A stretch of DNA of 64,000 nt from positions 124,001 through 188,000 of the forward strand of contig NZ_JALJCJ010000006.1 of the NCBI RefSeq assembly GCF_022899935.1, read 5' to 3'. Source of the stretch: Shinella curvata. Lineage in GTDB: Bacteria; Pseudomonadota; Alphaproteobacteria; Rhizobiales; Rhizobiaceae. Below are positions 1-64,000 of the stretch, one piece after another (position 1 is the stretch's first letter; every line of letters starts with the position of its first letter). A program made the position numbers and the translations under genes. Below the pieces are notes generated by a model. It saw only the letters and a list, made by a program, of their open reading frames with translations. It had not been told where the DNA came from and ran no database searches.

Positions 1-71
1 CGCTTGGGCTTCTCATTCTGCTGCTCGTCGCCGCCTATGGACGTGACCAGCATATCCGCAACCTGATCTGA
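1..71 (+). CDS. C-terminal end of a membrane protein (cut by window edge)
   Basis: An open frame runs from base 3 to a TGA at 69-71 and ends in a very hydrophobic stretch (LGLLILLLVAA) followed by a short polar tail. This is what the last transmembrane helix of an integral membrane protein, for example a transporter permease, looks like. It ends 9 bases before the next gene and is probably in the same operon. Family cannot be decided from 23 residues. Confidence 0.45.
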   Translation, partial: LGLLILLLVAAYGRDQHIRNLI

Positions 72-80
72 GGAGATCCC

Positions 81-1202
81 ATGGACGAACGGCTTGCAAA
101 GACCATTGCCGCCATCAGGGAGACTGGCGCGGACTGGGGCCTGTTCACCAGCCCGGACGGCGTCGCCTATGCGCTTGGCCATATCTCCGGCATCGAGGCC
201 GGCCCTTCACCCTTCGCGGGTGGTCCGAGCCTCGGGATCGTTGGCGTGAATGGTGAAACCGCGCTCCTGGTCACCAATCTGGAAGCAGGCACCGGAAGCT
301 GGGCCGATCTCGTCATCACCTATACCGGCTTCTCCTTCAAGGAGGCGACCGACATCTTCGCGAACTATGTTTCGCAGGCAAACGCACTGCTGCGACGTCT
401 CAAGGTCGGTGGAAAGATTGCGGTCGAGCCGCATGCCCTACCCGCCTCCATCCTCCCGCTGCTGGAAGACAGCGTGGTCGTTTCCGTTGAACCGGCCTTC
501 CGCCGCCAGCGCGCGATCAAGACCAAAACCGAGATCGGACTGTTGCGCGAAGCGGCGCTGACGGCTTCCGCTGGGCAGCAGGCCTTCCTTTCGGCAACCC
601 GCGCCGGGATGAGCGAACTCGACCTCTTCGCCACCATCCGGCTTGCCATGGAAACCCGCGCCGGCGAACGCCTGCCTGTCACCGGCGACCTCATTTCCGG
701 GCGGGAGCGCACGTCTCAGTTCATGGGGTGGCCCGGCAACCGCATCCTGGAAACGGGCGATCCGCTGATCTGCGATCTGGCGCCGCGCGTCGCCGGTTAC
801 TGGGGCGACAGCTGCGCGTCGGCCATGATCGGGACGCCGTCCGCCGGCTTCGAAAAGCTCTTCGGCGCCGCCCGAAGCGCATTGGACATGGCAATCGAAA
901 CCATTCGTCCGGGGCTTGGCATCGACGCGCTCGACCAGAGCCTGCAGGCGACGATCAACCGGCACGGCTATTCCTACGCGCACCATTCCGGCCACTCGAT
1001 CGGAACCGGCGTGCATGAATGGCCGCGCCTTGTCGCCTATGAGCGAGAGTCCCTGAAGGAAGACATGGTGATAATGGTGGAGCCGACCGCGCTCGATCCT
1101 GATGTCGGCGGTGTGCGGCTCGAATATATGCTGCGGGTGACGGCAACGGGCTGCGAAGTGCTGACCGACTTCGCCCATCGGCCGGATATTCCATCTTCCT
1201 AG
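81..1202 (+). CDS. M24 family metallopeptidase (Xaa-Pro aminopeptidase / creatinase-like)
   Basis: This is a 373-residue protein with the creatinase N-terminal domain followed by a pita-bread M24 domain. The dinuclear metal ligands can be followed: Asp in CDLAPRV, Asp in YWGDSC, His in HHSGHSIGTGVHE, Glu in MVEPTA and Glu in VRLEYML. It should be a cytoplasmic prolidase-like peptidase or amidinohydrolase-like enzyme, but the substrate cannot be told apart by sequence alone. The start follows an AGGAG at 71-75 and the gene directly follows a membrane-protein end, so it probably belongs to an upstream transport operon. It meets the LacI gene tail to tail with a 4-base overlap. Confidence 0.85.
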   Translation: MDERLAKTIAAIRETGADWGLFTSPDGVAYALGHISGIEAGPSPFAGGPSLGIVGVNGETALLVTNLEAGTGSWADLVITYTGFSFKEATDIFANYVSQANALLRRLKVGGKIAVEPHALPASILPLLEDSVVVSVEPAFRRQRAIKTKTEIGLLREAALTASAGQQAFLSATRAGMSELDLFATIRLAMETRAGERLPVTGDLISGRERTSQFMGWPGNRILETGDPLICDLAPRVAGYWGDSCASAMIGTPSAGFEKLFGAARSALDMAIETIRPGLGIDALDQSLQATINRHGYSYAHHSGHSIGTGVHEWPRLVAYERESLKEDMVIMVEPTALDPDVGGVRLEYMLRVTATGCEVLTDFAHRPDIPSS

Positions 1203-2266
1203 CCGCTGTCGCGGATCATCAGCTTGAACCCCATATCGATGAGCGTGGTTTCGGATTGGATGCCGCGCATGCCCTCCAGGAGAAGGCGCCCGGCCTCGCG
1301 GCCGATTTCCGCCGAAGGTACGGAGACTGTCGTCAGCGATGGAATGAGATGCCGGGCAAGCTCGAAGTCGCCGAAGCCGGTAATGGCAAGACGCTCCGGC
1401 ACCTTCAGGCCGATACGCACGCTTTCCTGTAATGCGCCCGAGGCGATGATGTCGCTCGAAAACATCACGGCATCAGCTTCAGGATAACGCGCGAGTGCCT
1501 TGCGCAAGAGATCCGCACCGGATGCCATGGTCAAGGGCAGGTCCCGCGAGATGGAAATCCGTGGCGCCTTGCCGGGAAACAGCTCCTCCATGGCCGCGGC
1601 AAAGCCGTCCCGCCGCTCGGCTGCGCGGCTATCGCCCTTGCGCAGCACACCGGCAAAGACGATGTTCGTCCGACCGGAGCGCACGAGATGCCGTGCCATT
1701 TCGGCAATCGCGTCCGTGTTGGAAAAACCGACGAGCCGATCGATCGGCTTTTCCGTCATGTCCCAGCCCTCGACGACCGGAATGCCGGCACGTTTCAGCA
1801 TGGTCACGCTGGCGCGGGTATGGTGCGTGCCGATCAGGAACACGCCATCCGGCCGCCGCCCGAGCAGACTGCGGATCACGTCTTCCTCGCGGTCCAGCCG
1901 GTAATCGGTGTTGCCGAGGAAGATCTGGTACCCCTCGCGGTGCAGCACCTCGGAGAAGTGCTGCATGGTTTCAGCGAAGACGGAGGCCGAGAGCGTTGGG
2001 ATGACGGCGGCGACGGTGTTGCTCTTGTTCGATGCAAGATGGCTCGCCGCGAGATTGTGAACGTAGTGCGTCTTCCTGATCGCATCATCGATGATCTTGC
2101 GGTTTTCCGGTGTCACCGTGTCGGGAAAGCGTAGCGCGCGCGAAACCGTCTGCATGGAGACGCCGGCGGCGGCGGCGACATCCGCCATCGTCACTCCAGC
2201 GCCTTTCCGACGGCCGCGTTTTGCAGGCTGCTTGTCGTCCGTCACAGGATGAAGGGCCTCACGCAT
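1199..2266 (-). CDS. LacI-family transcriptional regulator
   Basis: The protein has an N-terminal LacI helix-turn-helix (TMADVAAAAGVSMQTVSRAL, residues 26-45) after a basic RRKG segment, and a periplasmic-binding-like effector domain of about 270 residues. The ATG at 2266 overlaps the end of the lactonase gene by 25 bases and has no clear ribosome site. A second ATG at 2188 has GGAG in front, but would begin inside the helix-turn-helix region, so the longer start is preferred. It is the last gene of the minus-strand sugar operon and likely responds to the imported sugar or an intermediate. Effector unknown. Confidence 0.88.
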   Translation of the reverse strand: MREALHPVTDDKQPAKRGRRKGAGVTMADVAAAAGVSMQTVSRALRFPDTVTPENRKIIDDAIRKTHYVHNLAASHLASNKSNTVAAVIPTLSASVFAETMQHFSEVLHREGYQIFLGNTDYRLDREEDVIRSLLGRRPDGVFLIGTHHTRASVTMLKRAGIPVVEGWDMTEKPIDRLVGFSNTDAIAEMARHLVRSGRTNIVFAGVLRKGDSRAAERRDGFAAAMEELFPGKAPRISISRDLPLTMASGADLLRKALARYPEADAVMFSSDIIASGALQESVRIGLKVPERLAITGFGDFELARHLIPSLTTVSVPSAEIGREAGRLLLEGMRGIQSETTLIDMGFKLMIRDSG

Positions 2267-3333
2267 ACGGGGGTACCGATTTCGATGCGCTTTCCGCTAT
2301 CCGTCAAGGCACCTGTTTCCTCGTTCCGCCGGAAGATCACGATCGCATCACCGTTCTGGTTGGCGACCAGCATATGACGGCCACTCGGCGTGAACGCGAA
2401 ATTGCGCGGCGTCTTGCCGCCAGAAGGGACAATGTCCCGCAGCGTCAAATGACCCGTCGCCTGATCGACCATGAAACACGCTATACTGTCCTCGCCCCGG
2501 TTCGAACAATAGAGGAAACGCCCGTCCGGCGACAGATGAATATCCGCGCCATGGGATTCCACGCCGGGACGGATGGTCGATAGCGTCTGCTGGAGCGTTA
2601 TCTTGCCGGTCTCGCGCAGGACGAAGGATACCGTGGAATCCAGCTCGTTCGAAACATAGACAAAACGACCGTTGCCATGCTGGGCGATATGGCGAGGGCC
2701 AGCGCCTGGCGGGAGCGCAACGCTGGCGGACCGCGCGAGCGCACCATCGCTCGAAAGCGTATATTCGACAACCTGGTCGAGACCGAGATCGGCAATGAGC
2801 ACCGCGCCGCCCTCGGGCACCTCTGTCACAATATGGGCATGCGGCCTTTCCTGGCGGTCGGCGACCGGGCCGAGCGCACCGTCAAGCCGAACGGACGCCG
2901 CAGCCGGCGCAAGACGGCCATCCTCCTGCACCGGAAAAACCGCCACCGACCGGTCCGGTCCATCGCCGCCCATCGCATAGTTCGCGACCAGCACGAAACG
3001 CCGGTCGCGCGACACCATGTTATGCGCTGCGATACTGCCGAGCGTCGGCTGTTTGTTGAGATAGGTCAGGGCGCGCGTTCCGGGCGAGAAGCGGAAAGCG
3101 CTCACGGTGCCTTCATGCCAGCCGAACACTTCCGAATTGGCATAGACAACGCCGCTTGCGGCATCGACACTGAGAAAGGTCGGGTTGTCGATGGTCGACG
3201 TGCCGGCAAGGCGCGTCCATTCCAGCGCGCCTTCGTCGAAGGAGAAGATGGTGAGACCCTCGCCGCGGGCACCCTGAAAATAGGGTGCCTCGCGATTGAG
3301 TGATCCGACGGCAAGGTAGAGAGACTGGCTCAC
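2242..3333 (-). CDS. 7-bladed beta-propeller lactonase (6-phosphogluconolactonase/YbhE-type)
   Basis: This 363-residue protein shows the repeated propeller blades of the lactonase family (for example PHIVTEVP, GPRHIAQHGNGRFVYVSNE, GADIHLSPDGRFLYCSNRG, PRNFAFTPSGRHMLVANQNGD). Such enzymes hydrolyse sugar lactones made by NAD-dependent sugar dehydrogenases. The start is a GTG at 3333 with GGAG seven bases upstream. The neighbouring SDR and Gfo/Idh/MocA dehydrogenases make oxidation of a sugar to its lactone, then hydrolysis, the natural reading. The exact lactone is unknown. Confidence 0.85.
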   Translation of the reverse strand: MSQSLYLAVGSLNREAPYFQGARGEGLTIFSFDEGALEWTRLAGTSTIDNPTFLSVDAASGVVYANSEVFGWHEGTVSAFRFSPGTRALTYLNKQPTLGSIAAHNMVSRDRRFVLVANYAMGGDGPDRSVAVFPVQEDGRLAPAAASVRLDGALGPVADRQERPHAHIVTEVPEGGAVLIADLGLDQVVEYTLSSDGALARSASVALPPGAGPRHIAQHGNGRFVYVSNELDSTVSFVLRETGKITLQQTLSTIRPGVESHGADIHLSPDGRFLYCSNRGEDSIACFMVDQATGHLTLRDIVPSGGKTPRNFAFTPSGRHMLVANQNGDAIVIFRRNEETGALTDSGKRIEIGTPVCVRPFIL

Positions 3334-3411
3334 GCGAAAACTCCGAGGCGACAGGCATCATGGGGCACGGCCATGCCCTGTGCCCGACATGGCATATTCG
3401 CACTCGCGGCG

Positions 3412-4167
3412 CTAGTTCATCACCCAGCCGCCATCGACGTTCAGCGTCTGTCCTGTGATGAAGCCCGCGGCATCGGAGGCGAGAAACATCAAGGCGTTGG
3501 CGATGTCGCTGGCGCTGCCGCGCCGCTTGATCGCCTGATGATCCAGCACAAAGCCGGTATAGCCTTCCGGATCGGGATGGATCTTTTCCGCGTCCGTCGG
3601 GAAGGCGCCGGGCGAAACCGCGTTGACCGTGATGCCATAGGCGCCGAACTCTCGCGCCCAGGCGCGTGCAAGGCCGATAAGCGCGCCCTTCGACTGGACA
3701 TAAGGTGACAGATTGGCCCAGCCGCCATTGGACGTGACGCTGGCGATGTTGATGATGCGGCCCCAGCCCCGTTCACGCATATGCGGCAAGGCCACCTGAA
3801 CGCAGACGATGCCGGCATCGACATTGATGCGCTGCACCCGCTGCATTTCTTCGAGAGCGTAATCCTCGAACGGCTTCGAGGGATAGATGGCGGCGTTGTT
3901 GATCACCACGTCGAAGCCGCCGACCTCACGCGACAGGTCTTCGAGCGACGTGCGCAGGGCCGCAAGATCGGAGAGATCGACGGCCCGGATGACCAGATTG
4001 GCAAGCCCCTCCTTGTCCGCAGAGGTCTGCAAGGCGGTGTTCTTCACGGGATCGTTGTCGAGCGCGACGACGGTCGCACCGGCGCGCAGGAAGTTCAGCG
4101 TGGTCTCCGCGCCGAGCCCACCAGCCGCGCCTGTATACAGAATGACCTTGCCGGCAACCGAGATCAT
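3412..4167 (-). CDS. SDR-family oxidoreductase (NAD(P)-dependent sugar dehydrogenase candidate)
   Basis: This is a classical short-chain dehydrogenase of 251 residues: the cofactor motif TGAAGGLG near residue 11, NNAA, the catalytic Ser in NIASVTS, YVQSK as the YxxxK pair, and a C-terminal TGQTLNVDGGW. An in-frame ATG lies 14 codons upstream, but AAGGAG sits just before the ATG at 4167, which is therefore chosen. It lies 38 bases after the DUF4432 gene in the same operon, which suggests a role in oxidising the imported sugar before the lactonase acts. Confidence 0.85.
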   Translation of the reverse strand: MISVAGKVILYTGAAGGLGAETTLNFLRAGATVVALDNDPVKNTALQTSADKEGLANLVIRAVDLSDLAALRTSLEDLSREVGGFDVVINNAAIYPSKPFEDYALEEMQRVQRINVDAGIVCVQVALPHMRERGWGRIINIASVTSNGGWANLSPYVQSKGALIGLARAWAREFGAYGITVNAVSPGAFPTDAEKIHPDPEGYTGFVLDHQAIKRRGSASDIANALMFLASDAAGFITGQTLNVDGGWVMN

Positions 4168-4205
4168 GGTGTTCTCCTTGTGCGCGGGCTGCTTCGCCTG
4201 CATGT

Positions 4206-5387
4206 TCATGACCGGCCCTCCAGAGCGACGTGATTGCCCGAGGGCTGCGGGAAGTCGATCTCCGGCTGACGCGCGATGGCGGCAATCCTCGCCTCACTCG
4301 CAGCAATCGCCTCGGCATCGGGAAGGATGCGGAACGTCGTGTCGTAGTGCCGCTCTTCGCCGTGTTCGAGCCAGATCAGCTCGCCGCGCTCGCGCGCAGC
4401 ACCGTGGCCGAGCACATGGTTGGTCGAGGGTTCGATACCAACAGCATATTGCCCGGCCTGCAGGTTCTGCCATTCATACATGCAGGGGAACTGATCCTTG
4501 CGGGTGACGACCTCAAAGCCGATGCCGAGGCGATCGTTGACCAGCGCCACGGGCACCTCACCCTTCGCATCCGCCGCCATCTCATGTTGCCAGACCTGCT
4601 CGTGGAAGCCGAACTGCGGTGCGGGCATGGTGCGGTAGCCGACACCCTGCCTCTCATAGTCAGCCCCGGCATGCGCGGCCCAGACAACGTCGCGCACGGG
4701 TGCGAGATAGCGCGAACCTTCGGCCAGAACGGGGTGGCCGACATTGATGTGGTAGCAGAACATGTGCGGCGTGCGGTAGAAGCCGCGATTGACCACCGTA
4801 TCCGAAATGCGGATATCGTTGGTGCCCGCTTTGATCTCGATGCGGCGCTTCAGCTCGAGATGCTCGCCGAACACCGTGCCCTGCGTGACGGTGCCCTCGC
4901 ACCAGAGATAACAATCGTCGCCGTCCCAGCGCTCACCGTAACCGTCCAGCTTGCCGGGAATGGTGCCGACACGGCCGTGTATGGAGTGCTTTACCGTCTT
5001 CTTCGGACCGTAGACATAATGGTCGGCCGGCTCGTCATACATGAAGAGGATATGGTCGAGGCCGCAGGTGATCATCAGGCCGGAGAAGGAGCGCATCCAG
5101 CCAAGGCCGCCCTCACCCTCATATTCGTGCAGGCCCGGATGGCGGAAACCGGAGGGAGAGTGCCATCCGATCGCCATGCCGCGGTATTCGCAGTCCGCAA
5201 TATCAAGGGCACGGTCCACCAGCACGGTGAAACGCAGACCCGTGCCACTGCGGAATTCGAGCATGCGAATGCCGTTTTCGAGGCCGTCCGACAAGGTCAT
5301 CAGCCGCACACCGGCAAATTGCGAAAAACGTCCTGCACTGGCAGCAATGTCGCGCCGCGACTTCGCTTCCCCGAATAATTCGACCAT
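4206..5387 (-). CDS. DUF4432 aldose 1-epimerase-like protein
   Basis: The protein of 393 residues begins MVELFGEAKSRRDIAASAGR and has the galactose-mutarotase-like beta-sandwich pattern of DUF4432, with long antiparallel strands and conserved His residues (SIHGRV, CYHINVGHP). Members are thought to act on the anomeric carbon or on ring-modified sugars; none is well characterised. The ATG at 5387 is preceded by a purine-rich GAGAAGGAA and is preferred over an ATG 11 codons upstream. It sits between the TIM-barrel and SDR genes, so it probably prepares or epimerises the same substrate. Confidence 0.75.
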   Translation of the reverse strand: MVELFGEAKSRRDIAASAGRFSQFAGVRLMTLSDGLENGIRMLEFRSGTGLRFTVLVDRALDIADCEYRGMAIGWHSPSGFRHPGLHEYEGEGGLGWMRSFSGLMITCGLDHILFMYDEPADHYVYGPKKTVKHSIHGRVGTIPGKLDGYGERWDGDDCYLWCEGTVTQGTVFGEHLELKRRIEIKAGTNDIRISDTVVNRGFYRTPHMFCYHINVGHPVLAEGSRYLAPVRDVVWAAHAGADYERQGVGYRTMPAPQFGFHEQVWQHEMAADAKGEVPVALVNDRLGIGFEVVTRKDQFPCMYEWQNLQAGQYAVGIEPSTNHVLGHGAARERGELIWLEHGEERHYDTTFRILPDAEAIAASEARIAAIARQPEIDFPQPSGNHVALEGRS

Positions 5388-5432
5388 CGTGTTGTTCCTT
5401 CTCCCTGCCAGGCAGGTCATGCTGTCTCAAGA

Positions 5433-5458
5433 GGCGGCCGGGCCAAAACCCGGCCGCC
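5433..5458 (-). terminator. Intergenic GC hairpin inside the sugar operon
   Basis: A perfect 10-bp inverted repeat (GGCGGCCGGG / CCCGGCCGCC) with a 6-base loop lies between the TIM-barrel and DUF4432 genes. No run of T follows on the minus strand, so it is more likely an mRNA-stabilising or partial attenuation hairpin than a full terminator. Confidence 0.5.
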
Positions 5459-5464
5459 GGATTT

Positions 5465-6379
5465 TCAAAGCCCCTGAGCGCGCAGCTTGCCGTCGAGGAA
5501 TTTCTTGGCGCGCGGCACATCGCTCTCATCGAGATGCTCGATGATCATGGGAATGTTCGGGTGCTTCTCGCTGAGGCGCTTGAGATAGAGATCATAGTTC
5601 AGCGAACCGAGGCCGGGTGCTGGCAGCTCGATTTCGCCGACGCCGCGGAAGGTGTGGCTTTCCAGCGCGTCCGCATCGCCGATATCGGCATGTTTTTCCG
5701 ACTTGTCGTCGCCCGAGCGCTTCACGTCCTTGGCATGGCCGATCTTGATCTTGTCGGCGAGCGTATCGAACACCTGGTTCAGGATCTGGTCCATGCGGTC
5801 GATATTGTGCGTCTCGAAATAGTTGGTCGGGTCCATCAGCAGACCGAGGCCCGGATGATCGACCTGCGCGAACATCTTCACGGTCTCCTCGACGGAGCCG
5901 ACGACATTGTTCACATAGGTTTCGAGCAGGAAGACGGCGCCGTGGTCATAGGCATGCTGGGCAAGATCCGCGATGACCTTGCGGCATTCCTCGAAGCCCT
6001 CTTCCGTCTTGTTCTTCGGGTGATGCACCCAGTCGGATTCCGTGTTGTAGGTGCCGGTTTCCGAGATGACATAGGGCGTGCCGAGATGGCGGGCGTTGCG
6101 GATGATTTCCTTGAGGTAGCCGACGCGGCGCTCGCGCTCGGCCTTATCCGGGTGGATGATGTTCGTGTAGCCGGAAATGCAGGAGATCGGCAGGTGATGA
6201 TCGCGGAAGGTTTCGCGGATCTTCACGCACTTTTCCTTGGTGATCTGGCCGGCCGAGAGATCGATGTCCTTGAAGTGCATGTCCAGCTGCACGGTATTGA
6301 AATCGAGCGCGCGGATCTTCTTCGCCGTTTCTTCCAGCGCATAGGGGAAATAGCCGGTGAAAATACCAGTTTGCATCAT
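5465..6379 (-). CDS. Xylose-isomerase-like TIM-barrel protein (sugar isomerase/epimerase or keto-glycoside lyase)
   Basis: A 304-residue AP-endonuclease-2 type TIM barrel. The four expected metal ligands are present in order: Glu in FLLETYV, Asp in LLMDPTNYF, His in KIGHAKDVK and Glu in IIEHLDE. Family members isomerise or epimerise sugars and inositols; some act with Gfo/Idh/MocA dehydrogenases to cleave 3-keto-glycosides. The next gene upstream is exactly such a dehydrogenase, 22 bases away from its end. The start is ATG ATG with GGGAGGA upstream. Substrate unknown. Confidence 0.82.
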   Translation of the reverse strand: MMQTGIFTGYFPYALEETAKKIRALDFNTVQLDMHFKDIDLSAGQITKEKCVKIRETFRDHHLPISCISGYTNIIHPDKAERERRVGYLKEIIRNARHLGTPYVISETGTYNTESDWVHHPKNKTEEGFEECRKVIADLAQHAYDHGAVFLLETYVNNVVGSVEETVKMFAQVDHPGLGLLMDPTNYFETHNIDRMDQILNQVFDTLADKIKIGHAKDVKRSGDDKSEKHADIGDADALESHTFRGVGEIELPAPGLGSLNYDLYLKRLSEKHPNIPMIIEHLDESDVPRAKKFLDGKLRAQGL

Positions 6380-6401
6380 GATGAGAATCCTCCCTCGTTG
6401 T

Positions 6402-7496
6402 TCATGAATTGATGGAAATTTCGGAAAGCCTGACCGTGCGGCCCTCGTCGATCGACTTGTAGCCGGCCTCGATCAGCGCAACGGTCTTGACGTTGTCGGC
6501 AACGGAGAGCGCCGGCGGCTCGCCCGATTTCACCGCATATTGCAGCTGCTCCATGACGCCGACGAAGGCATGCGGGAACCACATCGTCTCCCAGGTCGGC
6601 GTGACCCACTTGCCGCCGGTCGTCGTCTTGGAGGCATAGGTCAGCGTCGAGGGCGAGCCGTCGGGCCAGCCGATCGTGCCCTGCGCCACGCCGTCCGTGC
6701 CCTCGACGCGCCACTTGATGTAGATGTCGCTGTCGAAACCCTCTTCGCGCGGGCCGGACCACACGTCCTCCATCGAAACCGCCATCACACCGCTCGGGAA
6801 AGTCAGCGTCGAAACGGTGATGCCATCCTTGTGGGCGAAGGTCGTGCGCGGGTCGGTACGGGTCAGCGTCGTGATCGTCTCGGGGTCGCCGAACAGGAAG
6901 CGCAGGACGTCGAGATGGTGCACGCTCATGTTGGACAGCGTCAGGCGGTCGTAATCCTCAAGGAAGGTCTGCCAGTGCGGAATGGCACGCATCTCGATCG
7001 TCACCATGACCGGCGTGCCAAGTTCACCCCTGTCGAGGATCTGCTTGAGCACACGCATCGACTGGTCGTAGCGCATGTTCTGGTTGACCGAGAGGATCTT
7101 GCCGGCCTTGGCAGCGGCATCGCGCAGCTCGATGGCGTCTTCCAGCGTCAGCGCCAGCGGCTTCTGTGCGAGGATGCCCTTGATATGCGGTTGGGCGAGC
7201 GCCTTGCGGATCAAGTCTGGCTGCTGGTCCGGCGGGAAGGCGATGTCGAGGATATCGATGGTGGGATCAGCGATCAGCGCGTCCGGCGTGTCGTGTACGG
7301 TGGCGATGCCCCAGCGCTCGGCAACTGCCGCCGCCTTGTCCTTCGTGCGCGAAGCGATGGCGACAACCGGAAAGCCCGCCTCCTTGTAGGCCGCCAGATG
7401 GCATTCCGCCATGATCATGCCGGCGCCGATGCAGCCGATCTTGTAATCCCTTACCCGCACCTGTGGATCGGGCGCAAAACCCCTGGCTTCGCTCAT
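6402..7496 (-). CDS. Gfo/Idh/MocA-family oxidoreductase
   Basis: A 364-residue protein with an N-terminal Rossmann fold (IGCIGAGMIMAECH near residue 22), the Gfo/Idh/MocA signature EKP-like segment AQKPLAL, and the C-terminal sheet domain containing MSVHHLDVLRFL. These NAD(P)-dependent enzymes oxidise or reduce sugars, often at C3 or C1. ATG at 7496 is chosen because GGGAGG lies eight bases before it; a 10-codon longer start exists. It follows the ABC ATPase gene by 26 bases and should be co-transcribed with the transporter. Confidence 0.87.
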   Translation of the reverse strand: MSEARGFAPDPQVRVRDYKIGCIGAGMIMAECHLAAYKEAGFPVVAIASRTKDKAAAVAERWGIATVHDTPDALIADPTIDILDIAFPPDQQPDLIRKALAQPHIKGILAQKPLALTLEDAIELRDAAAKAGKILSVNQNMRYDQSMRVLKQILDRGELGTPVMVTIEMRAIPHWQTFLEDYDRLTLSNMSVHHLDVLRFLFGDPETITTLTRTDPRTTFAHKDGITVSTLTFPSGVMAVSMEDVWSGPREEGFDSDIYIKWRVEGTDGVAQGTIGWPDGSPSTLTYASKTTTGGKWVTPTWETMWFPHAFVGVMEQLQYAVKSGEPPALSVADNVKTVALIEAGYKSIDEGRTVRLSEISINS

Positions 7497-7522
7497 GGTA
7501 ACCTCCCGTTTGATATGCTCGT

Positions 7523-8581
7523 TCACAGGCTGACGGCCTCCCCCGCCTGATTGAAGAAATGCGCCCTGGCCGGGTTGCAGCTCAGTGCCACCGCACTGTC
7601 CAGCCGAATATCCGGCTGGCCACGCATCAGCGCCTTCAGCTTCTCCGCGCCGGTATCGACCGTAACGACTGTGTAGCCGCCCAGCGGCTCGACTTCATAG
7701 ACGGTTGCCGGCCGGCCCGGCCGCGCATCGTTCCACGGTTCGATCTTGAGATCTTCCGGACGCACGCCGAGATGCGCAGCACCGTGAGGCACGGCCTCGA
7801 GCGGCAGGCTGATCGTGCCGTCGCCCGCTTCCAGCGCCTCGCCACGCACCGCGGGCAGGATGTTCATCATCGGCGCACCGAGAAGGCGCGCGACGTAGCG
7901 GCTGACCGGGGTATCGTAAATCTCGGTGGGCGAGCCGATCTGGCGGATCTCACCCTCCTCCATGATCGCCATGCGGTCGGCAATCGACATGGCCTCTTCC
8001 TGATCGTGCGTGACATAGAGCAGCGTCTGGCCGAGATCGCGCTGGATACGCTTCAGCTCGACGCGGGTTTCCTCGCGCAGCCGCGCATCGAGCGCCGAAA
8101 TCGGATCGTCCATGAGATAGGCGACGGGGTCGCGCACGAGCGCACGGGCGATCGCCACGCGCTGGCGCTCGCCTCCGGAAAGCTGTGCCGGCGGCTTGTG
8201 CAGCAGATGCGAAATATGAAGCTTCGCGGCAACAGCCTCGACACGCGCACGGATCTTCTCTTCCGGCACCTTGCGCTCGACGAGCGGGAACCGGACGTTC
8301 TCGCCCGCCGTCATGTGTGGGAAGAGCGCGAGGTTCTGGAACACCATCGCCACGTTGCGGTCTGCCGGCGAGACCCTGTTGACCGGCTTGCCGCCGATCA
8401 GGATTTCGCCTTCGTCCGGCGTCTCCAGCCCGAGGATCAGCTTCAGGACTGTCGATTTTCCCGAAAGGGGCGGACCGAAAAAGCAGAAGAACTCGCCCGG
8501 CTGGATATCGAAGCTCGCATTGTTGACGGCGAGCGTCTTGCCGAAGCGCTTGGTGACATTGCGGAAGGAGATACCGGCCAT
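7523..8581 (-). CDS. Sugar ABC importer ATPase 1 (MalK/UgpC type, Asp in place of catalytic Glu)
   Basis: A 352-residue CUT1-type ATPase with a C-terminal TOBE domain (GVRPEDLKIEP). Walker A is GPPLSGKST (36-44), the Q-loop is VFQNLALF, the signature is intact LSGGE (134-138), and the switch His is in VTHDQEEA. The Walker B end reads YLMDDP, so residue 159, normally the catalytic Glu, is Asp. The second ATPase of the same operon has the opposite defect (see that entry), so the two should form a heterodimer with one weak and one normal ATP site. Confidence 0.9.
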   Translation of the reverse strand: MAGISFRNVTKRFGKTLAVNNASFDIQPGEFFCFFGPPLSGKSTVLKLILGLETPDEGEILIGGKPVNRVSPADRNVAMVFQNLALFPHMTAGENVRFPLVERKVPEEKIRARVEAVAAKLHISHLLHKPPAQLSGGERQRVAIARALVRDPVAYLMDDPISALDARLREETRVELKRIQRDLGQTLLYVTHDQEEAMSIADRMAIMEEGEIRQIGSPTEIYDTPVSRYVARLLGAPMMNILPAVRGEALEAGDGTISLPLEAVPHGAAHLGVRPEDLKIEPWNDARPGRPATVYEVEPLGGYTVVTVDTGAEKLKALMRGQPDIRLDSAVALSCNPARAHFFNQAGEAVSL

Positions 8582-8584
8582 GTC

Positions 8585-9679
8585 TCACACCTCCCGGATC
8601 GCGACGCCGGTAGCGGCATCGAACAAACGGGCAAAACCTGGCTCGACCGCGACATGGACGGTCTCACCCGTCTGAACGGCGACGTCGTTGTCGAACACCG
8701 CCTTCACGCGTTGCTCTCCGTCACCGAAGTGCACGACGGTTCGTGCGCCGATCCGCTCGATGAAGGTCACAGGCATAGCGATCCCCTGCCCCGCGCCCGC
8801 CAGCACGACGCGTTCCGGACGGAAACCATAGACGACTTCGCGGATGCCGTGCTTGCGCGCAGTGGCAGAAAGTGCGGGGTCGATAGGCGCGGTAATCCCA
8901 AGCGCTCCGAGATCGGCCACCAGCCCGCGGTCGCTATCGGCAAGCACACCCTTGAGCAGGTTCATGCCCGGCGAGCCAATGAAGTCGGCCACGAACAGAT
9001 TGACCGGATCGTTGTAAACCTCCAGCGGCGTGCCGACCTGCTGCAGCACGCCATGATCCATCACCGCGATGCGATCCGCCATGGTCATCGCCTCGAGCTG
9101 GTCGTGCGTGACATAGACCATGGTCTGGCGGAACTGGCGCTGGAGATGCTTGAGTTCGGTGCGCATGACGGCGCGGAAGGCGGCGTCGACATTGGAAAGC
9201 GGCTCGTCGAGCAGGAAGATCGCCGGTTCGACAATGGCCGAACGGCCAATCGCCAAGCGTTGCAGGATATTGACCGACAGCTTGGCCGAGGGCTTGTCGA
9301 GCATCGGCGTCAGTTGAAGAAAGTCCGCCATCGCCTTGACGCGGCGATCTATTTCGGACGCCGGCGTTCCGCGGACCTTCAGGCCGTAGGCCAGATTGTC
9401 GTAGACGTTCATGTGCGTGAAGATCGCATAGTTCTGGAACACGAAGCCGACGCCGCGTCTGCCCATGGCGACGCCGTTCATGTCTCGGCCGTCGAAAGTG
9501 ATGCGGCCCTCGCTCGGCTGCTCCATACCCGCGATCATGTTCATGGTCGTGGACTTGCCGCAGCCGGAGGGGCCGAGCAGCGCCATGAACTCGCCGTCGC
9601 GGATTTCGAGGTCCATGGTCTTCAGCGCCGTGAAGGCCCCGAAACGCTTGACCAGGTTTTCAAGATGAATGGCGGTCAT
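8585..9679 (-). CDS. Sugar ABC importer ATPase 2 (degenerate signature motif)
   Basis: A 364-residue CUT1-type ATPase with TOBE domain. Walker A GPSGCGKST (36-44), Q-loop VFQNYAIF, Walker B FLLDEP with Glu159, and switch His in VTHDQLEA are all normal. The ABC signature, however, reads LSVNI (134-138) instead of LSGGQ. Paired with ATPase 1 this puts the bad signature opposite the Asp159 site, and the good LSGGE opposite this normal Walker site. It ends 3 bases before ATPase 1 and starts 3 bases after the permease gene, so translation is probably coupled. Confidence 0.9.
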   Translation of the reverse strand: MTAIHLENLVKRFGAFTALKTMDLEIRDGEFMALLGPSGCGKSTTMNMIAGMEQPSEGRITFDGRDMNGVAMGRRGVGFVFQNYAIFTHMNVYDNLAYGLKVRGTPASEIDRRVKAMADFLQLTPMLDKPSAKLSVNILQRLAIGRSAIVEPAIFLLDEPLSNVDAAFRAVMRTELKHLQRQFRQTMVYVTHDQLEAMTMADRIAVMDHGVLQQVGTPLEVYNDPVNLFVADFIGSPGMNLLKGVLADSDRGLVADLGALGITAPIDPALSATARKHGIREVVYGFRPERVVLAGAGQGIAMPVTFIERIGARTVVHFGDGEQRVKAVFDNDVAVQTGETVHVAVEPGFARLFDAATGVAIREV

Positions 9680-9682
9680 GGC

Positions 9683-10639
9683 TCAGGCCTCCTTCGCCGC
9701 ATTCATGCGGCTGATGGCAAGCGATACGAGAATGGAAAGCGCGATCAGGATGACCAGTGCGATGGCCGCGACATAACCCCAGATCAGGTCCTGCTGCGTC
9801 ACCTTGTAGATGTAGACGGAGATGGTTTCCGTCGCGACGCCCGGTCCGCCGCCCGTCATGATGTAGAGCGTGTCGAAGATCTTGAAATTCTCGATGACGC
9901 GGATCGACAGGGCGATGATGATGATTGTCTTCATCTTCGGCATGACGATGGTGCGGAAGCGCTGCGACCAGCTTGCGCCCAACAAAGTTGCCGCCCGCAT
10001 CTGGTCTTCCGGCACGCCGACAAGACCGGCAAGCAAGATGAGGAACATCAGCGGCGTCCACTGCCAGATGTCGGCGATCATAACGGCGATCAGCGCCGTG
10101 CCGGGGCTCGACAGCCAGGCGAGCGCGAAGGGCCGGCCGATCAGCGTCGAGATGATGTCGTTCACCGGCCCACCGGACTGGAACAGCATGAAGAACATGT
10201 AGCCGGCGACGGCAGGCACGACCATCATGGGAATGAGCATGATCGAGTAGAACACCCGCTTGCCGGCGAAATTGTCCATGAAGAGGATGGCGAGGCCAAG
10301 CCCGAGCAGGAACTCGGCGGGCACGCAGATCAGCATCACCAGAGCCGTGCGGCCGAGTGCATCCCAGAAGCGGCTGTCGACCGCGAGGTCGGTGTAGTTA
10401 GCGAAGTTGTTCCACAGTTCATAGGCCTGCCACCAGCCGATACCGTCGAGCGGCGACCAGTCGGTGAGGCTGATATAGAGCTGCATCAGGAGCGGAAAGA
10501 CCGCGATGAACAGCACCAGCAATTGCGCCGGCAGCGTCAGCATCAGGCCAAGACGGCGCCCGCCATCCTCGATGCGGGTCCCTGTCGTCGAAAGATCGCC
10601 GGTCACGGAGATTTTCTCCTCGGTTGCGAGCATGCTCAT
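9683..10639 (-). CDS. Sugar ABC importer permease (MalF/UgpA type)
   Basis: A 318-residue inner-membrane permease with six predicted helices. The EAA loop that docks the ATPase is visible as [19 protein letters not shown] about 70% along. The start is ATG at 10639, which overlaps the TGA of the partner permease in an ATGA junction. The N-terminal about 30 residues are polar and cytoplasmic, as usual for the MalF-like half. It should form the translocation pore with the next gene. Confidence 0.9.
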
Positions 10640-11511
10640 TGCTTGAGGGCTCCGAAGGTCAGACCCCGGACCAGATGCTTCTGGATGGCGATGCCCATGA
10701 TGACCGGCGGCACGGCGGCGATGAGGCCAAGTGCTGCCTTGGCACCATAGAGCTGTCCGGTCATCGAGGATGACAGCGAGGCCATGTAGACCGGGATCGT
10801 CACCCATTCGCGCGTCGTCAGGAGCAGCGCAATCAGATAGTCCGACCAGTTCAGGATGAAGACGAAGAGCGCGGAGCTGGCGAGCGCCGGGCGCATCATC
10901 GGCAGCGTGATCTTCATGAAGACGCGCAGGCGCGAGCAGCCTTCGACCAGTGCGGCATCCTCGATTTCGCGCGGCATGTCGTCGAAGAAGGTCTTCATAA
11001 GCCAAAAGGCGAAGGGCAACGTGACGATGCCGTAGATCAATGCCAGACCCCACCAGGTATCGACGAGGCCGAAGAAGGCCCACATGATCATGACGGGGAT
11101 CATCACCGCCATCGGGGGGAAGAGCCGGAGCTGTATGAGCGCGAGCGGCAGGTTCTGGCCCGAGCCGAAGCGCGACAGGCCGTAAGCACCGGCCGTGCCC
11201 GCCGTCATGGCGATCAGCGTGCCGAAGACGGCCGAGAGCAGCGACGCCAGGATCGGCTTGCCGGCCGTGCGGTCGAGCGCGACGATGAGATCGGAGGTCG
11301 AGGTGCCGAAGATGAAGCGGAAATTGTCGAGCGTCGGGCTCTTCGGCCACCAGGTCAGGTCGGCGCCAGCGGCGGACCATTCGGCAATCGGCTTGAAGGC
11401 CATCGAGGCCATCCATAGCGTCGGGATGAGCGTGACCGCCAGCGCCAGAAGAATGGCAGCGTAGCGGAAAATCTCGAAAGGCAGCGAGCGGTTCATGATC
11501 GCAAAGGTCAC
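10636..11511 (-). CDS. Sugar ABC importer permease (MalG/UgpE type)
   Basis: A 291-residue permease with six predicted helices and the EAA loop [18 protein letters not shown]. It is the MalG-like half, with a short N-terminus and the typical [12 protein letters not shown] sequence after helix 1. The start could be the GTG at 11511 or the ATG at 11496; neither has a strong ribosome site. It ends in the ATGA overlap with the MalF-like gene and follows the binding-protein gene after a hairpin. Confidence 0.88.
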
Positions 11512-11532
11512 TTATCGAAAACAGTCAGAAGG

Positions 11533-11557
11533 CGCCGGGCGAACAGGCCGCCCGGCG
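11533..11557 (-). terminator. Intercistronic hairpin downstream of the binding-protein gene
   Basis: A 9-bp stem (core GCCGGGCG / CGCCCGGC) with a 7-base loop lies between the binding-protein stop and the permease start. There is no U-tract. Such hairpins commonly protect the upstream message and let the binding protein be made in excess over the membrane parts. Confidence 0.5.
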
Positions 11558-11573
11558 GTCGGGTCATGTCGGC

Positions 11574-13190
11574 TCAGCCGGCCAGCGGATCGAGCACCGT
11601 CGGCCAGGCCTCCTTGTTCGACTTGATGGCCTCGAGCAGTTTGTCCTCGCCGGTGCGCCGCGCGATGCGCTGCCATTGCTTCTCGGTATCGGCCATCGCC
11701 TCCTCCGGCGTCTTCGCCTTGGTCAGGGCGGCCATGAGGTTTTCGTCAAGCGCGTTGTGGAAGGCAGTCGCACCGGGATAGTTGATCGAGGGCACGGTAC
11801 GCGCCACCGTCTCGCGAACGACGTCCATGTGGTAGTCGTGATACGTCTGGCGCACGAGCGGATCAGCGAAATTCGACAGCTGGAACGGATCGAAATAGCC
11901 GCCCGGATTGGCCGTCATCCACGAATAGATGCGGCTGGAGCCCAGCCATTGCAGCAGCAGATAGCAGACCTCCGGATGTTTGCTCTGCGCCGAGACCGAA
12001 GCCGACAGGTTGAGCCACAGCACCGAGCGGCTGACGAGCTGGCCGCCGACATCGCGGCCGGGCGGCAGCATGGAGCCAATCTTGCCCGTGACCTTCGAGC
12101 CCTCGTTCGCCTTGTTGTCGAGGAATTTCGGCAGGTTGGAGAAGGCGCAGGTCATCGCCGCACCGCCCGAGGCGAAGTTGCCGTACTGCTCCGGCCAACC
12201 CCAGGAAATCGCATCCGGTGAGTGGTGGCTGAGCGATTCGACATATTCCTGCGTGGCGAGATATCCCGCTTCGGAATTGATCAGCGCCTTGCCGTCGTCA
12301 CCGAACAGGAACTGGTTGGGCGAGCCCATCGAGACGAAGCGCTGGTACCAGTTGGTATAGCCCCAACCCTGATTGCGCAGGTCCGTCGAGCCGAACAAGC
12401 CCTTATCCGGGCGGTGGAAGAAGGCCGCGACGTCGGCATGTTCCTTCCAGGTGCGCGGCGGCGCGAGCGCATAGCCGTACTTGTCGGAGAAGGCCTTCTT
12501 CTCGGTCTCGTCATTGAACAGGTCGGTTCGGTAATTCCAGGTCTGGAAGTCGCCGTCCAGCGACACGCCATAGGTCGAACCGCGATACTGGTTGAGCAAC
12601 GACACGCCCTTGGCGCCGTTGACGTAACCGCGCTCCGGATCGTCCCACTCCGGCTTGTGGGTGGCGACATAATCGTCGAGCTTGATGATGCCCGCTGTCT
12701 CGGCAAGGTCGCCCAGACGGTTCCATTCCACCGCATAGATGTCGAACGCCCCGCCCTTGGTGGAGATGTCCTGCATCGTCTTGGTGAATTCCTGACCGTT
12801 CGGCACGCCGACGATGTCGAGCGTGATGCCGGTCTCCTTTTCCCACAGTTCCTTGATGGACGGTGCGCCGGCCGGGAAGGCCTGCGTCAGCTGGCCGATC
12901 GAGCCGTCGGACAGGCCGAGCACGATGCGCTCTGGAGCCTTGCCGGCGGCCTTCAGCGCCTTGGCGGCCTCAACGGCGCGCCCTTCCGGCGTGTCGGCGC
13001 CATACTGATAGCGCTCGGCCCCTTCGAAGCCGGTCGGGCCGCCGATCATGCCTGGCGCGAGCGCGTCAGCCGCGAAGGCCCGGCCCGGACGGATGAACTG
13101 CGGTGCGATGCCGATGGCAGCAGTCAATGCAAATGTCTTCGCGCCGGCTGCCAGAAGGCCACGGCGCGAGACCGTCAGAATCTCGCTCAT
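11574..13190 (-). CDS. Sugar ABC importer substrate-binding protein, Tat-exported
   Basis: A 538-residue extracellular solute-binding protein, longer than most family-1 sugar binders (about 420). The N-terminus carries a twin-arginine signal (SRRGLLAAG at 8-16) followed by a hydrophobic stretch and AFAAD cleavage region, so it is probably exported folded. The start has GGAGGAG eight bases upstream. It is the first gene of the transporter operon and lies opposite a LacI regulator. Long Tat-dependent binders paired with two ATPases resemble rhizobial glycerol/polyol systems, but the ligand cannot be assigned. Confidence 0.87.
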   Translation of the reverse strand: MSEILTVSRRGLLAAGAKTFALTAAIGIAPQFIRPGRAFAADALAPGMIGGPTGFEGAERYQYGADTPEGRAVEAAKALKAAGKAPERIVLGLSDGSIGQLTQAFPAGAPSIKELWEKETGITLDIVGVPNGQEFTKTMQDISTKGGAFDIYAVEWNRLGDLAETAGIIKLDDYVATHKPEWDDPERGYVNGAKGVSLLNQYRGSTYGVSLDGDFQTWNYRTDLFNDETEKKAFSDKYGYALAPPRTWKEHADVAAFFHRPDKGLFGSTDLRNQGWGYTNWYQRFVSMGSPNQFLFGDDGKALINSEAGYLATQEYVESLSHHSPDAISWGWPEQYGNFASGGAAMTCAFSNLPKFLDNKANEGSKVTGKIGSMLPPGRDVGGQLVSRSVLWLNLSASVSAQSKHPEVCYLLLQWLGSSRIYSWMTANPGGYFDPFQLSNFADPLVRQTYHDYHMDVVRETVARTVPSINYPGATAFHNALDENLMAALTKAKTPEEAMADTEKQWQRIARRTGEDKLLEAIKSNKEAWPTVLDPLAG

Positions 13191-13475
13191 TGATGTTCTC
13201 CTCCATGCCGAGAGGTCTCCTCACCCGTCAGCGTGATGAGTAATGGCGAGGGCGATGATGTGTGTCAACATCAAAATCAATCATATTGCATCTTTTGGCG
13301 GCCTTGTTTACGTGTTGCAGGGCTAGTGACGCCATAAACTGACGGGAAATGATGCGATCACCAGCCAGCGCCTATGCGGATTTCTGAGGAAAAGACGCCT
13401 GGAATATGCGCACCACCTTGTATTTACGCCGCAGGGAAATACATCATTTCCCATCATTTCGTGAAAGGACAGGTT
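13191..13475. promoter_or_regulatory. Divergent promoter region between the importer operon and its LacI regulator
   Basis: The segment separates the binding-protein gene (minus) from the LacI gene (plus). GGGAAATGATG at 13344-13354 is repeated in inverted orientation as CATCATTTCCC at 13442-13452. The second copy is part of a palindrome GGGAAAT-ACATC-ATTTCCC (13434-13452). These are good operator candidates about 98 bases apart. A weak minus-strand promoter may be TTGACA (13263-13268) with CATTAC 17 bases downstream. Confidence 0.5.
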
Positions 13476-14495
13476 TTGCGTTCGACATTGATGGACATTG
13501 CCCGTGAAGCCGGGGTCTCGCCGGCGACGGTGGACAGGGTCCTCAACAACCGCCAGGGCGTGCGGGAGCGAACCCGCGATGCCGTTCTGGAGACCGCCCG
13601 GAAGCTCGGCTATCTCGCCGCGCCCTTTTCGAACAGCGTGGAAAACACCGGAAAGATCCGGCTCGATTTCGTCCTGCCGGCCGGCACGAACACCTTTATC
13701 GCCAATCTCCTGTCGCAGATCGTCAGTCAGGGCGCGCTGCAGGACGATCTCGACATCCGCATCCAGTCGATCGAAGGCTTCAACCCGGATACGCTTGCGC
13801 GCACGCTGCACGCTCTGGTCGGCGTGACGCAGGGCGTCGGCGTCATCGCACTCGACCATCCGACAGTGCGAGAGGCCATGCGGGCCCTTTCGCTGTCCGG
13901 CGTGCCGATCGTCACCCTCGCTTCCGACATCCTCCACGTTCCCCGCGCCGGTTATGTCGGCATCGACAACCGCGCAGCGGGCCGGCTGGCCGGTTATCTG
14001 CTCGGGCGTTTCCTTGGCGAGGGAAAGAAGCGAAAGATCGCGCTGTTTGCCGGCTCGCTATCCTATCGCGGCCACGAGGAACGCGAGATGGGTTTCCGCC
14101 ACGTCATCATGGAAGAGTTCCGCGATCTCGATATCGTCGAATTGCGCGAAGTCCGCGACGACAGGCAGCGCGCCTATGAGGAAGCGGTCGCCCTTTTCAA
14201 GCGCCACCCAGACCTCTCCGGCATCTACAATATCGGCGCCGGCAATGCCGGCATCGGGCAGGCCCTGCAGGAGGCCGGTATGGCCTCCTCCGTCATCTTC
14301 GTCGGCCACGAACTGACCGACAGCACCAAGCGATTCCTTCTCGACGGCACCATCGATGCCGTCATCGACCAGAATCCGCGCGTGGAGGCGCGCGAGGCGA
14401 TTTCCGTGCTGAAGAACACCATCCTGGACCGCAAATTCGAGCACCATCCTCCACGGCTTCAGGTCATCTTCCGAGAGAACATTCCGGAATCCTGA
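13476..14495 (+). CDS. LacI-family regulator divergent from the sugar importer
   Basis: The helix-turn-helix is LMDIAREAGVSPATVDRVLN, followed by a substrate-binding-like domain. The TTG at 13476, preceded by AAAGGACAG, gives a 339-residue protein that starts five residues before the helix-turn-helix, as is normal for LacI proteins. An ATG at 13374 would add 34 unconserved-looking residues and would place the operator palindrome inside the gene, so the TTG is preferred. Its position opposite the binding-protein gene makes it the likely local repressor, with autoregulation. Confidence 0.85.
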   Translation: MRSTLMDIAREAGVSPATVDRVLNNRQGVRERTRDAVLETARKLGYLAAPFSNSVENTGKIRLDFVLPAGTNTFIANLLSQIVSQGALQDDLDIRIQSIEGFNPDTLARTLHALVGVTQGVGVIALDHPTVREAMRALSLSGVPIVTLASDILHVPRAGYVGIDNRAAGRLAGYLLGRFLGEGKKRKIALFAGSLSYRGHEEREMGFRHVIMEEFRDLDIVELREVRDDRQRAYEEAVALFKRHPDLSGIYNIGAGNAGIGQALQEAGMASSVIFVGHELTDSTKRFLLDGTIDAVIDQNPRVEAREAISVLKNTILDRKFEHHPPRLQVIFRENIPES

Positions 14496-14770
14496 ACAAA
14501 CGGGCAGCACCCATCGCGCCGAGTGCCGTGACCAGCGCGGGAGCCTTCGTTTGCTACGAGCAATTCGTTCAGACCGCACCCGCCGGCATGCCTCAGCATA
14601 CCGAGATCGAGTCGCCCCGATCCTTGTCCGAGACGTCGTCAGACGTTTTTCCTGACCGGATTTTCCAAGGTCATCAACTCGCGACCGACAGTCGGCCCCC
14701 TACACGTTCCACGCCCTTGAAGGCCTAGGAGTGCCGCCGAGAAACAAACGTCTTGCCGAAGCGAGCGCTT
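14496..14770. other. Gene-free spacer between the LacI gene and napC
   Basis: The two genes converge here. I found no convincing coding frame, no strong terminator and no recognisable regulatory palindrome. Confidence 0.5.
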
Positions 14771-15481
14771 TCAAAACGTCATAGCACCATGCGCGCTGGC
14801 CACGGCCCTTCGCAGGTCGCCGATGGCATCGTTCGACGCCGCAGGCAACTCCTGGCCTTCGAGATCCTTCGGCATCTTCCAGCCGGGATCGACGCCCTCC
14901 ATGTTCGGCAGTTCGTGCGCGATGCCCTTGTGACAGTCGATGCAGGTAGCCTTGCCCGTCAGCAGATATTTCGAGTGGATGTCGGCGGCGCGTTGCGTCT
15001 GCTTGGTGAAGTCCATCGCCACGGCGGAATGGCAGTTGCGGCATTCAAGGCTGTCATTCGCCTTCAGACGCGCCCATTCGTGTTTTGCCAGCTCCAAACG
15101 CTTGTCCAAGAATTTCTCGCGCGTGTTGATCGTGCCGAAGATCTTGCCCCAGACCTCTTTCGACGCCTGCATTTTGCGGGCGATCTTGTCGGTCCATTGA
15201 TGCGGCACATGGCAATCCGGGCAGGAGGCGCGCACGCCGGAGCGGTTGGTGAAATGCACCGTATTGGTCAGCTCCTGATAGACGTTGTCCTTCATCTCAT
15301 GACAGGAGGTGCAGAACTTTTCCGTGTTGGTGAGTTCCAGCGCCGTGTTGAACGCACCCCAGAACATCACGCCGCCAACGAACCCGCCGAGCGTCAGGAA
15401 GGCGAGGCTGAGCGTCGCCGCCGGCGTCGTCAGAATGGTCCAGACCCAGAGCAGGATTGCCTTGATGCGCGCCATCATCAT
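14771..15481 (-). CDS. napC: NapC, tetraheme membrane quinol dehydrogenase
   Basis: A 236-residue NapC/NirT protein with one N-terminal membrane anchor (residues about 8-42) and four CXXCH heme sites: CTSCH (57-61), CPDCH (87-91), CRNCH (147-151) and CIDCH (180-184). It takes electrons from the quinol pool in the inner membrane and passes them to NapB/NapA in the periplasm. It starts MMMAR and overlaps the napB stop in an ATGA junction. It is the last gene of napEFDABC. Confidence 0.96.
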
Positions 15482-15969
15482 TCGCTTCCTGCACCAGTGA
15501 CGCCGAGCTCGCTCATGTCCTTGAACGTGCTGCCGACCAGCGGCTTCTTGTCCGCCTGCGGCACATGACAGGCCGTGCAGAAGTAGCGCCGCGGCGAGAC
15601 GTCGGCGAGCATCTGCCCCTCGCGCGTCATGTAGTGGGTGACGCTGATCATCGGTGCACCGGCATCCTGCGAGAACTCGCGCTTGTGACAGGACAGGCAC
15701 CGATTGGCATTGACGGACAGCTGGTAGCCGTCGATCGAATGCGGAATGATCGGCGGCTGCTCGGGATAGGCGCGCATGCGCCTGATATCGTCGATGATCC
15801 ACTTCGGCAGCGGATCGGCCGGCACTTCCTGCATCTTGTCTCCATCAGGACCGGAGAGCTGCGGCACCATCTGCGCCATGGCGCTGGTGGCGATGACGGC
15901 GGCGCTGAGCGCGGCCAGCACCCATCCTCTCGGGAGGGTTATGCGACGGGTTCGATCTTGACTGCGCAT
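15478..15969 (-). CDS. napB: NapB, periplasmic diheme electron-transfer subunit of nitrate reductase
   Basis: A 163-residue protein with a signal peptide (hydrophobic core about residues 15-31, cleavage near AMAQM) and two heme motifs, CLSCH (91-95) and CTACH (131-135). It accepts electrons from NapC and hands them to NapA. The start overlaps the napA end by 31 bases, so translation is likely coupled. Confidence 0.95.
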
Positions 15970-18443
15970 TTCTTGAAATCCGTCTGTTTCGAGATGGGGT
16001 CGGTGGCGTCAAGCGTGACCTTGTTGATGAGCTGGCTGGCATCGAACCACGGCACGAAGATCACACCCGGCGGCATGCGATTGCGGCCACGGGTCTCGAC
16101 ACGGGACCGGATTTCGCCGCGCCGCGAGATGATGCGGATTTCCGAGCCTTGATTGAGGCCGCGCTTGCGCGCATCGTCGGCATTCATGAAGCAGCGCGCG
16201 CCGGGAAACGCCTTGAAGAGTTCGGGCACGCGCATCGTCATCGAGCCGGAATGCCAGTGCTCCAGTACGCGGCCGGTGACGAGCCAGGTATCGAATTCGG
16301 CATCCGGCGATTCCGCCGGCGGCTCGTAAGGCACAGCGATAATCGCCGCCCTGCCGTCCTTATTGCCGTAGAACTTCACCCCTTCGCCCGGCTTCACATA
16401 GGGGTCGTAGCCCTCGCGGTAGCGCCACAGCGTTTCCTTGCCGTCGACGACCGGCCAGCGCAGCCCGCGCACCTCGTGATAGGTGTCGTAGGGTGCAAGG
16501 TCATGACCATGGCCGCGGCCGAAGGCGGCATATTCCTCGAACAGTCCCTTCTGGATATAGAAGCCGAAATGCTGGGCCTCGTTGTTGGCGTGTTCGGCCT
16601 TGACCTCGCTGATCGGAAACTTCGCAACATCGCTGTCAGCGTAGAGCACCTGATAAAGCGTCTTGCCCTTGTAATCGGGGTTCGCAGCGAGAATTTCCGC
16701 AGGCCACACCTCGTCGGTCGTGAAACGCTTGGAGAACTCCACCAACTGCCAGAGATCTGAGCGCGCCTCGCCCGGCGCCTGCACCAGCTGGTGCCAGACA
16801 TGGGTGCGCCGCTCCGCATTGCCGTAGGCGCCCTCCTTCTCCACCCACATGGCAGCGGGCAGGATAAGGTCGGCGCTCATAGCCGTGATCGTCGGATAGG
16901 CATCCGAGACGACGATGAAATTCTCCGGATTGCGATAGCCCTGATAGGTTTCGTTGGAAGTGTTCGGACCAGCCTGGACGTTGTTGTTGACCTGCACCCA
17001 GTAGAAATTGAGTTTGCCGTCGCGCAGCATGCGGTCCTGCTGCACGGCGTGGTAGCCCGGCTTTTCCGGGATAATGCCGTGCGGGATGCGCCAGATCTCT
17101 TCTGCGTGTTTGCGGTGCTCGGGATTGGTCACCACCATGTCGGCCGGCAGGCGGTGGGCGAAGGTGCCGACCTCGCGTGCCGTACCGCAGGCCGACGGCT
17201 GTCCGGTCAAAGAGAAGGGACTGTTGCCGGGCTCGGAGATCTTTCCCGTCAGCAGGTGCAGATTATAGACCATCTGGTTTGCCCAGACGCCACGCACATG
17301 CTGGTTGAAGCCCATCGTCCAGAGCGACATGACCTTGCGGTTCGGGTCGGCGTAAAGCTCGGCAAGCTGCTTGAGAAAGCCGGCCTCGACACCGGTCATC
17401 TCGACCGCCTTTTCCAGCGTGTATTCGGCGACGAAGGCTTTGAAGGCCTCGTAGTCCATCGGCTCCGTCTTACCGGGATCGGCGGCATTTGCCGCCTTGA
17501 CCTCCAGCGGATTGTCCGGCCGGAGGCCGTAGCCGATATCGGTGACGCCGCGCACGAACTTCGTGTGGTTCTTCACGAAGTCCTCGTTCACCCGGCCGGT
17601 CTGGATGATATGGTTGGCGATGTAGTTGAGGATGACGAGGTCGGTGCCCGGCTTGAAGACCATCGGGATATCGGCCAGGTCCATACTGCGATGGGTAAAG
17701 GTGGAAAGCACCGCCACGCGCACGTGTTCGTTGCCGAGCCGCCGGTCGGCGATGCGGGTCCACAGGATCGGATGCATCTCCGCCATGTTCGAGCCCCAGA
17801 GCACGAAGGCGTCGGCATGTTCGAAATCGTCGTAGCACCCCATCGGCTCATCCATGCCGAAGGTGCGCATGAAGGCGACGGCGGCCGATGCCATACAGTG
17901 GCGGGCGTTCGGATCGAGATTGTTCGAGCGGAAGCCGGCGCGCATCAGCTTCGTCGCGGCATAGCCCTCGAAGATCGTCCACTGGCCGGAGCCGAACATG
18001 CCGAGCGCCGTCGGACCCTTTTCCTTCAGCACCTTCTTGGCCTGCTCGGCCATCACGTCGAAGGCTTCTTCCCAGGTCACCGGCTCGAACTCGCCGTCCT
18101 TGGCATAGGCGCCGTCGCGCTTGCGCAGGAGCGGCGTCGTCAGGCGATCGGCGCCGTACATGATCTTGGAGAGGAAATAGCCCTTGATGCAGTTCAGGCC
18201 GCGATTGACTTCGGCCTGCATGTCGCCATGGGTGGCAACGACCTTGCCTTCCTTGACGCCCACCATGACGCCGCAGCCCGTGCCGCAGAACCGGCACGGC
18301 GCCTTGTCCCATTTGATTTCCAGCGCGCTCACGCCGCCCGGCACCGGCTGGGCGGCCGCCGGCAGTGCAATGCCGGCCGCCGCCGCAGCGACGCCCGCCG
18401 CCTGGGCCTTCAGGATGTCACGCCGCGTCAGTTCGCTGCCCAT
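15939..18443 (-). CDS. napA: NapA, catalytic subunit of periplasmic nitrate reductase
   Basis: About 834 residues, the normal NapA length. It has a Tat signal ([13 protein letters not shown]), a [4Fe-4S] site beginning [13 protein letters not shown] with the fourth Cys in LNCIKGY, and a Cys for molybdenum in ARHCMAS. It reduces nitrate to nitrite with a Mo-bis-MGD cofactor. The ATG at 18443 is chosen because CGAGG lies at good distance and NapA proteins begin just before the RR signal; ATG at 18446 and a 10-codon longer form are possible. It overlaps napD by 26 bases. Confidence 0.96.
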
Positions 18444-18705
18444 CATCAGCCTCGTTTCCTTCCATTTCGACATGTTCGAAAACCATGTTTGCCGCGATTA
18501 CGCCGTCGAGGAGCGAGATGCGCATCAGCGTATCGCCCAGCACTCCGGTCGACGGCCCCTCGATGACGATAACGATCTTGCCCTTGTCCGCTGCGTGCAC
18601 CTCGACATTGTCGAGGGCGGCAAGGGCCGCCAGAACGCCGTCGATCCCGCCGGGTTTGGTGGCGATAACAGCGCTGGAAATATGATGTCGCCGCCGTTCA
18701 GGCAT
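18418..18705 (-). CDS. napD: NapD, chaperone for NapA export
   Basis: A 95-residue cytoplasmic chaperone beginning [14 protein letters not shown] with the short ferredoxin-like fold pattern of NapD ([26 protein letters not shown]). It binds the NapA Tat signal until the cofactor is loaded. The gene overlaps napF by 8 bases and napA by 26. Confidence 0.92.
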
Positions 18706-19198
18706 AGACCGCCTCCGCTTCTCGCGGCGCAGTCGTGACTGCGCCGACGGGACAGACGGAAATACACGCACCACAGCCCGTACAGGCTTGCGTCATCAGC
18801 TCCGGCACGAAGGGGCCGCCAAGCATCGGGCGAAACCGGATTGCGCCGGTGGGACAGACATCCCGGCAGGCCTGACAGTCGACACGCTGGAAGGGCAGGC
18901 AAGAGGCGGCGATGGCGACGACGTGATCGAAGCGGGTTACCGCGTCCGCGGAAAAGACCGGTTCGGGACAGTGCTCCGCGCAGGCGCCGCAGAAGGTGCA
19001 TTCGCCTGCGGTAAAATCGAGTGCGGGGAGGTTGTCGACGAGGCTGACAATGCCGGTCGGACACTGTTCGACGCAGGCTCCGCACCCAGTGCAGTCGGCA
19101 AGCGCTTCATCCAGCATGCCTGGCGGCCGGAGAGAGAGAGCCACGCTCCGCCTACTGCCTTTCAGAAAATCACGCCGGGACAATTCTTCATGCCGCAT
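18698..19198 (-). CDS. napF: NapF, 4Fe-4S ferredoxin-type protein
   Basis: A 166-residue protein with ferredoxin-type cysteine clusters: CTGCGACVEQCP, CTFCGACAEHCP, CQACRDVCP and CTGCGACISVCP. NapF is a cytoplasmic iron-sulfur protein thought to help mature NapA. The N-terminus contains SRRDFLKGSRRS, a Tat-like sequence frequently seen in NapF. The ATG at 19198 is preceded by GAGGG and lies 10 bases after napE; longer starts would run into napE. Confidence 0.92.
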   Translation of the reverse strand: MRHEELSRRDFLKGSRRSVALSLRPPGMLDEALADCTGCGACVEQCPTGIVSLVDNLPALDFTAGECTFCGACAEHCPEPVFSADAVTRFDHVVAIAASCLPFQRVDCQACRDVCPTGAIRFRPMLGGPFVPELMTQACTGCGACISVCPVGAVTTAPREAEAVYA

Positions 19199-19208
19199 GG
19201 CCACACCC

Positions 19209-19400
19209 TCAATGACCGGGCGGGCCGGGGGGCCCATAGATGATCTGGAATCCCCAGACGAGAAAACCGTAGCCCCCCACGATACCAACGGCAATGATGG
19301 GCCAGATGCCGAAAGCCAGGATGAAGAATGTCAGCAATTCGCGGCGCCGACTGGATTTCGGCGCAGGCGACGGGGGATGATCTGCCAAGACGTCGGACAA
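19209..19400 (-). CDS. napE: NapE, small membrane protein of the nap operon
   Basis: A 63-residue protein with one or two hydrophobic segments (LLTFFILAFGIWPIIAVGIVGGYGFLVWG) and a Gly/Pro-rich tail, matching NapE. The start is a TTG at 19400 with a strong GGAGGT eight bases upstream. Its function in nitrate reduction is not established. Confidence 0.87.
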   Translation of the reverse strand: MSDVLADHPPSPAPKSSRRRELLTFFILAFGIWPIIAVGIVGGYGFLVWGFQIIYGPPGPPGH

Positions 19401-19651
19401 GGATGATTACCTCCGGCGACAATTCATTGCAGCGATACTAGCATCCATCCCACAGAAAGAAAGAATAATAAACTATACTTTTCTAATCATGATTTGATCT
19501 GCGTAATGTCAAATCCGGATATATCGAATAAAATACACCGACATCATGAAGCATCCTCGAAAAGCATCGAAAATTTGAGATAAATAATACGCACGCCAAG
19601 AATAATTCAGAAAATGCTGAATAATGACGCAATAAAATAAACACCGACTCG
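19401..19651 (-). promoter_or_regulatory. Probable nap operon promoter region, strongly AT-rich
   Basis: These 251 bases, between napE and the nnrR-like gene, are clearly more AT-rich than the surroundings (for example TAATAAACTATACTTTTC). I found no TTG-N8-CAA palindrome here, unlike the other denitrification promoters in the window. A short ATCATGAT palindrome lies near 19487. The responsible regulator is not apparent. Confidence 0.5.
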
Positions 19652-20353
19652 TTAGTCGCGACCACCGTCGGCGAGAGTGGCAAGACCGGCCATGTCCCGC
19701 ACCAGGAGCTTCTGGCGCCCGCCCTCCACAAGGCCCTGCGATTCCCAGGCGCTCAGGATGCGCGACACGGTGTGCAGCGTCGTGCCGGTCATTTCCGCAA
19801 TATCCTGGCGGGAAATCGGGAAATCGATACGCACACCCTCGCCTTCCTTGCGACCGGCCTGCTTGGAGAGCCTGAGCACGGCATGCGCCACGCGGCGCTC
19901 GACCTCCTGCGTCGACATTTCGCGGATACGCGTGTGCGCCTCTTCCAGCCGCTGACCGATCGTCTGCATAGCTGTGACGGCAAGGCGGGGGTTCTGCTCG
20001 ACGAAATGCGGCCAGAGATCCGTCGGCCAGCCGAGGATGACGCTTTCCGTCGCGGCTTTCGCGGTGCCCGGATAGTCGGAGCGCTGCAAAGCCTTGGCAA
20101 AGCCGAAGAGATCGCCGGGATGCACGACGCGCACGATGATTTGCTGGCCGTCCTCCGTCACCTGCGTCACCTTCAGACGACCGTGCAGCAGGAGGAAGAA
20201 GCTCGCCGCCTGCTGGCCCTGCTCGAAGACGGCGTCACCCTGCGGCACGCGGCGCGCGGTCGCGTGGTTCAGCAGCCTGTCGAGATCCTCGTCGCTCATC
20301 CTGTCGAACAGGGCGAGCGACCGGACGACGGTCCGGTCAATTTTCACAATCAT
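19652..20353 (-). CDS. nnrR: Crp/Fnr-family regulator, probable NnrR
   Basis: A 233-residue protein with an N-terminal cyclic-nucleotide-binding-like barrel (PQGDAVFEQGQ, LLLHGRLKV, VHPGDLFGF), a long dimer helix and a Crp helix-turn-helix (ISRQDIAEMTGTTLHTVSRIL, last part 190-200). It contains no cysteine, so it cannot hold the FNR iron-sulfur cluster, which fits the NnrR/DNR nitric-oxide-responsive group. In the recognition helix the FNR Glu of ExxSR is His194. It lies between nap and nirVK, the position of nnrR in related rhizobial islands. Target sites are the TTG-N8-CAA palindromes listed below. Confidence 0.78.
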   Translation of the reverse strand: MIVKIDRTVVRSLALFDRMSDEDLDRLLNHATARRVPQGDAVFEQGQQAASFFLLLHGRLKVTQVTEDGQQIIVRVVHPGDLFGFAKALQRSDYPGTAKAATESVILGWPTDLWPHFVEQNPRLAVTAMQTIGQRLEEAHTRIREMSTQEVERRVAHAVLRLSKQAGRKEGEGVRIDFPISRQDIAEMTGTTLHTVSRILSAWESQGLVEGGRQKLLVRDMAGLATLADGGRD

Positions 20354-20418
20354 GTCCCTTTGCGTGCGCCTTCATCGGCGCACCTGGCTTCTATCACGCC
20401 TCTCCGCCGACAGAAAGT

Positions 20419-21333
20419 TCAGAACGCAAGTCCCTTCTCTCTCAGCGTGGCAAGAAGCGGCGCATACCAGCGCGTATCCTTGACCAGCCGGAAACCGACA
20501 TTGTCGGGTGGAACCCCGACCGCACAGCCGCCGCCCTTCGGGTTGCGCACGAACGAGCTCATCGCCGCCCGGTGCTTGCCGCTCGCGACATAGATGCCGC
20601 AGGACGAAACGTCGTTCACCACCCGTCCGGCCTTGTCGAGATTGACCCGCCGGTTACAGGTCGTCGTCCACTCCCAGACGTTGCCGGCGAAATCCGCAAA
20701 GCCGTATTCGTTCTCGCCGAAACGGCCGAGCGGCTGCGGTACCGGATCGCGCGACGCCTTGCGCGCCGCCTCGCGGTTATAGTCGGCCAGCCACCGGTCG
20801 GCCGGATTGGTGCTGTTGATATCGACACCAAGCGCATCGTCGGGAAACCGCGAGCCCGCGGCAAAGGCAAGGTCCTGATCGCTCGGCAACACCCAGACTT
20901 CGCCGGTGCGCGCACTCAGCCAGCCGGCATAGGCGGTGGCATCGTCATAGCTGACGCCGGTCGCCGGTGTCGTGGTGGCATCGTGAGGCGCAAAGCCCGG
21001 CTCAGCCGCCGGGCAAGCGCCGTCGGCCACGCAGCGACCATAGTCCGCAGCCGTTACCTGATACTTCATGATGGTGAGCGCACGGCGCATGGTGACGCTC
21101 TTCACCGGCCCGTCGACGGCAAAGCCGTTGCGGAAGAATTCGCCGCTGTCGCGATAATCAAAGGTGCGCGGCGCGATCTCCACCGTCAGCGGCTCATCCA
21201 GCACGGGGCCGGTAGCGGCCGCTCCGATAAGATCGGCCTTGATGGCGAGCGTGCCCGCAAGTGCCGCCAGCAGCACTATGGGAATCGCAAGCGATGTCAG
21301 GGGAATGCCGGGTTTCGATGTCAGCGCAGCCAT
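20419..21333 (-). CDS. nirV: NirV, formylglycine-generating-enzyme-like protein linked to nirK
   Basis: A 304-residue SUMF1/FGE-family protein with an N-terminal membrane anchor or uncleaved signal (residues about 12-32) and typical segments VSYDDATAYAGWLS, GNVWEWTTTC and NVGFRLV. NirV is found directly downstream of nirK in many rhizobia, and its role is unknown; some FGE relatives modify cysteine. It follows nirK after 131 bases containing a hairpin, so it is probably read through from the nirK promoter at a lower level. Confidence 0.9.
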   Translation of the reverse strand: MAALTSKPGIPLTSLAIPIVLLAALAGTLAIKADLIGAAATGPVLDEPLTVEIAPRTFDYRDSGEFFRNGFAVDGPVKSVTMRRALTIMKYQVTAADYGRCVADGACPAAEPGFAPHDATTTPATGVSYDDATAYAGWLSARTGEVWVLPSDQDLAFAAGSRFPDDALGVDINSTNPADRWLADYNREAARKASRDPVPQPLGRFGENEYGFADFAGNVWEWTTTCNRRVNLDKAGRVVNDVSSCGIYVASGKHRAAMSSFVRNPKGGGCAVGVPPDNVGFRLVKDTRWYAPLLATLREKGLAF

Positions 21334-21424
21334 GACGGCCTCCTCACGCCTCGCCCGGACGATCGTTCGACGTCCGGGAAAGGCGTCGATTGGTATGTGG
21401 ATTGCAGCCTTGCGATCCGGAAGC

Positions 21425-21447
21425 GCGCCCGCCCAAGGAGCGGGCGC
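21425..21447 (-). terminator. Hairpin between nirK and nirV
   Basis: Perfect 8-bp inverted repeat GCGCCCGC / GCGGGCGC with a 7-base loop, just downstream of the nirK stop. There is no U-tract. It may reduce transcription into nirV or stabilise the nirK message. Confidence 0.5.
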
Positions 21448-21464
21448 ACCATTGTCGGACAGTA

Positions 21465-22607
21465 TCAGGCACCGCTGGGCGGTGTGACCGAGGTCATCAG
21501 GTCGTCGTTCCAGTCCCCGGTGACGGCGAAGTGGCCGGCGGCACCGAGTTCGAAGGCCTCGATGAGGTTGTGGTTCACATAGGCGTAGATGCCGGGCTGC
21601 TGGAAGGTGTAGTAGGCCGCGCCGGCCGTGCCGCCCGGAATGAACCAGGTTTCCTGGTCGACATCCGGCGGGTTGTGGAACTTGCCGGTCTGCCAGACAT
21701 AGTCACCATGGCCACCGATCAGGTGCGGGCGAGTGTCGCGGTTGGCCTGCGAATGCACGACGAGCACCCTGTCGCCCACCTTCGCCTTCAGCGCATTGTC
21801 GCCCGTCAGTGCGCCCACGGCGCCATTGAAGACGATGTGGCTCGGGGTGAGGGTCCGCATGACCGCAAGCGTATCGTCGTAGGCTTCGCCGACGCTGGCA
21901 TATTTCTTGAAGTTGCCCTCGGCATCACGGGGGACATAAAAGTCCTGCTCGCCGACATAGTAGATGTGGTCATAGGTCAGCTCCTTGCCGTGGCCATCGC
22001 TCAGGCCTTCGCGCGGCAGCACCATGATAGCGCCGTTCATGCCCGAGGTGACGTGCCACGGCACCATTCCGGGAGGTGCGCAATGGTAGACGAAGACGCC
22101 CGCCTTGGTAGCCTTGAAGCGCAGCACGGTGCGCTCGCCGGGATTGACCACCGTCAGCGCACCGCCGCCGAGCGCACCAGTCGCCGCATGGAAGTCGATA
22201 TTGTGCTGCAGTTCGTTTGTCTCGGGGTTGATCAGCGTCAGCTCGACATAATCGTTCTGGTGCACCACCATCAGCGGGCCGGGAACCGAGCCGTTGAAGG
22301 TCATGGCGTGCACTTCCGTGCCCTTGTCGTCGAGGATCATCTTCTTTTCCTCGATCGTCATGGTGAACTCATAGACCTTCGGGCCACCTTCGGCTTTCTG
22401 GGTGTGGGCATGCACGAAGGGCGGCTTGACGAGCTCGACCTTGACGCGCTCCAGCTTGGCGATATCGGCCGCAGTCGCTGCGGCGTTCGTTTCAATCGCG
22501 CCGCCTTCGGCGCGGGCCATCGACGCCGCAATGATCGGCGTCAGGACGCCGGCAAAAGCGGCACCGCCGAGGATCGTGCGGCGGGTCATCTGAAACTGCT
22601 CGGTCAT
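21465..22607 (-). CDS. nirK: NirK, copper-containing nitrite reductase (NO-forming)
   Basis: A 380-residue periplasmic enzyme with a Tat signal (MTRRTILGG, residues 7-15). Type 1 copper ligands are His135 (LQHNIDFH), Cys176, His185 and Met190; type 2 ligands include His140 and His175, with a third His from the second cupredoxin domain. It reduces nitrite to NO. The start has AAGGAG upstream. A TTG-N8-CAA box centred about 90 bases upstream of the start fits activation by NnrR. Confidence 0.97.
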
Positions 22608-22689
22608 TGAATTTCTCCTTTTCGAAAGGACGGAGCGATGTGTCTATCGCCCGGTCCTCTCTGTTGTAGGAGCATTCGCGCCAACCTCT

Positions 22690-22703
22690 TTGTGGTGGGA
22701 CAA
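22690..22703 (-). promoter_or_regulatory. Fnr/NnrR-type box for nirK
   Basis: TTTGT-N6-ACAAA, core TTG-N8-CAA. Its centre is about 89 bases upstream of the nirK start; with the usual -41.5 position the transcript would start near 22655, giving a 48-base leader. Confidence 0.72.
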
Positions 22704-22752
22704 ACAGGTCTTTCCGGCCGCTGCGGCATTTTGGCAGATGCTGATTTGCTCT

Positions 22753-22766
22753 TTGCCATCTCGCAA
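22753..22766 (+). promoter_or_regulatory. Fnr/NnrR-type box for nnrS
   Basis: TTTGC-N6-GCAAA, core TTG-N8-CAA, a perfect palindrome in its arms. The centre is 66 bases upstream of the nnrS ATG, the same distance as in hemN and ubiT. Confidence 0.75.
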
Positions 22767-22825
22767 AGAAAACACCCCGCCGAAGCCCTAGAAACAGCTG
22801 ACGATTGCAAAGGAAAGTGACACCA

Positions 22826-24043
22826 ATGTCGGCAAATCCCCCCGTCAGTCCATCCGTCAGCCGCCCCGTACCGCGTGGGCTTTCCCGCACCGGACCGGTG
22901 CTCTTCTCCTATGGGTTCCGGCCGTTCTTTCTCGGCGGCGCGCTCTGGGCCATCGCAGCCATGGGCCTGTGGATCGCCGCGATAACAGGCCATATCACGA
23001 TTGCCGAAACCTACGGCGCGCCCAACTGGCACGCCCATGAAATGCTGTTCGGCTTCGCCTCCGCCGCGCTCGCCGGCTTCCTGCTGACGGCCGTGCCGAA
23101 CTGGACGGGGCGTCTGCCGGTATCCGGCTGGCCGCTGGCGGGCCTCTTCGCGCTCTGGTGCGCCGGGCGCATCGCGCTTCTCGCTTCGGATGCGATCGGC
23201 GTTGCCGTTGCCGCCACCATCGATGCGCTCTTCCTGCCCGTTCTGCTCGCCATCTGCACGCGAGAGGTGGTGGCCGGGCGCAAGTGGAAGGACCTGAAGG
23301 TTCTGGCCGGGCTCGCCGCCCTGTCGCTCGCCAACGCGCTCTATCACGTGGCGGCCATTCACGGCGGCCATCACCATATGGCGATCCGGCTGGCCGTCGC
23401 CGCCTATGTCGTGCTGGTCATGATCGTCGGCGGGCGCATCATTCCAAGCTTTACGCGCAACTGGCTCAACAAGTTCGGGCGAACGGATTTTCCGGTGCCC
23501 TACAACAACTACGACATGGTCGCGATCCTCGCAGGCGCCGGCGCATTCGGCCTCTGGGCCGTATTGCCCGAGCACCCCGCAACCGCTGCAGCGGCCGCAG
23601 TCGCCGCCGTCCTCCATTGCATCCGCCTGCATCGCTGGCGCGGCTGGACGGTGGCGCGGGACCGAATCCTCGTCATCCTGCACATCGTCTATGCCTTCAT
23701 CCCGCTCGGCCTCGTGGCCCTCAGCCTCAGTGCGCTTGGATATCTCGAAGAACGCTCGGTACTGCATCTGCTCTCGGTCGGCGCCATCGCCTGCATGATG
23801 CTGGCGGTCATGACGCGCGCAAGCCTCGGCCATACCGGCCGTGCCTTGGTCGCCTCCAAGATCACGGTGGCCGCCTACACCGCCCTCATCCTCTGTGCGC
23901 TGGTGCGTCCGCTTGCGGAAATCCTGCCGGACCTCAGCCCCACCCTCTATGCCGCCTCCGGCCTGCTCTGGATCACCGCCTTCGGCCTCTATTGCCTGGA
24001 GTATGCACCGATGCTCGCGCGAAAACGCCGGGCGCCGCTCTGA
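22826..24043 (+). CDS. nnrS: NnrS family heme-copper membrane protein
   Basis: A 405-residue protein with about 12 predicted membrane helices and the NnrS marks LFSYGFRPFFLGG, NWHAHEMLFGF and VGGRIIPSFTRNW. NnrS is a heme- and copper-containing membrane protein that protects against nitrosative stress during denitrification. The ATG at 22826 follows AAAGGAAAG. It is divergent from nirK and has its own Fnr/NnrR-type box. A strong hairpin terminator follows. Confidence 0.93.
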   Translation: MSANPPVSPSVSRPVPRGLSRTGPVLFSYGFRPFFLGGALWAIAAMGLWIAAITGHITIAETYGAPNWHAHEMLFGFASAALAGFLLTAVPNWTGRLPVSGWPLAGLFALWCAGRIALLASDAIGVAVAATIDALFLPVLLAICTREVVAGRKWKDLKVLAGLAALSLANALYHVAAIHGGHHHMAIRLAVAAYVVLVMIVGGRIIPSFTRNWLNKFGRTDFPVPYNNYDMVAILAGAGAFGLWAVLPEHPATAAAAAVAAVLHCIRLHRWRGWTVARDRILVILHIVYAFIPLGLVALSLSALGYLEERSVLHLLSVGAIACMMLAVMTRASLGHTGRALVASKITVAAYTALILCALVRPLAEILPDLSPTLYAASGLLWITAFGLYCLEYAPMLARKRRAPL

Positions 24044-24050
24044 AACACGA

Positions 24051-24080
24051 AAGGCCCGGAGGTTTTCTCCGGGCCTTCTT
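24051..24080. terminator. Bidirectional hairpin terminator after nnrS and the DUF59 gene
   Basis: AAGGCCCGGAG / CTCCGGGCCTT, an 11-bp perfect stem with a short T-rich loop, followed by CTTT on the plus strand and preceded by A-rich sequence for the minus strand. It sits exactly between two converging genes. Confidence 0.85.
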
Positions 24081-24389
24081 TCATGCGACATCCAGCATCA
24101 TCTGAGGCGTCCACGGCGGCTCGTAGGTCAGCCGCACCTCGGCATATTCGACGCCCGGCACATACCAGACACAGGCCTGAACTGCCTCCTTCAGGAAATC
24201 CGTCGCCGGGCAGAAGCGTGTCGTCGTGGTCATGGTGACATAAACGACACCGCCCTCCTCCACCACGATATCGTAGACCAGGCCGAGATCGACGATGTTC
24301 TTACCGATCTCGGGGTCGATGATCATGCGCAGCGCCGTGCGGATCTCCTCCGTCAGCGTGGCCTTGTCCATCTCGTTCATCGCCGTCAA
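24081..24389 (-). CDS. DUF59/MIP18-family protein (iron-sulfur assembly factor-like)
   Basis: A 102-residue protein with the DUF59 pattern: DPEIGKNIVDLGLVYDI, then VYVTMTTTTRFCPATDFL containing the family Cys, and the C-terminal VRLTYEPPWTPQMM. Relatives (PaaD, SufT, MIP18) help deliver or repair Fe-S clusters. It is the last gene of a four-gene operon and starts in an ATGA overlap with the gene before it. In this setting it might repair clusters damaged by NO, but that is inference. Confidence 0.82.
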   Translation of the reverse strand: MTAMNEMDKATLTEEIRTALRMIIDPEIGKNIVDLGLVYDIVVEEGGVVYVTMTTTTRFCPATDFLKEAVQACVWYVPGVEYAEVRLTYEPPWTPQMMLDVA

Positions 24390-24904
24390 GCCTCCCCGAT
24401 CCGCACAAGGATGCGGTAAGCCGAGCCCGCCTCATCGAAATTACCGGCCCATTGATGGCCGCGCTTGGTCAGCTCCGGAAAGAGGAACAGCGGTTCGCGC
24501 GCCAGCACGGCGAAGAGCACCTCGCCCGGCTCCAGCGCCTCGGCGGCGGCGAGAATGCGCACCATCGGCTCCGGCGGGTCGAGATCGGTGAGGTCGAGAT
24601 GTTCTGACGGATCCGGCCAGGTTTCGGGGCGGTCGGCATCGACGGAGGTCTCGACGGGTGCAGTCTCCTTCCGCGGCGTGAACAACACCTCCCAGTCACC
24701 ACCGTCGATCTCGCGCGCTTCATGATCGAAGCCGCGCCCTTCCATTACACGAAACAGCGGTTGCGGGCGAAACGTCGCAAGCAGCGTCAACCCCTGTCCG
24801 GGCCGCAGATCCTGCACGGCTTGCATGATCGCCTGGAACGGTTCGCCGCCGCTGCGCAGGATCGGCCGCACGTCGAGCACCTTCGGTGAAATCTCGGACA
24901 TCAT
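24386..24904 (-). CDS. Double DUF2249 protein
   Basis: A 172-residue protein made of two DUF2249 (TusA-like fold) units. The first is KVLDVRPILRSGGEPFQAIMQ...GLTLLATFRPQPLFRVMEGRGF, the second LDLTDLDPPEPMVRILAAAEAL...VLFAVLAREPLFLFPEL. They are joined by an acidic linker. The biochemical role of DUF2249 is unknown; it is frequent near denitrification and hemerythrin genes. ATGA overlaps at both ends show tight coupling with the membrane-protein and DUF59 genes. Confidence 0.8.
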   Translation of the reverse strand: MMSEISPKVLDVRPILRSGGEPFQAIMQAVQDLRPGQGLTLLATFRPQPLFRVMEGRGFDHEAREIDGGDWEVLFTPRKETAPVETSVDADRPETWPDPSEHLDLTDLDPPEPMVRILAAAEALEPGEVLFAVLAREPLFLFPELTKRGHQWAGNFDEAGSAYRILVRIGEA

Positions 24905-26259
24905 TTATCTCCTTGGAAAGCGGATAGAGGCAGAAAGAGGTGCGGCCGCACCATGCCGGCAGGCGCACGTAGCGCGGCCGGCACGATGGAAAGGCGGCGC
25001 GCCCGGATGAATTCGCGGATCAGGCAGAGCGTCACGAAAAGCTGCCCTGCGACGGCCATCCGGAAAAGACCGTTTGTGCCGGCAACAAGGGAGAGCGTCG
25101 CGACGACGACGGCGCCGTAGTAGAGCCGGAACAGGATATCCGCATGGCGTTCATTGACGAGATCCTGCACCCGCGGCACGGGTGCGCGGCCCAGGACGGG
25201 GCCATAGGCCTCCAGCCAGGTGAGAAAGGCAACGATCTTGTAAAGCTGTGCAAGGCCGAGCCCCGTGAGCCAGCCGAAGACGAAAAGATAGACGACCGCT
25301 GCCACGATATCGCCAGTCCTGAGGGCGGGGACGTTGAGAAAGAGGATAGACAGGGCAAACAGGCCAAGCGCCGCGAAACTCGCGCGAATGTTCAGCTCCG
25401 CCTGCTTGCGTTTGCGCCCACGATAGATGTTCAGGACATCGGCGCCGTAAAAAAACACAGCCAGCAGCGTGAACAGCAGCGCGGCAGCGAAAAGTAGCTC
25501 AGCACCAAAAAATCCGGACAGTACGAAGATCGCCGCCGCCGCAACAAGCCCGACCGCCAGGCTGGCGCCCCACAAGGCGGCGCGGCTGGTCGAACGCTCG
25601 ACCTCCGGCGCCAGAAGGAACATCGAAAACAGCCGATAGCTGACACCGATCGCCGTCGCACTCAGCCAGCCGCCGAGGCCGAGGGCGGCATGCAGCGCGA
25701 CGCCATCGGCGACGAGCCGGTCGAGCAATGGACCTTCCGCAAGACCCGATAAAGCGACCGTGAAAGCAGAACCGATGAGCGTCGCGCCAACAAGCGCGGC
25801 TAAGCCGGTGGCGACGAAACGGGCGGGTAACGGCAGAGGCCGTGCAGAATAAAGCGTGACGACGAGGATGCCGGCAAACAGGCCGAAACCCGCCAGAAGC
25901 ATCACGCCGCCGACGGGCAGTAGAACAAACGGTGGGTCCAGTGCCCCGGACAGGGCAACGAACCCACCCAAAAGCAAGCCTAACCCGCCAAGCAGCAGCA
26001 AAAGGGCCGGCACGGCGAAACGCCCGCCGATGACAGGCCGGGCGATGAGCACCGGCACGAATTGCAGCAGCGCCCCGGCCATCAGCAGGCTCAGCCAGCC
26101 GATGGCGACGAGATGAACGACGACAAGCGTCTCCGGCGCGCCGCGATCGGCGAAGGGATAGCCGTAACCGGCGACCATCAAACCTTGCGCCGCAACGAGC
26201 ATGAGGCAGGCGGCGGCGAAGTAGGACATGGTCCAGCGGGAGAGGGTTGCGCCCGGCAT
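24901..26259 (-). CDS. Polytopic membrane protein of unknown function (heme-copper-oxidase-like pattern)
   Basis: A 452-residue protein with about 12 hydrophobic helices. Two helices show the His-x6-Gly-Trp-Leu arrangement, VVHLVAIGWLSLLMAGALLQ and a later HAALGLGGWLSATAIGVSYR, which recalls NnrS and heme-copper oxidase subunit I relatives and suggests heme binding. It has no NorB-like metal site that I can trace with confidence. It lies between two DUF2249 genes and is very probably inner-membrane. Function unknown; a role in NO handling or electron transfer is inferred only from location. Confidence 0.75.
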   Translation of the reverse strand: MPGATLSRWTMSYFAAACLMLVAAQGLMVAGYGYPFADRGAPETLVVVHLVAIGWLSLLMAGALLQFVPVLIARPVIGGRFAVPALLLLLGGLGLLLGGFVALSGALDPPFVLLPVGGVMLLAGFGLFAGILVVTLYSARPLPLPARFVATGLAALVGATLIGSAFTVALSGLAEGPLLDRLVADGVALHAALGLGGWLSATAIGVSYRLFSMFLLAPEVERSTSRAALWGASLAVGLVAAAAIFVLSGFFGAELLFAAALLFTLLAVFFYGADVLNIYRGRKRKQAELNIRASFAALGLFALSILFLNVPALRTGDIVAAVVYLFVFGWLTGLGLAQLYKIVAFLTWLEAYGPVLGRAPVPRVQDLVNERHADILFRLYYGAVVVATLSLVAGTNGLFRMAVAGQLFVTLCLIREFIRARRLSIVPAALRAPAGMVRPHLFLPLSAFQGDK

Positions 26260-26284
26260 GTCGGTTTCCTTCGCCGCGTCCGGT

Positions 26285-26566
26285 TCAGTGCTCGGAACCG
26301 CAGCAGCAATCGCAGCTGCCGCCGTCTTCCAGCCGGTCGATCTCGACGCGCCAGACTTCCGGACCCTGCTCGAGATAATCCCAGCCGAACTGGCCGGGGA
26401 AATTGGTCTCGAGCTGATAGTGCAGCGGCCGCGGATCGTGATCGCTGGTGATCAGCATGGATTTGCCAGGCATCAGGGCGCCGAGCATGCCGAAAATGCG
26501 CGGATGGCGTTCGCGCGGCGGAATGGTGCGCACATCGATCAGGGGCTTGTCCAGGGTCTCAGACAT
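26285..26566 (-). CDS. DUF2249 protein with Cys-rich tail
   Basis: A 93-residue single DUF2249 domain (LIDVRTIPPRERHPRIFGML, SMLITSDHDPRPLHYQLE, GPEVWRVEIDRL) that ends in GGSCDCCCGSEH. The four clustered Cys and the last His look like a metal-binding tail. The ATG at 26566 is chosen because the DUF2249 domain begins right after it. It is the first gene of the four-gene operon and is preceded by a TTG-N8-CAA box. Confidence 0.8.
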   Translation of the reverse strand: MSETLDKPLIDVRTIPPRERHPRIFGMLGALMPGKSMLITSDHDPRPLHYQLETNFPGQFGWDYLEQGPEVWRVEIDRLEDGGSCDCCCGSEH

Positions 26567-26668
26567 GGTTTGATGTTTCCGTCCCGGCCGTTCCGATACC
26601 GTTCCGGAAGGGCACGGCCCGACCCGACCGGAACCACCTGACGCTAACCTCGCGCGCCGCCGGGCACT

Positions 26669-26682
26669 TTGACCCTGCGCAA
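26669..26682 (-). promoter_or_regulatory. Fnr/NnrR-type box for the DUF2249 operon
   Basis: TTTGA-N6-GCAAA, core TTG-N8-CAA, centred about 110 bases upstream of the DUF2249 start. A second box 49 bases away faces hemN. Confidence 0.65.
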
Positions 26683-26717
26683 ACAATTGACGATTTTCAG
26701 GACTCCTGCCGCGCTGC

Positions 26718-26731
26718 TTGGCTTTTCGCAA
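26718..26731 (+). promoter_or_regulatory. Fnr/NnrR-type box for hemN
   Basis: CTTGG-N6-GCAAA, core TTG-N8-CAA, centred 67 bases upstream of the hemN ATG, the same spacing as for nnrS. Confidence 0.7.
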
Positions 26732-26791
26732 AGAAGGGGGTGTCTGCCGCTCCTACCCTTTCCGCAATCGAAACACGGAAAGGAATGCGCC

Positions 26792-28144
26792 ATGCAACAG
26801 GCCCTGATCGAGAAATACGGCGAGGCGCGGCTGCCGCGCTATACGAGCTATCCGACGGCGCCCGCCTTCGCCCCGGTCGTTGGCGCCGGCACCTATGGCG
26901 ACTGGCTTTCCGGCATCAAGCCGGGCACCGAAGCCTCGCTCTATCTGCACATCCCCTTCTGTCGCTCCATGTGCTGGTATTGCGGCTGCCACACCACGAT
27001 CACCCAGAAGGACGCGCCGATCCTCGACTATCTCGACATGCTGCGACAGGAGATCGGCCTCGTCTCGGACCGGGTGGAAAACCGCATCAGGGTCCGGCAC
27101 ATCCATTTCGGCGGCGGCACGCCGACGATCATGCAGCCGGAGGAGTTCCGCGATCTCATTGGTCTTCTGCGCGCCCGCTTCGGCCTCGTCGCCGGCGCAG
27201 AGATCGCGGTGGAGATCGATCCGCGCACGCTGACGGCGGAGATGGCGGCAGCGCTCGGCGAAGCGGGCGTCACCCGCGCCAGCCTCGGCGTGCAGAGTTT
27301 CGATCCCGTCGTGCAGAAGGCGATCAACCGCATGCAGAGCGAGGCGCAGACCGCCGAGGCTGTGACCCGGCTGCGCGCGGCCGGCGTCGGCGGCATCAAT
27401 TTCGACCTCATCTACGGCCTGCCGCACCAGACGGTACAATCCTGCATCGACACGGCAATGGCGGCGGTCGCCATGCGGCCGGAACGGTTCGCGGTGTTCG
27501 GCTACGCCCACATCCCCTCATTTAAGAAGCACCAGCGGCTGATCGACGAACGCGCGCTGCCGGATGCCGCCACACGTGCCGCGCAGGCGGAGGCGATTGC
27601 CGAAACGCTCGTTGCCGCCGGCTATGTGCGCATCGGCCTCGACCATTATGCGCTGCCGGGCGATGATCTCGCGATCGCCGCAAGACGCGGCCGGCTGCGC
27701 CGCAATTTCCAGGGCTATACGACGGATGCCTGCGAGACGCTGATCGGCTTCGGCGCCTCGTCCATCGGGCGCACGCCGAATGGTTATGTCCAGAACGAGG
27801 TGCCGCCCGGCCTCTATGCCCAGCGCATCGCCTCGGGTCGGCTGGCCACCGTCAAGGGTTACCGCCTCACCGCCGAGGATCGGCTGCGCGCCGAGATCAT
27901 CGAACGACTGATGTGCGACTTCCGCGCCGATATCACCACCATCGCCGCCCGTCACGGTTTCGATGCAGCCCCCCTGCTCGACGGCAATGCGCGGCTGGCA
28001 GCGCTCGCCGAAGACGGTGCGGTCGATATCCGCGGTGGTACAGTAAAGGTGCGGCAGGATCATCGTTTCATCATCCGCGCCGTCGCCGCCGCCTTCGACG
28101 CGTATATCGACCAGTCGGCCCGCACCCACAGCAAGGCCGCCTGA
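26792..28144 (+). CDS. hemN: HemN, oxygen-independent coproporphyrinogen III oxidase
   Basis: A 450-residue radical-SAM enzyme with the CxxxCxxC cluster site C57-RSM-C61-WY-C64 followed by Cys66, FGGGTPT, and RASLGVQSFDP. It decarboxylates coproporphyrinogen III without oxygen, supplying heme for NorBC, NapBC and NnrS under denitrifying conditions. The ATG at 26792 follows AAGGA. A Fnr/NnrR-type box upstream and a strong terminator downstream make it a single-gene unit. Confidence 0.95.
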   Translation: MQQALIEKYGEARLPRYTSYPTAPAFAPVVGAGTYGDWLSGIKPGTEASLYLHIPFCRSMCWYCGCHTTITQKDAPILDYLDMLRQEIGLVSDRVENRIRVRHIHFGGGTPTIMQPEEFRDLIGLLRARFGLVAGAEIAVEIDPRTLTAEMAAALGEAGVTRASLGVQSFDPVVQKAINRMQSEAQTAEAVTRLRAAGVGGINFDLIYGLPHQTVQSCIDTAMAAVAMRPERFAVFGYAHIPSFKKHQRLIDERALPDAATRAAQAEAIAETLVAAGYVRIGLDHYALPGDDLAIAARRGRLRRNFQGYTTDACETLIGFGASSIGRTPNGYVQNEVPPGLYAQRIASGRLATVKGYRLTAEDRLRAEIIERLMCDFRADITTIAARHGFDAAPLLDGNARLAALAEDGAVDIRGGTVKVRQDHRFIIRAVAAAFDAYIDQSARTHSKAA

Positions 28145-28166
28145 AACCAATTATCCAAAATATGCA

Positions 28167-28200
28167 AAAGGCCCGGCGTGGTGCGGCACGCCGGGCCTTT
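28167..28200. terminator. Bidirectional terminator between hemN and norD
   Basis: A 14-bp perfect stem (AAAGGCCCGGCGTG / CACGCCGGGCCTTT) with a 6-base loop ends in TTT on the plus strand and in TTT on the minus strand. It serves hemN and the converging nor operon. Confidence 0.9.
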
Positions 28201-28219
28201 CTCGCAGATCCCGTGTCCT

Positions 28220-30118
28220 CTATCCCACGAGACCGCGATAGATCGCCGGCAGCGCCGCAGGCAGCCGGGCGATATTGCTGACGATGGCGTAGCCGTTGCG
28301 GCCGAAGATCGCCGGCACATAGGCCTGCGCCTCTCGGTCCACCGTCACCCCGAAGACGCTGAGGCCGGTCCGCCGGGCCTCATTGACGGCGCGGCGACTG
28401 TCCTCCAGCGCGAAACGCCCCTCGTAATGATCGACGTCGTTCGGCTTGCCGTCCGTCAGGATCAGCAGCAGCTTGCGCCGGTTCGGCTGCTCCCGCAGCT
28501 TCGCCGCCGCATGGCGGATCGCCGGGCCGATGCGGGTGTAGAAACCCGGCTTCAGCGCCGCGATGCGCGCCTCGACGCCATGGCCCATCGGCTCGCCGAA
28601 ATCCTTGACCGTCTCGACGCGCACCCAGGAGCGGCGGCGCGAGGTGAAGGTGAGAATGGAATGGCTGTCACCGCAGGCCGCGAGGCCATGGGAAAGCACC
28701 AGCAGCGCCTCCTTCTCCACGTCGAGCACCCGGCGATTGTCGAACCAGGCATCGGTGGAGAGCGAGACGTCCACCAGGATGGTGACGGCGAGGTCATGCG
28801 CCTGCGGCCGGCTCATCAGGTGGATACGGTCGCTGCCCTGCCCGCCGGCGGCGAGATCGCTGCGCGCCCTGACCACCGCATCGAGATCCAGTTCGGCGCC
28901 GTCGAGTTGTGCGCGCAACATTTCATGGCGCGGCCGCAGCACCTCGAACTGCCGGCGCACGCGGCGGATGAGGCTTTTCGTATCGGGATCGGTTTCCAGC
29001 ACCACGGCCGTATCCGGTGCGGGCGCGGCCAGCACGCGGCAATGGTCCGGCAGATAGGTGGCCGTGCAATAATCCCATTCGGGATAGGTGAACTCGCCCG
29101 TCAGCCGCGTGCGGTCGAGCGCTTCCGGCGGCAGGTCGAGATCGAAGCGGAAGCGCGCGGCGGGACGGCCCTTGCGCTCGCCGAGCGTCATGTCGTCGAG
29201 CTCGTCGGCGGCCGAGGAATCGTGGTCGTCGCTGTCGTCGCCGGGGCGGTCTACATTGACCATCTCGGCCATCGCCAAAATCTTCTCGAAGCGGTTGAGG
29301 ATGAACGGGCTGCGCTCGGTCTTGCGGTTCTCCGCCTTCTCGCGCAGCGCCACATGGCGCTCCGTCTCCGGCGCGTCGGGGTTTGCCCCGGTGGCCGGCT
29401 GGTCTTCCTCACCGCGCCCCTCGCCCTCCTCGCGCCACAGCGCATCCGGCCAGAGCGGTACCGGCAGCATCGGCAGATAGCCGGCCGGGGCGCGATGCGG
29501 GAAAATCACCGGCAGCGTCTCGTCGGCAAGCCCGGCACCCCTGCGCAGCAGGCTGAGAATACGGTTCTCGACATGGCGCTCGACGGAGGGAAGCGGGCGG
29601 GGCTGGCGCGCTGCCAGCATGGCGGACGAAAGCCGATAGTAGCGTCTTGCGAGACCGGGAAAGGCCGCGAGCACCGCTTGCGTCGTCGCTTCCGCGCGCC
29701 GGAGTATCGCGAGATCACGCAGCAGCGGGTCGCTCTCGGCAACCGGCTCCAGCGGCATCAGGGCCATGGCGGCGGCGAGCCAGACATAGAGATCGCGGTT
29801 GAGCGCACGCTCCGGGAAAAGATCGATCACGCCTGGCAGCATGACGGTCGCATGGTCGCGGCCGGGCTGCACCAGCTTCTCCTCGCCGAGCCCCATGCGC
29901 TGACGCAGCCGCAGGCGATGGGTCGAGGTGCGCCCGCGCGCCGGCGCGATCTGCACCGCGCCCTCCCCGCCGAATCCGCGAAAGCAGACCGCGAGCACCG
30001 GGCGGATATCCTCCAGCCGCACCGCCTGGTCCAGGTGGCGCGGCCAGCTGCCGGTATTGCCGACCAGCCGGTGCCAGGCGCGGCCGACGGTTTCCTCAAG
30101 CTCCAGGAAATCCAGCAT
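28220..30118 (-). CDS. norD: NorD, VWA-domain protein for nitric oxide reductase assembly
   Basis: A 632-residue protein with a C-terminal von Willebrand A domain whose MIDAS begins ILVDVSLST near residue 450 and continues LLLILTDGKPNDVD. The middle is rich in charged residues, as is typical of NorD. With NorQ it forms an AAA+/VWA pair thought to insert the non-heme iron in NorB. It follows norQ by 9 bases and ends before a strong terminator. Confidence 0.93.
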   Translation of the reverse strand: MLDFLELEETVGRAWHRLVGNTGSWPRHLDQAVRLEDIRPVLAVCFRGFGGEGAVQIAPARGRTSTHRLRLRQRMGLGEEKLVQPGRDHATVMLPGVIDLFPERALNRDLYVWLAAAMALMPLEPVAESDPLLRDLAILRRAEATTQAVLAAFPGLARRYYRLSSAMLAARQPRPLPSVERHVENRILSLLRRGAGLADETLPVIFPHRAPAGYLPMLPVPLWPDALWREEGEGRGEEDQPATGANPDAPETERHVALREKAENRKTERSPFILNRFEKILAMAEMVNVDRPGDDSDDHDSSAADELDDMTLGERKGRPAARFRFDLDLPPEALDRTRLTGEFTYPEWDYCTATYLPDHCRVLAAPAPDTAVVLETDPDTKSLIRRVRRQFEVLRPRHEMLRAQLDGAELDLDAVVRARSDLAAGGQGSDRIHLMSRPQAHDLAVTILVDVSLSTDAWFDNRRVLDVEKEALLVLSHGLAACGDSHSILTFTSRRRSWVRVETVKDFGEPMGHGVEARIAALKPGFYTRIGPAIRHAAAKLREQPNRRKLLLILTDGKPNDVDHYEGRFALEDSRRAVNEARRTGLSVFGVTVDREAQAYVPAIFGRNGYAIVSNIARLPAALPAIYRGLVG

Positions 30119-30127
30119 GGCGCGGCC

Positions 30128-30931
30128 TCACCGGATCATCGCATCGGCGATTTCGAGAAGGGCGGCGCGCACGTCCGGTTCGTCGGTCAACGGCTCGATC
30201 ATCGCGGCGCGCACGGCCTCGCGCACGCTCATGCCGCTGTCGATGAGGCAGGCACAATAGACGAGCAGGCGCGTCGAGACACCCTCTTCGAGGTCGTGCC
30301 CCTTCAGCGCGCGCAGCCGATGCGCCAGCGCGACGAGCGGCGCGACGCGCGCCTCGTCCAGGCCGCTTTCCGTGGCGACGACGGCGATCTCGGCGGCCTT
30401 CGGCAGGAAATCGAACTCGATGGCGACGAAGCGCTGACGGGTGGAGGGTTTCAGCGCCTTCAAGAGGTTCTGATAGCCAGGATTGTAGGAGACGACGAGC
30501 ATGAAGCCGGCCGGCGCTTCCAGCACCTCGCCGGTGCGCTCCAGCGGCAGGATGCGCCGGTCGTCGGTGAGCGGATGCAGCACGACAGCCACGTCCTTGC
30601 GGGCCTCCACGATCTCATCGAGATAACACACGCCGCCCTCGCGCACCGCGCGCGTCAGCGGGCCATCAACCCAGACCGTATCGCCGCCCTTCAGGAGGTA
30701 TCGGCCGGTGAGGTCGGCGGCGGAGAGATCGTCATGGCAGGAAACGGTCGAGAGCGGCAGGTTGAGTTTTGCCGCCACGTGGCTGACGAAGCGGGTCTTG
30801 CCGCAGCCGGTCGGGCCTTTCAGGAGCAGCGGAAGCTGGCGCACCCAGGCCTTCTCGAACAGCTCGCATTCGTTGCCGGAAGGGCTGTAGGCGGGGATGT
30901 CAGCATGGGCGGCCTTGAGCATCACGTTCAT
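30128..30931 (-). CDS. norQ: NorQ, MoxR-type AAA+ ATPase for NOR maturation
   Basis: A 267-residue ATPase with Walker A GPTGCGKT (39-46), Walker B VCYLDEIVE, and arginine-finger/sensor region STRQRFVAIEF. It works with NorD in activating nitric oxide reductase. The ATG at 30931 is preceded by GGAG at good spacing; longer in-frame starts reach into the spacer after norB. Confidence 0.93.
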   Translation of the reverse strand: MNVMLKAAHADIPAYSPSGNECELFEKAWVRQLPLLLKGPTGCGKTRFVSHVAAKLNLPLSTVSCHDDLSAADLTGRYLLKGGDTVWVDGPLTRAVREGGVCYLDEIVEARKDVAVVLHPLTDDRRILPLERTGEVLEAPAGFMLVVSYNPGYQNLLKALKPSTRQRFVAIEFDFLPKAAEIAVVATESGLDEARVAPLVALAHRLRALKGHDLEEGVSTRLLVYCACLIDSGMSVREAVRAAMIEPLTDEPDVRAALLEIADAMIR

Positions 30932-30999
30932 TGTGGTCTCCAAATCCATAGAGGAAGAAAAAGGTGCCGGCCCCGTGGGATGACGGGGCCGGCCGGCAC

Positions 31000-32346
31000 T
31001 CACTCGGCGGGTTGGACCATCCGGGTAAGGCTGTCGGTACGCTCACGGCCGGGCACCAGCACGGCCCAGATGAACATCAGCGCCGAGACGAGCACGACCA
31101 CGCCCGAGCCGAGACGGACCCAGTAGAACAGCGCCAACTGGTCCTGCACGTCCATGAAGCTTTCGCCGAGCACGCGCTGGAGATGGATCTGGACCACACC
31201 CGCGAAGGTGAGCGCGAAGGTCATGACCGACATGGCGGTGCACATGATCCAGAAGCTGACGATCGAGAGCCACTGGTTGTAGGGCTGGCGGCCGCGGATC
31301 TCCGGGATGGCATAGGCCATCATGGCGAGGTTCAGCATCACATAGGCGCCGAAGAAGGCGAGGTGTCCGTGCGCCGCCGTCATCTGCGTGCCGTGGCTGT
31401 AATAGTTCACCGACGACAGCGTGTGCAGGAAGCCCCAGACACCGGCGCCGAAGAAGGCCATGACCGAGCAGCCGATCGACCACAGAAGTGCTGCCTTGTT
31501 CGGATGGTTGCGGCCGGCCTTCCAGGTCATCACGAAGGTGAAGATGACCATGGTGAAGAACGGTGCCACTTCCAAAGTCGAGAACAGCGAGCCGATCCAC
31601 TGCCAGTAGCCCGGCGCGCCGATCCAGTAATAGTGGTGGCCCGTGCCGAGAATGCCCGAGAACAGAGCCAGGCCGACGATGACATAGAGCCACTTCTCCA
31701 CAACCTCGCGGTCGATGCCATTGAGCTTGATCATCAGGAAGGCGAGCACGGAGGCCATGATCAGCTCCCAGACGCCCTCGACCCAGAGGTGGATGACGTA
31801 CCACCAGTACATCTTGTCGAGCGCCAGGTTGATCGGGTTGTAGAAGGCGAAGAGGAAGAACAGCGCCAACCCCCAGAGACCGAAGAGCAGGATATTGATG
31901 ACCGTGGTCTTGCGACCCTTCAGCGCCGTCATGGTGATGTTGAACAGGAACATCAGCACGACCACGACGATCCCCACCTTTGCAATGAAGGTCTGCTCGA
32001 GGAACTCGCGGCCTTCATGGATGCGGAACATGTAGCCGACAACCGTGAGGCCCGCCGCGACGAAGAACATCCAGAACTGCGCGACCGCGAGTTTCGGGCT
32101 GTAAAGCTCCGTCTCGGTCTCCTCGGGGATCATGTAATAGGTGGCGCCCATGAAGCCCATGAGCAGCCATACGACGAGCGCATTGGTGTGGATCATGCGC
32201 ACGATGTTGAAGGGCAGGAGTTCGGACAGGGTGTTGGGCAGCACATAGATCGTGCCGGCCACGACGCCGAACAGCACCTGGGCGAGAAACAGGCCGAGCG
32301 CGCCGTAAAAATACAGCATCGCGACCTTTTGCGTTTGATATTTCAT
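31000..32346 (-). CDS. norB: NorB, catalytic subunit of cytochrome c-type nitric oxide reductase
   Basis: A 448-residue heme-copper-oxidase-family protein with 12 helices, the length of cNOR (not the longer quinol NOR). Conserved His segments include RMIHTNALVVW, YVIHLWVEGVWELI, TGHHYYWIG and HGHLAFFGAYVMLN. It reduces two NO to N2O at a heme b3/FeB site. The ATG has AAGGAG upstream and lies 11 bases after norC. Confidence 0.97.
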   Translation of the reverse strand: MKYQTQKVAMLYFYGALGLFLAQVLFGVVAGTIYVLPNTLSELLPFNIVRMIHTNALVVWLLMGFMGATYYMIPEETETELYSPKLAVAQFWMFFVAAGLTVVGYMFRIHEGREFLEQTFIAKVGIVVVVLMFLFNITMTALKGRKTTVINILLFGLWGLALFFLFAFYNPINLALDKMYWWYVIHLWVEGVWELIMASVLAFLMIKLNGIDREVVEKWLYVIVGLALFSGILGTGHHYYWIGAPGYWQWIGSLFSTLEVAPFFTMVIFTFVMTWKAGRNHPNKAALLWSIGCSVMAFFGAGVWGFLHTLSSVNYYSHGTQMTAAHGHLAFFGAYVMLNLAMMAYAIPEIRGRQPYNQWLSIVSFWIMCTAMSVMTFALTFAGVVQIHLQRVLGESFMDVQDQLALFYWVRLGSGVVVLVSALMFIWAVLVPGRERTDSLTRMVQPAE

Positions 32347-32357
32347 GTTGTCTCTCC

Positions 32358-32810
32358 TTAACCGGCGTCGTTCGGCGGCCAGTTCTGGGTCTTGATCTTG
32401 CTCGTCCATTCGAGGAAGTCGGCGAGATCGTTGACCTCCTGTTCGGTGAGATTGAACTGCGGCATCTGCCGCCGGCCTTCCGCGCCGCTCGGCTGGGCGG
32501 CCATCCAGGCTTTCAGCGCCTCGCGGGCACCTTCCGGGTCTTCCGCGCCACCATAGCGCTTCCACACATTGCCGAGTTCGGGCGCGAAATAGGCACCCTC
32601 GCCGAGCAGCGTGTGGCAGTTGATACAGGCGTTCTTTTCCCAGACGTGTTTGCCGCGCGCGACGCTGTCGGTCAGCGTGGTCTCGTCGGTGGAGACCGTG
32701 CGCATGTAGTAATGCGAATGGGCGGTCAGCCCCACGAAGATCGTGAAGAAGAAGATGGACCCGCCATAGAAGACGTTGCGGGCCCCGGTCTTGGTTAGGC
32801 GCTCTGCCAT
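32358..32810 (-). CDS. norC: NorC, membrane-anchored cytochrome c subunit of nitric oxide reductase
   Basis: A 150-residue protein with an N-terminal anchor (residues about 12-30) and one heme site, CINCH (62-66), plus a distal Met in RRQMPQFNLT. It receives electrons from soluble c-type carriers and passes them to NorB. Upstream, a TTG-N8-CAA box lies 134 bases from the start, overlapping the end region of norF. Confidence 0.96.
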   Translation of the reverse strand: MAERLTKTGARNVFYGGSIFFFTIFVGLTAHSHYYMRTVSTDETTLTDSVARGKHVWEKNACINCHTLLGEGAYFAPELGNVWKRYGGAEDPEGAREALKAWMAAQPSGAEGRRQMPQFNLTEQEVNDLADFLEWTSKIKTQNWPPNDAG

Positions 32811-32937
32811 CCCCTGGTCCTTTCCTTGGCCAGAACCCCTCGGGCACCGGCGTCAAACCCCGCGAAACTGGGTGCCGGCGATCCCCTCGCCGACGATGCG
32901 GGACGCTTCCGTTCTAGCGCCGCGGGAAAAGGCTTCT

Positions 32938-32951
32938 TTGCGCGCAGGCAA
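32938..32951 (-). promoter_or_regulatory. Fnr/NnrR-type box for norCBQD
   Basis: TTTGC-N6-GCAAA, core TTG-N8-CAA, in the gap between norF and norC. It suggests norCBQD has its own promoter apart from norEF, with a leader of roughly 90 bases. Confidence 0.7.
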
Positions 32952-32967
32952 AGATCCGCGCGGTTCG

Positions 32968-33243
32968 TCAGCCGATGAGCGAAACGGTGACGGCGCGCAT
33001 GAGCGCCAGCGACAGGAGAACCGCCGGCCAGGCAAGCAGCGCGGACTTCAGGATGCTCCGGCTTGCGCGCAGTTCCATGAAATCGAGCACGATGAAGCGA
33101 CCCTTGGCATAGGCCATGACAAGCACGGCGGTGATCGGCACCAGCAATCCGCCTGAAAGGCCGCCGACAAAAGCGCCGCCAGCGGCGAGCGTCAGCAGCA
33201 TGGCGAGGGTGGCGAAAAACTGTTCGCGGGCCTGTCGGTTCAT
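32968..33243 (-). CDS. norF: NorF, small membrane protein of the nor cluster
   Basis: A 91-residue protein with three predicted helices and the segment AYAKGRFIVLDFMELR, a mark of the NorF/cytochrome oxidase subunit IV-like family. It is needed for full NOR activity in other denitrifiers. It follows norE by 10 bases. Confidence 0.85.
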   Translation of the reverse strand: MNRQAREQFFATLAMLLTLAAGGAFVGGLSGGLLVPITAVLVMAYAKGRFIVLDFMELRASRSILKSALLAWPAVLLSLALMRAVTVSLIG

Positions 33244-33253
33244 CGGGAAATCC

Positions 33254-33814
33254 TCAGGTAAGATAGACGATGGGGAACATGACGAGCCAGACGAGATCGA
33301 TCGCGTGCCACAGTGTAGCGATCATCACGACATTGCCGCGCGAAGGCCTCCAGGCGACGAGAAGCAAGATCGCCGCGCCGAAGACGACATGCAGCAAATG
33401 GAAGCCCGTCACGATGAAATAGAGTTCGGCGAGCGTGCCGAGGCCACCGATGCCGGAGCGGATCTCCAGCGTGTATTCGAAAGCCTTCACAGCCGCGAAG
33501 GCGAGACCGAAGAGTGCCGCCAGTAACAGTGGGCGGCAGACGGCCCTACCTTCGCCGCCGAGCCGGACGGCCAGTGCGGCCTGCCAGCCGCTCAGCACGA
33601 GGATGATCGTGTTGGCCGCAGCGAGACCCGGATGAAGATGACTGCGGAACAGCGCCGCACCGTCCGGGTTCAGCATCATCATGATCATGAAGGCAATGAG
33701 CAGCACACCGAAGGCGGCAAGCTCGCTCCAGACCAGAATCCACAACAGCAGGCTGTCGCCCTCGCCGCCCTGTGCCTTCGTCCCCGCCATGCTGAAATCA
33801 TCCGTCGTCGCCAT
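33254..33814 (-). CDS. norE: NorE, cytochrome c oxidase subunit III-like protein
   Basis: A 186-residue protein with five predicted helices and the subunit-III pattern LLLWILVWSELAAFG, FHLLHVVFGAAIL and LWHAIDLVWLVMFP. NorE supports nitric oxide reductase but is not catalytic. ATG at 33814 is used; ATG at 33790 is an equally possible start and would place the upstream box at the usual 64-base distance. Ribosome sites are weak for both. Confidence 0.88.
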   Translation of the reverse strand: MATTDDFSMAGTKAQGGEGDSLLLWILVWSELAAFGVLLIAFMIMMMLNPDGAALFRSHLHPGLAAANTIILVLSGWQAALAVRLGGEGRAVCRPLLLAALFGLAFAAVKAFEYTLEIRSGIGGLGTLAELYFIVTGFHLLHVVFGAAILLLVAWRPSRGNVVMIATLWHAIDLVWLVMFPIVYLT

Positions 33815-33847
33815 GGCCTTTTCTAGCCGGTCGTGCCGCTGCCTTCT

Positions 33848-33861
33848 TTGCGCCGGCACAA
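33848..33861. promoter_or_regulatory. Fnr/NnrR-type box between norE and the hemerythrin operon
   Basis: TTTGC-N6-ACAAA, core TTG-N8-CAA. It is 60 bases upstream of the small plus-strand gene at 33914 and 40 or 64 bases upstream of the two possible norE starts, so it may serve both. Confidence 0.7.
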
Positions 33862-33913
33862 AGATCGGCGCGCGCGGACACGGCAGGATGGCAACAAAGG
33901 AAAGGATACTCTC

Positions 33914-34069
33914 ATGACCGACGCGCAGATCGGCCTTGTCGTCGCGGCCCCCGTCATTATCGGCTTCGCCCTGATGCTCTACCGCATGGGCGTGCTTCAG
34001 GGCGCCGGCACACTCTCGGCCGTCGGCGCCTCTCTCGTCATCGCCGCCGTGCTGTTCTTCGGGCAGTAG
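33914..34069 (+). CDS. 51-residue membrane protein of unknown function
   Basis: A small protein with two hydrophobic segments (IGLVVAAPVIIGFALMLY and TLSAVGASLVIAAVLFF) joined by a short basic/glycine turn, a likely helical hairpin in the inner membrane. The ATG follows AAAGGAAAGGA. It is 8 bases ahead of a hemerythrin-like gene and under a denitrification box, so the two are probably one unit. I do not recognise a family. Confidence 0.72.
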   Translation: MTDAQIGLVVAAPVIIGFALMLYRMGVLQGAGTLSAVGASLVIAAVLFFGQ

Positions 34070-34077
34070 GAGAACGC

Positions 34078-34539
34078 ATGAGCGAACAAACCCTCGCCGC
34101 CTCCGATATCGGCCAACTGGAAGCGCTGCACGGCCGCCTGCTCGATCTTTGCCTGCGTCTCGAAGAGGCTGCGAGCGACCTCGATATTGCCGGAGACCTG
34201 GCAGACCTCGCCGACGCCATGCCGCCTCTCCTGGAATCCGTGCACGATCTTGAGGAGCGCCTGCTCTTTCCTGATTTCGACCGCCATGCCGGCTCCTGCT
34301 TCGCCGCCCTCGCCATAGAGCGCCTCAAGGCCGAACACCGCTGCGACCGGCTTGCGGCGGAAGAGTTGTCCCTCACCCTCAAGGCCGTCGCGGACGGCCA
34401 GTGCGGGCTTTCGCCCGACACGATCTCCCGTATGCTTGGCGGCTTTCAGGAAAGCCTGCGCCGCCACGTCTTCTCCGAGAAGATTGTTCTCGAAAGCCTG
34501 CTGGCGGCCAAGGCGGAAGCGCGCGATATCTTCGGCTGA
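34078..34539 (+). CDS. Hemerythrin-like (HHE) domain protein
   Basis: A 153-residue helical protein with the iron-ligand spacing of hemerythrin-like proteins: His in EALHGRLLD, HDLEER, EHRCDR and RRHVFSEKIVLE. It could bind oxygen, sense it, or repair iron damaged by NO, as YtfE does; which one is not decidable here. The start has AGGAG upstream and the gene ends 8 bases from the converging ubiV. Confidence 0.8.
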   Translation: MSEQTLAASDIGQLEALHGRLLDLCLRLEEAASDLDIAGDLADLADAMPPLLESVHDLEERLLFPDFDRHAGSCFAALAIERLKAEHRCDRLAAEELSLTLKAVADGQCGLSPDTISRMLGGFQESLRRHVFSEKIVLESLLAAKAEARDIFG

Positions 34540-34547
34540 AATGCCCG

Positions 34548-35480
34548 TCACGCCCCCGCGGTCGTCACATTTCGCCCCCGCGCGACCCAGGTTGCCCCTT
34601 CCCGTTGGTGCAGGAAGCCGTTCGAGAAGCGCACGCCAGGATAGACCGTTGCCAGTTCCACCAGCGCTTCGTCGCCCCCTATCCGGCCATCGAGCACCGC
34701 CCGATAGAGCGATGCGACGCGGACTATGTCGCAATCCTGCGGCGAAAGGCGGATGCGGGCGAGGCCGGCCTCGACCAGCGGCAGGAGATCGTCCAGCAAG
34801 ACGGCACAGCTGCTCGACATGGTCTGCACACCATTGAGCACCAGGAACGACTGGCGGTCGAGCGTGCGTAGCGGCAGGCCATCCGGGTCCTCGCCGCAGA
34901 TGAATTGACAGCTGTCCTTTGTGAGACCCTTTGACCGGGCATGGGCGCATCGCGCCGAAATGGCGAGCGGCATGCGGCCGAACGCAAAAAGCTCAAAGGA
35001 AAAGTCCGGCATGGCGTTCAGCATCCGCTGGATGGAGGCGGCGGGAAGTTCTGGCGGCAGGCAGATGTTTTCCGCCCCGCGCGCGGCAAGCGTACGTGCC
35101 GTCGCGGCATTGTAGACATTGACCAGCGGGCCGATCGAATGCGCCACCCCCTTGAGGAGACCAAGCGCGGAGAGATCGTTCGCTTCCACCGAATGAGCGC
35201 TGTCACGGATGAGCTCGCGAACATGCCGGCTTTCACGTTCCAGCGTCACCATGGCAAGGGTCGAGAACGTCACCCGCTTGCCGGCGGCCTCCAGCCGCTC
35301 AATGACCTCGGCGACATGCGGCTCGCTGAAATGCTGGCGCTTGAAACAGACCGTCTCGCCGATCGTGACATGTTCAACCGCGGCTTCATCGGCAATGCGA
35401 AAATAGAAATCCCGCCATTTCGGCCCATCCCACAGATAATAGATCGGCCCCAGGCTCAACGCCGCGCGCTTCGTTTCCAT
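34548..35480 (-). CDS. ubiV: UbiV, U32-family protein for O2-independent ubiquinone synthesis
   Basis: A 310-residue peptidase-U32-family protein with the UbiV iron-sulfur cysteines: Cys45, then Cys178-x12-Cys191-x3-Cys195, the same spacing as in E. coli UbiV. UbiU and UbiV form a heterodimer with 4Fe-4S clusters that hydroxylates ubiquinone precursors without oxygen. AGGAG lies eight bases before the ATG. It follows ubiU by 11 bases. Confidence 0.9.
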   Translation of the reverse strand: METKRAALSLGPIYYLWDGPKWRDFYFRIADEAAVEHVTIGETVCFKRQHFSEPHVAEVIERLEAAGKRVTFSTLAMVTLERESRHVRELIRDSAHSVEANDLSALGLLKGVAHSIGPLVNVYNAATARTLAARGAENICLPPELPAASIQRMLNAMPDFSFELFAFGRMPLAISARCAHARSKGLTKDSCQFICGEDPDGLPLRTLDRQSFLVLNGVQTMSSSCAVLLDDLLPLVEAGLARIRLSPQDCDIVRVASLYRAVLDGRIGGDEALVELATVYPGVRFSNGFLHQREGATWVARGRNVTTAGA

Positions 35481-35491
35481 CCAGTCGTCTC

Positions 35492-36469
35492 CTATCGCCA
35501 GCGTTTGTCGTAAGCGCCAGAGGTCGTGCGCTGCCCCTCGCTCATCACCCGCAGCCGGGAAACCAGCTTGGCCCGTTCTGCCGGGCCGGCGTCGAGTGCC
35601 CTCTTCAGGGACGACACGACCTCCGCGACATAGGCCTTGCCACGTTGCCGCCCTTCGATCTTCAACGCCGAGACGCCGGCCGCCCTGAGAGCGTCGATCT
35701 CGTCGATCACATCGAGCGAAACCGGATCCTCGAAAGCGTATCCCTCCGTGCCGCCGACGTCGAAGCGTCCCTTGCACAATGTGGGATAGCCCGAAGCCTC
35801 GCCGGGACCGAACCGGTTGATCGTATAGGCGCCAAGTTCGGAGACCAGCGTCCCGCCCTCCTCCCGGTAGCGAACATGGCTCGCCGGCGAGCAGACACCG
35901 GACATGTTGGGTGACTTGCCCGTCGCATAGGAGGAAAGCGAGCAGCGCCCCTCCGCCATCACGCAGAGGCCGCCGAAGGCGAAGACTTCGACCTCGCAAT
36001 CGATCTGCCGTGTCAGCCGGGCGATATCCTGCACCGTCAGCACGCGCGGCAGCACCACGCGCTTCACCCCGAAGGCCTCGACGAGAAAACGGATCGCATC
36101 CGGGTTCGAAGCCGACGCCTGGACGGAGACGTGCAGCCGCTGCTCCGGATATCGCTCCGCCACGTAGGCCATCAGCCCGAAATCGGCGAGGATGAGCGCA
36201 TCCGCCCCCATCTCCACCGCGTCGTCGGCAGCGCGGTACCAGAGCGCTTCGTCGCCCGCCCGCATGAAGGTGTTGAGTGCGATGAAGGTCTGCACGTTCC
36301 GGCCGTGGGCGAGTGCTATGGACTGGCGCAGTTCGTCGCGGCTGAAGTTGAGACCGGGAAAGTTGCGGGCATTGGTCTCGTCGCGGAAGCCGCAATAGAC
36401 GGCATCCGCGCCGGCATCCAGCGCTTCGCGGAAGGCTGCAGGCGTACCGGCGGGGCAGATCAGTTCCAT
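35492..36469 (-). CDS. ubiU: UbiU, U32-family protein for O2-independent ubiquinone synthesis
   Basis: A 325-residue U32 protein starting MELICPAGTP. Its four cluster cysteines fall at 169, 176, 193 and 232, with the spacing known from E. coli UbiU. It works with UbiV. The start overlaps the end of ubiT by 10 bases, indicating one operon ubiTUV. Confidence 0.92.
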   Translation of the reverse strand: MELICPAGTPAAFREALDAGADAVYCGFRDETNARNFPGLNFSRDELRQSIALAHGRNVQTFIALNTFMRAGDEALWYRAADDAVEMGADALILADFGLMAYVAERYPEQRLHVSVQASASNPDAIRFLVEAFGVKRVVLPRVLTVQDIARLTRQIDCEVEVFAFGGLCVMAEGRCSLSSYATGKSPNMSGVCSPASHVRYREEGGTLVSELGAYTINRFGPGEASGYPTLCKGRFDVGGTEGYAFEDPVSLDVIDEIDALRAAGVSALKIEGRQRGKAYVAEVVSSLKRALDAGPAERAKLVSRLRVMSEGQRTTSGAYDKRWR

Positions 36470-36966
36470 GTCGCCTGCCTTTCTGCGAGCATGTGGGTGC
36501 GGATATGACGCGCCGCGCCGGTCACCAGCGGCGAGAACGGCCCGGCCAGCGCACCGAGTTCGCGTGGCAGATCGATCGCGCTGTCATCCAGCGCGTTGCG
36601 TAGCGCCAGCATCGCCTCCATGTCGCCGATGACGGAAAGATCGCGAGAAAAGAACAGCGCATCGGCATCGCAGCGCCCTTCCAGCAGGCCGAGAAGAAGC
36701 GCGAGCGGCCCCTCGATACGCGCATCAGCCGGTGGAGGTTCGCCGCGCGAGACGGAAAGCGTCTGCGCCGCCGGCACCACGCGAAAATGCAGCGACAGAT
36801 CGGATGGTGAAAAGCAGTAGCATGTCTGCCGGTAGTCGCCGAGCCTCTCGAAGAGACCGGGGTGGGCCTTCAGTACACCGGAAAATATCCCGCGCGCCGC
36901 ACGCTCGACAAGCCAGAGCGGTAAGAATTCGACGGGTTTGGCAAGGAGCGGGGGGAGCTTGGGCAT
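36460..36966 (-). CDS. ubiT: UbiT, SCP2-domain lipid-binding accessory protein
   Basis: A 168-residue SCP2-like protein (LHFRVVPAAQTLSVSRG, ALFFSRDLSVIGDMEAMLALRNALDDSAID), matching E. coli YhbT/UbiT, which carries hydrophobic ubiquinone precursors under anaerobic conditions. It is first in the ubiTUV operon and has a Fnr/NnrR-type box 67 bases upstream, the preferred spacing in this island. Confidence 0.87.
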   Translation of the reverse strand: MPKLPPLLAKPVEFLPLWLVERAARGIFSGVLKAHPGLFERLGDYRQTCYCFSPSDLSLHFRVVPAAQTLSVSRGEPPPADARIEGPLALLLGLLEGRCDADALFFSRDLSVIGDMEAMLALRNALDDSAIDLPRELGALAGPFSPLVTGAARHIRTHMLAERQATWN

Positions 36967-37026
36967 GCGGGCTCGCTTTGGCGGGACTGGATGTGCAAAG
37001 CCTAGGGAGCGTCGGCTCGCGGGAAT

Positions 37027-37040
37027 TTGCGCCAGCACAA
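37027..37040 (-). promoter_or_regulatory. Fnr/NnrR-type box between ubiT and ubiD
   Basis: TTTGC-N6-ACAAA, core TTG-N8-CAA, centred 67 bases from the ubiT start and 41 bases from the ubiD start. The spacing favours control of ubiTUV; effect on ubiD is possible. Confidence 0.72.
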
Positions 37041-37074
37041 AGACCGGGACGTTTTTCCCCGGCAGAGGTTCGGC

Positions 37075-38586
37075 ATGAAAGCCGATGTCCGCATTCCACG
37101 CCGCTACGACAGCCTGCAGGATTTCGTTGCCCTGCTCGAAGACCGGGCGCGGTTGAAGCGTATTCGCGAGCCCGTCTCGCTGGTGCACGACGTTACCGAA
37201 ATCCATCGCCGCGTGCTGATGGAGGAGGGACCGGCCCTGCTTTTCGAGCGGCCCGTCGATGGCGCCGGCAACGTCCAGCCGATACCACTGCTTGCCAATC
37301 TCTTCGGCACCCGCGAGCGGATCGAATGGGGTTTCGGTCTCGAAGCCGGTACGCTGCCGCGTCTTGCCGCCTTTCTTGCGGATCTGCGTGAGCCCAAGCC
37401 GCCGCGTTCGGTGCGCGATGCCTGGCAGAAGCTGCCGCATTTGAAGGCGGCGCTTTCGATGAATCCGCGCACCGTCTTGCGTCCACCCTGCCAGCAAACC
37501 ATCTGGCAAGGCGAGGCCATCGATCTCGACCGGCTGCCGATCCAGACATGCTGGCCCGGCGAACCCGCCCCGCTCGTCAGTTGGCCGCTTGTCATCACGC
37601 AGGCGCCCGATGATGCATCCGATATCAATGTCGGCGTGTACCGCATGCAAAAGCTCGGTAAGGATAGGCTGATCCTGCGCTGGCTCGCCCATCGCGGCGG
37701 CGCGCGCCATCATCGGCTCTGGCAGGCGCTTGGGCGAAACATGCCGGTCGCCGTCGTCATCGGCGCGGACCCGGCGACCATCCTCTCCGCGGTGATGCCG
37801 CTGCCGGACGGTATGAGCGAGCTCGCCTTTGCCGGCGTCCTCAGCGGCCGGCGACAGCAGACAGCGCCGGGTGTAACCGTACCCATCCCCATCCCCGCCA
37901 GCGCGGAGATCGTGTTGGAAGGCATCGTTTCCGCACACGAAACCGCCGAGGAAGGTCCCTACGGCGATCATACCGGCTACTACAATTCCGTCGAAACCTT
38001 CCCGGTCCTGACGCTATCGGCGATCACCATGCGCAAAAACCCGCTCTATCTCTCCACCTATACCGGCCGGCCGCCGGACGAGCCGTCCCGTCTCGGCGAG
38101 GCGATGAACGAACTCTTCGTGCCTTTGGTGCGCCGTCAGTTTCCCGAAATCCGGGGCCTCTGGCTGCCGCCCGAAGCCTGCTCCTACCGCGCCATGGTCG
38201 TCTCCATCGACAAACGCTATCCGGGTCAGGCGCGGCGAGTGATGATGGGCCTCTGGTCGATGCTGCCGCAGTTCAGCTACACCAAGTTGATCATCGCCGT
38301 GGATGACGACATCAATGTCAGGAGCTGGGGGGATGTCATCTGGGCGCTTTCCACCCGGTTCGACGCCAGCCGCGACCTTATGCTCGTCGACAACACGCCG
38401 ATCGACTATCTCGATTTCGCCTCACCAAAATCCGGCCTCGGCGGCAAACTCGGTCTCGACGCCACCACGAAAATCGGCGCCGAAACCGACCGGGAATGGG
38501 GCCGTGCTCTCACCATGACGCCGGACGTGACGGCGCGGGTCGACGCACTCTGGAACCGGCTTGGCCTCGGGGAGACGACAACATGA
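37075..38586 (+). CDS. ubiD: UbiD-family prenylated-FMN decarboxylase
   Basis: A 503-residue UbiD-like protein with INVGVYRMQ, the catalytic-region segment EGPYGDHTGYYN, and the C-terminal FDASRDLMLVDNTPIDYLDFASP. UbiD decarboxylates an octa/decaprenyl-hydroxybenzoate in ubiquinone synthesis with prenylated FMN. The context beside ubiTUV supports this role, although the family also acts on other aromatic acids. ATG at 37075 follows AGAGG; the gene overlaps ubiX in an ATGA junction. Confidence 0.87.
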   Translation: MKADVRIPRRYDSLQDFVALLEDRARLKRIREPVSLVHDVTEIHRRVLMEEGPALLFERPVDGAGNVQPIPLLANLFGTRERIEWGFGLEAGTLPRLAAFLADLREPKPPRSVRDAWQKLPHLKAALSMNPRTVLRPPCQQTIWQGEAIDLDRLPIQTCWPGEPAPLVSWPLVITQAPDDASDINVGVYRMQKLGKDRLILRWLAHRGGARHHRLWQALGRNMPVAVVIGADPATILSAVMPLPDGMSELAFAGVLSGRRQQTAPGVTVPIPIPASAEIVLEGIVSAHETAEEGPYGDHTGYYNSVETFPVLTLSAITMRKNPLYLSTYTGRPPDEPSRLGEAMNELFVPLVRRQFPEIRGLWLPPEACSYRAMVVSIDKRYPGQARRVMMGLWSMLPQFSYTKLIIAVDDDINVRSWGDVIWALSTRFDASRDLMLVDNTPIDYLDFASPKSGLGGKLGLDATTKIGAETDREWGRALTMTPDVTARVDALWNRLGLGETTT

Positions 38587-39176
38587 CCATAGAGCGCATC
38601 ATCGTCGGCATTTCCGGCGCCTCGGGTGCTGCACTCGGCGTGCGTATCATCGAACGGCTCGCAGCGCTTCCCGACATAGAGATCCATCTCGTCGTCTCCG
38701 ACCCGGCACGGCGCACGCTCGCGCTGGAATGCGGGATCGATACGATCGAGAGCCTGACACCCCTTGTCCATCACCATCACCCGATCGGCGACATCGGCGC
38801 CTCCATCGCCAGCGGCTCCTTCCCCGTGCGCGGCATGATCGTGGCACCCTGCTCGATGCAGACCCTGTCGGCTATCACCACCAGCCGGGCCGATACCCTG
38901 CTCACCCGCGCGGCCGACGTGCAATTGAAGGAACGCCGCCGTCTCGTGCTGCTGGCACGGGAGACCCCGCTGCATCTGGGTCATCTGCGGGCGATGGTCG
39001 CGGCAAGCGAGATGGGCGCCATCATCATGCCACCCGTCCCGGCTTTCTATCATTGCCCCGGCTCCGTTGCCGACATCGTCGACCACCTTGCCGCCCGTGC
39101 GATTGATCTCCTTGGAATTCCGATCGACCCTCTGGCGCGCGCCTGGACCGGATCTGACGCGGCGAATAGCCGATAG
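38583..39176 (+). CDS. ubiX: UbiX-family flavin prenyltransferase
   Basis: A 197-residue flavoprotein with the N-terminal IIVGISGASGAALGVRII, the APCSMQTLSAI segment and MPPVPAFYH near the C-terminus, all standard for UbiX. It makes the prenylated FMN cofactor for UbiD. It is translationally coupled to ubiD. Confidence 0.92.
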   Translation: MTIERIIVGISGASGAALGVRIIERLAALPDIEIHLVVSDPARRTLALECGIDTIESLTPLVHHHHPIGDIGASIASGSFPVRGMIVAPCSMQTLSAITTSRADTLLTRAADVQLKERRRLVLLARETPLHLGHLRAMVAASEMGAIIMPPVPAFYHCPGSVADIVDHLAARAIDLLGIPIDPLARAWTGSDAANSR

Positions 39177-39245
39177 ATTTGCAGACGCCTTCTTTCCCGA
39201 TCTTGCTGCGGGAAGAGCCTCATGAGCAAACGCCGGCTTCGCAAT

Positions 39246-39881
39246 CTACCAGCGTAGCCAGCGGTGACCAGCGGCCGCGCCTGCAGCCGTTACGATAGAG
39301 ATCGCGAGTGTGTACCAGGTCGCAAGGAACAGCGGGCTGTCATCGGGGCAGTGCCAGGCATAGATGGCAGCGGCCATAGCGCCGGCGGCAAGTCCCGCAG
39401 CAGCACCGGCCGCCATCGGATTTGCAGGAGCGCCTTTTTTCAGCGCCCAGAACAGGCCCACCAAGGGCACCAGCGACAGGACCGGAACGAAAAACAGGCA
39501 GAACAGGGCATTGCGGCCGAGGAGATTGGCCCGCCAGGTATCGACCGGCAGCACGACAAGCTCCGCGATAACGGCAGAGACGACCATCAGCACCGGTACA
39601 GCGAGCAGGCACACCGGGACACGCAGCTCTTCGCCCGGTCGGCCGACGCGCATGGCGAGACGCATCGCAAGGATGGCGAGGAGGATCGTCACGACGATCT
39701 TGAAGACCACCCGGGCAGTCTCGAACACCGTTGCCAAATTGTGCCGCAGGCCGACGGTGAAGACGAGCAGGAGAGCGGAAAAGACGAAGCCGGCGGCGAG
39801 TGCGATGACGATCGCGCGGCCATAGCGCATGCCGACCGGGGCATCTTGCGTCATCAGAGTGATCAGGTCATCCGTCTTCAT
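39246..39881 (-). CDS. NrsF-like (DUF1109) membrane anti-sigma factor
   Basis: A 211-residue protein with six predicted helices and a short cytoplasmic N-terminus (MKTDDLITLMTQDAP), the layout of NrsF/DUF1109 proteins. In Caulobacter NrsF holds the ECF sigma factor SigF inactive at the membrane until metal or redox stress. It starts 1 base after the sigma-factor gene ends. Two Cys (FCLFF, WHCPDD) may take part in sensing. Confidence 0.85.
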   Translation of the reverse strand: MKTDDLITLMTQDAPVGMRYGRAIVIALAAGFVFSALLLVFTVGLRHNLATVFETARVVFKIVVTILLAILAMRLAMRVGRPGEELRVPVCLLAVPVLMVVSAVIAELVVLPVDTWRANLLGRNALFCLFFVPVLSLVPLVGLFWALKKGAPANPMAAGAAAGLAAGAMAAAIYAWHCPDDSPLFLATWYTLAISIVTAAGAAAGHRWLRW

Positions 39882-39882
39882 G

Positions 39883-40425
39883 TCATTTGCTCCGATAAAG
39901 CGCGGCCAGGGATTTCAGCGCCCGGTGAAGGGATACGCGCACGGCAACCTCCGTCATTTTCAGCCGTGCCGCCGTTTCCCGGATCCCCGCCCCCTCAATC
40001 GAGATGGAGCGCACGATGTCACGCTGAGGATCCTTCAGCCGTGCCAGCACCGTCTCGGTGTCGAGCCGATCGGCGGCCTCGTGCGTTTCGCTTTCCGCCT
40101 CCAGAAACGCCGAGACGTCATCGATCGGCACATTCAGGTGCCGCCCACGCCGGCGCAGGCTGTCGATCAGCTTGTTGCGCACGATCGTCGTCAGCCAGGG
40201 GCCGAGCGGACGGGTGGGATCCCAGGTGCCGCGTTTCAGATGGATGGCAAGCAGGACCTCCTGCACGACATCCTCCGCCTCGCTCGGCGGCGCGCCAAAC
40301 TGATCACAGCGCCGCCGCGCCATGCTGCGCAAATGCGGGGTCACTGCGAGAAGGAAACGGTTGTAGGCCTGCGCATCGCCCTTCATGGCGAGGCGCAGCC
40401 AGGCGGCCCATTCCTCTTCGCGCAT
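39883..40425 (-). CDS. ECF-family RNA polymerase sigma factor (SigF-like)
   Basis: A 180-residue group-4 sigma factor with region 2 (AEDVVQEVLLAIHLKRGTWD, PWLTTIVRNKLIDSLRRRGR) and region 4 (IEGAGIRETAARLKMTEVAVRVSLHRALKSL). An ATG at 40464 would lie upstream of the deduced transcription start, because a GTAAC-N17-CGTA promoter ends at 40450; ATG at 40425 is therefore preferred. It forms a pair with the NrsF-like gene and should drive itself and the divergent bufferin genes. Confidence 0.88.
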   Translation of the reverse strand: MREEEWAAWLRLAMKGDAQAYNRFLLAVTPHLRSMARRRCDQFGAPPSEAEDVVQEVLLAIHLKRGTWDPTRPLGPWLTTIVRNKLIDSLRRRGRHLNVPIDDVSAFLEAESETHEAADRLDTETVLARLKDPQRDIVRSISIEGAGIRETAARLKMTEVAVRVSLHRALKSLAALYRSK

Positions 40426-40449
40426 CGACTGTTTCACCACTGACTGCTC

Positions 40450-40475
40450 TACGTCCGGCAACACGACTTTGTTAC
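40450..40475 (-). promoter_or_regulatory. ECF-sigma promoter for the sigma/anti-sigma genes
   Basis: On the minus strand GTAAC (40475-40471), 17 bases, then CGTA (40453-40450). The same elements and spacing precede the divergent DUF2282 gene. Confidence 0.72.
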
Positions 40476-40587
40476 CACGTCCGCAAGAAGAAATTCTTAG
40501 TGCACATAACCATTTGAAGCGATTGTGATTTTTTGTCGAACACCGACATGCCGGAGCAGTCGCTCAAAAAAATCGACACCCTGTCCT

Positions 40588-40613
40588 GTAACATCGGGCA
40601 GGCGCCCTCCGTA
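40588..40613 (+). promoter_or_regulatory. ECF-sigma promoter for the bufferin operon
   Basis: GTAAC (40588-40592), 17 bases, CGTA (40610-40613). It would start a transcript near 40620, about 40 bases before the precursor ATG. Confidence 0.75.
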
Positions 40614-40659
40614 GCCGTCGATGCACAGCTAAACACGGTTGCACCAACGGAGACGAAAC

Positions 40660-40941
40660 ATGAAGACCACGATCGCCACCCTCGCCCTTGCCGGTTCGCT
40701 TGCGTCCGCTCTTGCCGCCATCGCCACGCCTGCCGCCGCGGAGGATGCCAAGGAAAAGTGCTACGGCATCGCGATGAAGGGGCAGAACGACTGCGCCGCC
40801 GGTCCGGGCACGACCTGCGCCGGTACGTCGAAGATCGATTACCAGCAGAACGCCTTCAAGCTGGTACCCAAGGGTACCTGCGTCTCGATGAAGACCCCCA
40901 CCGGTCACGGCATGCTGGAACAGGGCCCCGCTCCGGCCTGA
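40660..40941 (+). CDS. bufA1: DUF2282 bufferin-type copper-binding precursor peptide
   Basis: A 93-residue exported protein with a signal peptide (to about AAAED, residue 30) and four Cys at 34, 45, 53 and 74 in the DUF2282 pattern [17 protein letters not shown]...[11 protein letters not shown]...KGTC. In described bufferins the DUF692 enzyme turns cysteines of the precursor into thiooxazoles that bind copper. The order DUF2282 - DUF692 - DUF2063 - DoxX matches that system. GGAGA precedes the ATG. Confidence 0.85.
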
Positions 40942-40963
40942 GGCCCGCCCGGCGCCCCTCACG

Positions 40964-40985
40964 GACGACGCCCACGGGCGTCGTC
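40964..40985 (+). terminator. Hairpin between the bufferin precursor and DUF692 genes
   Basis: A 9-bp perfect stem GACGACGCC / GGCGTCGTC with a 4-base loop and no U-run. It probably allows more precursor than modifying enzyme to be made from one transcript. Confidence 0.55.
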
Positions 40986-41008
40986 GCTTCGCTCCAGAAA
41001 GGCATCTC

Positions 41009-41863
41009 ATGATCCCCTCCGCTCTTCCACGCCGCGCGGGCGTCGGTTTCAAGCCCGAGCATTTCGCCGACATTCTTGCCGAACCGCAGACGATCGGCTT
41101 CTTCGAGGTCCATGCCGAGAACTACATGGGCGCGGGTGGTCCGCCACATGCCCAGCTTGGCAAGTTGCGGGAAGACTATGCGCTTTCCATTCACGGCGTC
41201 GGCCTTTCGATTGGTTCGATGCAGCCGCTCGACCGCGACCACCTCGCCCGGTTGAAGACGCTGTGCGACCGTTACCGGCCTGAAAGCTTTTCCGAACACC
41301 TGGCGTGGTCGAGCCATGACGGCGTGTTTCTCAACGATCTCCTGCCGCTGCCCTATACCCGGGAGACGCTCGACCGCGTGATCGAGCATGTCGACCAGGT
41401 GCAGGCGACGCTCGGCCGGCAGATGCTGCTCGAAAACCCCGCCACCTATCTGCTGTTTGCCGAAAGCACGATCGAGGAAACCGACTTCCTTGCGGAGATC
41501 GCGCGGCGCACCGGCTGCGGCCTGCTGCTCGACGTCAACAATGTCTTCGTCGCGGCAACGAACCACAATCTCGATCCTCGCGACTATATCGCCCGCTTCC
41601 CGCTGGAAGCCGTGCGTGAAATTCACCTGGGTGGCCATTCGGAAACCATCGACGACCACGGCGCCTGCCTTCTGATCGACAGCCACGACACCCCCGTCAA
41701 AGATCCCGTCTGGGCGCTTTACGAAACCGTGATCGGCCGTCTCGGGCCGGTTGCAAGCCTGGTCGAGTGGGACAATGATCTGCCCGCCTGGCCGATGCTG
41801 CGCGCCGAAGCCGAAGCCGCGCAGCACATTCTCGATCGCGCCGCGCAACAGAGGGCAGCATGA
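41009..41863 (+). CDS. bufB: DUF692 multinuclear iron oxidase (MNIO) modifying the bufferin precursor
   Basis: A 284-residue TIM-barrel enzyme of the DUF692/MNIO family. Expected metal ligands are visible: Glu and His in [11 protein letters not shown], His in LSIHGVG, His in [11 protein letters not shown], Glu in LENPATYL, Asp/Asn in LLLDVNNVF, His in REIHLGGHS, Asp in DSHDTPVKD and Glu in VEWDND. The family oxidises cysteines in small precursors using a mixed-valent iron centre. Coupled to the next gene by an ATGA overlap. Confidence 0.9.
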
Positions 41864-42651
41864 CGATGTCAGCCGCCACCCAAAACGCCTTCGCGATAGG
41901 CCTTTTCTCCACCACCCCACCACCGTCCAGCCTTACGGCATGGAACGGCACGGCCCTGGAGCGGCGCTACTCAGTCTACCGAAACAATATCATCGCCAGC
42001 CTGACCGAGGCCCTGGTCTCCCGTTTCCCTGCAGCCCTCAACATTGTCGGGCCGGATTTTTTCCGCGCCATGGCACAGGCCTTCATTCGGCTCCATCCAC
42101 CTCGCTCGCCGCTGCTTTTGGCCTATGGCGATGATTTCCCGGATTTCGTCGCCGGTTTCGAGCCAGCGCGCGAGCTTGCCTACCTGCCGGATGTGATGCG
42201 GCTGGAAGTCGCCAGGGGGCGTGCCTATCACGCGGAAGAAGCGGTACCGCTCGAAGCGCGGACCCTAGCGGATGTTGAACCGCACCGGCTTCGGACGCTC
42301 ATCTTCAAGCCGCACCCTTCCCTTTCGGTCATCTCGTCCCCTTACCCCGTTGCAACCATCTGGGCCATGAACAGCGGTGGCCGGCCGCTCGCGGCATTGG
42401 ACGACTGGCTGGGCGAGGATATCCTTGTCGTGCGTCCGCGCATGACCGTCGAGATGTCCGGCCTGCCGCCGGGCGGCGCAGCCTTCTTCCGGCACCTCGC
42501 TGCCGGCGTAAATCTTGCCGGCGCAGCAGACGCCGTGCAGCACGCAGAAGCGCGTTTCGATCTTTCAGCCAACCTTGCGATCCTGCTCCGCTCAGGAGCA
42601 TTCACCGCCTTCAGCCAGGGGACCAGCGATGAAAACCGACACGATGCCTGA
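41860..42651 (+). CDS. bufC: DUF2063 partner protein of the MNIO enzyme
   Basis: A 263-residue protein with the DUF2063 N-terminal helical domain ([48 protein letters not shown]) and a second half seen in MNIO partners. These proteins recruit the precursor peptide to the MNIO enzyme. The start overlaps the bufB stop; the end overlaps the DoxX gene by 23 bases. Confidence 0.87.
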
Positions 42652-43123
42652 CCTCGCCCCATCCCTGCCGCGACGGCTTTTCTGTCTGGGGCTTCCCGCA
42701 TTCGAGCGCATTCCCAACGATCTCATTGCATTGATCGCGCGGTTCTCGATTGCCGCCGTCTTCTGGCAATCCGGACAGACCAAGGTCGACGGCTGGATGC
42801 TTTCCGAGAATGCGCTCTATCTCTTCGAGAACGAATACAAGCTGCCATTGATCGATCCGTGGCTCGCCGCACATCTCGCTGCCTTCGCGGAGCATTTTTT
42901 CCCGGTGCTGCTCGTCATCGGCCTCGCCAGCCGCCTGTCCGCGCTGGCTCTGCTCGCGATGACACTCGTGATCCAGATTTTCGTCTATCCCGGTGCCTGG
43001 CCGACCCATGGCACCTGGGCAGCCTGCCTGTTGCTCATCGCGGCGCGTGGTCCCGGCATGGTTTCCCTGGATGCAGCCCTCCTTCGCGCCTTTCCGGTGC
43101 GAACGCTCAAACAGCTTTTGTAA
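42629..43123 (+). CDS. bufD: DoxX-family membrane protein
   Basis: A 164-residue DoxX-like protein with four predicted helices ([64 protein letters not shown]). DoxX proteins are the usual last member of bufferin operons and may shuttle electrons or support redox balance. GGGGA precedes the ATG. Confidence 0.85.
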
Positions 43124-43323
43124 AGTCACCGGCACAATCGCTACGCTCACCACGCGCACTGGTTATCAAATCCGGCCCGACACAACCAAGTCGCGGCAAC
43201 AACGCCACTATTGGAAAAAATAGGTTGGATTTGCTCTGTCAGACCAGCGGATCGACCGCGACAGACGTCATACTTCGCGCTATGTTCAACTAGAGGAAGA
43301 ACAGAACACGCCGGGCCACACCC

Positions 43324-44064
43324 TTGAACGAACATGCGATTTCGCCCCACGTCATCGTCACCGATGACGACGAGGACCTGCGGGAGATGGTCTCGGACTA
43401 TCTCGCCGGCCAGGGATTTTCCGTGCGTGGCGTGGCAAGCGGCGCAGCTCTCGATGCCGCGCTGTGCGAACGGCCGGCAGATCTGCTGATCATCGACCTC
43501 AACCTGCCGGCCGAAGACGGTTTTTCCATCGCCCGGCGCATCCGTGCCGGGTCCGCCGTTCCCATCATCATGCTCACTGGCGCCACCGATGTGGTGGACC
43601 GGGTCGTTGGGCTGGAAATGGGCGCGGATGACTACGTGACCAAACCCTTCGACCTGCGCGAGCTAAAGGCCCGCATCCGCGCCGTCCTGCGCCGCGGCAC
43701 GAACCAGCCGCCCGAGCCCGTCGCCCAGTCTGCCCCCGCAGCGGGCAAAGGCCTCGTAACCTTCGGCCGGGCACAGCTCGACCTCGAAGGTCATTGCCTC
43801 ATTCTCGAAGGCGGGACACGCGAGACGCTGACTGCCATGGAGTTCGACCTGCTGCGTGTGCTGGCCCAGCATCCCAACCGGGTGCTGAGCCGCGACCGCC
43901 TGCTCGACCTTGCCCACAACCGCGACAACGAGCCGTTCGACCGATCGATCGACGTTCGCATCACGCGCCTGCGCAAGAAGATCGAAGCCGATCCCGCCAA
44001 GCCGGCGACCATCAAGACCATCCGCGGCGTCGGCTACATGTTCGTCACCAATCGCGGCACCTAG
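43324..44064 (+). CDS. OmpR-family response regulator
   Basis: A 246-residue regulator with a receiver domain (acidic DDDED near residue 14-18, phosphoacceptor Asp in LLIIDLNLP, Thr in IIMLTGA, Lys in YVTKPFD) and a C-terminal winged helix (TAMEFDLLRVLAQHPNRVLSRDRLLDL, IDVRITRLRKKIE). No ATG lies near the start; TTG at 43324 fits the domain boundary, but has no strong ribosome site. No cognate kinase is directly adjacent; the hybrid kinase 500 bases downstream is on the other strand. Confidence 0.88.
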   Translation: MNEHAISPHVIVTDDDEDLREMVSDYLAGQGFSVRGVASGAALDAALCERPADLLIIDLNLPAEDGFSIARRIRAGSAVPIIMLTGATDVVDRVVGLEMGADDYVTKPFDLRELKARIRAVLRRGTNQPPEPVAQSAPAAGKGLVTFGRAQLDLEGHCLILEGGTRETLTAMEFDLLRVLAQHPNRVLSRDRLLDLAHNRDNEPFDRSIDVRITRLRKKIEADPAKPATIKTIRGVGYMFVTNRGT

Positions 44065-44084
44065 AGCGTTTGCACGTTCGCCGG

Positions 44085-44101
44085 GCCGGCTTCAAGCCGG
44101 C
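44085..44101. terminator. Small hairpin between converging regulator and globin genes
   Basis: GCCGGC / GCCGGC with a 5-base loop at the junction of two converging genes, overlapping the globin stop. Weak and without a U-tract. Confidence 0.35.
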
Positions 44102-44520
44102 ACGGTCTCGGGTTCATAGGCCGCGCGCATCATCACAGCGGCGACGAGTTGGTACGTCTCCGTCCAGGCATTGCGGACCTCGGCGGTGAACCGCTCACCG
44201 AAGGAAAGCGACAGGGTCTCGATCAGCGCCTTGCCCACCGTCTCATAGTGGCCACGCTCGACGCCATAGGTGACGTGCTTGACGGCAAGGCCCTCCAGCA
44301 CGGGCACGAGCGCATCGAGCTTGCGCAGCGAATTGACGGCAAGCGCCAGCGCCGCCATCAGCTTGCGACCCTGTGCGGACATGTCGGACCCCGTGAAAAG
44401 CCGCCGCAGCGACGGATCGTTGACGAAGAGCCGTTCATAAAACAGCGCAGCGGCGGTTTCCTGCGAGGCCCTGACCTCGGCGAATGTGGTTTCAAGCAAT
44501 GCGATCTTGTGGTCATCCAT
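44092..44520 (-). CDS. Single-domain bacterial globin
   Basis: A 142-residue globin similar in layout to Vitreoscilla hemoglobin: Tyr28 (B10) in LFYERLF, Phe42 (CD1) in RRLFTG, Gln50 (E7) in MSAQGRKL, and the proximal His82 in LAVKHVTYGV. No reductase domain is fused. Such globins bind O2 and NO; together with the nearby denitrification island, NO detoxification or oxygen buffering is likely, but that is inference. Confidence 0.87.
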   Translation of the reverse strand: MDDHKIALLETTFAEVRASQETAAALFYERLFVNDPSLRRLFTGSDMSAQGRKLMAALALAVNSLRKLDALVPVLEGLAVKHVTYGVERGHYETVGKALIETLSLSFGERFTAEVRNAWTETYQLVAAVMMRAAYEPETVPA

Positions 44521-44602
44521 GATACGGGCTCCAGCGGTTGTTCGATGGCGCCACTCTAGACGACGGTGGTTTCCGGCCTCGATCCGGCATGTTTCAACTG
44601 TT

Positions 44603-46171
44603 TCAGCGCGGCGTCGTCAGATCGTCAAGGAAAGCCTCGATATCGCCGGGCGTGAACGGTTTCTCGATCATCGGACAGCCCGAGCGGGCGAGGAAGCGGC
44701 CGGCGAGCGGTCCGAGGGTGTCGCCCGTCACGAAGCCGATCCGCCCGGCCAGTGCCGGATGGCTCTCCTGGAGCCAGTCGTAGAGGCCGGGGCCATCGCC
44801 GGCGGGCATACGGATATCGCAGAGGATCGCGTCGAACTCGCCACCCCGCGCGGTAATCCGGCCCCGCGCCTCGTTTCCGCCATGGGTGACGGTGACGGCG
44901 TAGCCGAGGCGTCCGGCAATCTCCGCCAGTAGTTCGGCGATCGCCACGTCGTCATCGACCACCAGAAGGTGTCGGTCGGGCGCCGGCCGATCCGCCTTTG
45001 CCGCCGGCCGGGCGCTTTCCGCCTCGTTCGGCTGCACCGCTTCACAAGGGAGCCGGATGATGAAGCGTGCTCCACCGCCGGGCGCGTCGCCGAGCATCAG
45101 GCTGCCGCCATGAGCCTCGACAAGCCCTTTCGATACCGCAAGGCCGATACCGGTGCCCGCCCCCTGCGGCTTGGTGGTGAAGAACGGATCGAAGATACGG
45201 CTGCGGATGGCCTCGGGCACGCCGGGACCGTTGTCATCGATGGTGAGCGAAACCGCGCTTTCTGCCCGATCGACAGCAATACCAACCGTGATCTTTCGGT
45301 CCACACCGCCCCCCTGCTCCAGCGCCTGCTGGGCGTTGACGAGCAGATTCAGCACGACCTGATGGATCTGGCTGGAATCGAGCGCCAGCACCGGCAAGTC
45401 CTGCGCCCAGCGGCGTTCCACCGTGATGCCGGCGGCACCCATCGTATAGCCAAGAAGTTCGACGGCCTCGTTCACCACGGTCTCCAACCGCGTCGGCGTG
45501 CGTTCCGCCTCACGCTGCCGCGCCATGTCGAGGAAGCTGCGCACGATGCGCGCACAACGGTCGGCCGCCGTCGAGATGCGCTCGCAGCGGCGCACGAGAC
45601 CGTTCCAGTCGGCGACGGTTCGCTCTTCCATCGCCTCGCGCATCATCAACGCCTGCCCGGTGATGATCGACAGGGGATTGTTGAGTTCATGGGCGACGCC
45701 TGCGAGAAGCGAGCCGAGCGCCGCCAGTTTTTCCTTCTGATGGAGCGCGTTCCGCTGCTCGCGGATTTCCGCCTCGGCACGCCGGGCTGCCCGCAGGTCG
45801 CGGATATGGGCAGCAAACAATCGCCGGCCGCCGAGCGTGACATCCGTGATGGCGAGCTCGATGGGGATCAGCTCCCCCGTCGAAAGCATCGCCGGCAATT
45901 CCAGCCGCTTGCCGAGCACACGACCGGCGCCTGTCGCAAGATAGGTGGAAAGACCGTGCTCATGCGCGGCGCGATGTTCAGGCGGAATAATCAGGTCCGC
46001 GATGGGGTCGCCGATGACGGCGTTTCTGTCGTACCCGAAGATCGCTTCCGCCGCCGGGTTGAAATCCACCACAAGTCCATCACCGTCGATGACGACGATG
46101 CCGTCGAGCGCCGTGCGAACCACCGCCGCGTGATAGGCTTCAAGTTCACGGAACTCCGACGGTGTATTCAT
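44603..46171 (-). CDS. PAS hybrid histidine kinase with receiver domain
   Basis: A 522-residue protein: PAS domain (residues about 15-130, [24 protein letters not shown]), HisKA with [12 protein letters not shown], HATPase ([34 protein letters not shown]) and a C-terminal receiver ([25 protein letters not shown]). No membrane helix is seen, so it is a soluble sensor. FixL-like PAS residues are partly present, but heme binding is not clear. ATG at 46171 follows GAAGGA; a 17-codon longer form exists. Confidence 0.88.
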
Positions 46172-46304
46172 GCGCAGTCCTTCCGGGAAGCCGGGCGCGC
46201 CCGAAAGAACCGGGTTTGCCACGGAATGGTGGCGGGGTCACGGAAGACTAGCCGGCAAGTGTTTCGCTTGTGTTTCAGGCGCCGAACGGACGGTGCAGGC
46301 AGGC

Positions 46305-46658
46305 TTACTGCAAAGGCACCACGCGCAGCGGCGTGGCGTAGGGTTCGACCCGCAAATTACCCTGCGCCGACAGGCTGATCTTTGCCAGCGGCGCGTGCTC
46401 CAGCGCGCCATCCTCCGCCTTGCGCACGGCATAGCGCCAGACCGTCATCGTGCCGCGATCGTGCAACGCCTTGCCGATAGCACCGGCGTCCTCGCCGAGC
46501 ACCGCATCCTCTGGCGTCAGGGCCGCGACGATCTCCTCGTTCTCACGGACAAAGTTGAAAAGCTTGGTGCCCTCTGCCGCGAAGACGGGCGCGGCGAAAC
46601 CCAAGGCAACGCCCAGGACGAGGGCGCGGGTAAAGACGGGTCGAATGGCTGCAAACAT
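46305..46658 (-). CDS. Small exported protein of unknown function
   Basis: A 117-residue protein with a clear signal peptide (MFAAIRPVFTRALVLGVALG to AAPVFAAEG) and a mature part of about 90 residues (LFNFVRENEEIVAALTPEDA...MTVWRYAVRK). AGGAGAGG lies upstream of the ATG. It has no cysteine in the mature part and no motif I recognise. It sits between the hybrid kinase and a chemoreceptor on the same strand. Confidence 0.65.
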   Translation of the reverse strand: MFAAIRPVFTRALVLGVALGFAAPVFAAEGTKLFNFVRENEEIVAALTPEDAVLGEDAGAIGKALHDRGTMTVWRYAVRKAEDGALEHAPLAKISLSAQGNLRVEPYATPLRVVPLQ

Positions 46659-46804
46659 CGGATGATCCTCTCCTTGATCTGCCGACACTTTGCCAGACGA
46701 CGGTTTCAACCATTTGTGCCGCGTATTTCAGCCAGGTTTCAACGACCGGAAACGCTCGCCCCGCGAATGCGCACGACGGCACCCGCAGGACAACCGATTT
46801 CATC

Positions 46805-49030
46805 TCAGGCGGCGGCACGCCGGTGTTGCACCACGCCGTCGTTGCTGACGGAGAAACGCATCACCATGTCGCGCAGACCCTGCGCCTCCTCGTTGAGCAG
46901 GTTCGCGGCAGCGGTGGTTTCCTCCACCATCGCGGCATTCTGCTGCGTCACCTGATCCATATTGTTGACGGCGACGTTGATTTCCTGAAGTCCGGACGAC
47001 TGCTCGCGCGAAGACGCCGAAATATCCTGGATCAGCTTGTTGACCGAGAGTATCTGCTCGGCAATGCGTGTCAGCGCACCGCCGGTCTCGCCGACGAGCG
47101 AAACCCCTTCCTGAACCTGCGCGCTGGAAGCGGAGATCAGCGTCTTGATCTCCTTGGCCGCCTGGGCGGAGCGTTGCGCAAGCTCGCGCACCTCCTGCGC
47201 CACCACGGCAAAGCCCTTGCCGGCCTCCCCGGCGCGTGCGGCTTCAACGCCGGCATTCAACGCCAGAAGATTTGTCTGGAAGGCGATCTCGTCGATCACG
47301 CCGATGATCTGGCTGACCTTCTTCGAGGAATCCTCGATACCTTCCATGGCAGTGATCGCCTTGCGCACGACGGCGTTGGAACGGTCGGCATCCGAACAGG
47401 CCTCGTCGACCTTTGCCGCAGCTTCGCCGGCATTGCGCGTGCTGGTGTGCATCTGCTCGGCGATCTCGTTCATGGCAGCAGCGGTTTCCTCCAGGCTTGC
47501 GGCCTGCTGCTCCGTACGGCGAGAGAGATTGTCCGAACTGCGGCTGATCTCGCCGATACCGGCATTCAGCGATTGGACCGTCTGGTTGAGCTGCAGAATG
47601 GTGTGCTCGAGGCTGTCCATCGTGTCGTTGAAGTTGTCGCGCAGTTCCACATAGGATGACGGGAACGCCTCCGTGATGCGGCAGGTGAGATCGCCGCGGG
47701 AGAGATTGGCAAGGCCGCGACCGAGTGCTTCCACGACCTTGCGCTGCTCCTCGGCGCCGCGGGCACGCTCTGCCTCGGTCTGCCGCCGCTCGTTTTCACT
47801 CAGTTCACGCTGTTCGACGCTGGCGGCCTCGAGGCGGCGGCCAGCGTCGAGGCGATGGCGGAAGGCTTCGAGAGCGACGGCAACCTTTCCGATCTCGTCG
47901 CTGCGTTCCTGGCCGGCGACCGGCTGCTCCAGCTGGCCCTCCGACATGCGCGCGACGTCGCCGAGCAGCGAGGCCATGGGCCGCTGCACGAAAGTGCGCA
48001 CCGCCAGCAGCAACGCCCCGATGACCGCGGCCAGAATGAAGACGCCGCCGATCACGAGGATTTTCGTCTGGTCATTGACGACGGAGGACACCGCCGCGAC
48101 CGGCACATCGACCGCCACGGCCCAGCGGGCATTGAGACCCGGCAGGTCGAACGGATAGACGACGCGATAGACCGAGCCGCCATCGCTGCCGACGACATCG
48201 TGTAGCGTCACGGTCTTGCCATCGCCGAGAGCCGCCTTCACCTGATCGGTGCCTTCGGCCGCATACTCCTTCATCACCTGCGATGCATCCGGTGCTGCCA
48301 GCCATTTGCCGGTGCCTGAAAGCAGGTAGACGCGGCCCTCCCCAAAGGGACGTTCCGTCTTGAGCGAGTCCGCCAGTGAACCGAGGGCGACGTCAAGACC
48401 GGTGACCGCGGCAAGGCGCCCATCGACGATGATGGGCTGCGTGACAGTCATCATCAGGAGATTGTTGGCGGAAGGCTCCTCGTAGGGCTCAGTCGCAGCC
48501 CCTTTCTGGCTCGTGGCGGCAAGGCGGTAATACTCCGCGTTGCGGTCGACGGTGGGACGCATCAGCTCCATACCGCTTGCTCCACGGACCCAGTAGGGCG
48601 TGAAGACACCGTCCGCATTGGTTCCCTGGACTGCGTCATCCTTCGGCCCGAGCTTGCCATCCAGGCCCTGCTCGGTATCGACGATCCAGGCGCCGAAGAC
48701 CAGATCGAATTTTTCGACCTGCGCCGGCAGCATGGTCGTGATCATGGCCCGGTCGAGCTTGCCGGCGGCAACGCCACGCTCGATGAGACCCGCGAGGCTT
48801 CGCGTGGCGCCGGAAAGCGCGTCTATCTTGCCGCTCATCGCCTGTGCCGTCGCCTCGGCCTCTGCTTCCGCCTGCTTGAGTGTGATGGCCACGGTGCGTT
48901 CGCGCACCTGAAGAATGACGACGAGGAAGGTCAGCGCCAGAACGCAGGCAATGGCGACAGCGCTGACGGAGAGCAACTTGACGGCCAGTGAGCGGGATGA
49001 TTTCGAACGCGCAGCGGAAGTTGAGGCCAT
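46805..49030 (-). CDS. Methyl-accepting chemotaxis protein with Cache sensor
   Basis: A 741-residue chemoreceptor: membrane helix at about 18-42, periplasmic double-Cache domain (FGAWIVDTEQGLDG, MTVTQPIIVDGRLAAVTGLDV), second helix near 325, HAMP, and a long signalling domain with the tip IDEIAFQTNLLALNAGVEAARAGEAGKGFAVVA (seen as separate segments). The ligand is not predictable. It is a single gene with an AT-rich region upstream (49090-49130). Confidence 0.92.
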   Translation of the reverse strand: MASTSAARSKSSRSLAVKLLSVSAVAIACVLALTFLVVILQVRERTVAITLKQAEAEAEATAQAMSGKIDALSGATRSLAGLIERGVAAGKLDRAMITTMLPAQVEKFDLVFGAWIVDTEQGLDGKLGPKDDAVQGTNADGVFTPYWVRGASGMELMRPTVDRNAEYYRLAATSQKGAATEPYEEPSANNLLMMTVTQPIIVDGRLAAVTGLDVALGSLADSLKTERPFGEGRVYLLSGTGKWLAAPDASQVMKEYAAEGTDQVKAALGDGKTVTLHDVVGSDGGSVYRVVYPFDLPGLNARWAVAVDVPVAAVSSVVNDQTKILVIGGVFILAAVIGALLLAVRTFVQRPMASLLGDVARMSEGQLEQPVAGQERSDEIGKVAVALEAFRHRLDAGRRLEAASVEQRELSENERRQTEAERARGAEEQRKVVEALGRGLANLSRGDLTCRITEAFPSSYVELRDNFNDTMDSLEHTILQLNQTVQSLNAGIGEISRSSDNLSRRTEQQAASLEETAAAMNEIAEQMHTSTRNAGEAAAKVDEACSDADRSNAVVRKAITAMEGIEDSSKKVSQIIGVIDEIAFQTNLLALNAGVEAARAGEAGKGFAVVAQEVRELAQRSAQAAKEIKTLISASSAQVQEGVSLVGETGGALTRIAEQILSVNKLIQDISASSREQSSGLQEINVAVNNMDQVTQQNAAMVEETTAAANLLNEEAQGLRDMVMRFSVSNDGVVQHRRAAA

Positions 49031-49213
49031 GGGGTGGATCCTGTTTCGCCGCCATACCGGCGATGGTTGCAGTTGGATGCCCTGACGCTGCGGTATTTAA
49101 CTTAATAAGTAATAAAATTTTTACGGGAAATCAGGCTAGACCGCCGGCCACGCATCGGTTTTGCAGACGGAACGTTTCGCAAATCCCTAGAACGCGACGG
49201 TTGTATCCGGTCG

Positions 49214-50404
49214 TCAGGCCGCGACCCAATCCTTCCGAAGAGGTGGGACCAGTCCCGGGGCCAGCGCCACCGTGTTTCGTCCGCTGCGCTTGGCTTCATA
49301 GAGAGCGGCATCCGCATCCTGCAGAAGGCGCTCTAAGGTAACCTCCGTGGGAGACGCCAGCGCAACGCCAAGGCTGACCGTCACGCAGCTATCCTCCAGA
49401 CCACGATGCGGAATGGCGAGGGCTTCGATCGCCTTGCGGATGCGCTCGGCCTGCGCAAGGGCCTGCAAGGACGACTGGCCCACCGACAGCACCAGCATTT
49501 CCTCACCACCGAAGCGGAACACATGGGCGCCCTTGTCCGCAGCGCCGTGAATGCTCTGTGAAATGGCACGGATGCAGGCATCGCCCTCGATATGGCCGTG
49601 CACATCGTTGAAACGCTTGAAGTGATCGATATCGAGCAGGATCGCCGCGACGCTGGTCGGGGCACCGCTCCACACCGCATCGCGGACGCGGGAAAGCGAG
49701 CGACGATTGAGGAGACCGCTCAGTTCGTCGCGGTCGGCCTTGTGCTCCAGCTGCTCGTAAAGCAGGCCACCGCGCAGCTGATTCAAAAAATTCTGCCGGT
49801 CTTTCTGCTCGAGAAAATAGGCGCTCACCGCGAGGAAGATGGACAGAGTCACGTAGAAGGTGATGATGCCCGAATAGGTGACGGCATCGAAAGCGCCGGT
49901 GAGCGACGTCGTGGTGAAATGCGAGGCGCACATCAGCGCAAGGCCGGCGAGAAGCGCGGGGAAGCGCGGCCGGAGCGCGATGACGAAGAACAGAAACGCG
50001 GCGGAATTGCCGTTCTGGTAGACAAAAAGATAGGGGCTGTCGCTATGGACGGCGACGGCCATCGGCAGCGTGACGCCGAGCACGGCAATGGCGACCGCAA
50101 GCCCGTCATAAAGAGCCGCGTTCGGCCAGCGGCGCACCGCGAGGATGCAGCCGATTACGAAAGGCGTGAAGATAAAGAAACGTGCCGTGACGAGGTCGGA
50201 AAAGACATCCGCCATCATGGTCCGGTCGCCGAAATAGACGAGATCGTAGATCAGCGTGCCGACAATGCCCCAGATCACGGCGAGCCGCACCCGCTCGGCG
50301 GCATATTCCTTACGGAAACACGCCTCGATTTCGGGGGAAAAACGCAGGAAGCGGAAACCCCGCGCCCTCTGGCGCTCCACCTGGTCCAGCGTCACGACGG
50401 TCAT
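49214..50404 (-). CDS. Membrane-bound diguanylate cyclase (GGDEF)
   Basis: A 396-residue protein with about six predicted membrane helices in the N-terminal half (LAVIWGIVGTLIYDLVYFG, FIFTPFVIGCILAV, LYDGLAVAIAVLGVTLPM and others) and a GGDEF domain at the C-terminus. The active-site loop reads RFGGEEML, so GGEEM replaces GGDEF; GGEE is usually active. The Asp of AILLDIDHFKRFND is present. It probably makes cyclic-di-GMP in response to a membrane or redox signal. Confidence 0.9.
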   Translation of the reverse strand: MTVVTLDQVERQRARGFRFLRFSPEIEACFRKEYAAERVRLAVIWGIVGTLIYDLVYFGDRTMMADVFSDLVTARFFIFTPFVIGCILAVRRWPNAALYDGLAVAIAVLGVTLPMAVAVHSDSPYLFVYQNGNSAAFLFFVIALRPRFPALLAGLALMCASHFTTTSLTGAFDAVTYSGIITFYVTLSIFLAVSAYFLEQKDRQNFLNQLRGGLLYEQLEHKADRDELSGLLNRRSLSRVRDAVWSGAPTSVAAILLDIDHFKRFNDVHGHIEGDACIRAISQSIHGAADKGAHVFRFGGEEMLVLSVGQSSLQALAQAERIRKAIEALAIPHRGLEDSCVTVSLGVALASPTEVTLERLLQDADAALYEAKRSGRNTVALAPGLVPPLRKDWVAA

Positions 50405-50605
50405 CGTCGAAGTCCCCGTATGCGGAATGATTGCCTGACGTTAGGCAAGAATACTGAACAAGTGCCTAAAGTTGCAAGGCATCCTTGCCAAACGGGACAC
50501 GATTGCGCCGCCCCATTGACTCCTGCGGCGAGAAGACGAGGAATCTGCGCGGGTTAAATCCCGGCGGCTTAGAAAGACCGCCCTATCCGGAACCTGAAGG
50601 AACAG

Positions 50606-51379
50606 ATGACCATGGCGGGCAGACTTGAGGGAAAAACGGCAATCATTTCCGGCGGCGCGACGGGCATGGGCGGAGCAGCCTCGCGCCTTTTCGCCAGGGA
50701 GGGCGCGCGCGTCGCGATCGTCGACTACAACCTGGCGGCCGCCGAGGAGACTGCCACCGACATCCGTGCCAACGGCGGCGATGCCCAGGCTTTCATGGCC
50801 GACGTTTCCGACGAGGCTGCCGTCATCGCCGCCATCAAGAAAGTCGAGGACCACTACGGCGCGGCCAACGTACTGTTCAACCATGCCGGTTCGATCATCG
50901 TGAAACCCTTCCTCGAAACAACACTTGAGGAGTGGGAACGGCTGACGGCGATCAATGTGCGGTCGATGTTCCTCGTCACGCGCGCCGTGCTGCCGGGCAT
51001 GATCGCGCGCGGCGGCGGCTCCATCGTCTGCACGTCCTCGATTTCGGCCGTGGCGGCGACGCCGATGGAGGTGCTCTACGGCACGACAAAGGGTGCCGTT
51101 CACATGTTTGCCCGTGCCATCGCCGTCGAATTCCGCGACCGCAACATCCGTTGCAACGCCGTCTGCCCCGGTTTCGTGCGCACACCGCACGGCAACCGTG
51201 AAATAGAAGCCTTGAACCGCTACGGCGTCGATGTCTCGGATGCAGCGCTCGCCGCACAGCAGGGCCGCATCGGCGAGCCCGAAGATATCGCGCGCGCGGC
51301 GCTTTATCTGGCAAGCGACGAGTCGGAATTCGTCAGCGGCACGCATCTCTTCGTCGACAACGGTTTCACCGCCATCTGA
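50606..51379 (+). CDS. SDR-family oxidoreductase
   Basis: A 257-residue classical SDR with SGGATGMG as cofactor loop, NHAG, a catalytic Ser in CTSSISA, the Tyr/Lys pair in LYGTTKGA and VSGTHLFVDNGF near the end. AAGGAACAG precedes the ATG at 50606. The substrate is unknown. It converges on a second, atypical SDR with a strong hairpin between. Confidence 0.85.
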   Translation: MTMAGRLEGKTAIISGGATGMGGAASRLFAREGARVAIVDYNLAAAEETATDIRANGGDAQAFMADVSDEAAVIAAIKKVEDHYGAANVLFNHAGSIIVKPFLETTLEEWERLTAINVRSMFLVTRAVLPGMIARGGGSIVCTSSISAVAATPMEVLYGTTKGAVHMFARAIAVEFRDRNIRCNAVCPGFVRTPHGNREIEALNRYGVDVSDAALAAQQGRIGEPEDIARAALYLASDESEFVSGTHLFVDNGFTAI

Positions 51380-51386
51380 CATTTGA

Positions 51387-51411
51387 TGACGGCGCCTCCA
51401 CGGCGCCGTCA
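51387..51411. terminator. Hairpin between two converging SDR genes
   Basis: A 10-bp perfect stem TGACGGCGCC / GGCGCCGTCA with a 5-base loop, placed between two converging stops. No U-tract, so termination may be partial. Confidence 0.6.
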
Positions 51412-51423
51412 CCTCTCAGCGCA

Positions 51424-52128
51424 TCAGATGGCGCGCGTGATGCCGCCATCGACGCGGATGTTCTGGCCAGTGATATAGGCCGCGCCGTCGGAGGCGAGGA
51501 ATGAGATCGTCGCGGCGATTTCCTGGCTCGTGCCGTAGCGCTTCATCGGCACGCCATCGCGCCGCTCTTCCGTCGCAGGGAGGCTGTCGATCCAGCCGGG
51601 CAGCACGTTGTTCATGCGGATATTGTCGGCCGCATAGGTGTCGGCAAAAATCTTGGTGAACGAGGCAAGGCCGGCGCGGGCGACGGCCGAGGTCGGGAAC
51701 ATCGCGCTCGGCTCGAAGGCCCAGGCGGTGGAGATGTTGATGATGACACCGGACTTCTGCTTCTGCATGATCGGCGTCACGAGACGTGTCGGGCGCACGG
51801 CATTGAGGAAATAGACATCGATGCCGGCGTGCCAGTCTTCGTCGGTCAGTTCGAGGATCTGCTTGCGTGGGCCGTGGCCAGCGCTGTTGACCAGGGCATC
51901 GACCCGGCCCCAGCGCTCCATGGCGCCATCGACGAGGCGCTTCAGGTCGTCGTTCGACTGGTTGGAACCGGTGACGCCGAAGCCGCCGAATTCCGCCGCC
52001 AGCGCCTCGCCCTTGCCGGACGACGAGAGCACGCCGATCTTGAAGCCATCCGCCGCCAGCCGTCGTGCGGCTTCCGCGCCCATGCCGCTGCCGCCGGCGG
52101 TGATCAATGCGACCTTCTGTTCTGCCAT
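51424..52128 (-). CDS. SDR-fold protein lacking the Tyr/Lys catalytic pair
   Basis: A 234-residue SDR with an intact cofactor loop TAGGSGMG (10-17), NSAG and a normal C-terminus (YITGQNIRVDGG). At the active site, however, where YxxxK is expected it reads SAVAR (147-151), so Tyr is Ser and Lys is Arg. The protein may bind NAD(P) without classical SDR chemistry or use a different mechanism. ATG at 52128 follows AAAGGA. It lies downstream of a LysR regulator on the same strand. Confidence 0.83.
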   Translation of the reverse strand: MAEQKVALITAGGSGMGAEAARRLAADGFKIGVLSSSGKGEALAAEFGGFGVTGSNQSNDDLKRLVDGAMERWGRVDALVNSAGHGPRKQILELTDEDWHAGIDVYFLNAVRPTRLVTPIMQKQKSGVIINISTAWAFEPSAMFPTSAVARAGLASFTKIFADTYAADNIRMNNVLPGWIDSLPATEERRDGVPMKRYGTSQEIAATISFLASDGAAYITGQNIRVDGGITRAI

Positions 52129-52232
52129 CGGATGATCCTTTCCCGAATGATTGCTTGCCCGCATTCTGGCACGGCGACCCCATCCGCGACCAAACAAAAA
52201 TGCACCGTTCTTCCTGTAGAAAATCTATCGGT

Positions 52233-53138
52233 TTAAGTCCCCTTGAATGCCGCACTCTCCTGTAGAAGCCAGTTGCGCACGGCATGGACCGAGGCGGCGT
52301 GCCGGGATTTTCGCGGCGCGACGACGTAGAAATCCACCCCGACCCGCAATTGCGTGCCAAACAGCGGCACGAGACGGCCGGCCGCGATATCCTCCTCGAT
52401 GAAGAAGCTGCTGGCGAGCGCCAGCCCCTGCCCGCCGATCGCGGCCTCCAGCGCGAGCGAGGTCTGGTTGAAGCGGATGTTCTTCGCCGCCATGACCGGC
52501 GCGGCCTGCCCCATGGCAAGCTCCAGGAACTGCGGCCAGAAATTATGCGCGTCGTGCAGCAGGGCGTATCGGGCGAGATTGTCGGGCAATTCCGGCGCGC
52601 CGAATTTGTCGATGAGCAGCGGACTGCCGAGCGCGATCACGACGTGTTCGAAGAGCAGATCGGCTTGCAGGCCGGGCCCGAATGGCGGGCGGCCGTAGCG
52701 CACGGCAAGATCGACGGCATCCGTCTGGAAATTGGCGATCCTATCCGTGGCGAGGATGCGCAGGTCAATGTCGGGATGCGCTGCGGTAAATTCCGGCAGG
52801 CGCGGGATCAGCCATTTCGAGGCAAAGGTCGGGGTGACGCTGATGGTGAGATGCTGCGGCTCGGGCCGCAGGGTCTCCGTCGCCTCGGAGATCAGTTCGA
52901 ACGCGCGGCGGATGCTGCCGACATAGCTGCGCCCCGCTTCTGTCATCGCCAGGGTTCTTGGGTGGCGCTCGAAAAGCTTCAGGCCGAGTTCCGCCTCGAG
53001 CCCACGGATCTGCTGCGCCACCGCGCCCTGCGTCACGCCAAGCTCTTCCGCCGCGAGCCGGAAATTCAGATGCCGCGTCACGACTTCAAAGACGCGCACC
53101 CCATTGAGAGAGGGCAGTTTTCCGATGCGGTCGGCCAT
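52233..53138 (-). CDS. LysR-family regulator (GcvA-like)
   Basis: A 301-residue LysR protein: winged helix LNGVRVFEVVTRHLNFRLAAEELGVTQGAVAQQIRGLE and a type-2 periplasmic-binding effector domain (ISVTPTFASKWLIPRLPEF, DLAVRYGRPP). The GcvA-like group often controls amino-acid or antibiotic-resistance genes. ATG at 53138 is preferred to one 28 codons upstream, because the family starts about 10 residues before the helix-turn-helix. It is divergent from the PNPOx-like gene, a likely target. Confidence 0.87.
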   Translation of the reverse strand: MADRIGKLPSLNGVRVFEVVTRHLNFRLAAEELGVTQGAVAQQIRGLEAELGLKLFERHPRTLAMTEAGRSYVGSIRRAFELISEATETLRPEPQHLTISVTPTFASKWLIPRLPEFTAAHPDIDLRILATDRIANFQTDAVDLAVRYGRPPFGPGLQADLLFEHVVIALGSPLLIDKFGAPELPDNLARYALLHDAHNFWPQFLELAMGQAAPVMAAKNIRFNQTSLALEAAIGGQGLALASSFFIEEDIAAGRLVPLFGTQLRVGVDFYVVAPRKSRHAASVHAVRNWLLQESAAFKGT

Positions 53139-53269
53139 GACGGGAATCCGGAACGAGAACGTGGTTCGCCCTCGTAGCAGATTTTCTATCGCATGGGAAA
53201 AGAGGAACTCTTTCGACAGCACGCGGACCGCATGCTAGAAAATCGCAAACACATACAGCGGAGCAAAGC

Positions 53270-53833
53270 GTGACGGAAACCCTTCTGGCGAAAATCTGGG
53301 ACCAGCTCGGGGCTGCCGCGACCAGCCGCTCGCCGTTCAATTTCCTCCAGCTCGCCACAGCGGGGCTCGACGGCGCGCCGCAGCTTCGCACCATCGTGCT
53401 GCGGCGCTGCGATGCCACCAAAGGAGCGCTGTCCTTCGTCACCGACATGCGCTCGCCGAAAATCCAGGAGATCCGCAACGATCCCCGCGTCGCCCTTGTC
53501 GGCTTCGATCCGGCCGCGTCGGTTCAGCTGCGCCTTTCCGGTGAAGCCGAAATCAGCGACGATGAAGCGGAAAGGCTGGAGATGTGGCAGTCGCTTCGGG
53601 AGAGAACGCTGATCCTGTTCAGCGCGCCGCATGCGCCGGGATCCATTCTCGACGACAACGGCCAGCCCTTGCAGGCCGGCGAACCATTGAATGAAGAGCC
53701 CTACAAGCGTTTTGCGCTCGTGACGGTGAGGCTGAACCGGCTAGAATGGCTCGACCTGTCCTCGGAACACCATATCCGCTGCACCTTCGATCGGGATGGC
53801 GCGACTTGGCGCGGCGCGTGGCTTGCGCCGTGA
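53270..53833 (+). CDS. Pyridoxamine 5'-phosphate oxidase-like FMN-binding protein
   Basis: A 187-residue split-barrel flavoprotein of the PNPOx-like group: PQLRTIVLRRCD, LSFVTDMRSPKIQEIRNDPRVALVGFDP, VQLRLSGEAEIS and WLDLSSEHHIRCTF. It starts with GTG at 53270 after GGAG. Such proteins reduce or oxidise vitamin B6 vitamers, flavins or other small molecules; the exact reaction is unknown. Divergent from the LysR gene. Confidence 0.82.
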   Translation: MTETLLAKIWDQLGAAATSRSPFNFLQLATAGLDGAPQLRTIVLRRCDATKGALSFVTDMRSPKIQEIRNDPRVALVGFDPAASVQLRLSGEAEISDDEAERLEMWQSLRERTLILFSAPHAPGSILDDNGQPLQAGEPLNEEPYKRFALVTVRLNRLEWLDLSSEHHIRCTFDRDGATWRGAWLAP

Positions 53834-53848
53834 ACGAACGCTAACGCG

Positions 53849-54355
53849 TCACTTCCATTCGTAAGCCTTCGCCGAAGTATATGGACGCCGGGAAATGAAG
53901 GCCGCGGGGTTTTCCGACTTGGCGACATAGGCCGCGGCATCCGCCTCGTCGTTGAACCCTACGAAGACCATCAGCATGGAGCGTGCCGCCGGGTGCCCCT
54001 TCTTACGATAGGAGAAATTGACGGCGCAGTGCGGGTATTGCGTATCGAGCGCCTGCCCGCCCTCGCCCGTCAGGGCAATGAACTGGCCGAGCGCGAAAAA
54101 GCGGTCGATGGCGGCGAAGGCCGCGGCCTGCGAAATCTGGCGATTGGCATCGTCCGCACCCGGCCGGCCGTAATAGAGGCTGTCCGTCTGGCCCTTGCGG
54201 CGCTTCGTTTCGTAGACGACGAGACTGCCGGAAGCCGCCAGTTCCAGACGCACGTCGAAGGTCTGGAAGAGGTCGGGATTGCGGTCCAGCTCTGCAAACA
54301 GGGTGCGCAGCTCCGCGATAGCGTCGGCGTATAAAGAAACGGTCATCGGCTTCAT
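53849..54355 (-). CDS. Conserved-looking hypothetical protein
   Basis: A 168-residue soluble protein without signal peptide or membrane helix. Notable segments are FDVRLELAASGSLVVYETKRRKGQTDSLYYGRP, QAAAFAAIDRFFALGQF and RSMLMVFVGFNDEADAAAYV. I do not recognise a family. It lies on the strand opposite the PNPOx-like gene, 15 bases from its end, and in the same direction as the ABC operon start region. Confidence 0.6.
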   Translation of the reverse strand: MKPMTVSLYADAIAELRTLFAELDRNPDLFQTFDVRLELAASGSLVVYETKRRKGQTDSLYYGRPGADDANRQISQAAAFAAIDRFFALGQFIALTGEGGQALDTQYPHCAVNFSYRKKGHPAARSMLMVFVGFNDEADAAAYVAKSENPAAFISRRPYTSAKAYEWK

Positions 54356-54408
54356 CCGGTCAAAAAGTGCCGCCTGCCTAGCATGCAGGCCTCCGGCGGC
54401 AAACCGCT

Positions 54409-55170
54409 TTAAGCACTATCGCGCCGAAAACCCGCGCTCGCCGTGAGAAGGCCCCGCGTATAATCCTGCGTCACCCTGCGGGCGGCGAGGTCGCTGGAAG
54501 CGAGCTCTTCCACGGTGCGGCCGCTTTGCATGACCATCAGCCGGTCACACATATGCGTGACGACGGCGAGGTCGTGGCTGACCATGACGAAGGTGAGGTT
54601 GCGGGTGGCGCGCAGCTGTTCGAGCAGGTTTAGCACCTCCGCTTGCACCGAGGCATCGAGCGCCGACGTCGGTTCGTCGAGCAGCAGGATGGAGGGTTCG
54701 AGGATCAGCGCGCGGGCAATCGCCACGCGCTGGCGCTGGCCGCCGGACAACTGATGAGAGTATCGGAAGCGGAAACTCGCGGGCAGTCCCACCTCATCAA
54801 GCGCCCTTATGATGCGGCCTTCGGTACCAGTGAAACCATGGATCGCCAGCGGCTCCAGCAGCAGCCGATCCACCGTCTGGCGCGGATGCAGCGAGCCATA
54901 GGGGTCCTGAAAGACCATCTGAACCTTGCGGTAGAAAGCCTTGTCACGTTTGGCTCCGAGCTTTTGGCCATCGACGGTGATAGTGCCGGAGGAGACGGGC
55001 GCAAGGCCGGCAACGGCGCGCAACAGCGTCGACTTCCCCGAGCCGGATTCACCGACCAGCCCGAAGGATTCGCCCGGCGCGACCGTCAGGCTGACATCGT
55101 CGAGCGCCACGAAGTCGTCGTATTCGACGCTGAGGCCGTCGATGGCGAGAGCCGGCGTCATGTTCTCCAC
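54409..55170 (-). CDS. Peptide-type ABC importer ATPase (DppF-like)
   Basis: A 253-residue ATPase with Walker A GESGSGKST, Q-loop VFQDPYGSLHPRQTV, signature LSGGQRQRVAIARAL, Walker B LLLDEPTSALD and switch His in VSHDLAVV. The DPYGSLHPR sequence is typical of the Opp/Dpp family. It is the last gene of the operon and overlaps the partner ATPase by 13 bases. Substrates could be peptides, opines or nickel-type ligands. Confidence 0.92.
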   Translation of the reverse strand: MENMTPALAIDGLSVEYDDFVALDDVSLTVAPGESFGLVGESGSGKSTLLRAVAGLAPVSSGTITVDGQKLGAKRDKAFYRKVQMVFQDPYGSLHPRQTVDRLLLEPLAIHGFTGTEGRIIRALDEVGLPASFRFRYSHQLSGGQRQRVAIARALILEPSILLLDEPTSALDASVQAEVLNLLEQLRATRNLTFVMVSHDLAVVTHMCDRLMVMQSGRTVEELASSDLAARRVTQDYTRGLLTASAGFRRDSA

Positions 55171-55991
55171 TCCGGTTTGCGGTCGAGCACCGGCAACGGG
55201 TGCCGGTCCGCGCCGATCTGAGGCATGCAGTTGAGCAGGCCGCGCGTATAGGGATGCTGCGCCTCGGAGAGTTTTGCCGCCGGCAGCTCCTCGACGATGC
55301 GGCCGGCATACATGACGATGACGCGGTCGCAGAAGGACGACACGAGACGCAGGTCATGCGAGATGAAGATCAGCCCCATGCCGCGCTCGGCGACCAGCCG
55401 GTTGAGGATATCAAGCACGTCGAGCTGCACCGTCACGTCGAGCGCGGAGGTCGGCTCGTCGGCGATCAGCAGTTCGGGGCCGGCGATCAGCATCATGGCG
55501 ATCATCGCCCGCTGGCCCATGCCGCCGGAGACTTCGTGCGGGTAGAGATCGAAAACCCGTTCGGGATCGCGGATCTGCACGGCGGCAAGCATGTCGAGCG
55601 CGCGTTTGCGGGCATCGGCCTTGCCGACCGGCTCGTGGGCGCGCAGCGTCTCAACGATCTGCCGGCCGATGGTCATGACCGGGTTCAGGGAATATTTCGG
55701 ATCCTGCAGGATCATGGCGATACGCTTGCCGCGCAGCGCGCGCCGCTCAGCCTTTGAGGCCGTGAGAAGATCGATGCCGTTGAAGTCCAGCCGTTTGGCA
55801 TCGATGACGCCGTGGTCGGCGGTGAGGCCCATGATGGCACGGCCGGTCTGCGACTTGCCGGATCCGCTTTCGCCGACAATACCGAGCCGTTCGCGGCCGA
55901 GCGTGAAGGACACGCCGCGCACCGCTTCGATGACACCCGTGCGCGTCGGAAAGGTGACGCGCAGGTCTTCGACGTTGAGAAGCGCATTCAT
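55158..55991 (-). CDS. Peptide-type ABC importer ATPase (DppD-like)
   Basis: A 277-residue ATPase with Walker A GESGSGKSQ (Gln in place of the usual Thr/Ser at the last position, normal for DppD), Q-loop ILQDPKYSLNPVMTI, signature VSGGMGQRAMIAMML and Walker B LLIADEPTSALDVTVQ. The C-terminal about 40 residues (HPYTRGLLNCMPQIGADRHPL) match the Fe-S-associated extension of this family, but with only one Cys. It starts in an ATGA overlap with the permease gene. Confidence 0.92.
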   Translation of the reverse strand: MNALLNVEDLRVTFPTRTGVIEAVRGVSFTLGRERLGIVGESGSGKSQTGRAIMGLTADHGVIDAKRLDFNGIDLLTASKAERRALRGKRIAMILQDPKYSLNPVMTIGRQIVETLRAHEPVGKADARKRALDMLAAVQIRDPERVFDLYPHEVSGGMGQRAMIAMMLIAGPELLIADEPTSALDVTVQLDVLDILNRLVAERGMGLIFISHDLRLVSSFCDRVIVMYAGRIVEELPAAKLSEAQHPYTRGLLNCMPQIGADRHPLPVLDRKPEWRT

Positions 55992-56905
55992 TGGCCGCTC
56001 CCGCGCGGATCGAGCGCATCGCGCAGGCCGTCGCCGAGCAGGTTGAAGCCGAGGCTGACGATGAGGATGGCGACACCTGGAGCGGCGGCCACCCACCATT
56101 GATCGAGGATGAAGCGGCGGCCCGACGCGATCATCGCACCCCATTCCGGCAGCGGCGGCTGTGCGCCGAGCCCGAGGAAGCCGAGACCGGCCGCCGTAAG
56201 GATGATGCCCGCCATGTCGAGCGTCACGCGCACGATGAGCGAGGAAATGCAGAGCGGCATGATATGGCGCAGCACGATGCGCCAGGGCGATGCGCCCATC
56301 AGCTGCACCGCCTGAATGTAATCGGAATTGCGCACCGTCAGCGTCTCGGCGCGCGCGATACGCGCATAGGGCGGCCACGAGGTGATGGCGATGGCGATGA
56401 TGGCATTGCCGATGCCCGGCCCGAGCGCGGCGACGAAGGCGAGCGCCAGAACGAGCTTCGGGAAAGCGAGGAAGATATCGGTGATGCGCATCAGCACCGC
56501 GTCCACCCAGCCGCCCGCATAGCCGGCGACCGTGCCGACGAGGAGGCCGATAGGCGCGGCGATGACCGCGACCAAAAGCACGACCTGCAAGGTCAGCCGC
56601 GAACCGTAGATGAGGCGCGAGAGGATGTCGCGGCCCTGATCGTCCGTGCCGAGCCAATGCCCTGCTCCGGGCGCCAGCAGCCGCGCTTTCGCGAGATCGC
56701 CGATATAGGGCGAATGGGGTGCCAGCAGCGGCGCGAAAATCGCCAGGAAGACGAGGCCGAGAATGATGACAAGGCCGATGACGGCGAGCTTGTTGGCGGT
56801 AAACCGCCGCCAGGCAACATACGCACGGCCGAGTCTCGCCTGCAGGCGCGATTGCGGCCGGTCGGTCAGGAGCCATTCGCGGCGGGTCATGGTGGCCTCG
56901 CTCAT
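55988..56905 (-). CDS. Peptide-type ABC importer permease (DppC-like)
   Basis: A 305-residue permease with about six helices and the family marks ANKLAVIGLVII, HWLGTDDQGRDILSRLIYGSR and EAA-type loop VQLMGASPWRIVLRHIMPL. It forms the pore with the DppB-like protein. Its start overlaps the DppB-like stop by 4 bases. Confidence 0.93.
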   Translation of the reverse strand: MSEATMTRREWLLTDRPQSRLQARLGRAYVAWRRFTANKLAVIGLVIILGLVFLAIFAPLLAPHSPYIGDLAKARLLAPGAGHWLGTDDQGRDILSRLIYGSRLTLQVVLLVAVIAAPIGLLVGTVAGYAGGWVDAVLMRITDIFLAFPKLVLALAFVAALGPGIGNAIIAIAITSWPPYARIARAETLTVRNSDYIQAVQLMGASPWRIVLRHIMPLCISSLIVRVTLDMAGIILTAAGLGFLGLGAQPPLPEWGAMIASGRRFILDQWWVAAAPGVAILIVSLGFNLLGDGLRDALDPRGSGQ

Positions 56906-57969
56906 CGGGACCTCGTTCGGGGATCGAGCATGCGGTAGAGCACGTCGGAGAGCAGGTTGATGGCGATGAAGACGGAACCGATGACGATGGTGCCGCCGAG
57001 CACCGCGTTCATATCGGCGTTTTGCAGGGAATTGGTGATGTAGAGGCCAAGGCCCGGCCAGGCGAAGACGGTCTCCGTCAGCACCGAGCCTTCGAGCAGG
57101 CCGGCATAGGACAGCGCGATGACGGTCACCAGCGGCACCGCCGCATTGCGCAGCGCATGGCCCCAGATGATGCGGGTCTCCGACAGGCCCTTGGCGCGGG
57201 CGGCGACGATATATTCCTGGCCGAGTTCGTTCAGCATGAAGGAGCGCGTCATGCGGCTGATATAGGCGAGCGAGAAATAGCCGAGCAGCGAGGCCGGCAG
57301 GATGATGTGCGAGACGATATCCCGGAAGGCCGCCCAGTCGCGGTTGAGAATCGCGTCGAGCAGGAAGAAGCCGGTTACGGGCGTGAACGTATACTCAAAC
57401 ACTACGTCGATGCGGCCGGGGCCGGAAACCCAGCCGAGACGCGCATAGAACACGAGCAGCGCCAAGAGGCCGAGCCAGAAGATCGGTACCGAATAGCCGA
57501 CGAGGCCGATGATGCGAACCACCTGGTCGGTGAAACTGCCGCGCCGGACAGCGGCGAGCACGCCAAGCGGAACGCCGATCAGCGCGCCGATGATCGTGCC
57601 AACGCTGGCAAGTTCCATCGTCGCAGGAAAAACCCGACGGATATCGGTCATGACGGGATTGGTCGTCAGCACCGAGGTGCCGAAATCACCGCTGAGCACG
57701 CCTTTCATATAAAGCCAGAACTGCTGGTAATAGGGCAGATCCAGCCCCATCTCCAGCCGCACGCGCTCGACGACATGAGCAGGCGCCCGGTCGCCGACGA
57801 TCGCCAGCACCGGATCGATCGGCACCACGCGGCCGATGAAGAAGGTGACGGCGAGCAGGCCGAGATAGGTGGTGGCGACGACCACGAGGAAACCCGCCAC
57901 CGATTTCAGCCTCGCAAAGGCGCGCCGTTTGGCGCGCCTTGCAGACTTCTGACTTGCAACAGCGCTCAA
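56902..57969 (-). CDS. Peptide-type ABC importer permease (DppB-like)
   Basis: A 355-residue permease with GLDLPYYQQFWLYMKGVLSGDFGTS and EYIVAARAKGLSETRIIWGHALRNA as family marks. The start is a TTG at 57969 with AAGGAC upstream. About 30 basic residues precede the first helix, longer than usual for DppB. It follows the binding-protein gene by 17 bases. Confidence 0.92.
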   Translation of the reverse strand: MSAVASQKSARRAKRRAFARLKSVAGFLVVVATTYLGLLAVTFFIGRVVPIDPVLAIVGDRAPAHVVERVRLEMGLDLPYYQQFWLYMKGVLSGDFGTSVLTTNPVMTDIRRVFPATMELASVGTIIGALIGVPLGVLAAVRRGSFTDQVVRIIGLVGYSVPIFWLGLLALLVFYARLGWVSGPGRIDVVFEYTFTPVTGFFLLDAILNRDWAAFRDIVSHIILPASLLGYFSLAYISRMTRSFMLNELGQEYIVAARAKGLSETRIIWGHALRNAAVPLVTVIALSYAGLLEGSVLTETVFAWPGLGLYITNSLQNADMNAVLGGTIVIGSVFIAINLLSDVLYRMLDPRTRSR

Positions 57970-57986
57970 GGAGCTTGTCCTTCAGC

Positions 57987-59636
57987 TCACTGCTTGGTCA
58001 CGGAGGCAAGGAAATTCGTGTCCATGGAGGGACCGAGCTTGTAGTTCTTCACCGCGCCACGCAGGCCCGCCGCTTCGATCTGCTGGAAGATCATGACGAA
58101 GGGGCTGGTCTCCAGCGCTTCCTGCTGCAGCTTCTGGTACATTTCGGCGCGTTTGCCGTTGTCACGCTCCAGAAGGGCGGCCTTGGATTGCGCCGTCAGC
58201 TCCGGAATGTCCCAGGCATTGCGCCAGGCGAGCGTCTTGACCGACGCATCGTCGCCATTGTCCGGATTGGATGTGAAGGCTTCACCGTTGGAGTTCGGAT
58301 CCCAATAGTCCATGCCCCACTGGCCGATATACATATCGTGGTTGCGGGCGCGGTACTTGGTCAGCGTCTGCTTGCCGTCACCGGGAATGATCTCGATCTT
58401 CACGCCGGCCTGGCCGGCGGTCTGCTGGAAAGATTCGGCAATGCCCGTCACCGGCTGCGTGTTGCGCACGTCGAAGGTCACCGAGAAGCCGTCCTTCAGG
58501 CCGGCCTTTTCCAGCAGTTCCTTGGCCTTCGCCACGTCGAACTTGTAGGGGCTGGCCTCCAGCGCGCCGAGCACGCCCTTGGCCTGGTAGGTCTGGCGGA
58601 TTTCGCCGATGCCCTTGAGCAGGGTTGAGCCGATCGCGTCGTAGTCGACGAGATACTTGAAGGCCTCGCGCACCTCGGGCTTGGCGAGGTTGGCGTTCTT
58701 CTGGTTGAGGCTGATATAATAGACCGTGCCCTTCGGCGCGCTGGTCGTCGCCAGATCGGCGTTCTTGGAAACGGCGTCGAGATCGCCCGGCTCCAGATTG
58801 CGCGCGATGTCGACGTCGCCGGCTTCCAGCATCAGGCGCTGCGTGGCGCTTTCCTTGACGTGGCGGTAGATGACGCGGGCGAGCGCGGGCTTTTCGCCGT
58901 AGTAATTGTCGTTGCGCTCCAGCACGAGGATTTCGTTGGCGCGCCAGTCGCGGATCTTGAACGGCCCGGAGCCGGCATAGTTGGTCTTCAGCCAGCCATA
59001 GCCGAAATCGGTGTCGTATTTGTATTCGTCGCTCGGCGTCTTGGCCTCGGCATGCTCCATCACCAGCTTCTTGTCGATGACGGCACCGACGGTGGCTGTC
59101 AGGCAGTTCAGCACGAAGCTCGGCGCATAGGCCTTGTCCACGGTGAAGACGAAGGTGTTTTCGTCGGCGGCTTTGGCTTTTTCCGCGACATTGTCGCCCG
59201 TCAGGCCGAACTGGGTGAGGATGAAGGCGGGGCTCTTGTCGAGCTTGACGACGCGCTCGAAGGACCAGGCGACATCCTCGGCGGTGACCGGGTTGCCGGA
59301 AGCGAACTTGATGCCCGGCTTCAGCTTGAACGTATAGGTTAGGCCGTCGTCGGAGACGGTCCAGCTGTCGGCGATGCCGCCCTTGACCTTGGTCGTGTCG
59401 GCGATATCAAGACGCACCAGCATGTCATAGGCGTTGCCGATGAATTCGGCCGGCGACAGTTCGAAGGATTCGGCCGGGTCGAGCGTGATCGTATCGTCGA
59501 TCGCCCAAGCCTGGACGAGTGTGTCGGCCGGCGTTTCGGCGAAAGCCGGCGCCATGCCGCCCGAGACGAGCAGCAGCGAGAAGGCGGCACCAGCAAGCAG
59601 CGGACGCATGCGGCTCGAAATCGTTTCCCTGTTCAT
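57987..59636 (-). CDS. Peptide-type ABC importer substrate-binding protein
   Basis: A 549-residue SBP family 5 protein with a Sec signal (MRPLLAGAAFSLLLVSGG to AFAETP) and standard segments LAESWTV-like IADSWTVSDDGLTYTFKLKPGIKFASGNPVTAEDVAWSFERV (in parts), GSGPFKI and DMYIGQWGMDYWDPN. The ATG at 59636 follows GGGGAACGGAA; an 18-codon longer frame is possible. First gene of the five-gene import operon; the ligand may be a peptide or opine. Confidence 0.92.
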   Translation of the reverse strand: MNRETISSRMRPLLAGAAFSLLLVSGGMAPAFAETPADTLVQAWAIDDTITLDPAESFELSPAEFIGNAYDMLVRLDIADTTKVKGGIADSWTVSDDGLTYTFKLKPGIKFASGNPVTAEDVAWSFERVVKLDKSPAFILTQFGLTGDNVAEKAKAADENTFVFTVDKAYAPSFVLNCLTATVGAVIDKKLVMEHAEAKTPSDEYKYDTDFGYGWLKTNYAGSGPFKIRDWRANEILVLERNDNYYGEKPALARVIYRHVKESATQRLMLEAGDVDIARNLEPGDLDAVSKNADLATTSAPKGTVYYISLNQKNANLAKPEVREAFKYLVDYDAIGSTLLKGIGEIRQTYQAKGVLGALEASPYKFDVAKAKELLEKAGLKDGFSVTFDVRNTQPVTGIAESFQQTAGQAGVKIEIIPGDGKQTLTKYRARNHDMYIGQWGMDYWDPNSNGEAFTSNPDNGDDASVKTLAWRNAWDIPELTAQSKAALLERDNGKRAEMYQKLQQEALETSPFVMIFQQIEAAGLRGAVKNYKLGPSMDTNFLASVTKQ

Positions 59637-59858
59637 TTCCGTTCCCCGTTCGTTGACGATGACCTTCGGCATCCGATGTCCGGATGTCATTTTCGTAAGT
59701 CAATCATACTATTGACGGGAAAGACAACCCCTCTTTCTAGCCGTCCCCATCCATGAAAAACAGCCGTCCGAGCACCATGGATTTCACGGCAAAACGCCTT
59801 TACTCCTTCCATGGACCGGAGCCCTGCCGCGCCGGGCACAGGGAACGAGGGGAAACGC

Positions 59859-60233
59859 ATGCTTGTCGGAATAACGATCCTGCTGGTCTTTCAATTGATC
59901 GGCGAAGTGGCGGCCTACTTTCTCGGCGGCTTCGTGCCGGGTCCGGTGATCGGCATGGCGATGATCGCCGTGGTGCTGAAGCTGACGGGCGGCGTGAAGA
60001 CGCTCGAGCCGGCGCATCAACGGACCCTGGAGACGTCGCGGTCCATCCTCGCCAATCTCGGCATTCTCTTCGTGCCGGCCGGTGTGGGCATCATCCAGCA
60101 TCTCGATCTTATCCGCGACCGGGGTTTTGCGCTGCTCGCCATCGTGTTGCTGTCGACGGTGATCACGCTGACGGTGACCGTCTGGGTGTTCATCCTGGTG
60201 AAGCGCCTTTCGGGAGGCTATGCCGATGAATAG
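59859..60233 (+). CDS. lrgA: CidA/LrgA family membrane protein
   Basis: A 124-residue protein with four predicted helices and the LrgA marks IGEVAAYFLGGFVPGPVIGMAMI and LFVPAGVGIIQHLDLI. LrgA/LrgB pairs are holin-like proteins linked to metabolite efflux and cell lysis control. ATG at 59859 is preceded by GAGGGGAAA. It overlaps lrgB by 8 bases. Confidence 0.87.
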   Translation: MLVGITILLVFQLIGEVAAYFLGGFVPGPVIGMAMIAVVLKLTGGVKTLEPAHQRTLETSRSILANLGILFVPAGVGIIQHLDLIRDRGFALLAIVLLSTVITLTVTVWVFILVKRLSGGYADE

Positions 60234-60924
60234 TGCACTCTGGGTCTATCTCGCCACCTCCCCCCTGCTCTGGCTGACGGGGACGCTGGTCGTCTGGCTT
60301 GCCGCGACCGCCATTGCGAGCCTGCGTCCCGGCAATCCGCTGCTCAACCCGATCATGCTGACGATCGCCGTCATCGCCATCGTGCTCTGCCTCGCCGGCA
60401 TCGATTACAAGACCTATTTCGAAGGTGCGCAGTTCATCCATTTCCTGCTCGGGCCGGCCACCGTTGCGCTCGGCATTCCGCTTTACGAAAAGCTCTCGTT
60501 GGTGAAGAGCAACCTCGTGCCGATGCTGGCCGCCCTCATCGCCGGCAGCCTCACCGCGGTCGGCGCGACGGTGTTCTTCGCGCATCTCTTCGGTTTCTCC
60601 TCGTCCGTCGTCGCCTCGCTCGCGCCGAAATCCACCACGGCGGCCGTCGCCATGGCCATCTCCTCCGGCCTCAACGGCGACCCGGCACTGACTGCCGCCG
60701 TCGTCGTGCTCACCGGCATCTGCGGCGCCATCATCGTCACGCCGATGATGAATGCGATGCGCATCAAGGATTACAGCGCCCGCGGCTTCGCCGTCGGTCT
60801 TGCCTCGCATGGCATCGGCACGGCGCGCGCCTATTCCGTCGATCCGGTCGCGGGGCTGTTTTCCGGCATAGCCATGGGCCTCAATGCTGTCCTGACCTCG
60901 CTGATCGTGCACCTCTTCCTCTAG
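60226..60924 (+). CDS. lrgB: LrgB family membrane protein
   Basis: A 232-residue protein with about seven helices and the LrgB signature LAPKSTTAAVAMAISSGLNGDPALTA and GLASHGIGTARAY. It acts with LrgA, in some organisms as a pyruvate or glycolate exporter. ATG at 60226 is favoured by GGGAGG eight bases before; ATG at 60220 is also possible. Confidence 0.9.
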   Translation: MNSALWVYLATSPLLWLTGTLVVWLAATAIASLRPGNPLLNPIMLTIAVIAIVLCLAGIDYKTYFEGAQFIHFLLGPATVALGIPLYEKLSLVKSNLVPMLAALIAGSLTAVGATVFFAHLFGFSSSVVASLAPKSTTAAVAMAISSGLNGDPALTAAVVVLTGICGAIIVTPMMNAMRIKDYSARGFAVGLASHGIGTARAYSVDPVAGLFSGIAMGLNAVLTSLIVHLFL

Positions 60925-60977
60925 GTCCCGGTGGCGAAGGCGAATGCCCTGCGCGGTAGCCGCATGCTCTTCCCAAT

Positions 60978-61001
60978 CGTTATATTTCATGAGATATAAC
61001 G
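60978..61001 (+). promoter_or_regulatory. Mo-box (ModE-type operator) before the DUF2325 gene
   Basis: CGTTATAT, 8 bases, ATATAACG: a perfect 8-bp inverted repeat with the arm sequence and spacing of the E. coli ModE operator. It ends 15 bases before the ATG, overlapping the region where the promoter should lie, so binding would repress. Confidence 0.78.
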
Positions 61002-61016
61002 TTAAAAGGATACGCC

Positions 61017-62252
61017 ATGCCGACCCAGCCCCGTCTTCTGCCACCCGCCGCGTCTGTTTCGCTGCTTGTTCCGCCCGCCAGCCGTCAGGCGCAGGTCATC
61101 GGAGAGAAGACCGGGGCACAGCGTCTGAAGACCTGGGACATTCCCACGACCTTCCATTGCTCGATCATCGGCACCTGTCTGACGAACGGCGAACTGCGCC
61201 AGATCCTGCTCAAGGCCGGCCAGGAGGACGCGAAGACAGCGACCGATCACAGCCTGCATGGCCGCGGCGTGCGCCTTGCCGGTCAGCGCGACCAGGCGGC
61301 GAAACTGCTCAACAAGGCGCTCGACAAGCGCCATGAAGCCGCCATCAAGCGCATTCCCCGGCAGGCGGACGAGGCCGCACTCCGGTGCATCTGGCGCGAA
61401 AGCTTCGACCGTGGCGACATTGCCGGCCCCTACTGGGCGCTGATGAGCCACCCGGCCACGCCGCCCGCCCTCGTGCGCGACATTTTTGGCGAGGTGCACA
61501 TGCTCTCGCATCTCGTCGGCAGCGCCAGCCGCCTCGATATCGCCCGCCTCACCCAATTGGAAAAGGAATTGGGCATCGAGCGGGACAAGACTGCCCGGCA
61601 GGAAATGCGTCTGAAGGCCGCCGCCGAGGAGCGCATCGCCTTGCAGCAGCGTCTCCGCCAGATGGAAGAGCGCGCCGTCAACGCAGAAGCGCTGGCGGCC
61701 CATGCCCAGCGCCCCCGTAGTGAAGACATCGCCCTCCCCGGCCGTGCCGATACCGAGGATACGCGCGCCGGCCTGCTCGCCCGGCGCCTGAAAGAAACCG
61801 AGGACCGCTACGGCGCGCTGCAACGGGAACTCGAACAGTTGCAGGATCTGTCACACTCGATCCTGCGCGAGAACGAGACGCTCGAAGCCATCATCGCCGC
61901 CGAGGATGGTCACGGCGCCAAACACGTCATCCCCCAACAAAGCGGCCCCGTGCTCTATGTCGGCGGCCGGCGCAACCTGTTCGATCACCTCAGGGCCTGT
62001 GCGGAAAACCGGAATGTCGATCTCCTTCTGCATGACGGCGGCATGGAGGACAGCACGACGCTGCTGCCCGCCCTTGTCGGACAGGCGGCGACCATCCTTT
62101 TCCCGGTCGATCACATCAGCCACGCGGCCGTCGGCCTCGTGAAGCGCCTGTGCCGCGAGCAGGGAAAATCCTATCTCCCCCTGCGCTCGGCCGGCCTTGC
62201 AAGCTTCCTCGCGGCCATATCCGGCGCGGGCGGCGCCTATGGCCGCCTTTAG
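61017..62252 (+). CDS. DUF2325 protein with central coiled coil
   Basis: A 411-residue soluble protein. The N-terminal part (to about 170) is helical (FHCSIIGTCLTNGELRQIL), residues about 175-300 form a coiled coil (KTARQEMRLKAAAEERIALQQRLRQMEER, shown by the heptads), and the C-terminal about 100 residues are a DUF2325 domain (VLYVGGRRNLFDHLRACAE, LLHDGGMEDSTTLLP). DUF2325 has no firm function. AAGGA precedes the ATG. The upstream Mo-box links it to molybdenum state. Confidence 0.8.
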   Translation: MPTQPRLLPPAASVSLLVPPASRQAQVIGEKTGAQRLKTWDIPTTFHCSIIGTCLTNGELRQILLKAGQEDAKTATDHSLHGRGVRLAGQRDQAAKLLNKALDKRHEAAIKRIPRQADEAALRCIWRESFDRGDIAGPYWALMSHPATPPALVRDIFGEVHMLSHLVGSASRLDIARLTQLEKELGIERDKTARQEMRLKAAAEERIALQQRLRQMEERAVNAEALAAHAQRPRSEDIALPGRADTEDTRAGLLARRLKETEDRYGALQRELEQLQDLSHSILRENETLEAIIAAEDGHGAKHVIPQQSGPVLYVGGRRNLFDHLRACAENRNVDLLLHDGGMEDSTTLLPALVGQAATILFPVDHISHAAVGLVKRLCREQGKSYLPLRSAGLASFLAAISGAGGAYGRL

Positions 62253-62338
62253 CGAAGAGCCGGCTTGATCTTCGGCCGCTTTGCTGACAGGAGCCGGGAG
62301 GTGCGGACGATCGGGTCGGCACCATCAGGAGGCCGATG

Positions 62339-62818
62339 ATGCATTCCACGCCCCAGAACCATGCCCACCCGCTCGGCTTCCTCATAGCCTTCGGCACCGG
62401 CGGCCTGCTGGCGCTGATGGTGCAGTTCAACGGTGCGCTCGCCCAGTACGGCAATTCGCTGTTTTCCTCCTGGACCGCCCATGCGACGGGAACGGTCGCC
62501 GCGCTGCTGTTTCTCCTCGTGCTGCCCCGTCGCCCAAAGCCTTTCGAGCCGCGGCCGCCCGCGCCGCTCTGGGCCTATCTCGGCGGGGTCTCGGGTGCGG
62601 CAACAGTCATGCTCTCCTCCATGGCCGTCAACTCGCCCGCCGGCCTACCCGGCACGCTTGCGCTCGGGCTTGCCGGCCAGCTGCTCTTCGGCCTGATCGC
62701 CGATGGCTGGGGCCTGTTCGGTCTGCCGCGGCGGCGCATTTCTCTCCGTGATTTCGCAGCGCTCGCCCTCGTTCTGGCCGGCAGTCTGCTCATCCTTCTT
62801 GCCGGGAACCTCGCCTGA
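62339..62818 (+). CDS. YdcZ/DUF606-type small multidrug-like transporter subunit
   Basis: A 159-residue protein with five predicted helices and the DUF606 pattern LLALMVQFNGALAQYGNSLFSSWTAHATGT. This half-size family resembles small DMT exporters and is thought to work as pairs. AGGAGG precedes; ATG at 62339 has better spacing than the ATG at 62336. It overlaps the next gene by one base. Confidence 0.82.
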   Translation: MHSTPQNHAHPLGFLIAFGTGGLLALMVQFNGALAQYGNSLFSSWTAHATGTVAALLFLLVLPRRPKPFEPRPPAPLWAYLGGVSGAATVMLSSMAVNSPAGLPGTLALGLAGQLLFGLIADGWGLFGLPRRRISLRDFAALALVLAGSLLILLAGNLA

Positions 62819-63246
62819 TGAGCCCGTTCATCCTGATCGCCTGCGCCGCTGGCCTTTTCGTCGGTCTCAGCCGCCAGCTCAATGGCCGGCTCAGCCTTTC
62901 GACTTCCCCGCTGATCGCCTCCTTCTGGAACCACCTGGTCGGTTTCGCCGCCCTCACCGTGCTTGGACTGGTCGTCGGCGACCTGTGGCCAGCAAGTGCG
63001 GCAGATGCACCGTGGTACGCCTATATCGGCGGCCCGATCGGCGTCGTCTTCGTGGCACTCAGCAGCTGGCTCGTCGCGCGCATCGGCGCCGTAAACACCG
63101 CCCTCCTCATCATCGGCGGGCAGATGGTCTGCGGCCTTGCGATCGACCTTCTGCAATCGGGAAAACTGTCGCTCTGGCTTTCGAGCCTCGGGGTCGTGCT
63201 CATCATGGCCGGCATGCTGGTCGCGCAGCGCCGGCCGCGCGGCTAA
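62818..63246 (+). CDS. YdcZ/DUF606-type small transporter subunit, partner
   Basis: A 142-residue protein with five predicted helices and FVGLSRQLNGRLSLSTSPLIASFWNHLVGF, the same family as the gene before it. The TGATG junction shows that both are made together, consistent with an antiparallel heterodimer. Transport substrate unknown. Confidence 0.84.
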   Translation: MSPFILIACAAGLFVGLSRQLNGRLSLSTSPLIASFWNHLVGFAALTVLGLVVGDLWPASAADAPWYAYIGGPIGVVFVALSSWLVARIGAVNTALLIIGGQMVCGLAIDLLQSGKLSLWLSSLGVVLIMAGMLVAQRRPRG

Positions 63247-63305
63247 CGCCCCGAACGTCGCCGCGCCACGCGCGTTGGAGACCGCAAAAACCATCACGCC
63301 CCGTG

Positions 63306-64000
63306 TCAGGCGACAGCCTGCGCGCCGGTTATCTCCACCAGCGACCCGCACATGAACGCCGCCTCCTCCGAAGCGAGGAAGGCGACGAGGGCGGCAACCT
63401 CCTCCGGCTTGCCGATGCGGCCGTAGGGAACGAGCTTGTCGAGATCAGCAATGGTGCGGCCGGCGCGCTTGACGCCAGCCTCCAGCATCGGCGTATGGAT
63501 TTCGCCGGGGCAGACCGCGTTGACGCGCACCCTGCCCGGCGCATAGTCGCGGGCAAGGTTCTGCGTGAAGGCGGCGACGGCAGCCTTGGTCGTGTTGTAG
63601 GCGATATGATTCGGCGCCGGGTAGAGTCCCCATTGCGAGGCGGTGTTGACGATGGCACCGCCGCCCGCTGCAATCATATGGGGCAACACCGCGCGGCACA
63701 GATGGAACATCGAGTCCAGATTGACGGTGAAGCTGATCTCCCAGTCCTCGTCCGACAACGAGAGCAGGTTGCCGCGCCGGTTGATGCCGGCATTGTTGAC
63801 CAGCACGTCGATGCGGCCCTCCAGCGCGAAGGCCTGTTCGATGAGGGAAAGGCAGGCATCCTTCTTCGCGATATCGGCGGCGATTACCGCCGCCCGGCCG
63901 CTCTCGGCCTCGATGCTGCGAACCACGACCGCCGCAGCCTCCACATTGACATCGGTCACCACCACCAACGCGCCCTCTGAGGCAAGCCGCCGTGCGATGG
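63306..64000 (-). CDS. SDR-family oxidoreductase, N-terminus beyond the window
   Basis: An open frame that runs off the right edge. The visible part has LVVVTDVN (end of strand 2), NNAG, the catalytic Ser in NTASQWG, YNTTK as the Tyr/Lys pair and MCGSLVEITGA at the end. The cofactor glycine loop must lie beyond base 64000. This is a classical SDR; substrate unknown. Confidence 0.85.
   Translation of the reverse strand, partial: IARRLASEGALVVVTDVNVEAAAVVVRSIEAESGRAAVIAADIAKKDACLSLIEQAFALEGRIDVLVNNAGINRRGNLLSLSDEDWEISFTVNLDSMFHLCRAVLPHMIAAGGGAIVNTASQWGLYPAPNHIAYNTTKAAVAAFTQNLARDYAPGRVRVNAVCPGEIHTPMLEAGVKRAGRTIADLDKLVPYGRIGKPEEVAALVAFLASEEAAFMCGSLVEITGAQAVA

Follow-up and report, generated by a model that had tools for sequence, protein, structure and literature searches.

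Among the described systems that resemble the locus considered here, a first point of comparison is the DUF2249 domain, which we take to be the same family as COG4309 and which is found repeatedly near denitrification genes. In the passages of Rodionov et al. 2005 compared here, COG4309 is proposed to matter for NO reductase, the domain is already linked to both NnrR and NsrR, RIC/YtfE hemerythrin-like proteins (as dnrN) are placed in NO regulons, and membrane and DUF59 partners of the COG4309 genes go unmentioned (PMC1274295). DUF2249 proteins are likewise reported from nitrogen-oxide respiration loci, as DrpA and DrpB in Thermus nitrate respiration and in denitrifying haloarchaea such as Haloferax, and the passages compared again mention no membrane or DUF59 partner (PMC6282519, PMC11218638). 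A second comparison is with the membrane protein NnrS, whose regulation is linked to NO in the literature and which, according to the cited part of one report, does not remove NO in Vibrio cholerae and guards the iron pool against dinitrosyl iron complexes (PMC9246220). For the DUF59 domain, the nearest described relatives are SufT-type proteins, stated in the portion of the source compared to aid the maturation of Fe-S proteins (PMC8593673). A literature search, with most subscription journals outside it, turned up no account of this membrane protein, of the four genes as a unit or of the Cys-rich tail described below.

The locus was analysed in a window of 64,000 nucleotides from Shinella curvata, whose genome comprises 6.07 Mb in 19 contigs. 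Between nnrS and hemN, both on the plus strand, four genes of the minus strand occupy 26566 down to 24081, inside a nirK/nor denitrification island (Table 1). By protein family and gene order, the surroundings contain napA, napC, nirV, nirK, nnrS, hemN, norD, norQ, norB, norC and norE, together with a Crp/Fnr regulator gene that is probably NnrR. The initial annotation, made from this DNA alone, had described an operon of the order DUF2249, membrane protein, DUF2249 and DUF59, and both the coordinates and, by profile search, the families of the three soluble proteins were confirmed. A search of the genome found three DUF2249 domains, all of them within this operon.

Table 1. Coordinates of the operon and its flanking features in the window
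Feature	Position (nt)	Strand	Evidence or remark
Gene 1: single-domain DUF2249 protein, 93 aa, CDCCCGSEH C-terminal tail	26285-26566	-	DUF2249, E 3.5e-29
Gene 2: membrane protein, 452 aa, 12 helices, heme-copper oxidase subunit I fold	24901-26259	-	Predicted model
Gene 3: tandem DUF2249 protein, 172 aa, Cys-free	24386-24904	-	Two DUF2249 stretches, E 2e-36
Gene 4: DUF59 (FeS_assembly_P) protein, invariant Cys	24081-24389	-	E 1.1e-19
NnrR/FNR-type box TTGACCCTGCGCAA, proximal to gene 1	26669-26682		Position conserved in relatives
Second TTGN8CAA box, nearer hemN	26718-26731		61 nt before likely hemN start (26792)
Hairpin between convergent nnrS and DUF59 stops	24049-24080		Region 24040-24085 folded

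The genes are closely packed, and one of the two ATGA overlaps originally proposed is genuine: genes 2 and 3 share 24901-24904, and this -4 overlap is the most frequent spacing of the pair among relatives (25 loci), without being universal. The other, between genes 3 and 4, is most likely a 5-nt gap instead, with the DUF59 gene starting at the ATG at 24380, which stands just past the gene 3 stop and has a good ribosome-binding site; the DUF59 reading frame overlaps gene 3 (as TTGA) only if TTG is taken as the start codon. A gap of 25 nt separates genes 1 and 2. At the far end, the folded region gives a hairpin of -23.8 kcal/mol (z -4.6) that is probably a terminator shared by nnrS and the DUF59 gene; it was not listed by a simple terminator scan.

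When genomes were scanned with only the membrane protein as query, 138 relatives were found, the closest of them Shinella species with 89% identity in this protein, and the loci compared here (L001-L080) are the best 80 of these 138, so that the sample leans to close kin. A homologue is also present on pSymA of Sinorhizobium meliloti 1021. In the neighbourhood survey that had been proposed as a check, the whole four-gene set is present with unchanged order and strand in 73 of these best 80; the tandem DUF2249 gene follows the membrane gene in 80/80, and the DUF59 gene is present in 78/80. Neighbour families were built from homology-supported ORFs. A nir, nor, nos, nar or nap gene was present at 63/80 loci, and at 77/80 when nnrS, nnrR and Rrf2 genes are counted as well. 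L045, L054 and L070 lack every N-oxide or NO-linked gene that was looked for, although the last two of these have fixN. One neighbour family is presumably a truncated hemoglobin. Across wider samples the distribution is patchy. A clear homologue of the membrane protein was found in 4 of 289 genomes of the class (the window's own included), with 2 further weak matches, and in the phylum sample 55 of 398 genomes have a match at E 0.01, in many cases a remote one. Within 247 genomes of the same family, the membrane protein is present in 46, NirK in 94 (cut-off E 1e-50), and NorB in 43 (E 1e-30), the last figure resting on a cNor query that may miss other NO reductases and including one genome, G833, scored positive on a 34% match. 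Membrane protein and NorB occur together in 26 genomes, the membrane protein only in 20, NorB only in 17 and neither in 184; the corresponding figures for NirK are 41, 5, 53 and 148. Both associations are strong by Fisher's test with relatedness ignored (p = 4.6e-12 for NorB and 2.2e-15 for NirK). Absence from related denitrifiers had been named beforehand as counterevidence to an NO-related role; what was found is presence in 26 of the 43 NorB-positive family genomes. The block is missing from 17/43 NorB-positive and 53/94 NirK-positive genomes, so denitrification does not in general require it.

These counts bear directly on the idea that the operon encodes a factor by which denitrification metalloenzymes are assembled or matured, inserting metal or heme into NOR, NirK, Nos or Nar. 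Such a factor would fit the position of the operon in the nor/nir islands of most close relatives, its co-occurrence with NorB in 26 of 46 carriers and with NirK in 41 of 46, and the tie between COG4309 and NO reductase drawn in the compared part of Rodionov et al. 2005 (PMC1274295). However, a purely NOR-dedicated role is unlikely given the 20 carriers of 46 with no NorB detected and the 17 NorB genomes without the block, and a NOR-specific assembly factor as the sole role is rejected by the genome cross-table. Moreover, the block stands in nor, nos, nar or fixN surroundings depending on the locus, a variety that fits no one client enzyme, and we regard the maturation account in its general form as unlikely.

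The tandem DUF2249 protein matches the TusA profile PF01206 at 33.6 bits (cut-off 28.6), and the gene 1 protein gave no match to it. TusA-like sulfur transfer or delivery was rejected for want of a catalytic Cys in either protein: it is unsupported because gene 3 encodes no cysteine and the cysteines of gene 1 are confined to its tail. The gene 1 protein conserves a pair of histidines, H21 and H43. Together with the proposal, in the compared portions of the sources, that DUF2249 proteins are nitrate sensors (PMC6282519, PMC11218638), these residues could argue for an NO or nitrate sensing module, in which the membrane protein would sense NO and the DUF2249 proteins would pass the signal on, in the way suggested for DrpA of Thermus. 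In Pfam and NCBIfam searches, however, the four proteins gave no domain for signal output, be it DNA-binding, kinase or cyclase; the block already seems to lie under separate regulators, and a DUF59 partner is hard to account for, so that a sensing module seems to us distinctly unlikely. The DUF59 protein itself has the PF01883 domain and an invariant Cys, as do SufT and the DUF59 Fe-S maturation proteins, and it resembles SufT and PaaD, but it falls far under their equivalog cut-offs (86.7 against 143.4 bits for TIGR02945; 73.1 against 202.6 bits for the SufT model TIGR03406). The identified neighbours of the operon do not include a suf gene.

The membrane protein matched no family in Pfam at E 0.01, PF00115 and PF05940 included, and none in NCBIfam, and its profile (alignment A1) had no match among PDB sequences at E 10. 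An AlphaFold2 model built from 57 sequences (pLDDT 93.1, pTM 0.92) contains 12 long helices, and when it was compared by Foldseek all 38 matches at E <=0.001 were heme-copper oxidase or NO reductase entries or supercomplexes holding one, among them the cbb3 subunit CcoN (3mk7, E 7e-7) and NorB (4xyd, E 3e-6), with identities of 10-16% across the fold matches listed. The 12-helix heme-copper oxidase subunit I fold is thus predicted with confidence. The description of a 12-helix, His-containing protein therefore holds for the helices, but the histidines reduce to two conserved ones, H49 in helix 2 and H190 in helix 6, each His at 80/80 loci; in the 106 close rows His stays below 40% at every other position. 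With CcoN and NorB the protein shares the overall fold and perhaps also a conserved His in each of helices 2 and 6. It differs from these oxidases in having no PF00115 match and no conserved His in helices 7 and 10, that is, neither the helix-7 His pair nor the helix-10 HxH. In the window's own NorB the pair is at 232-233 and the HxH at 321-323, and we take these four histidines to be ligands. With the helix-7 and helix-10 ligands absent, the membrane protein should be neither an oxidase nor an NO reductase, and both were ruled out as candidates. The 19 distant homologues all keep H49 and H190; in all 19, E350 is replaced by His, and extra histidines appear at 86 (in 17) and 380 (in 16). R282, R284, K341, W348 and E350 are among the residues invariant in alignment A1, and they sit on the face marked as cytoplasmic by basic loops.

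The adjacent NnrS (PF05940) gave a predicted model of the same 12-helix fold (pLDDT 89.3 from 33 rows), its top match being again cbb3 CcoN (E 2.6e-4). The two proteins nonetheless differ in that NnrS conserves other histidines (H71, H288, H316 and H338 in alignment A2). Sequence similarity between them is weak: one profile comparison gave P 0.45 and a second a local P of 0.0044 and a global P of 8.9e-5 that was out of register. A stretch of the form H-x4-G-x7-G-x6-P is present in 57/57 rows of the membrane protein, 32/33 close NnrS rows and 25/44 broader NnrS rows, against 0/45 NorB rows and 99/771 background ORFs, a background that includes the family's own members; as a feature common to both proteins it is only a hint. 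With the profile comparison weak and the stretch shared incompletely, membership of the membrane protein in the NnrS family was not accepted. The membrane protein would then be a second oxidase-fold protein beside NnrS, with catalysis apparently lost and a role towards NO kept. An oxidase fold without catalytic ligands, next to an NnrS of like predicted fold, might suggest an NO buffer in the membrane or a heme protein transferring electrons at the quinone pool, which the soluble proteins merely assemble and which has no role in Fe-S metabolism. Against this buffer stands the order of retention, the DUF59 (78/80) and tandem DUF2249 (80/80) genes being kept more than gene 1, and we consider it quite improbable.

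The signals upstream of gene 1 bear on the control of the operon. The Fnr/NnrR-type box previously proposed, TTGACCCTGCGCAA, lies 103 nt before gene 1 and is borne out by the comparison, with TTGN8CAA found within 180 nt upstream in 56/79 relatives; the second box of the window likely belongs to hemN. Within 250 nt the pattern occurs in 60 of 80 upstream regions, those of 79 relatives and of the window, where 3.0 are expected from single-base shuffles, and as a control it was found in 13 of 320 stretches inside the membrane gene. At 17/79 loci the box is replaced by an NsrR-type palindrome near ATRYATTGACAATRYAT with <=4 mismatches; no locus of the 79 has both signals, and 6 have neither. Sixteen of the 17 palindromes carry <=2 mismatches, where simulated sequence predicts none. 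The palindrome consensus behind this 56/17/6 split was derived from the same loci, and a less circular test used a pattern modelled on the NsrR consensus from the literature, gATGyAT-N5-ATrCATc in the part of the source compared (PMC1274295): with <=2 mismatches it occurs at 16/23 box-less loci and in 16/300 shuffles. A divergent gene of the Rrf2 family lies within 1.5 kb at 10/80 loci, all 10 of them box-less. The single copy examined, that of L063 (PF02082), has NsrR as its best match, below the model cut-off. The cited part of Rodionov et al. 2005 has NsrR orthologues missing from the alpha-proteobacteria except one (PMC1274295).

On the membrane-protein tree, the box label requires 4 changes, 3 of them forced by supported branches, one of these being L031, whose upstream DNA is missing. 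The clean case is that of three loci with the box and an nnrR-like gene upstream (L058, L060 and L068), which are nested among the NsrR-type loci, so that, apart from the deep split, control seems to have been swapped one or more times. Thus two unrelated NO-linked signals appear to be used on one gene block, and both NnrR and NsrR respond, according to the literature, to NO or its kin. That the block is a passenger with some other task, travelling with denitrification islands, might be read from its patchy spread (46/247 family genomes) and from the 3/80 loci without NO-linked neighbours, but is very improbable given two kinds of NO-linked upstream sites and N-oxide neighbours that are recurrent yet varied. 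The upstream sites, the genomic context and the fold common with NnrS together support the NO link strongly, and we consider it very probable, on these sequence comparisons, that the operon is NO-linked.

The most likely reading is that the operon is an NO-linked module for the protection and maintenance of Fe-S or iron centres, to which we give a probability of roughly 45%. Of the initial suggestion of Fe-S or metal-site repair or delivery against NO, the link to NO is the part that stands most firmly and sulfur delivery of the TusA kind the part that falls. An iron-centre role is the best reading because the DUF59 gene is kept at 78/80 loci and because the gene adjoining the distant homologues of the membrane protein belongs to a family whose examined member is a DUF2249-hemerythrin fusion; it is nevertheless tentative, a little short of an even bet, and its chemistry is conjectural. 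The fusion also provides the resemblance to RIC/YtfE, although the operon itself has no hemerythrin domain. By analogy, the operon would work like NnrS plus Fe-S carriers. NO would induce it; the membrane protein might bind heme or metal through H49 and H190 and take up NO or electrons at the membrane; the DUF2249 proteins may dock on its conserved cytoplasmic face (Q66, R282, R284, K341, W348 and E350); the DUF59 protein could ferry iron or Fe-S clusters to NO-damaged targets; and in the nir/nor clade the Cys-rich tail of gene 1 could hold the carried metal. Weighing against the iron-centre reading are the DUF59 scores below equivalog cut-offs, the lack of a suf neighbour, the weak similarity to NnrS, the many denitrifiers in which the block is missing, the 6/79 loci without a control signal and the 3/80 without NO-linked genes. 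The iron-centre reading gives DUF2249 a testable function; if it is true, denitrifiers carry a membrane-linked system of iron-centre maintenance separate from NO reductase, which bears on their survival in the face of self-made NO and on the amounts of NO and N2O that they leak.

Oxidases are not known to fill the pore in the region between helices 2 and 6. A fuller version of the iron-centre reading places a heme or metal there, in a catalytically reduced heme-copper-fold protein of an NO-defence machine under NnrR- and NsrR-type control, with DUF2249 and DUF59 carriers rebuilding Fe-S clusters and the Cys-rich tail of gene 1 acting in the nir/nor clade as a metal-transfer arm; that all of these parts hold together is doubtful. 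The tail was surveyed in 74 copies of gene 1 (73 loci and the window), and 51 of them have at least 3 Cys at the C-terminal end. The pattern is C-[DE]-C-C-C-G-x(0-4)-H in 45 of the 51 and C-x-C-x-C-G-x(0-3)-H in 4, and the final His is missing in 2; the Cys-rich tail is absent from all 21 other copies examined. Fifty of the 51 copies come from loci with nirK or norB, and the remaining one (L009) from a nos/nnrS locus. All 51 fall in a single clade of the membrane-protein tree (support 100/99), and tail, regulator type and context are accordingly not independent of one another. The same clade also holds two Brucella-named loci, with the shorter variant HECTCGNH, and one locus without gene 1.

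Behind the DUF59 gene of the four-gene block, a family of short proteins of about 100 residues recurs, mostly at loci of the NsrR type, that is, those with an NsrR-like palindrome upstream of the block in place of the NnrR/FNR-type box TTGN8CAA. The single member tested gave no match in Pfam or NCBIfam, and the protein is possibly a fifth component of the block. A second neighbour family, also without a match in Pfam or NCBIfam, looks like a group III truncated hemoglobin. The third is a small DUF1858 protein, in most cases with an nnrR gene adjoining; in Bradyrhizobium diazoefficiens, a DUF1858 gene is reported to depend strongly on NnrR (PMC6710368).

The distant homologues of the membrane protein (loci L140-L159) have extra conserved histidines at positions 86, 350, and 380 in the numbering of the 452-residue Shinella protein, and a DUF2249-hemerythrin gene often adjoins them.

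Neighbor families of the block and gene groups of the window
Feature	Location	Remarks
Short protein family	L078:12155-12460	13 further loci in neighbor table, doubles possible
Hemoglobin-like family	L120:8004-8540	9 further loci in neighbor table, doubles possible
DUF1858 protein	L135:7075-7377	8 further loci in neighbor table, doubles possible
SCP2-domain protein, UbiD, UbiX-like flavoprotein	window 36460-39176	close to nor genes
DUF692-type RiPP modification enzyme, DUF2063 protein, two unmatched ORFs	window 39264-42651	ahead of a response regulator

Elsewhere in the window, the UbiD group may serve oxygen-independent ubiquinone synthesis inside the denitrification island. The DUF692 group looks like a bufferin-type RiPP cluster with a link to copper; its DUF692-type enzyme matches the MbnB/TglH/ChrH family (E 2e-107).
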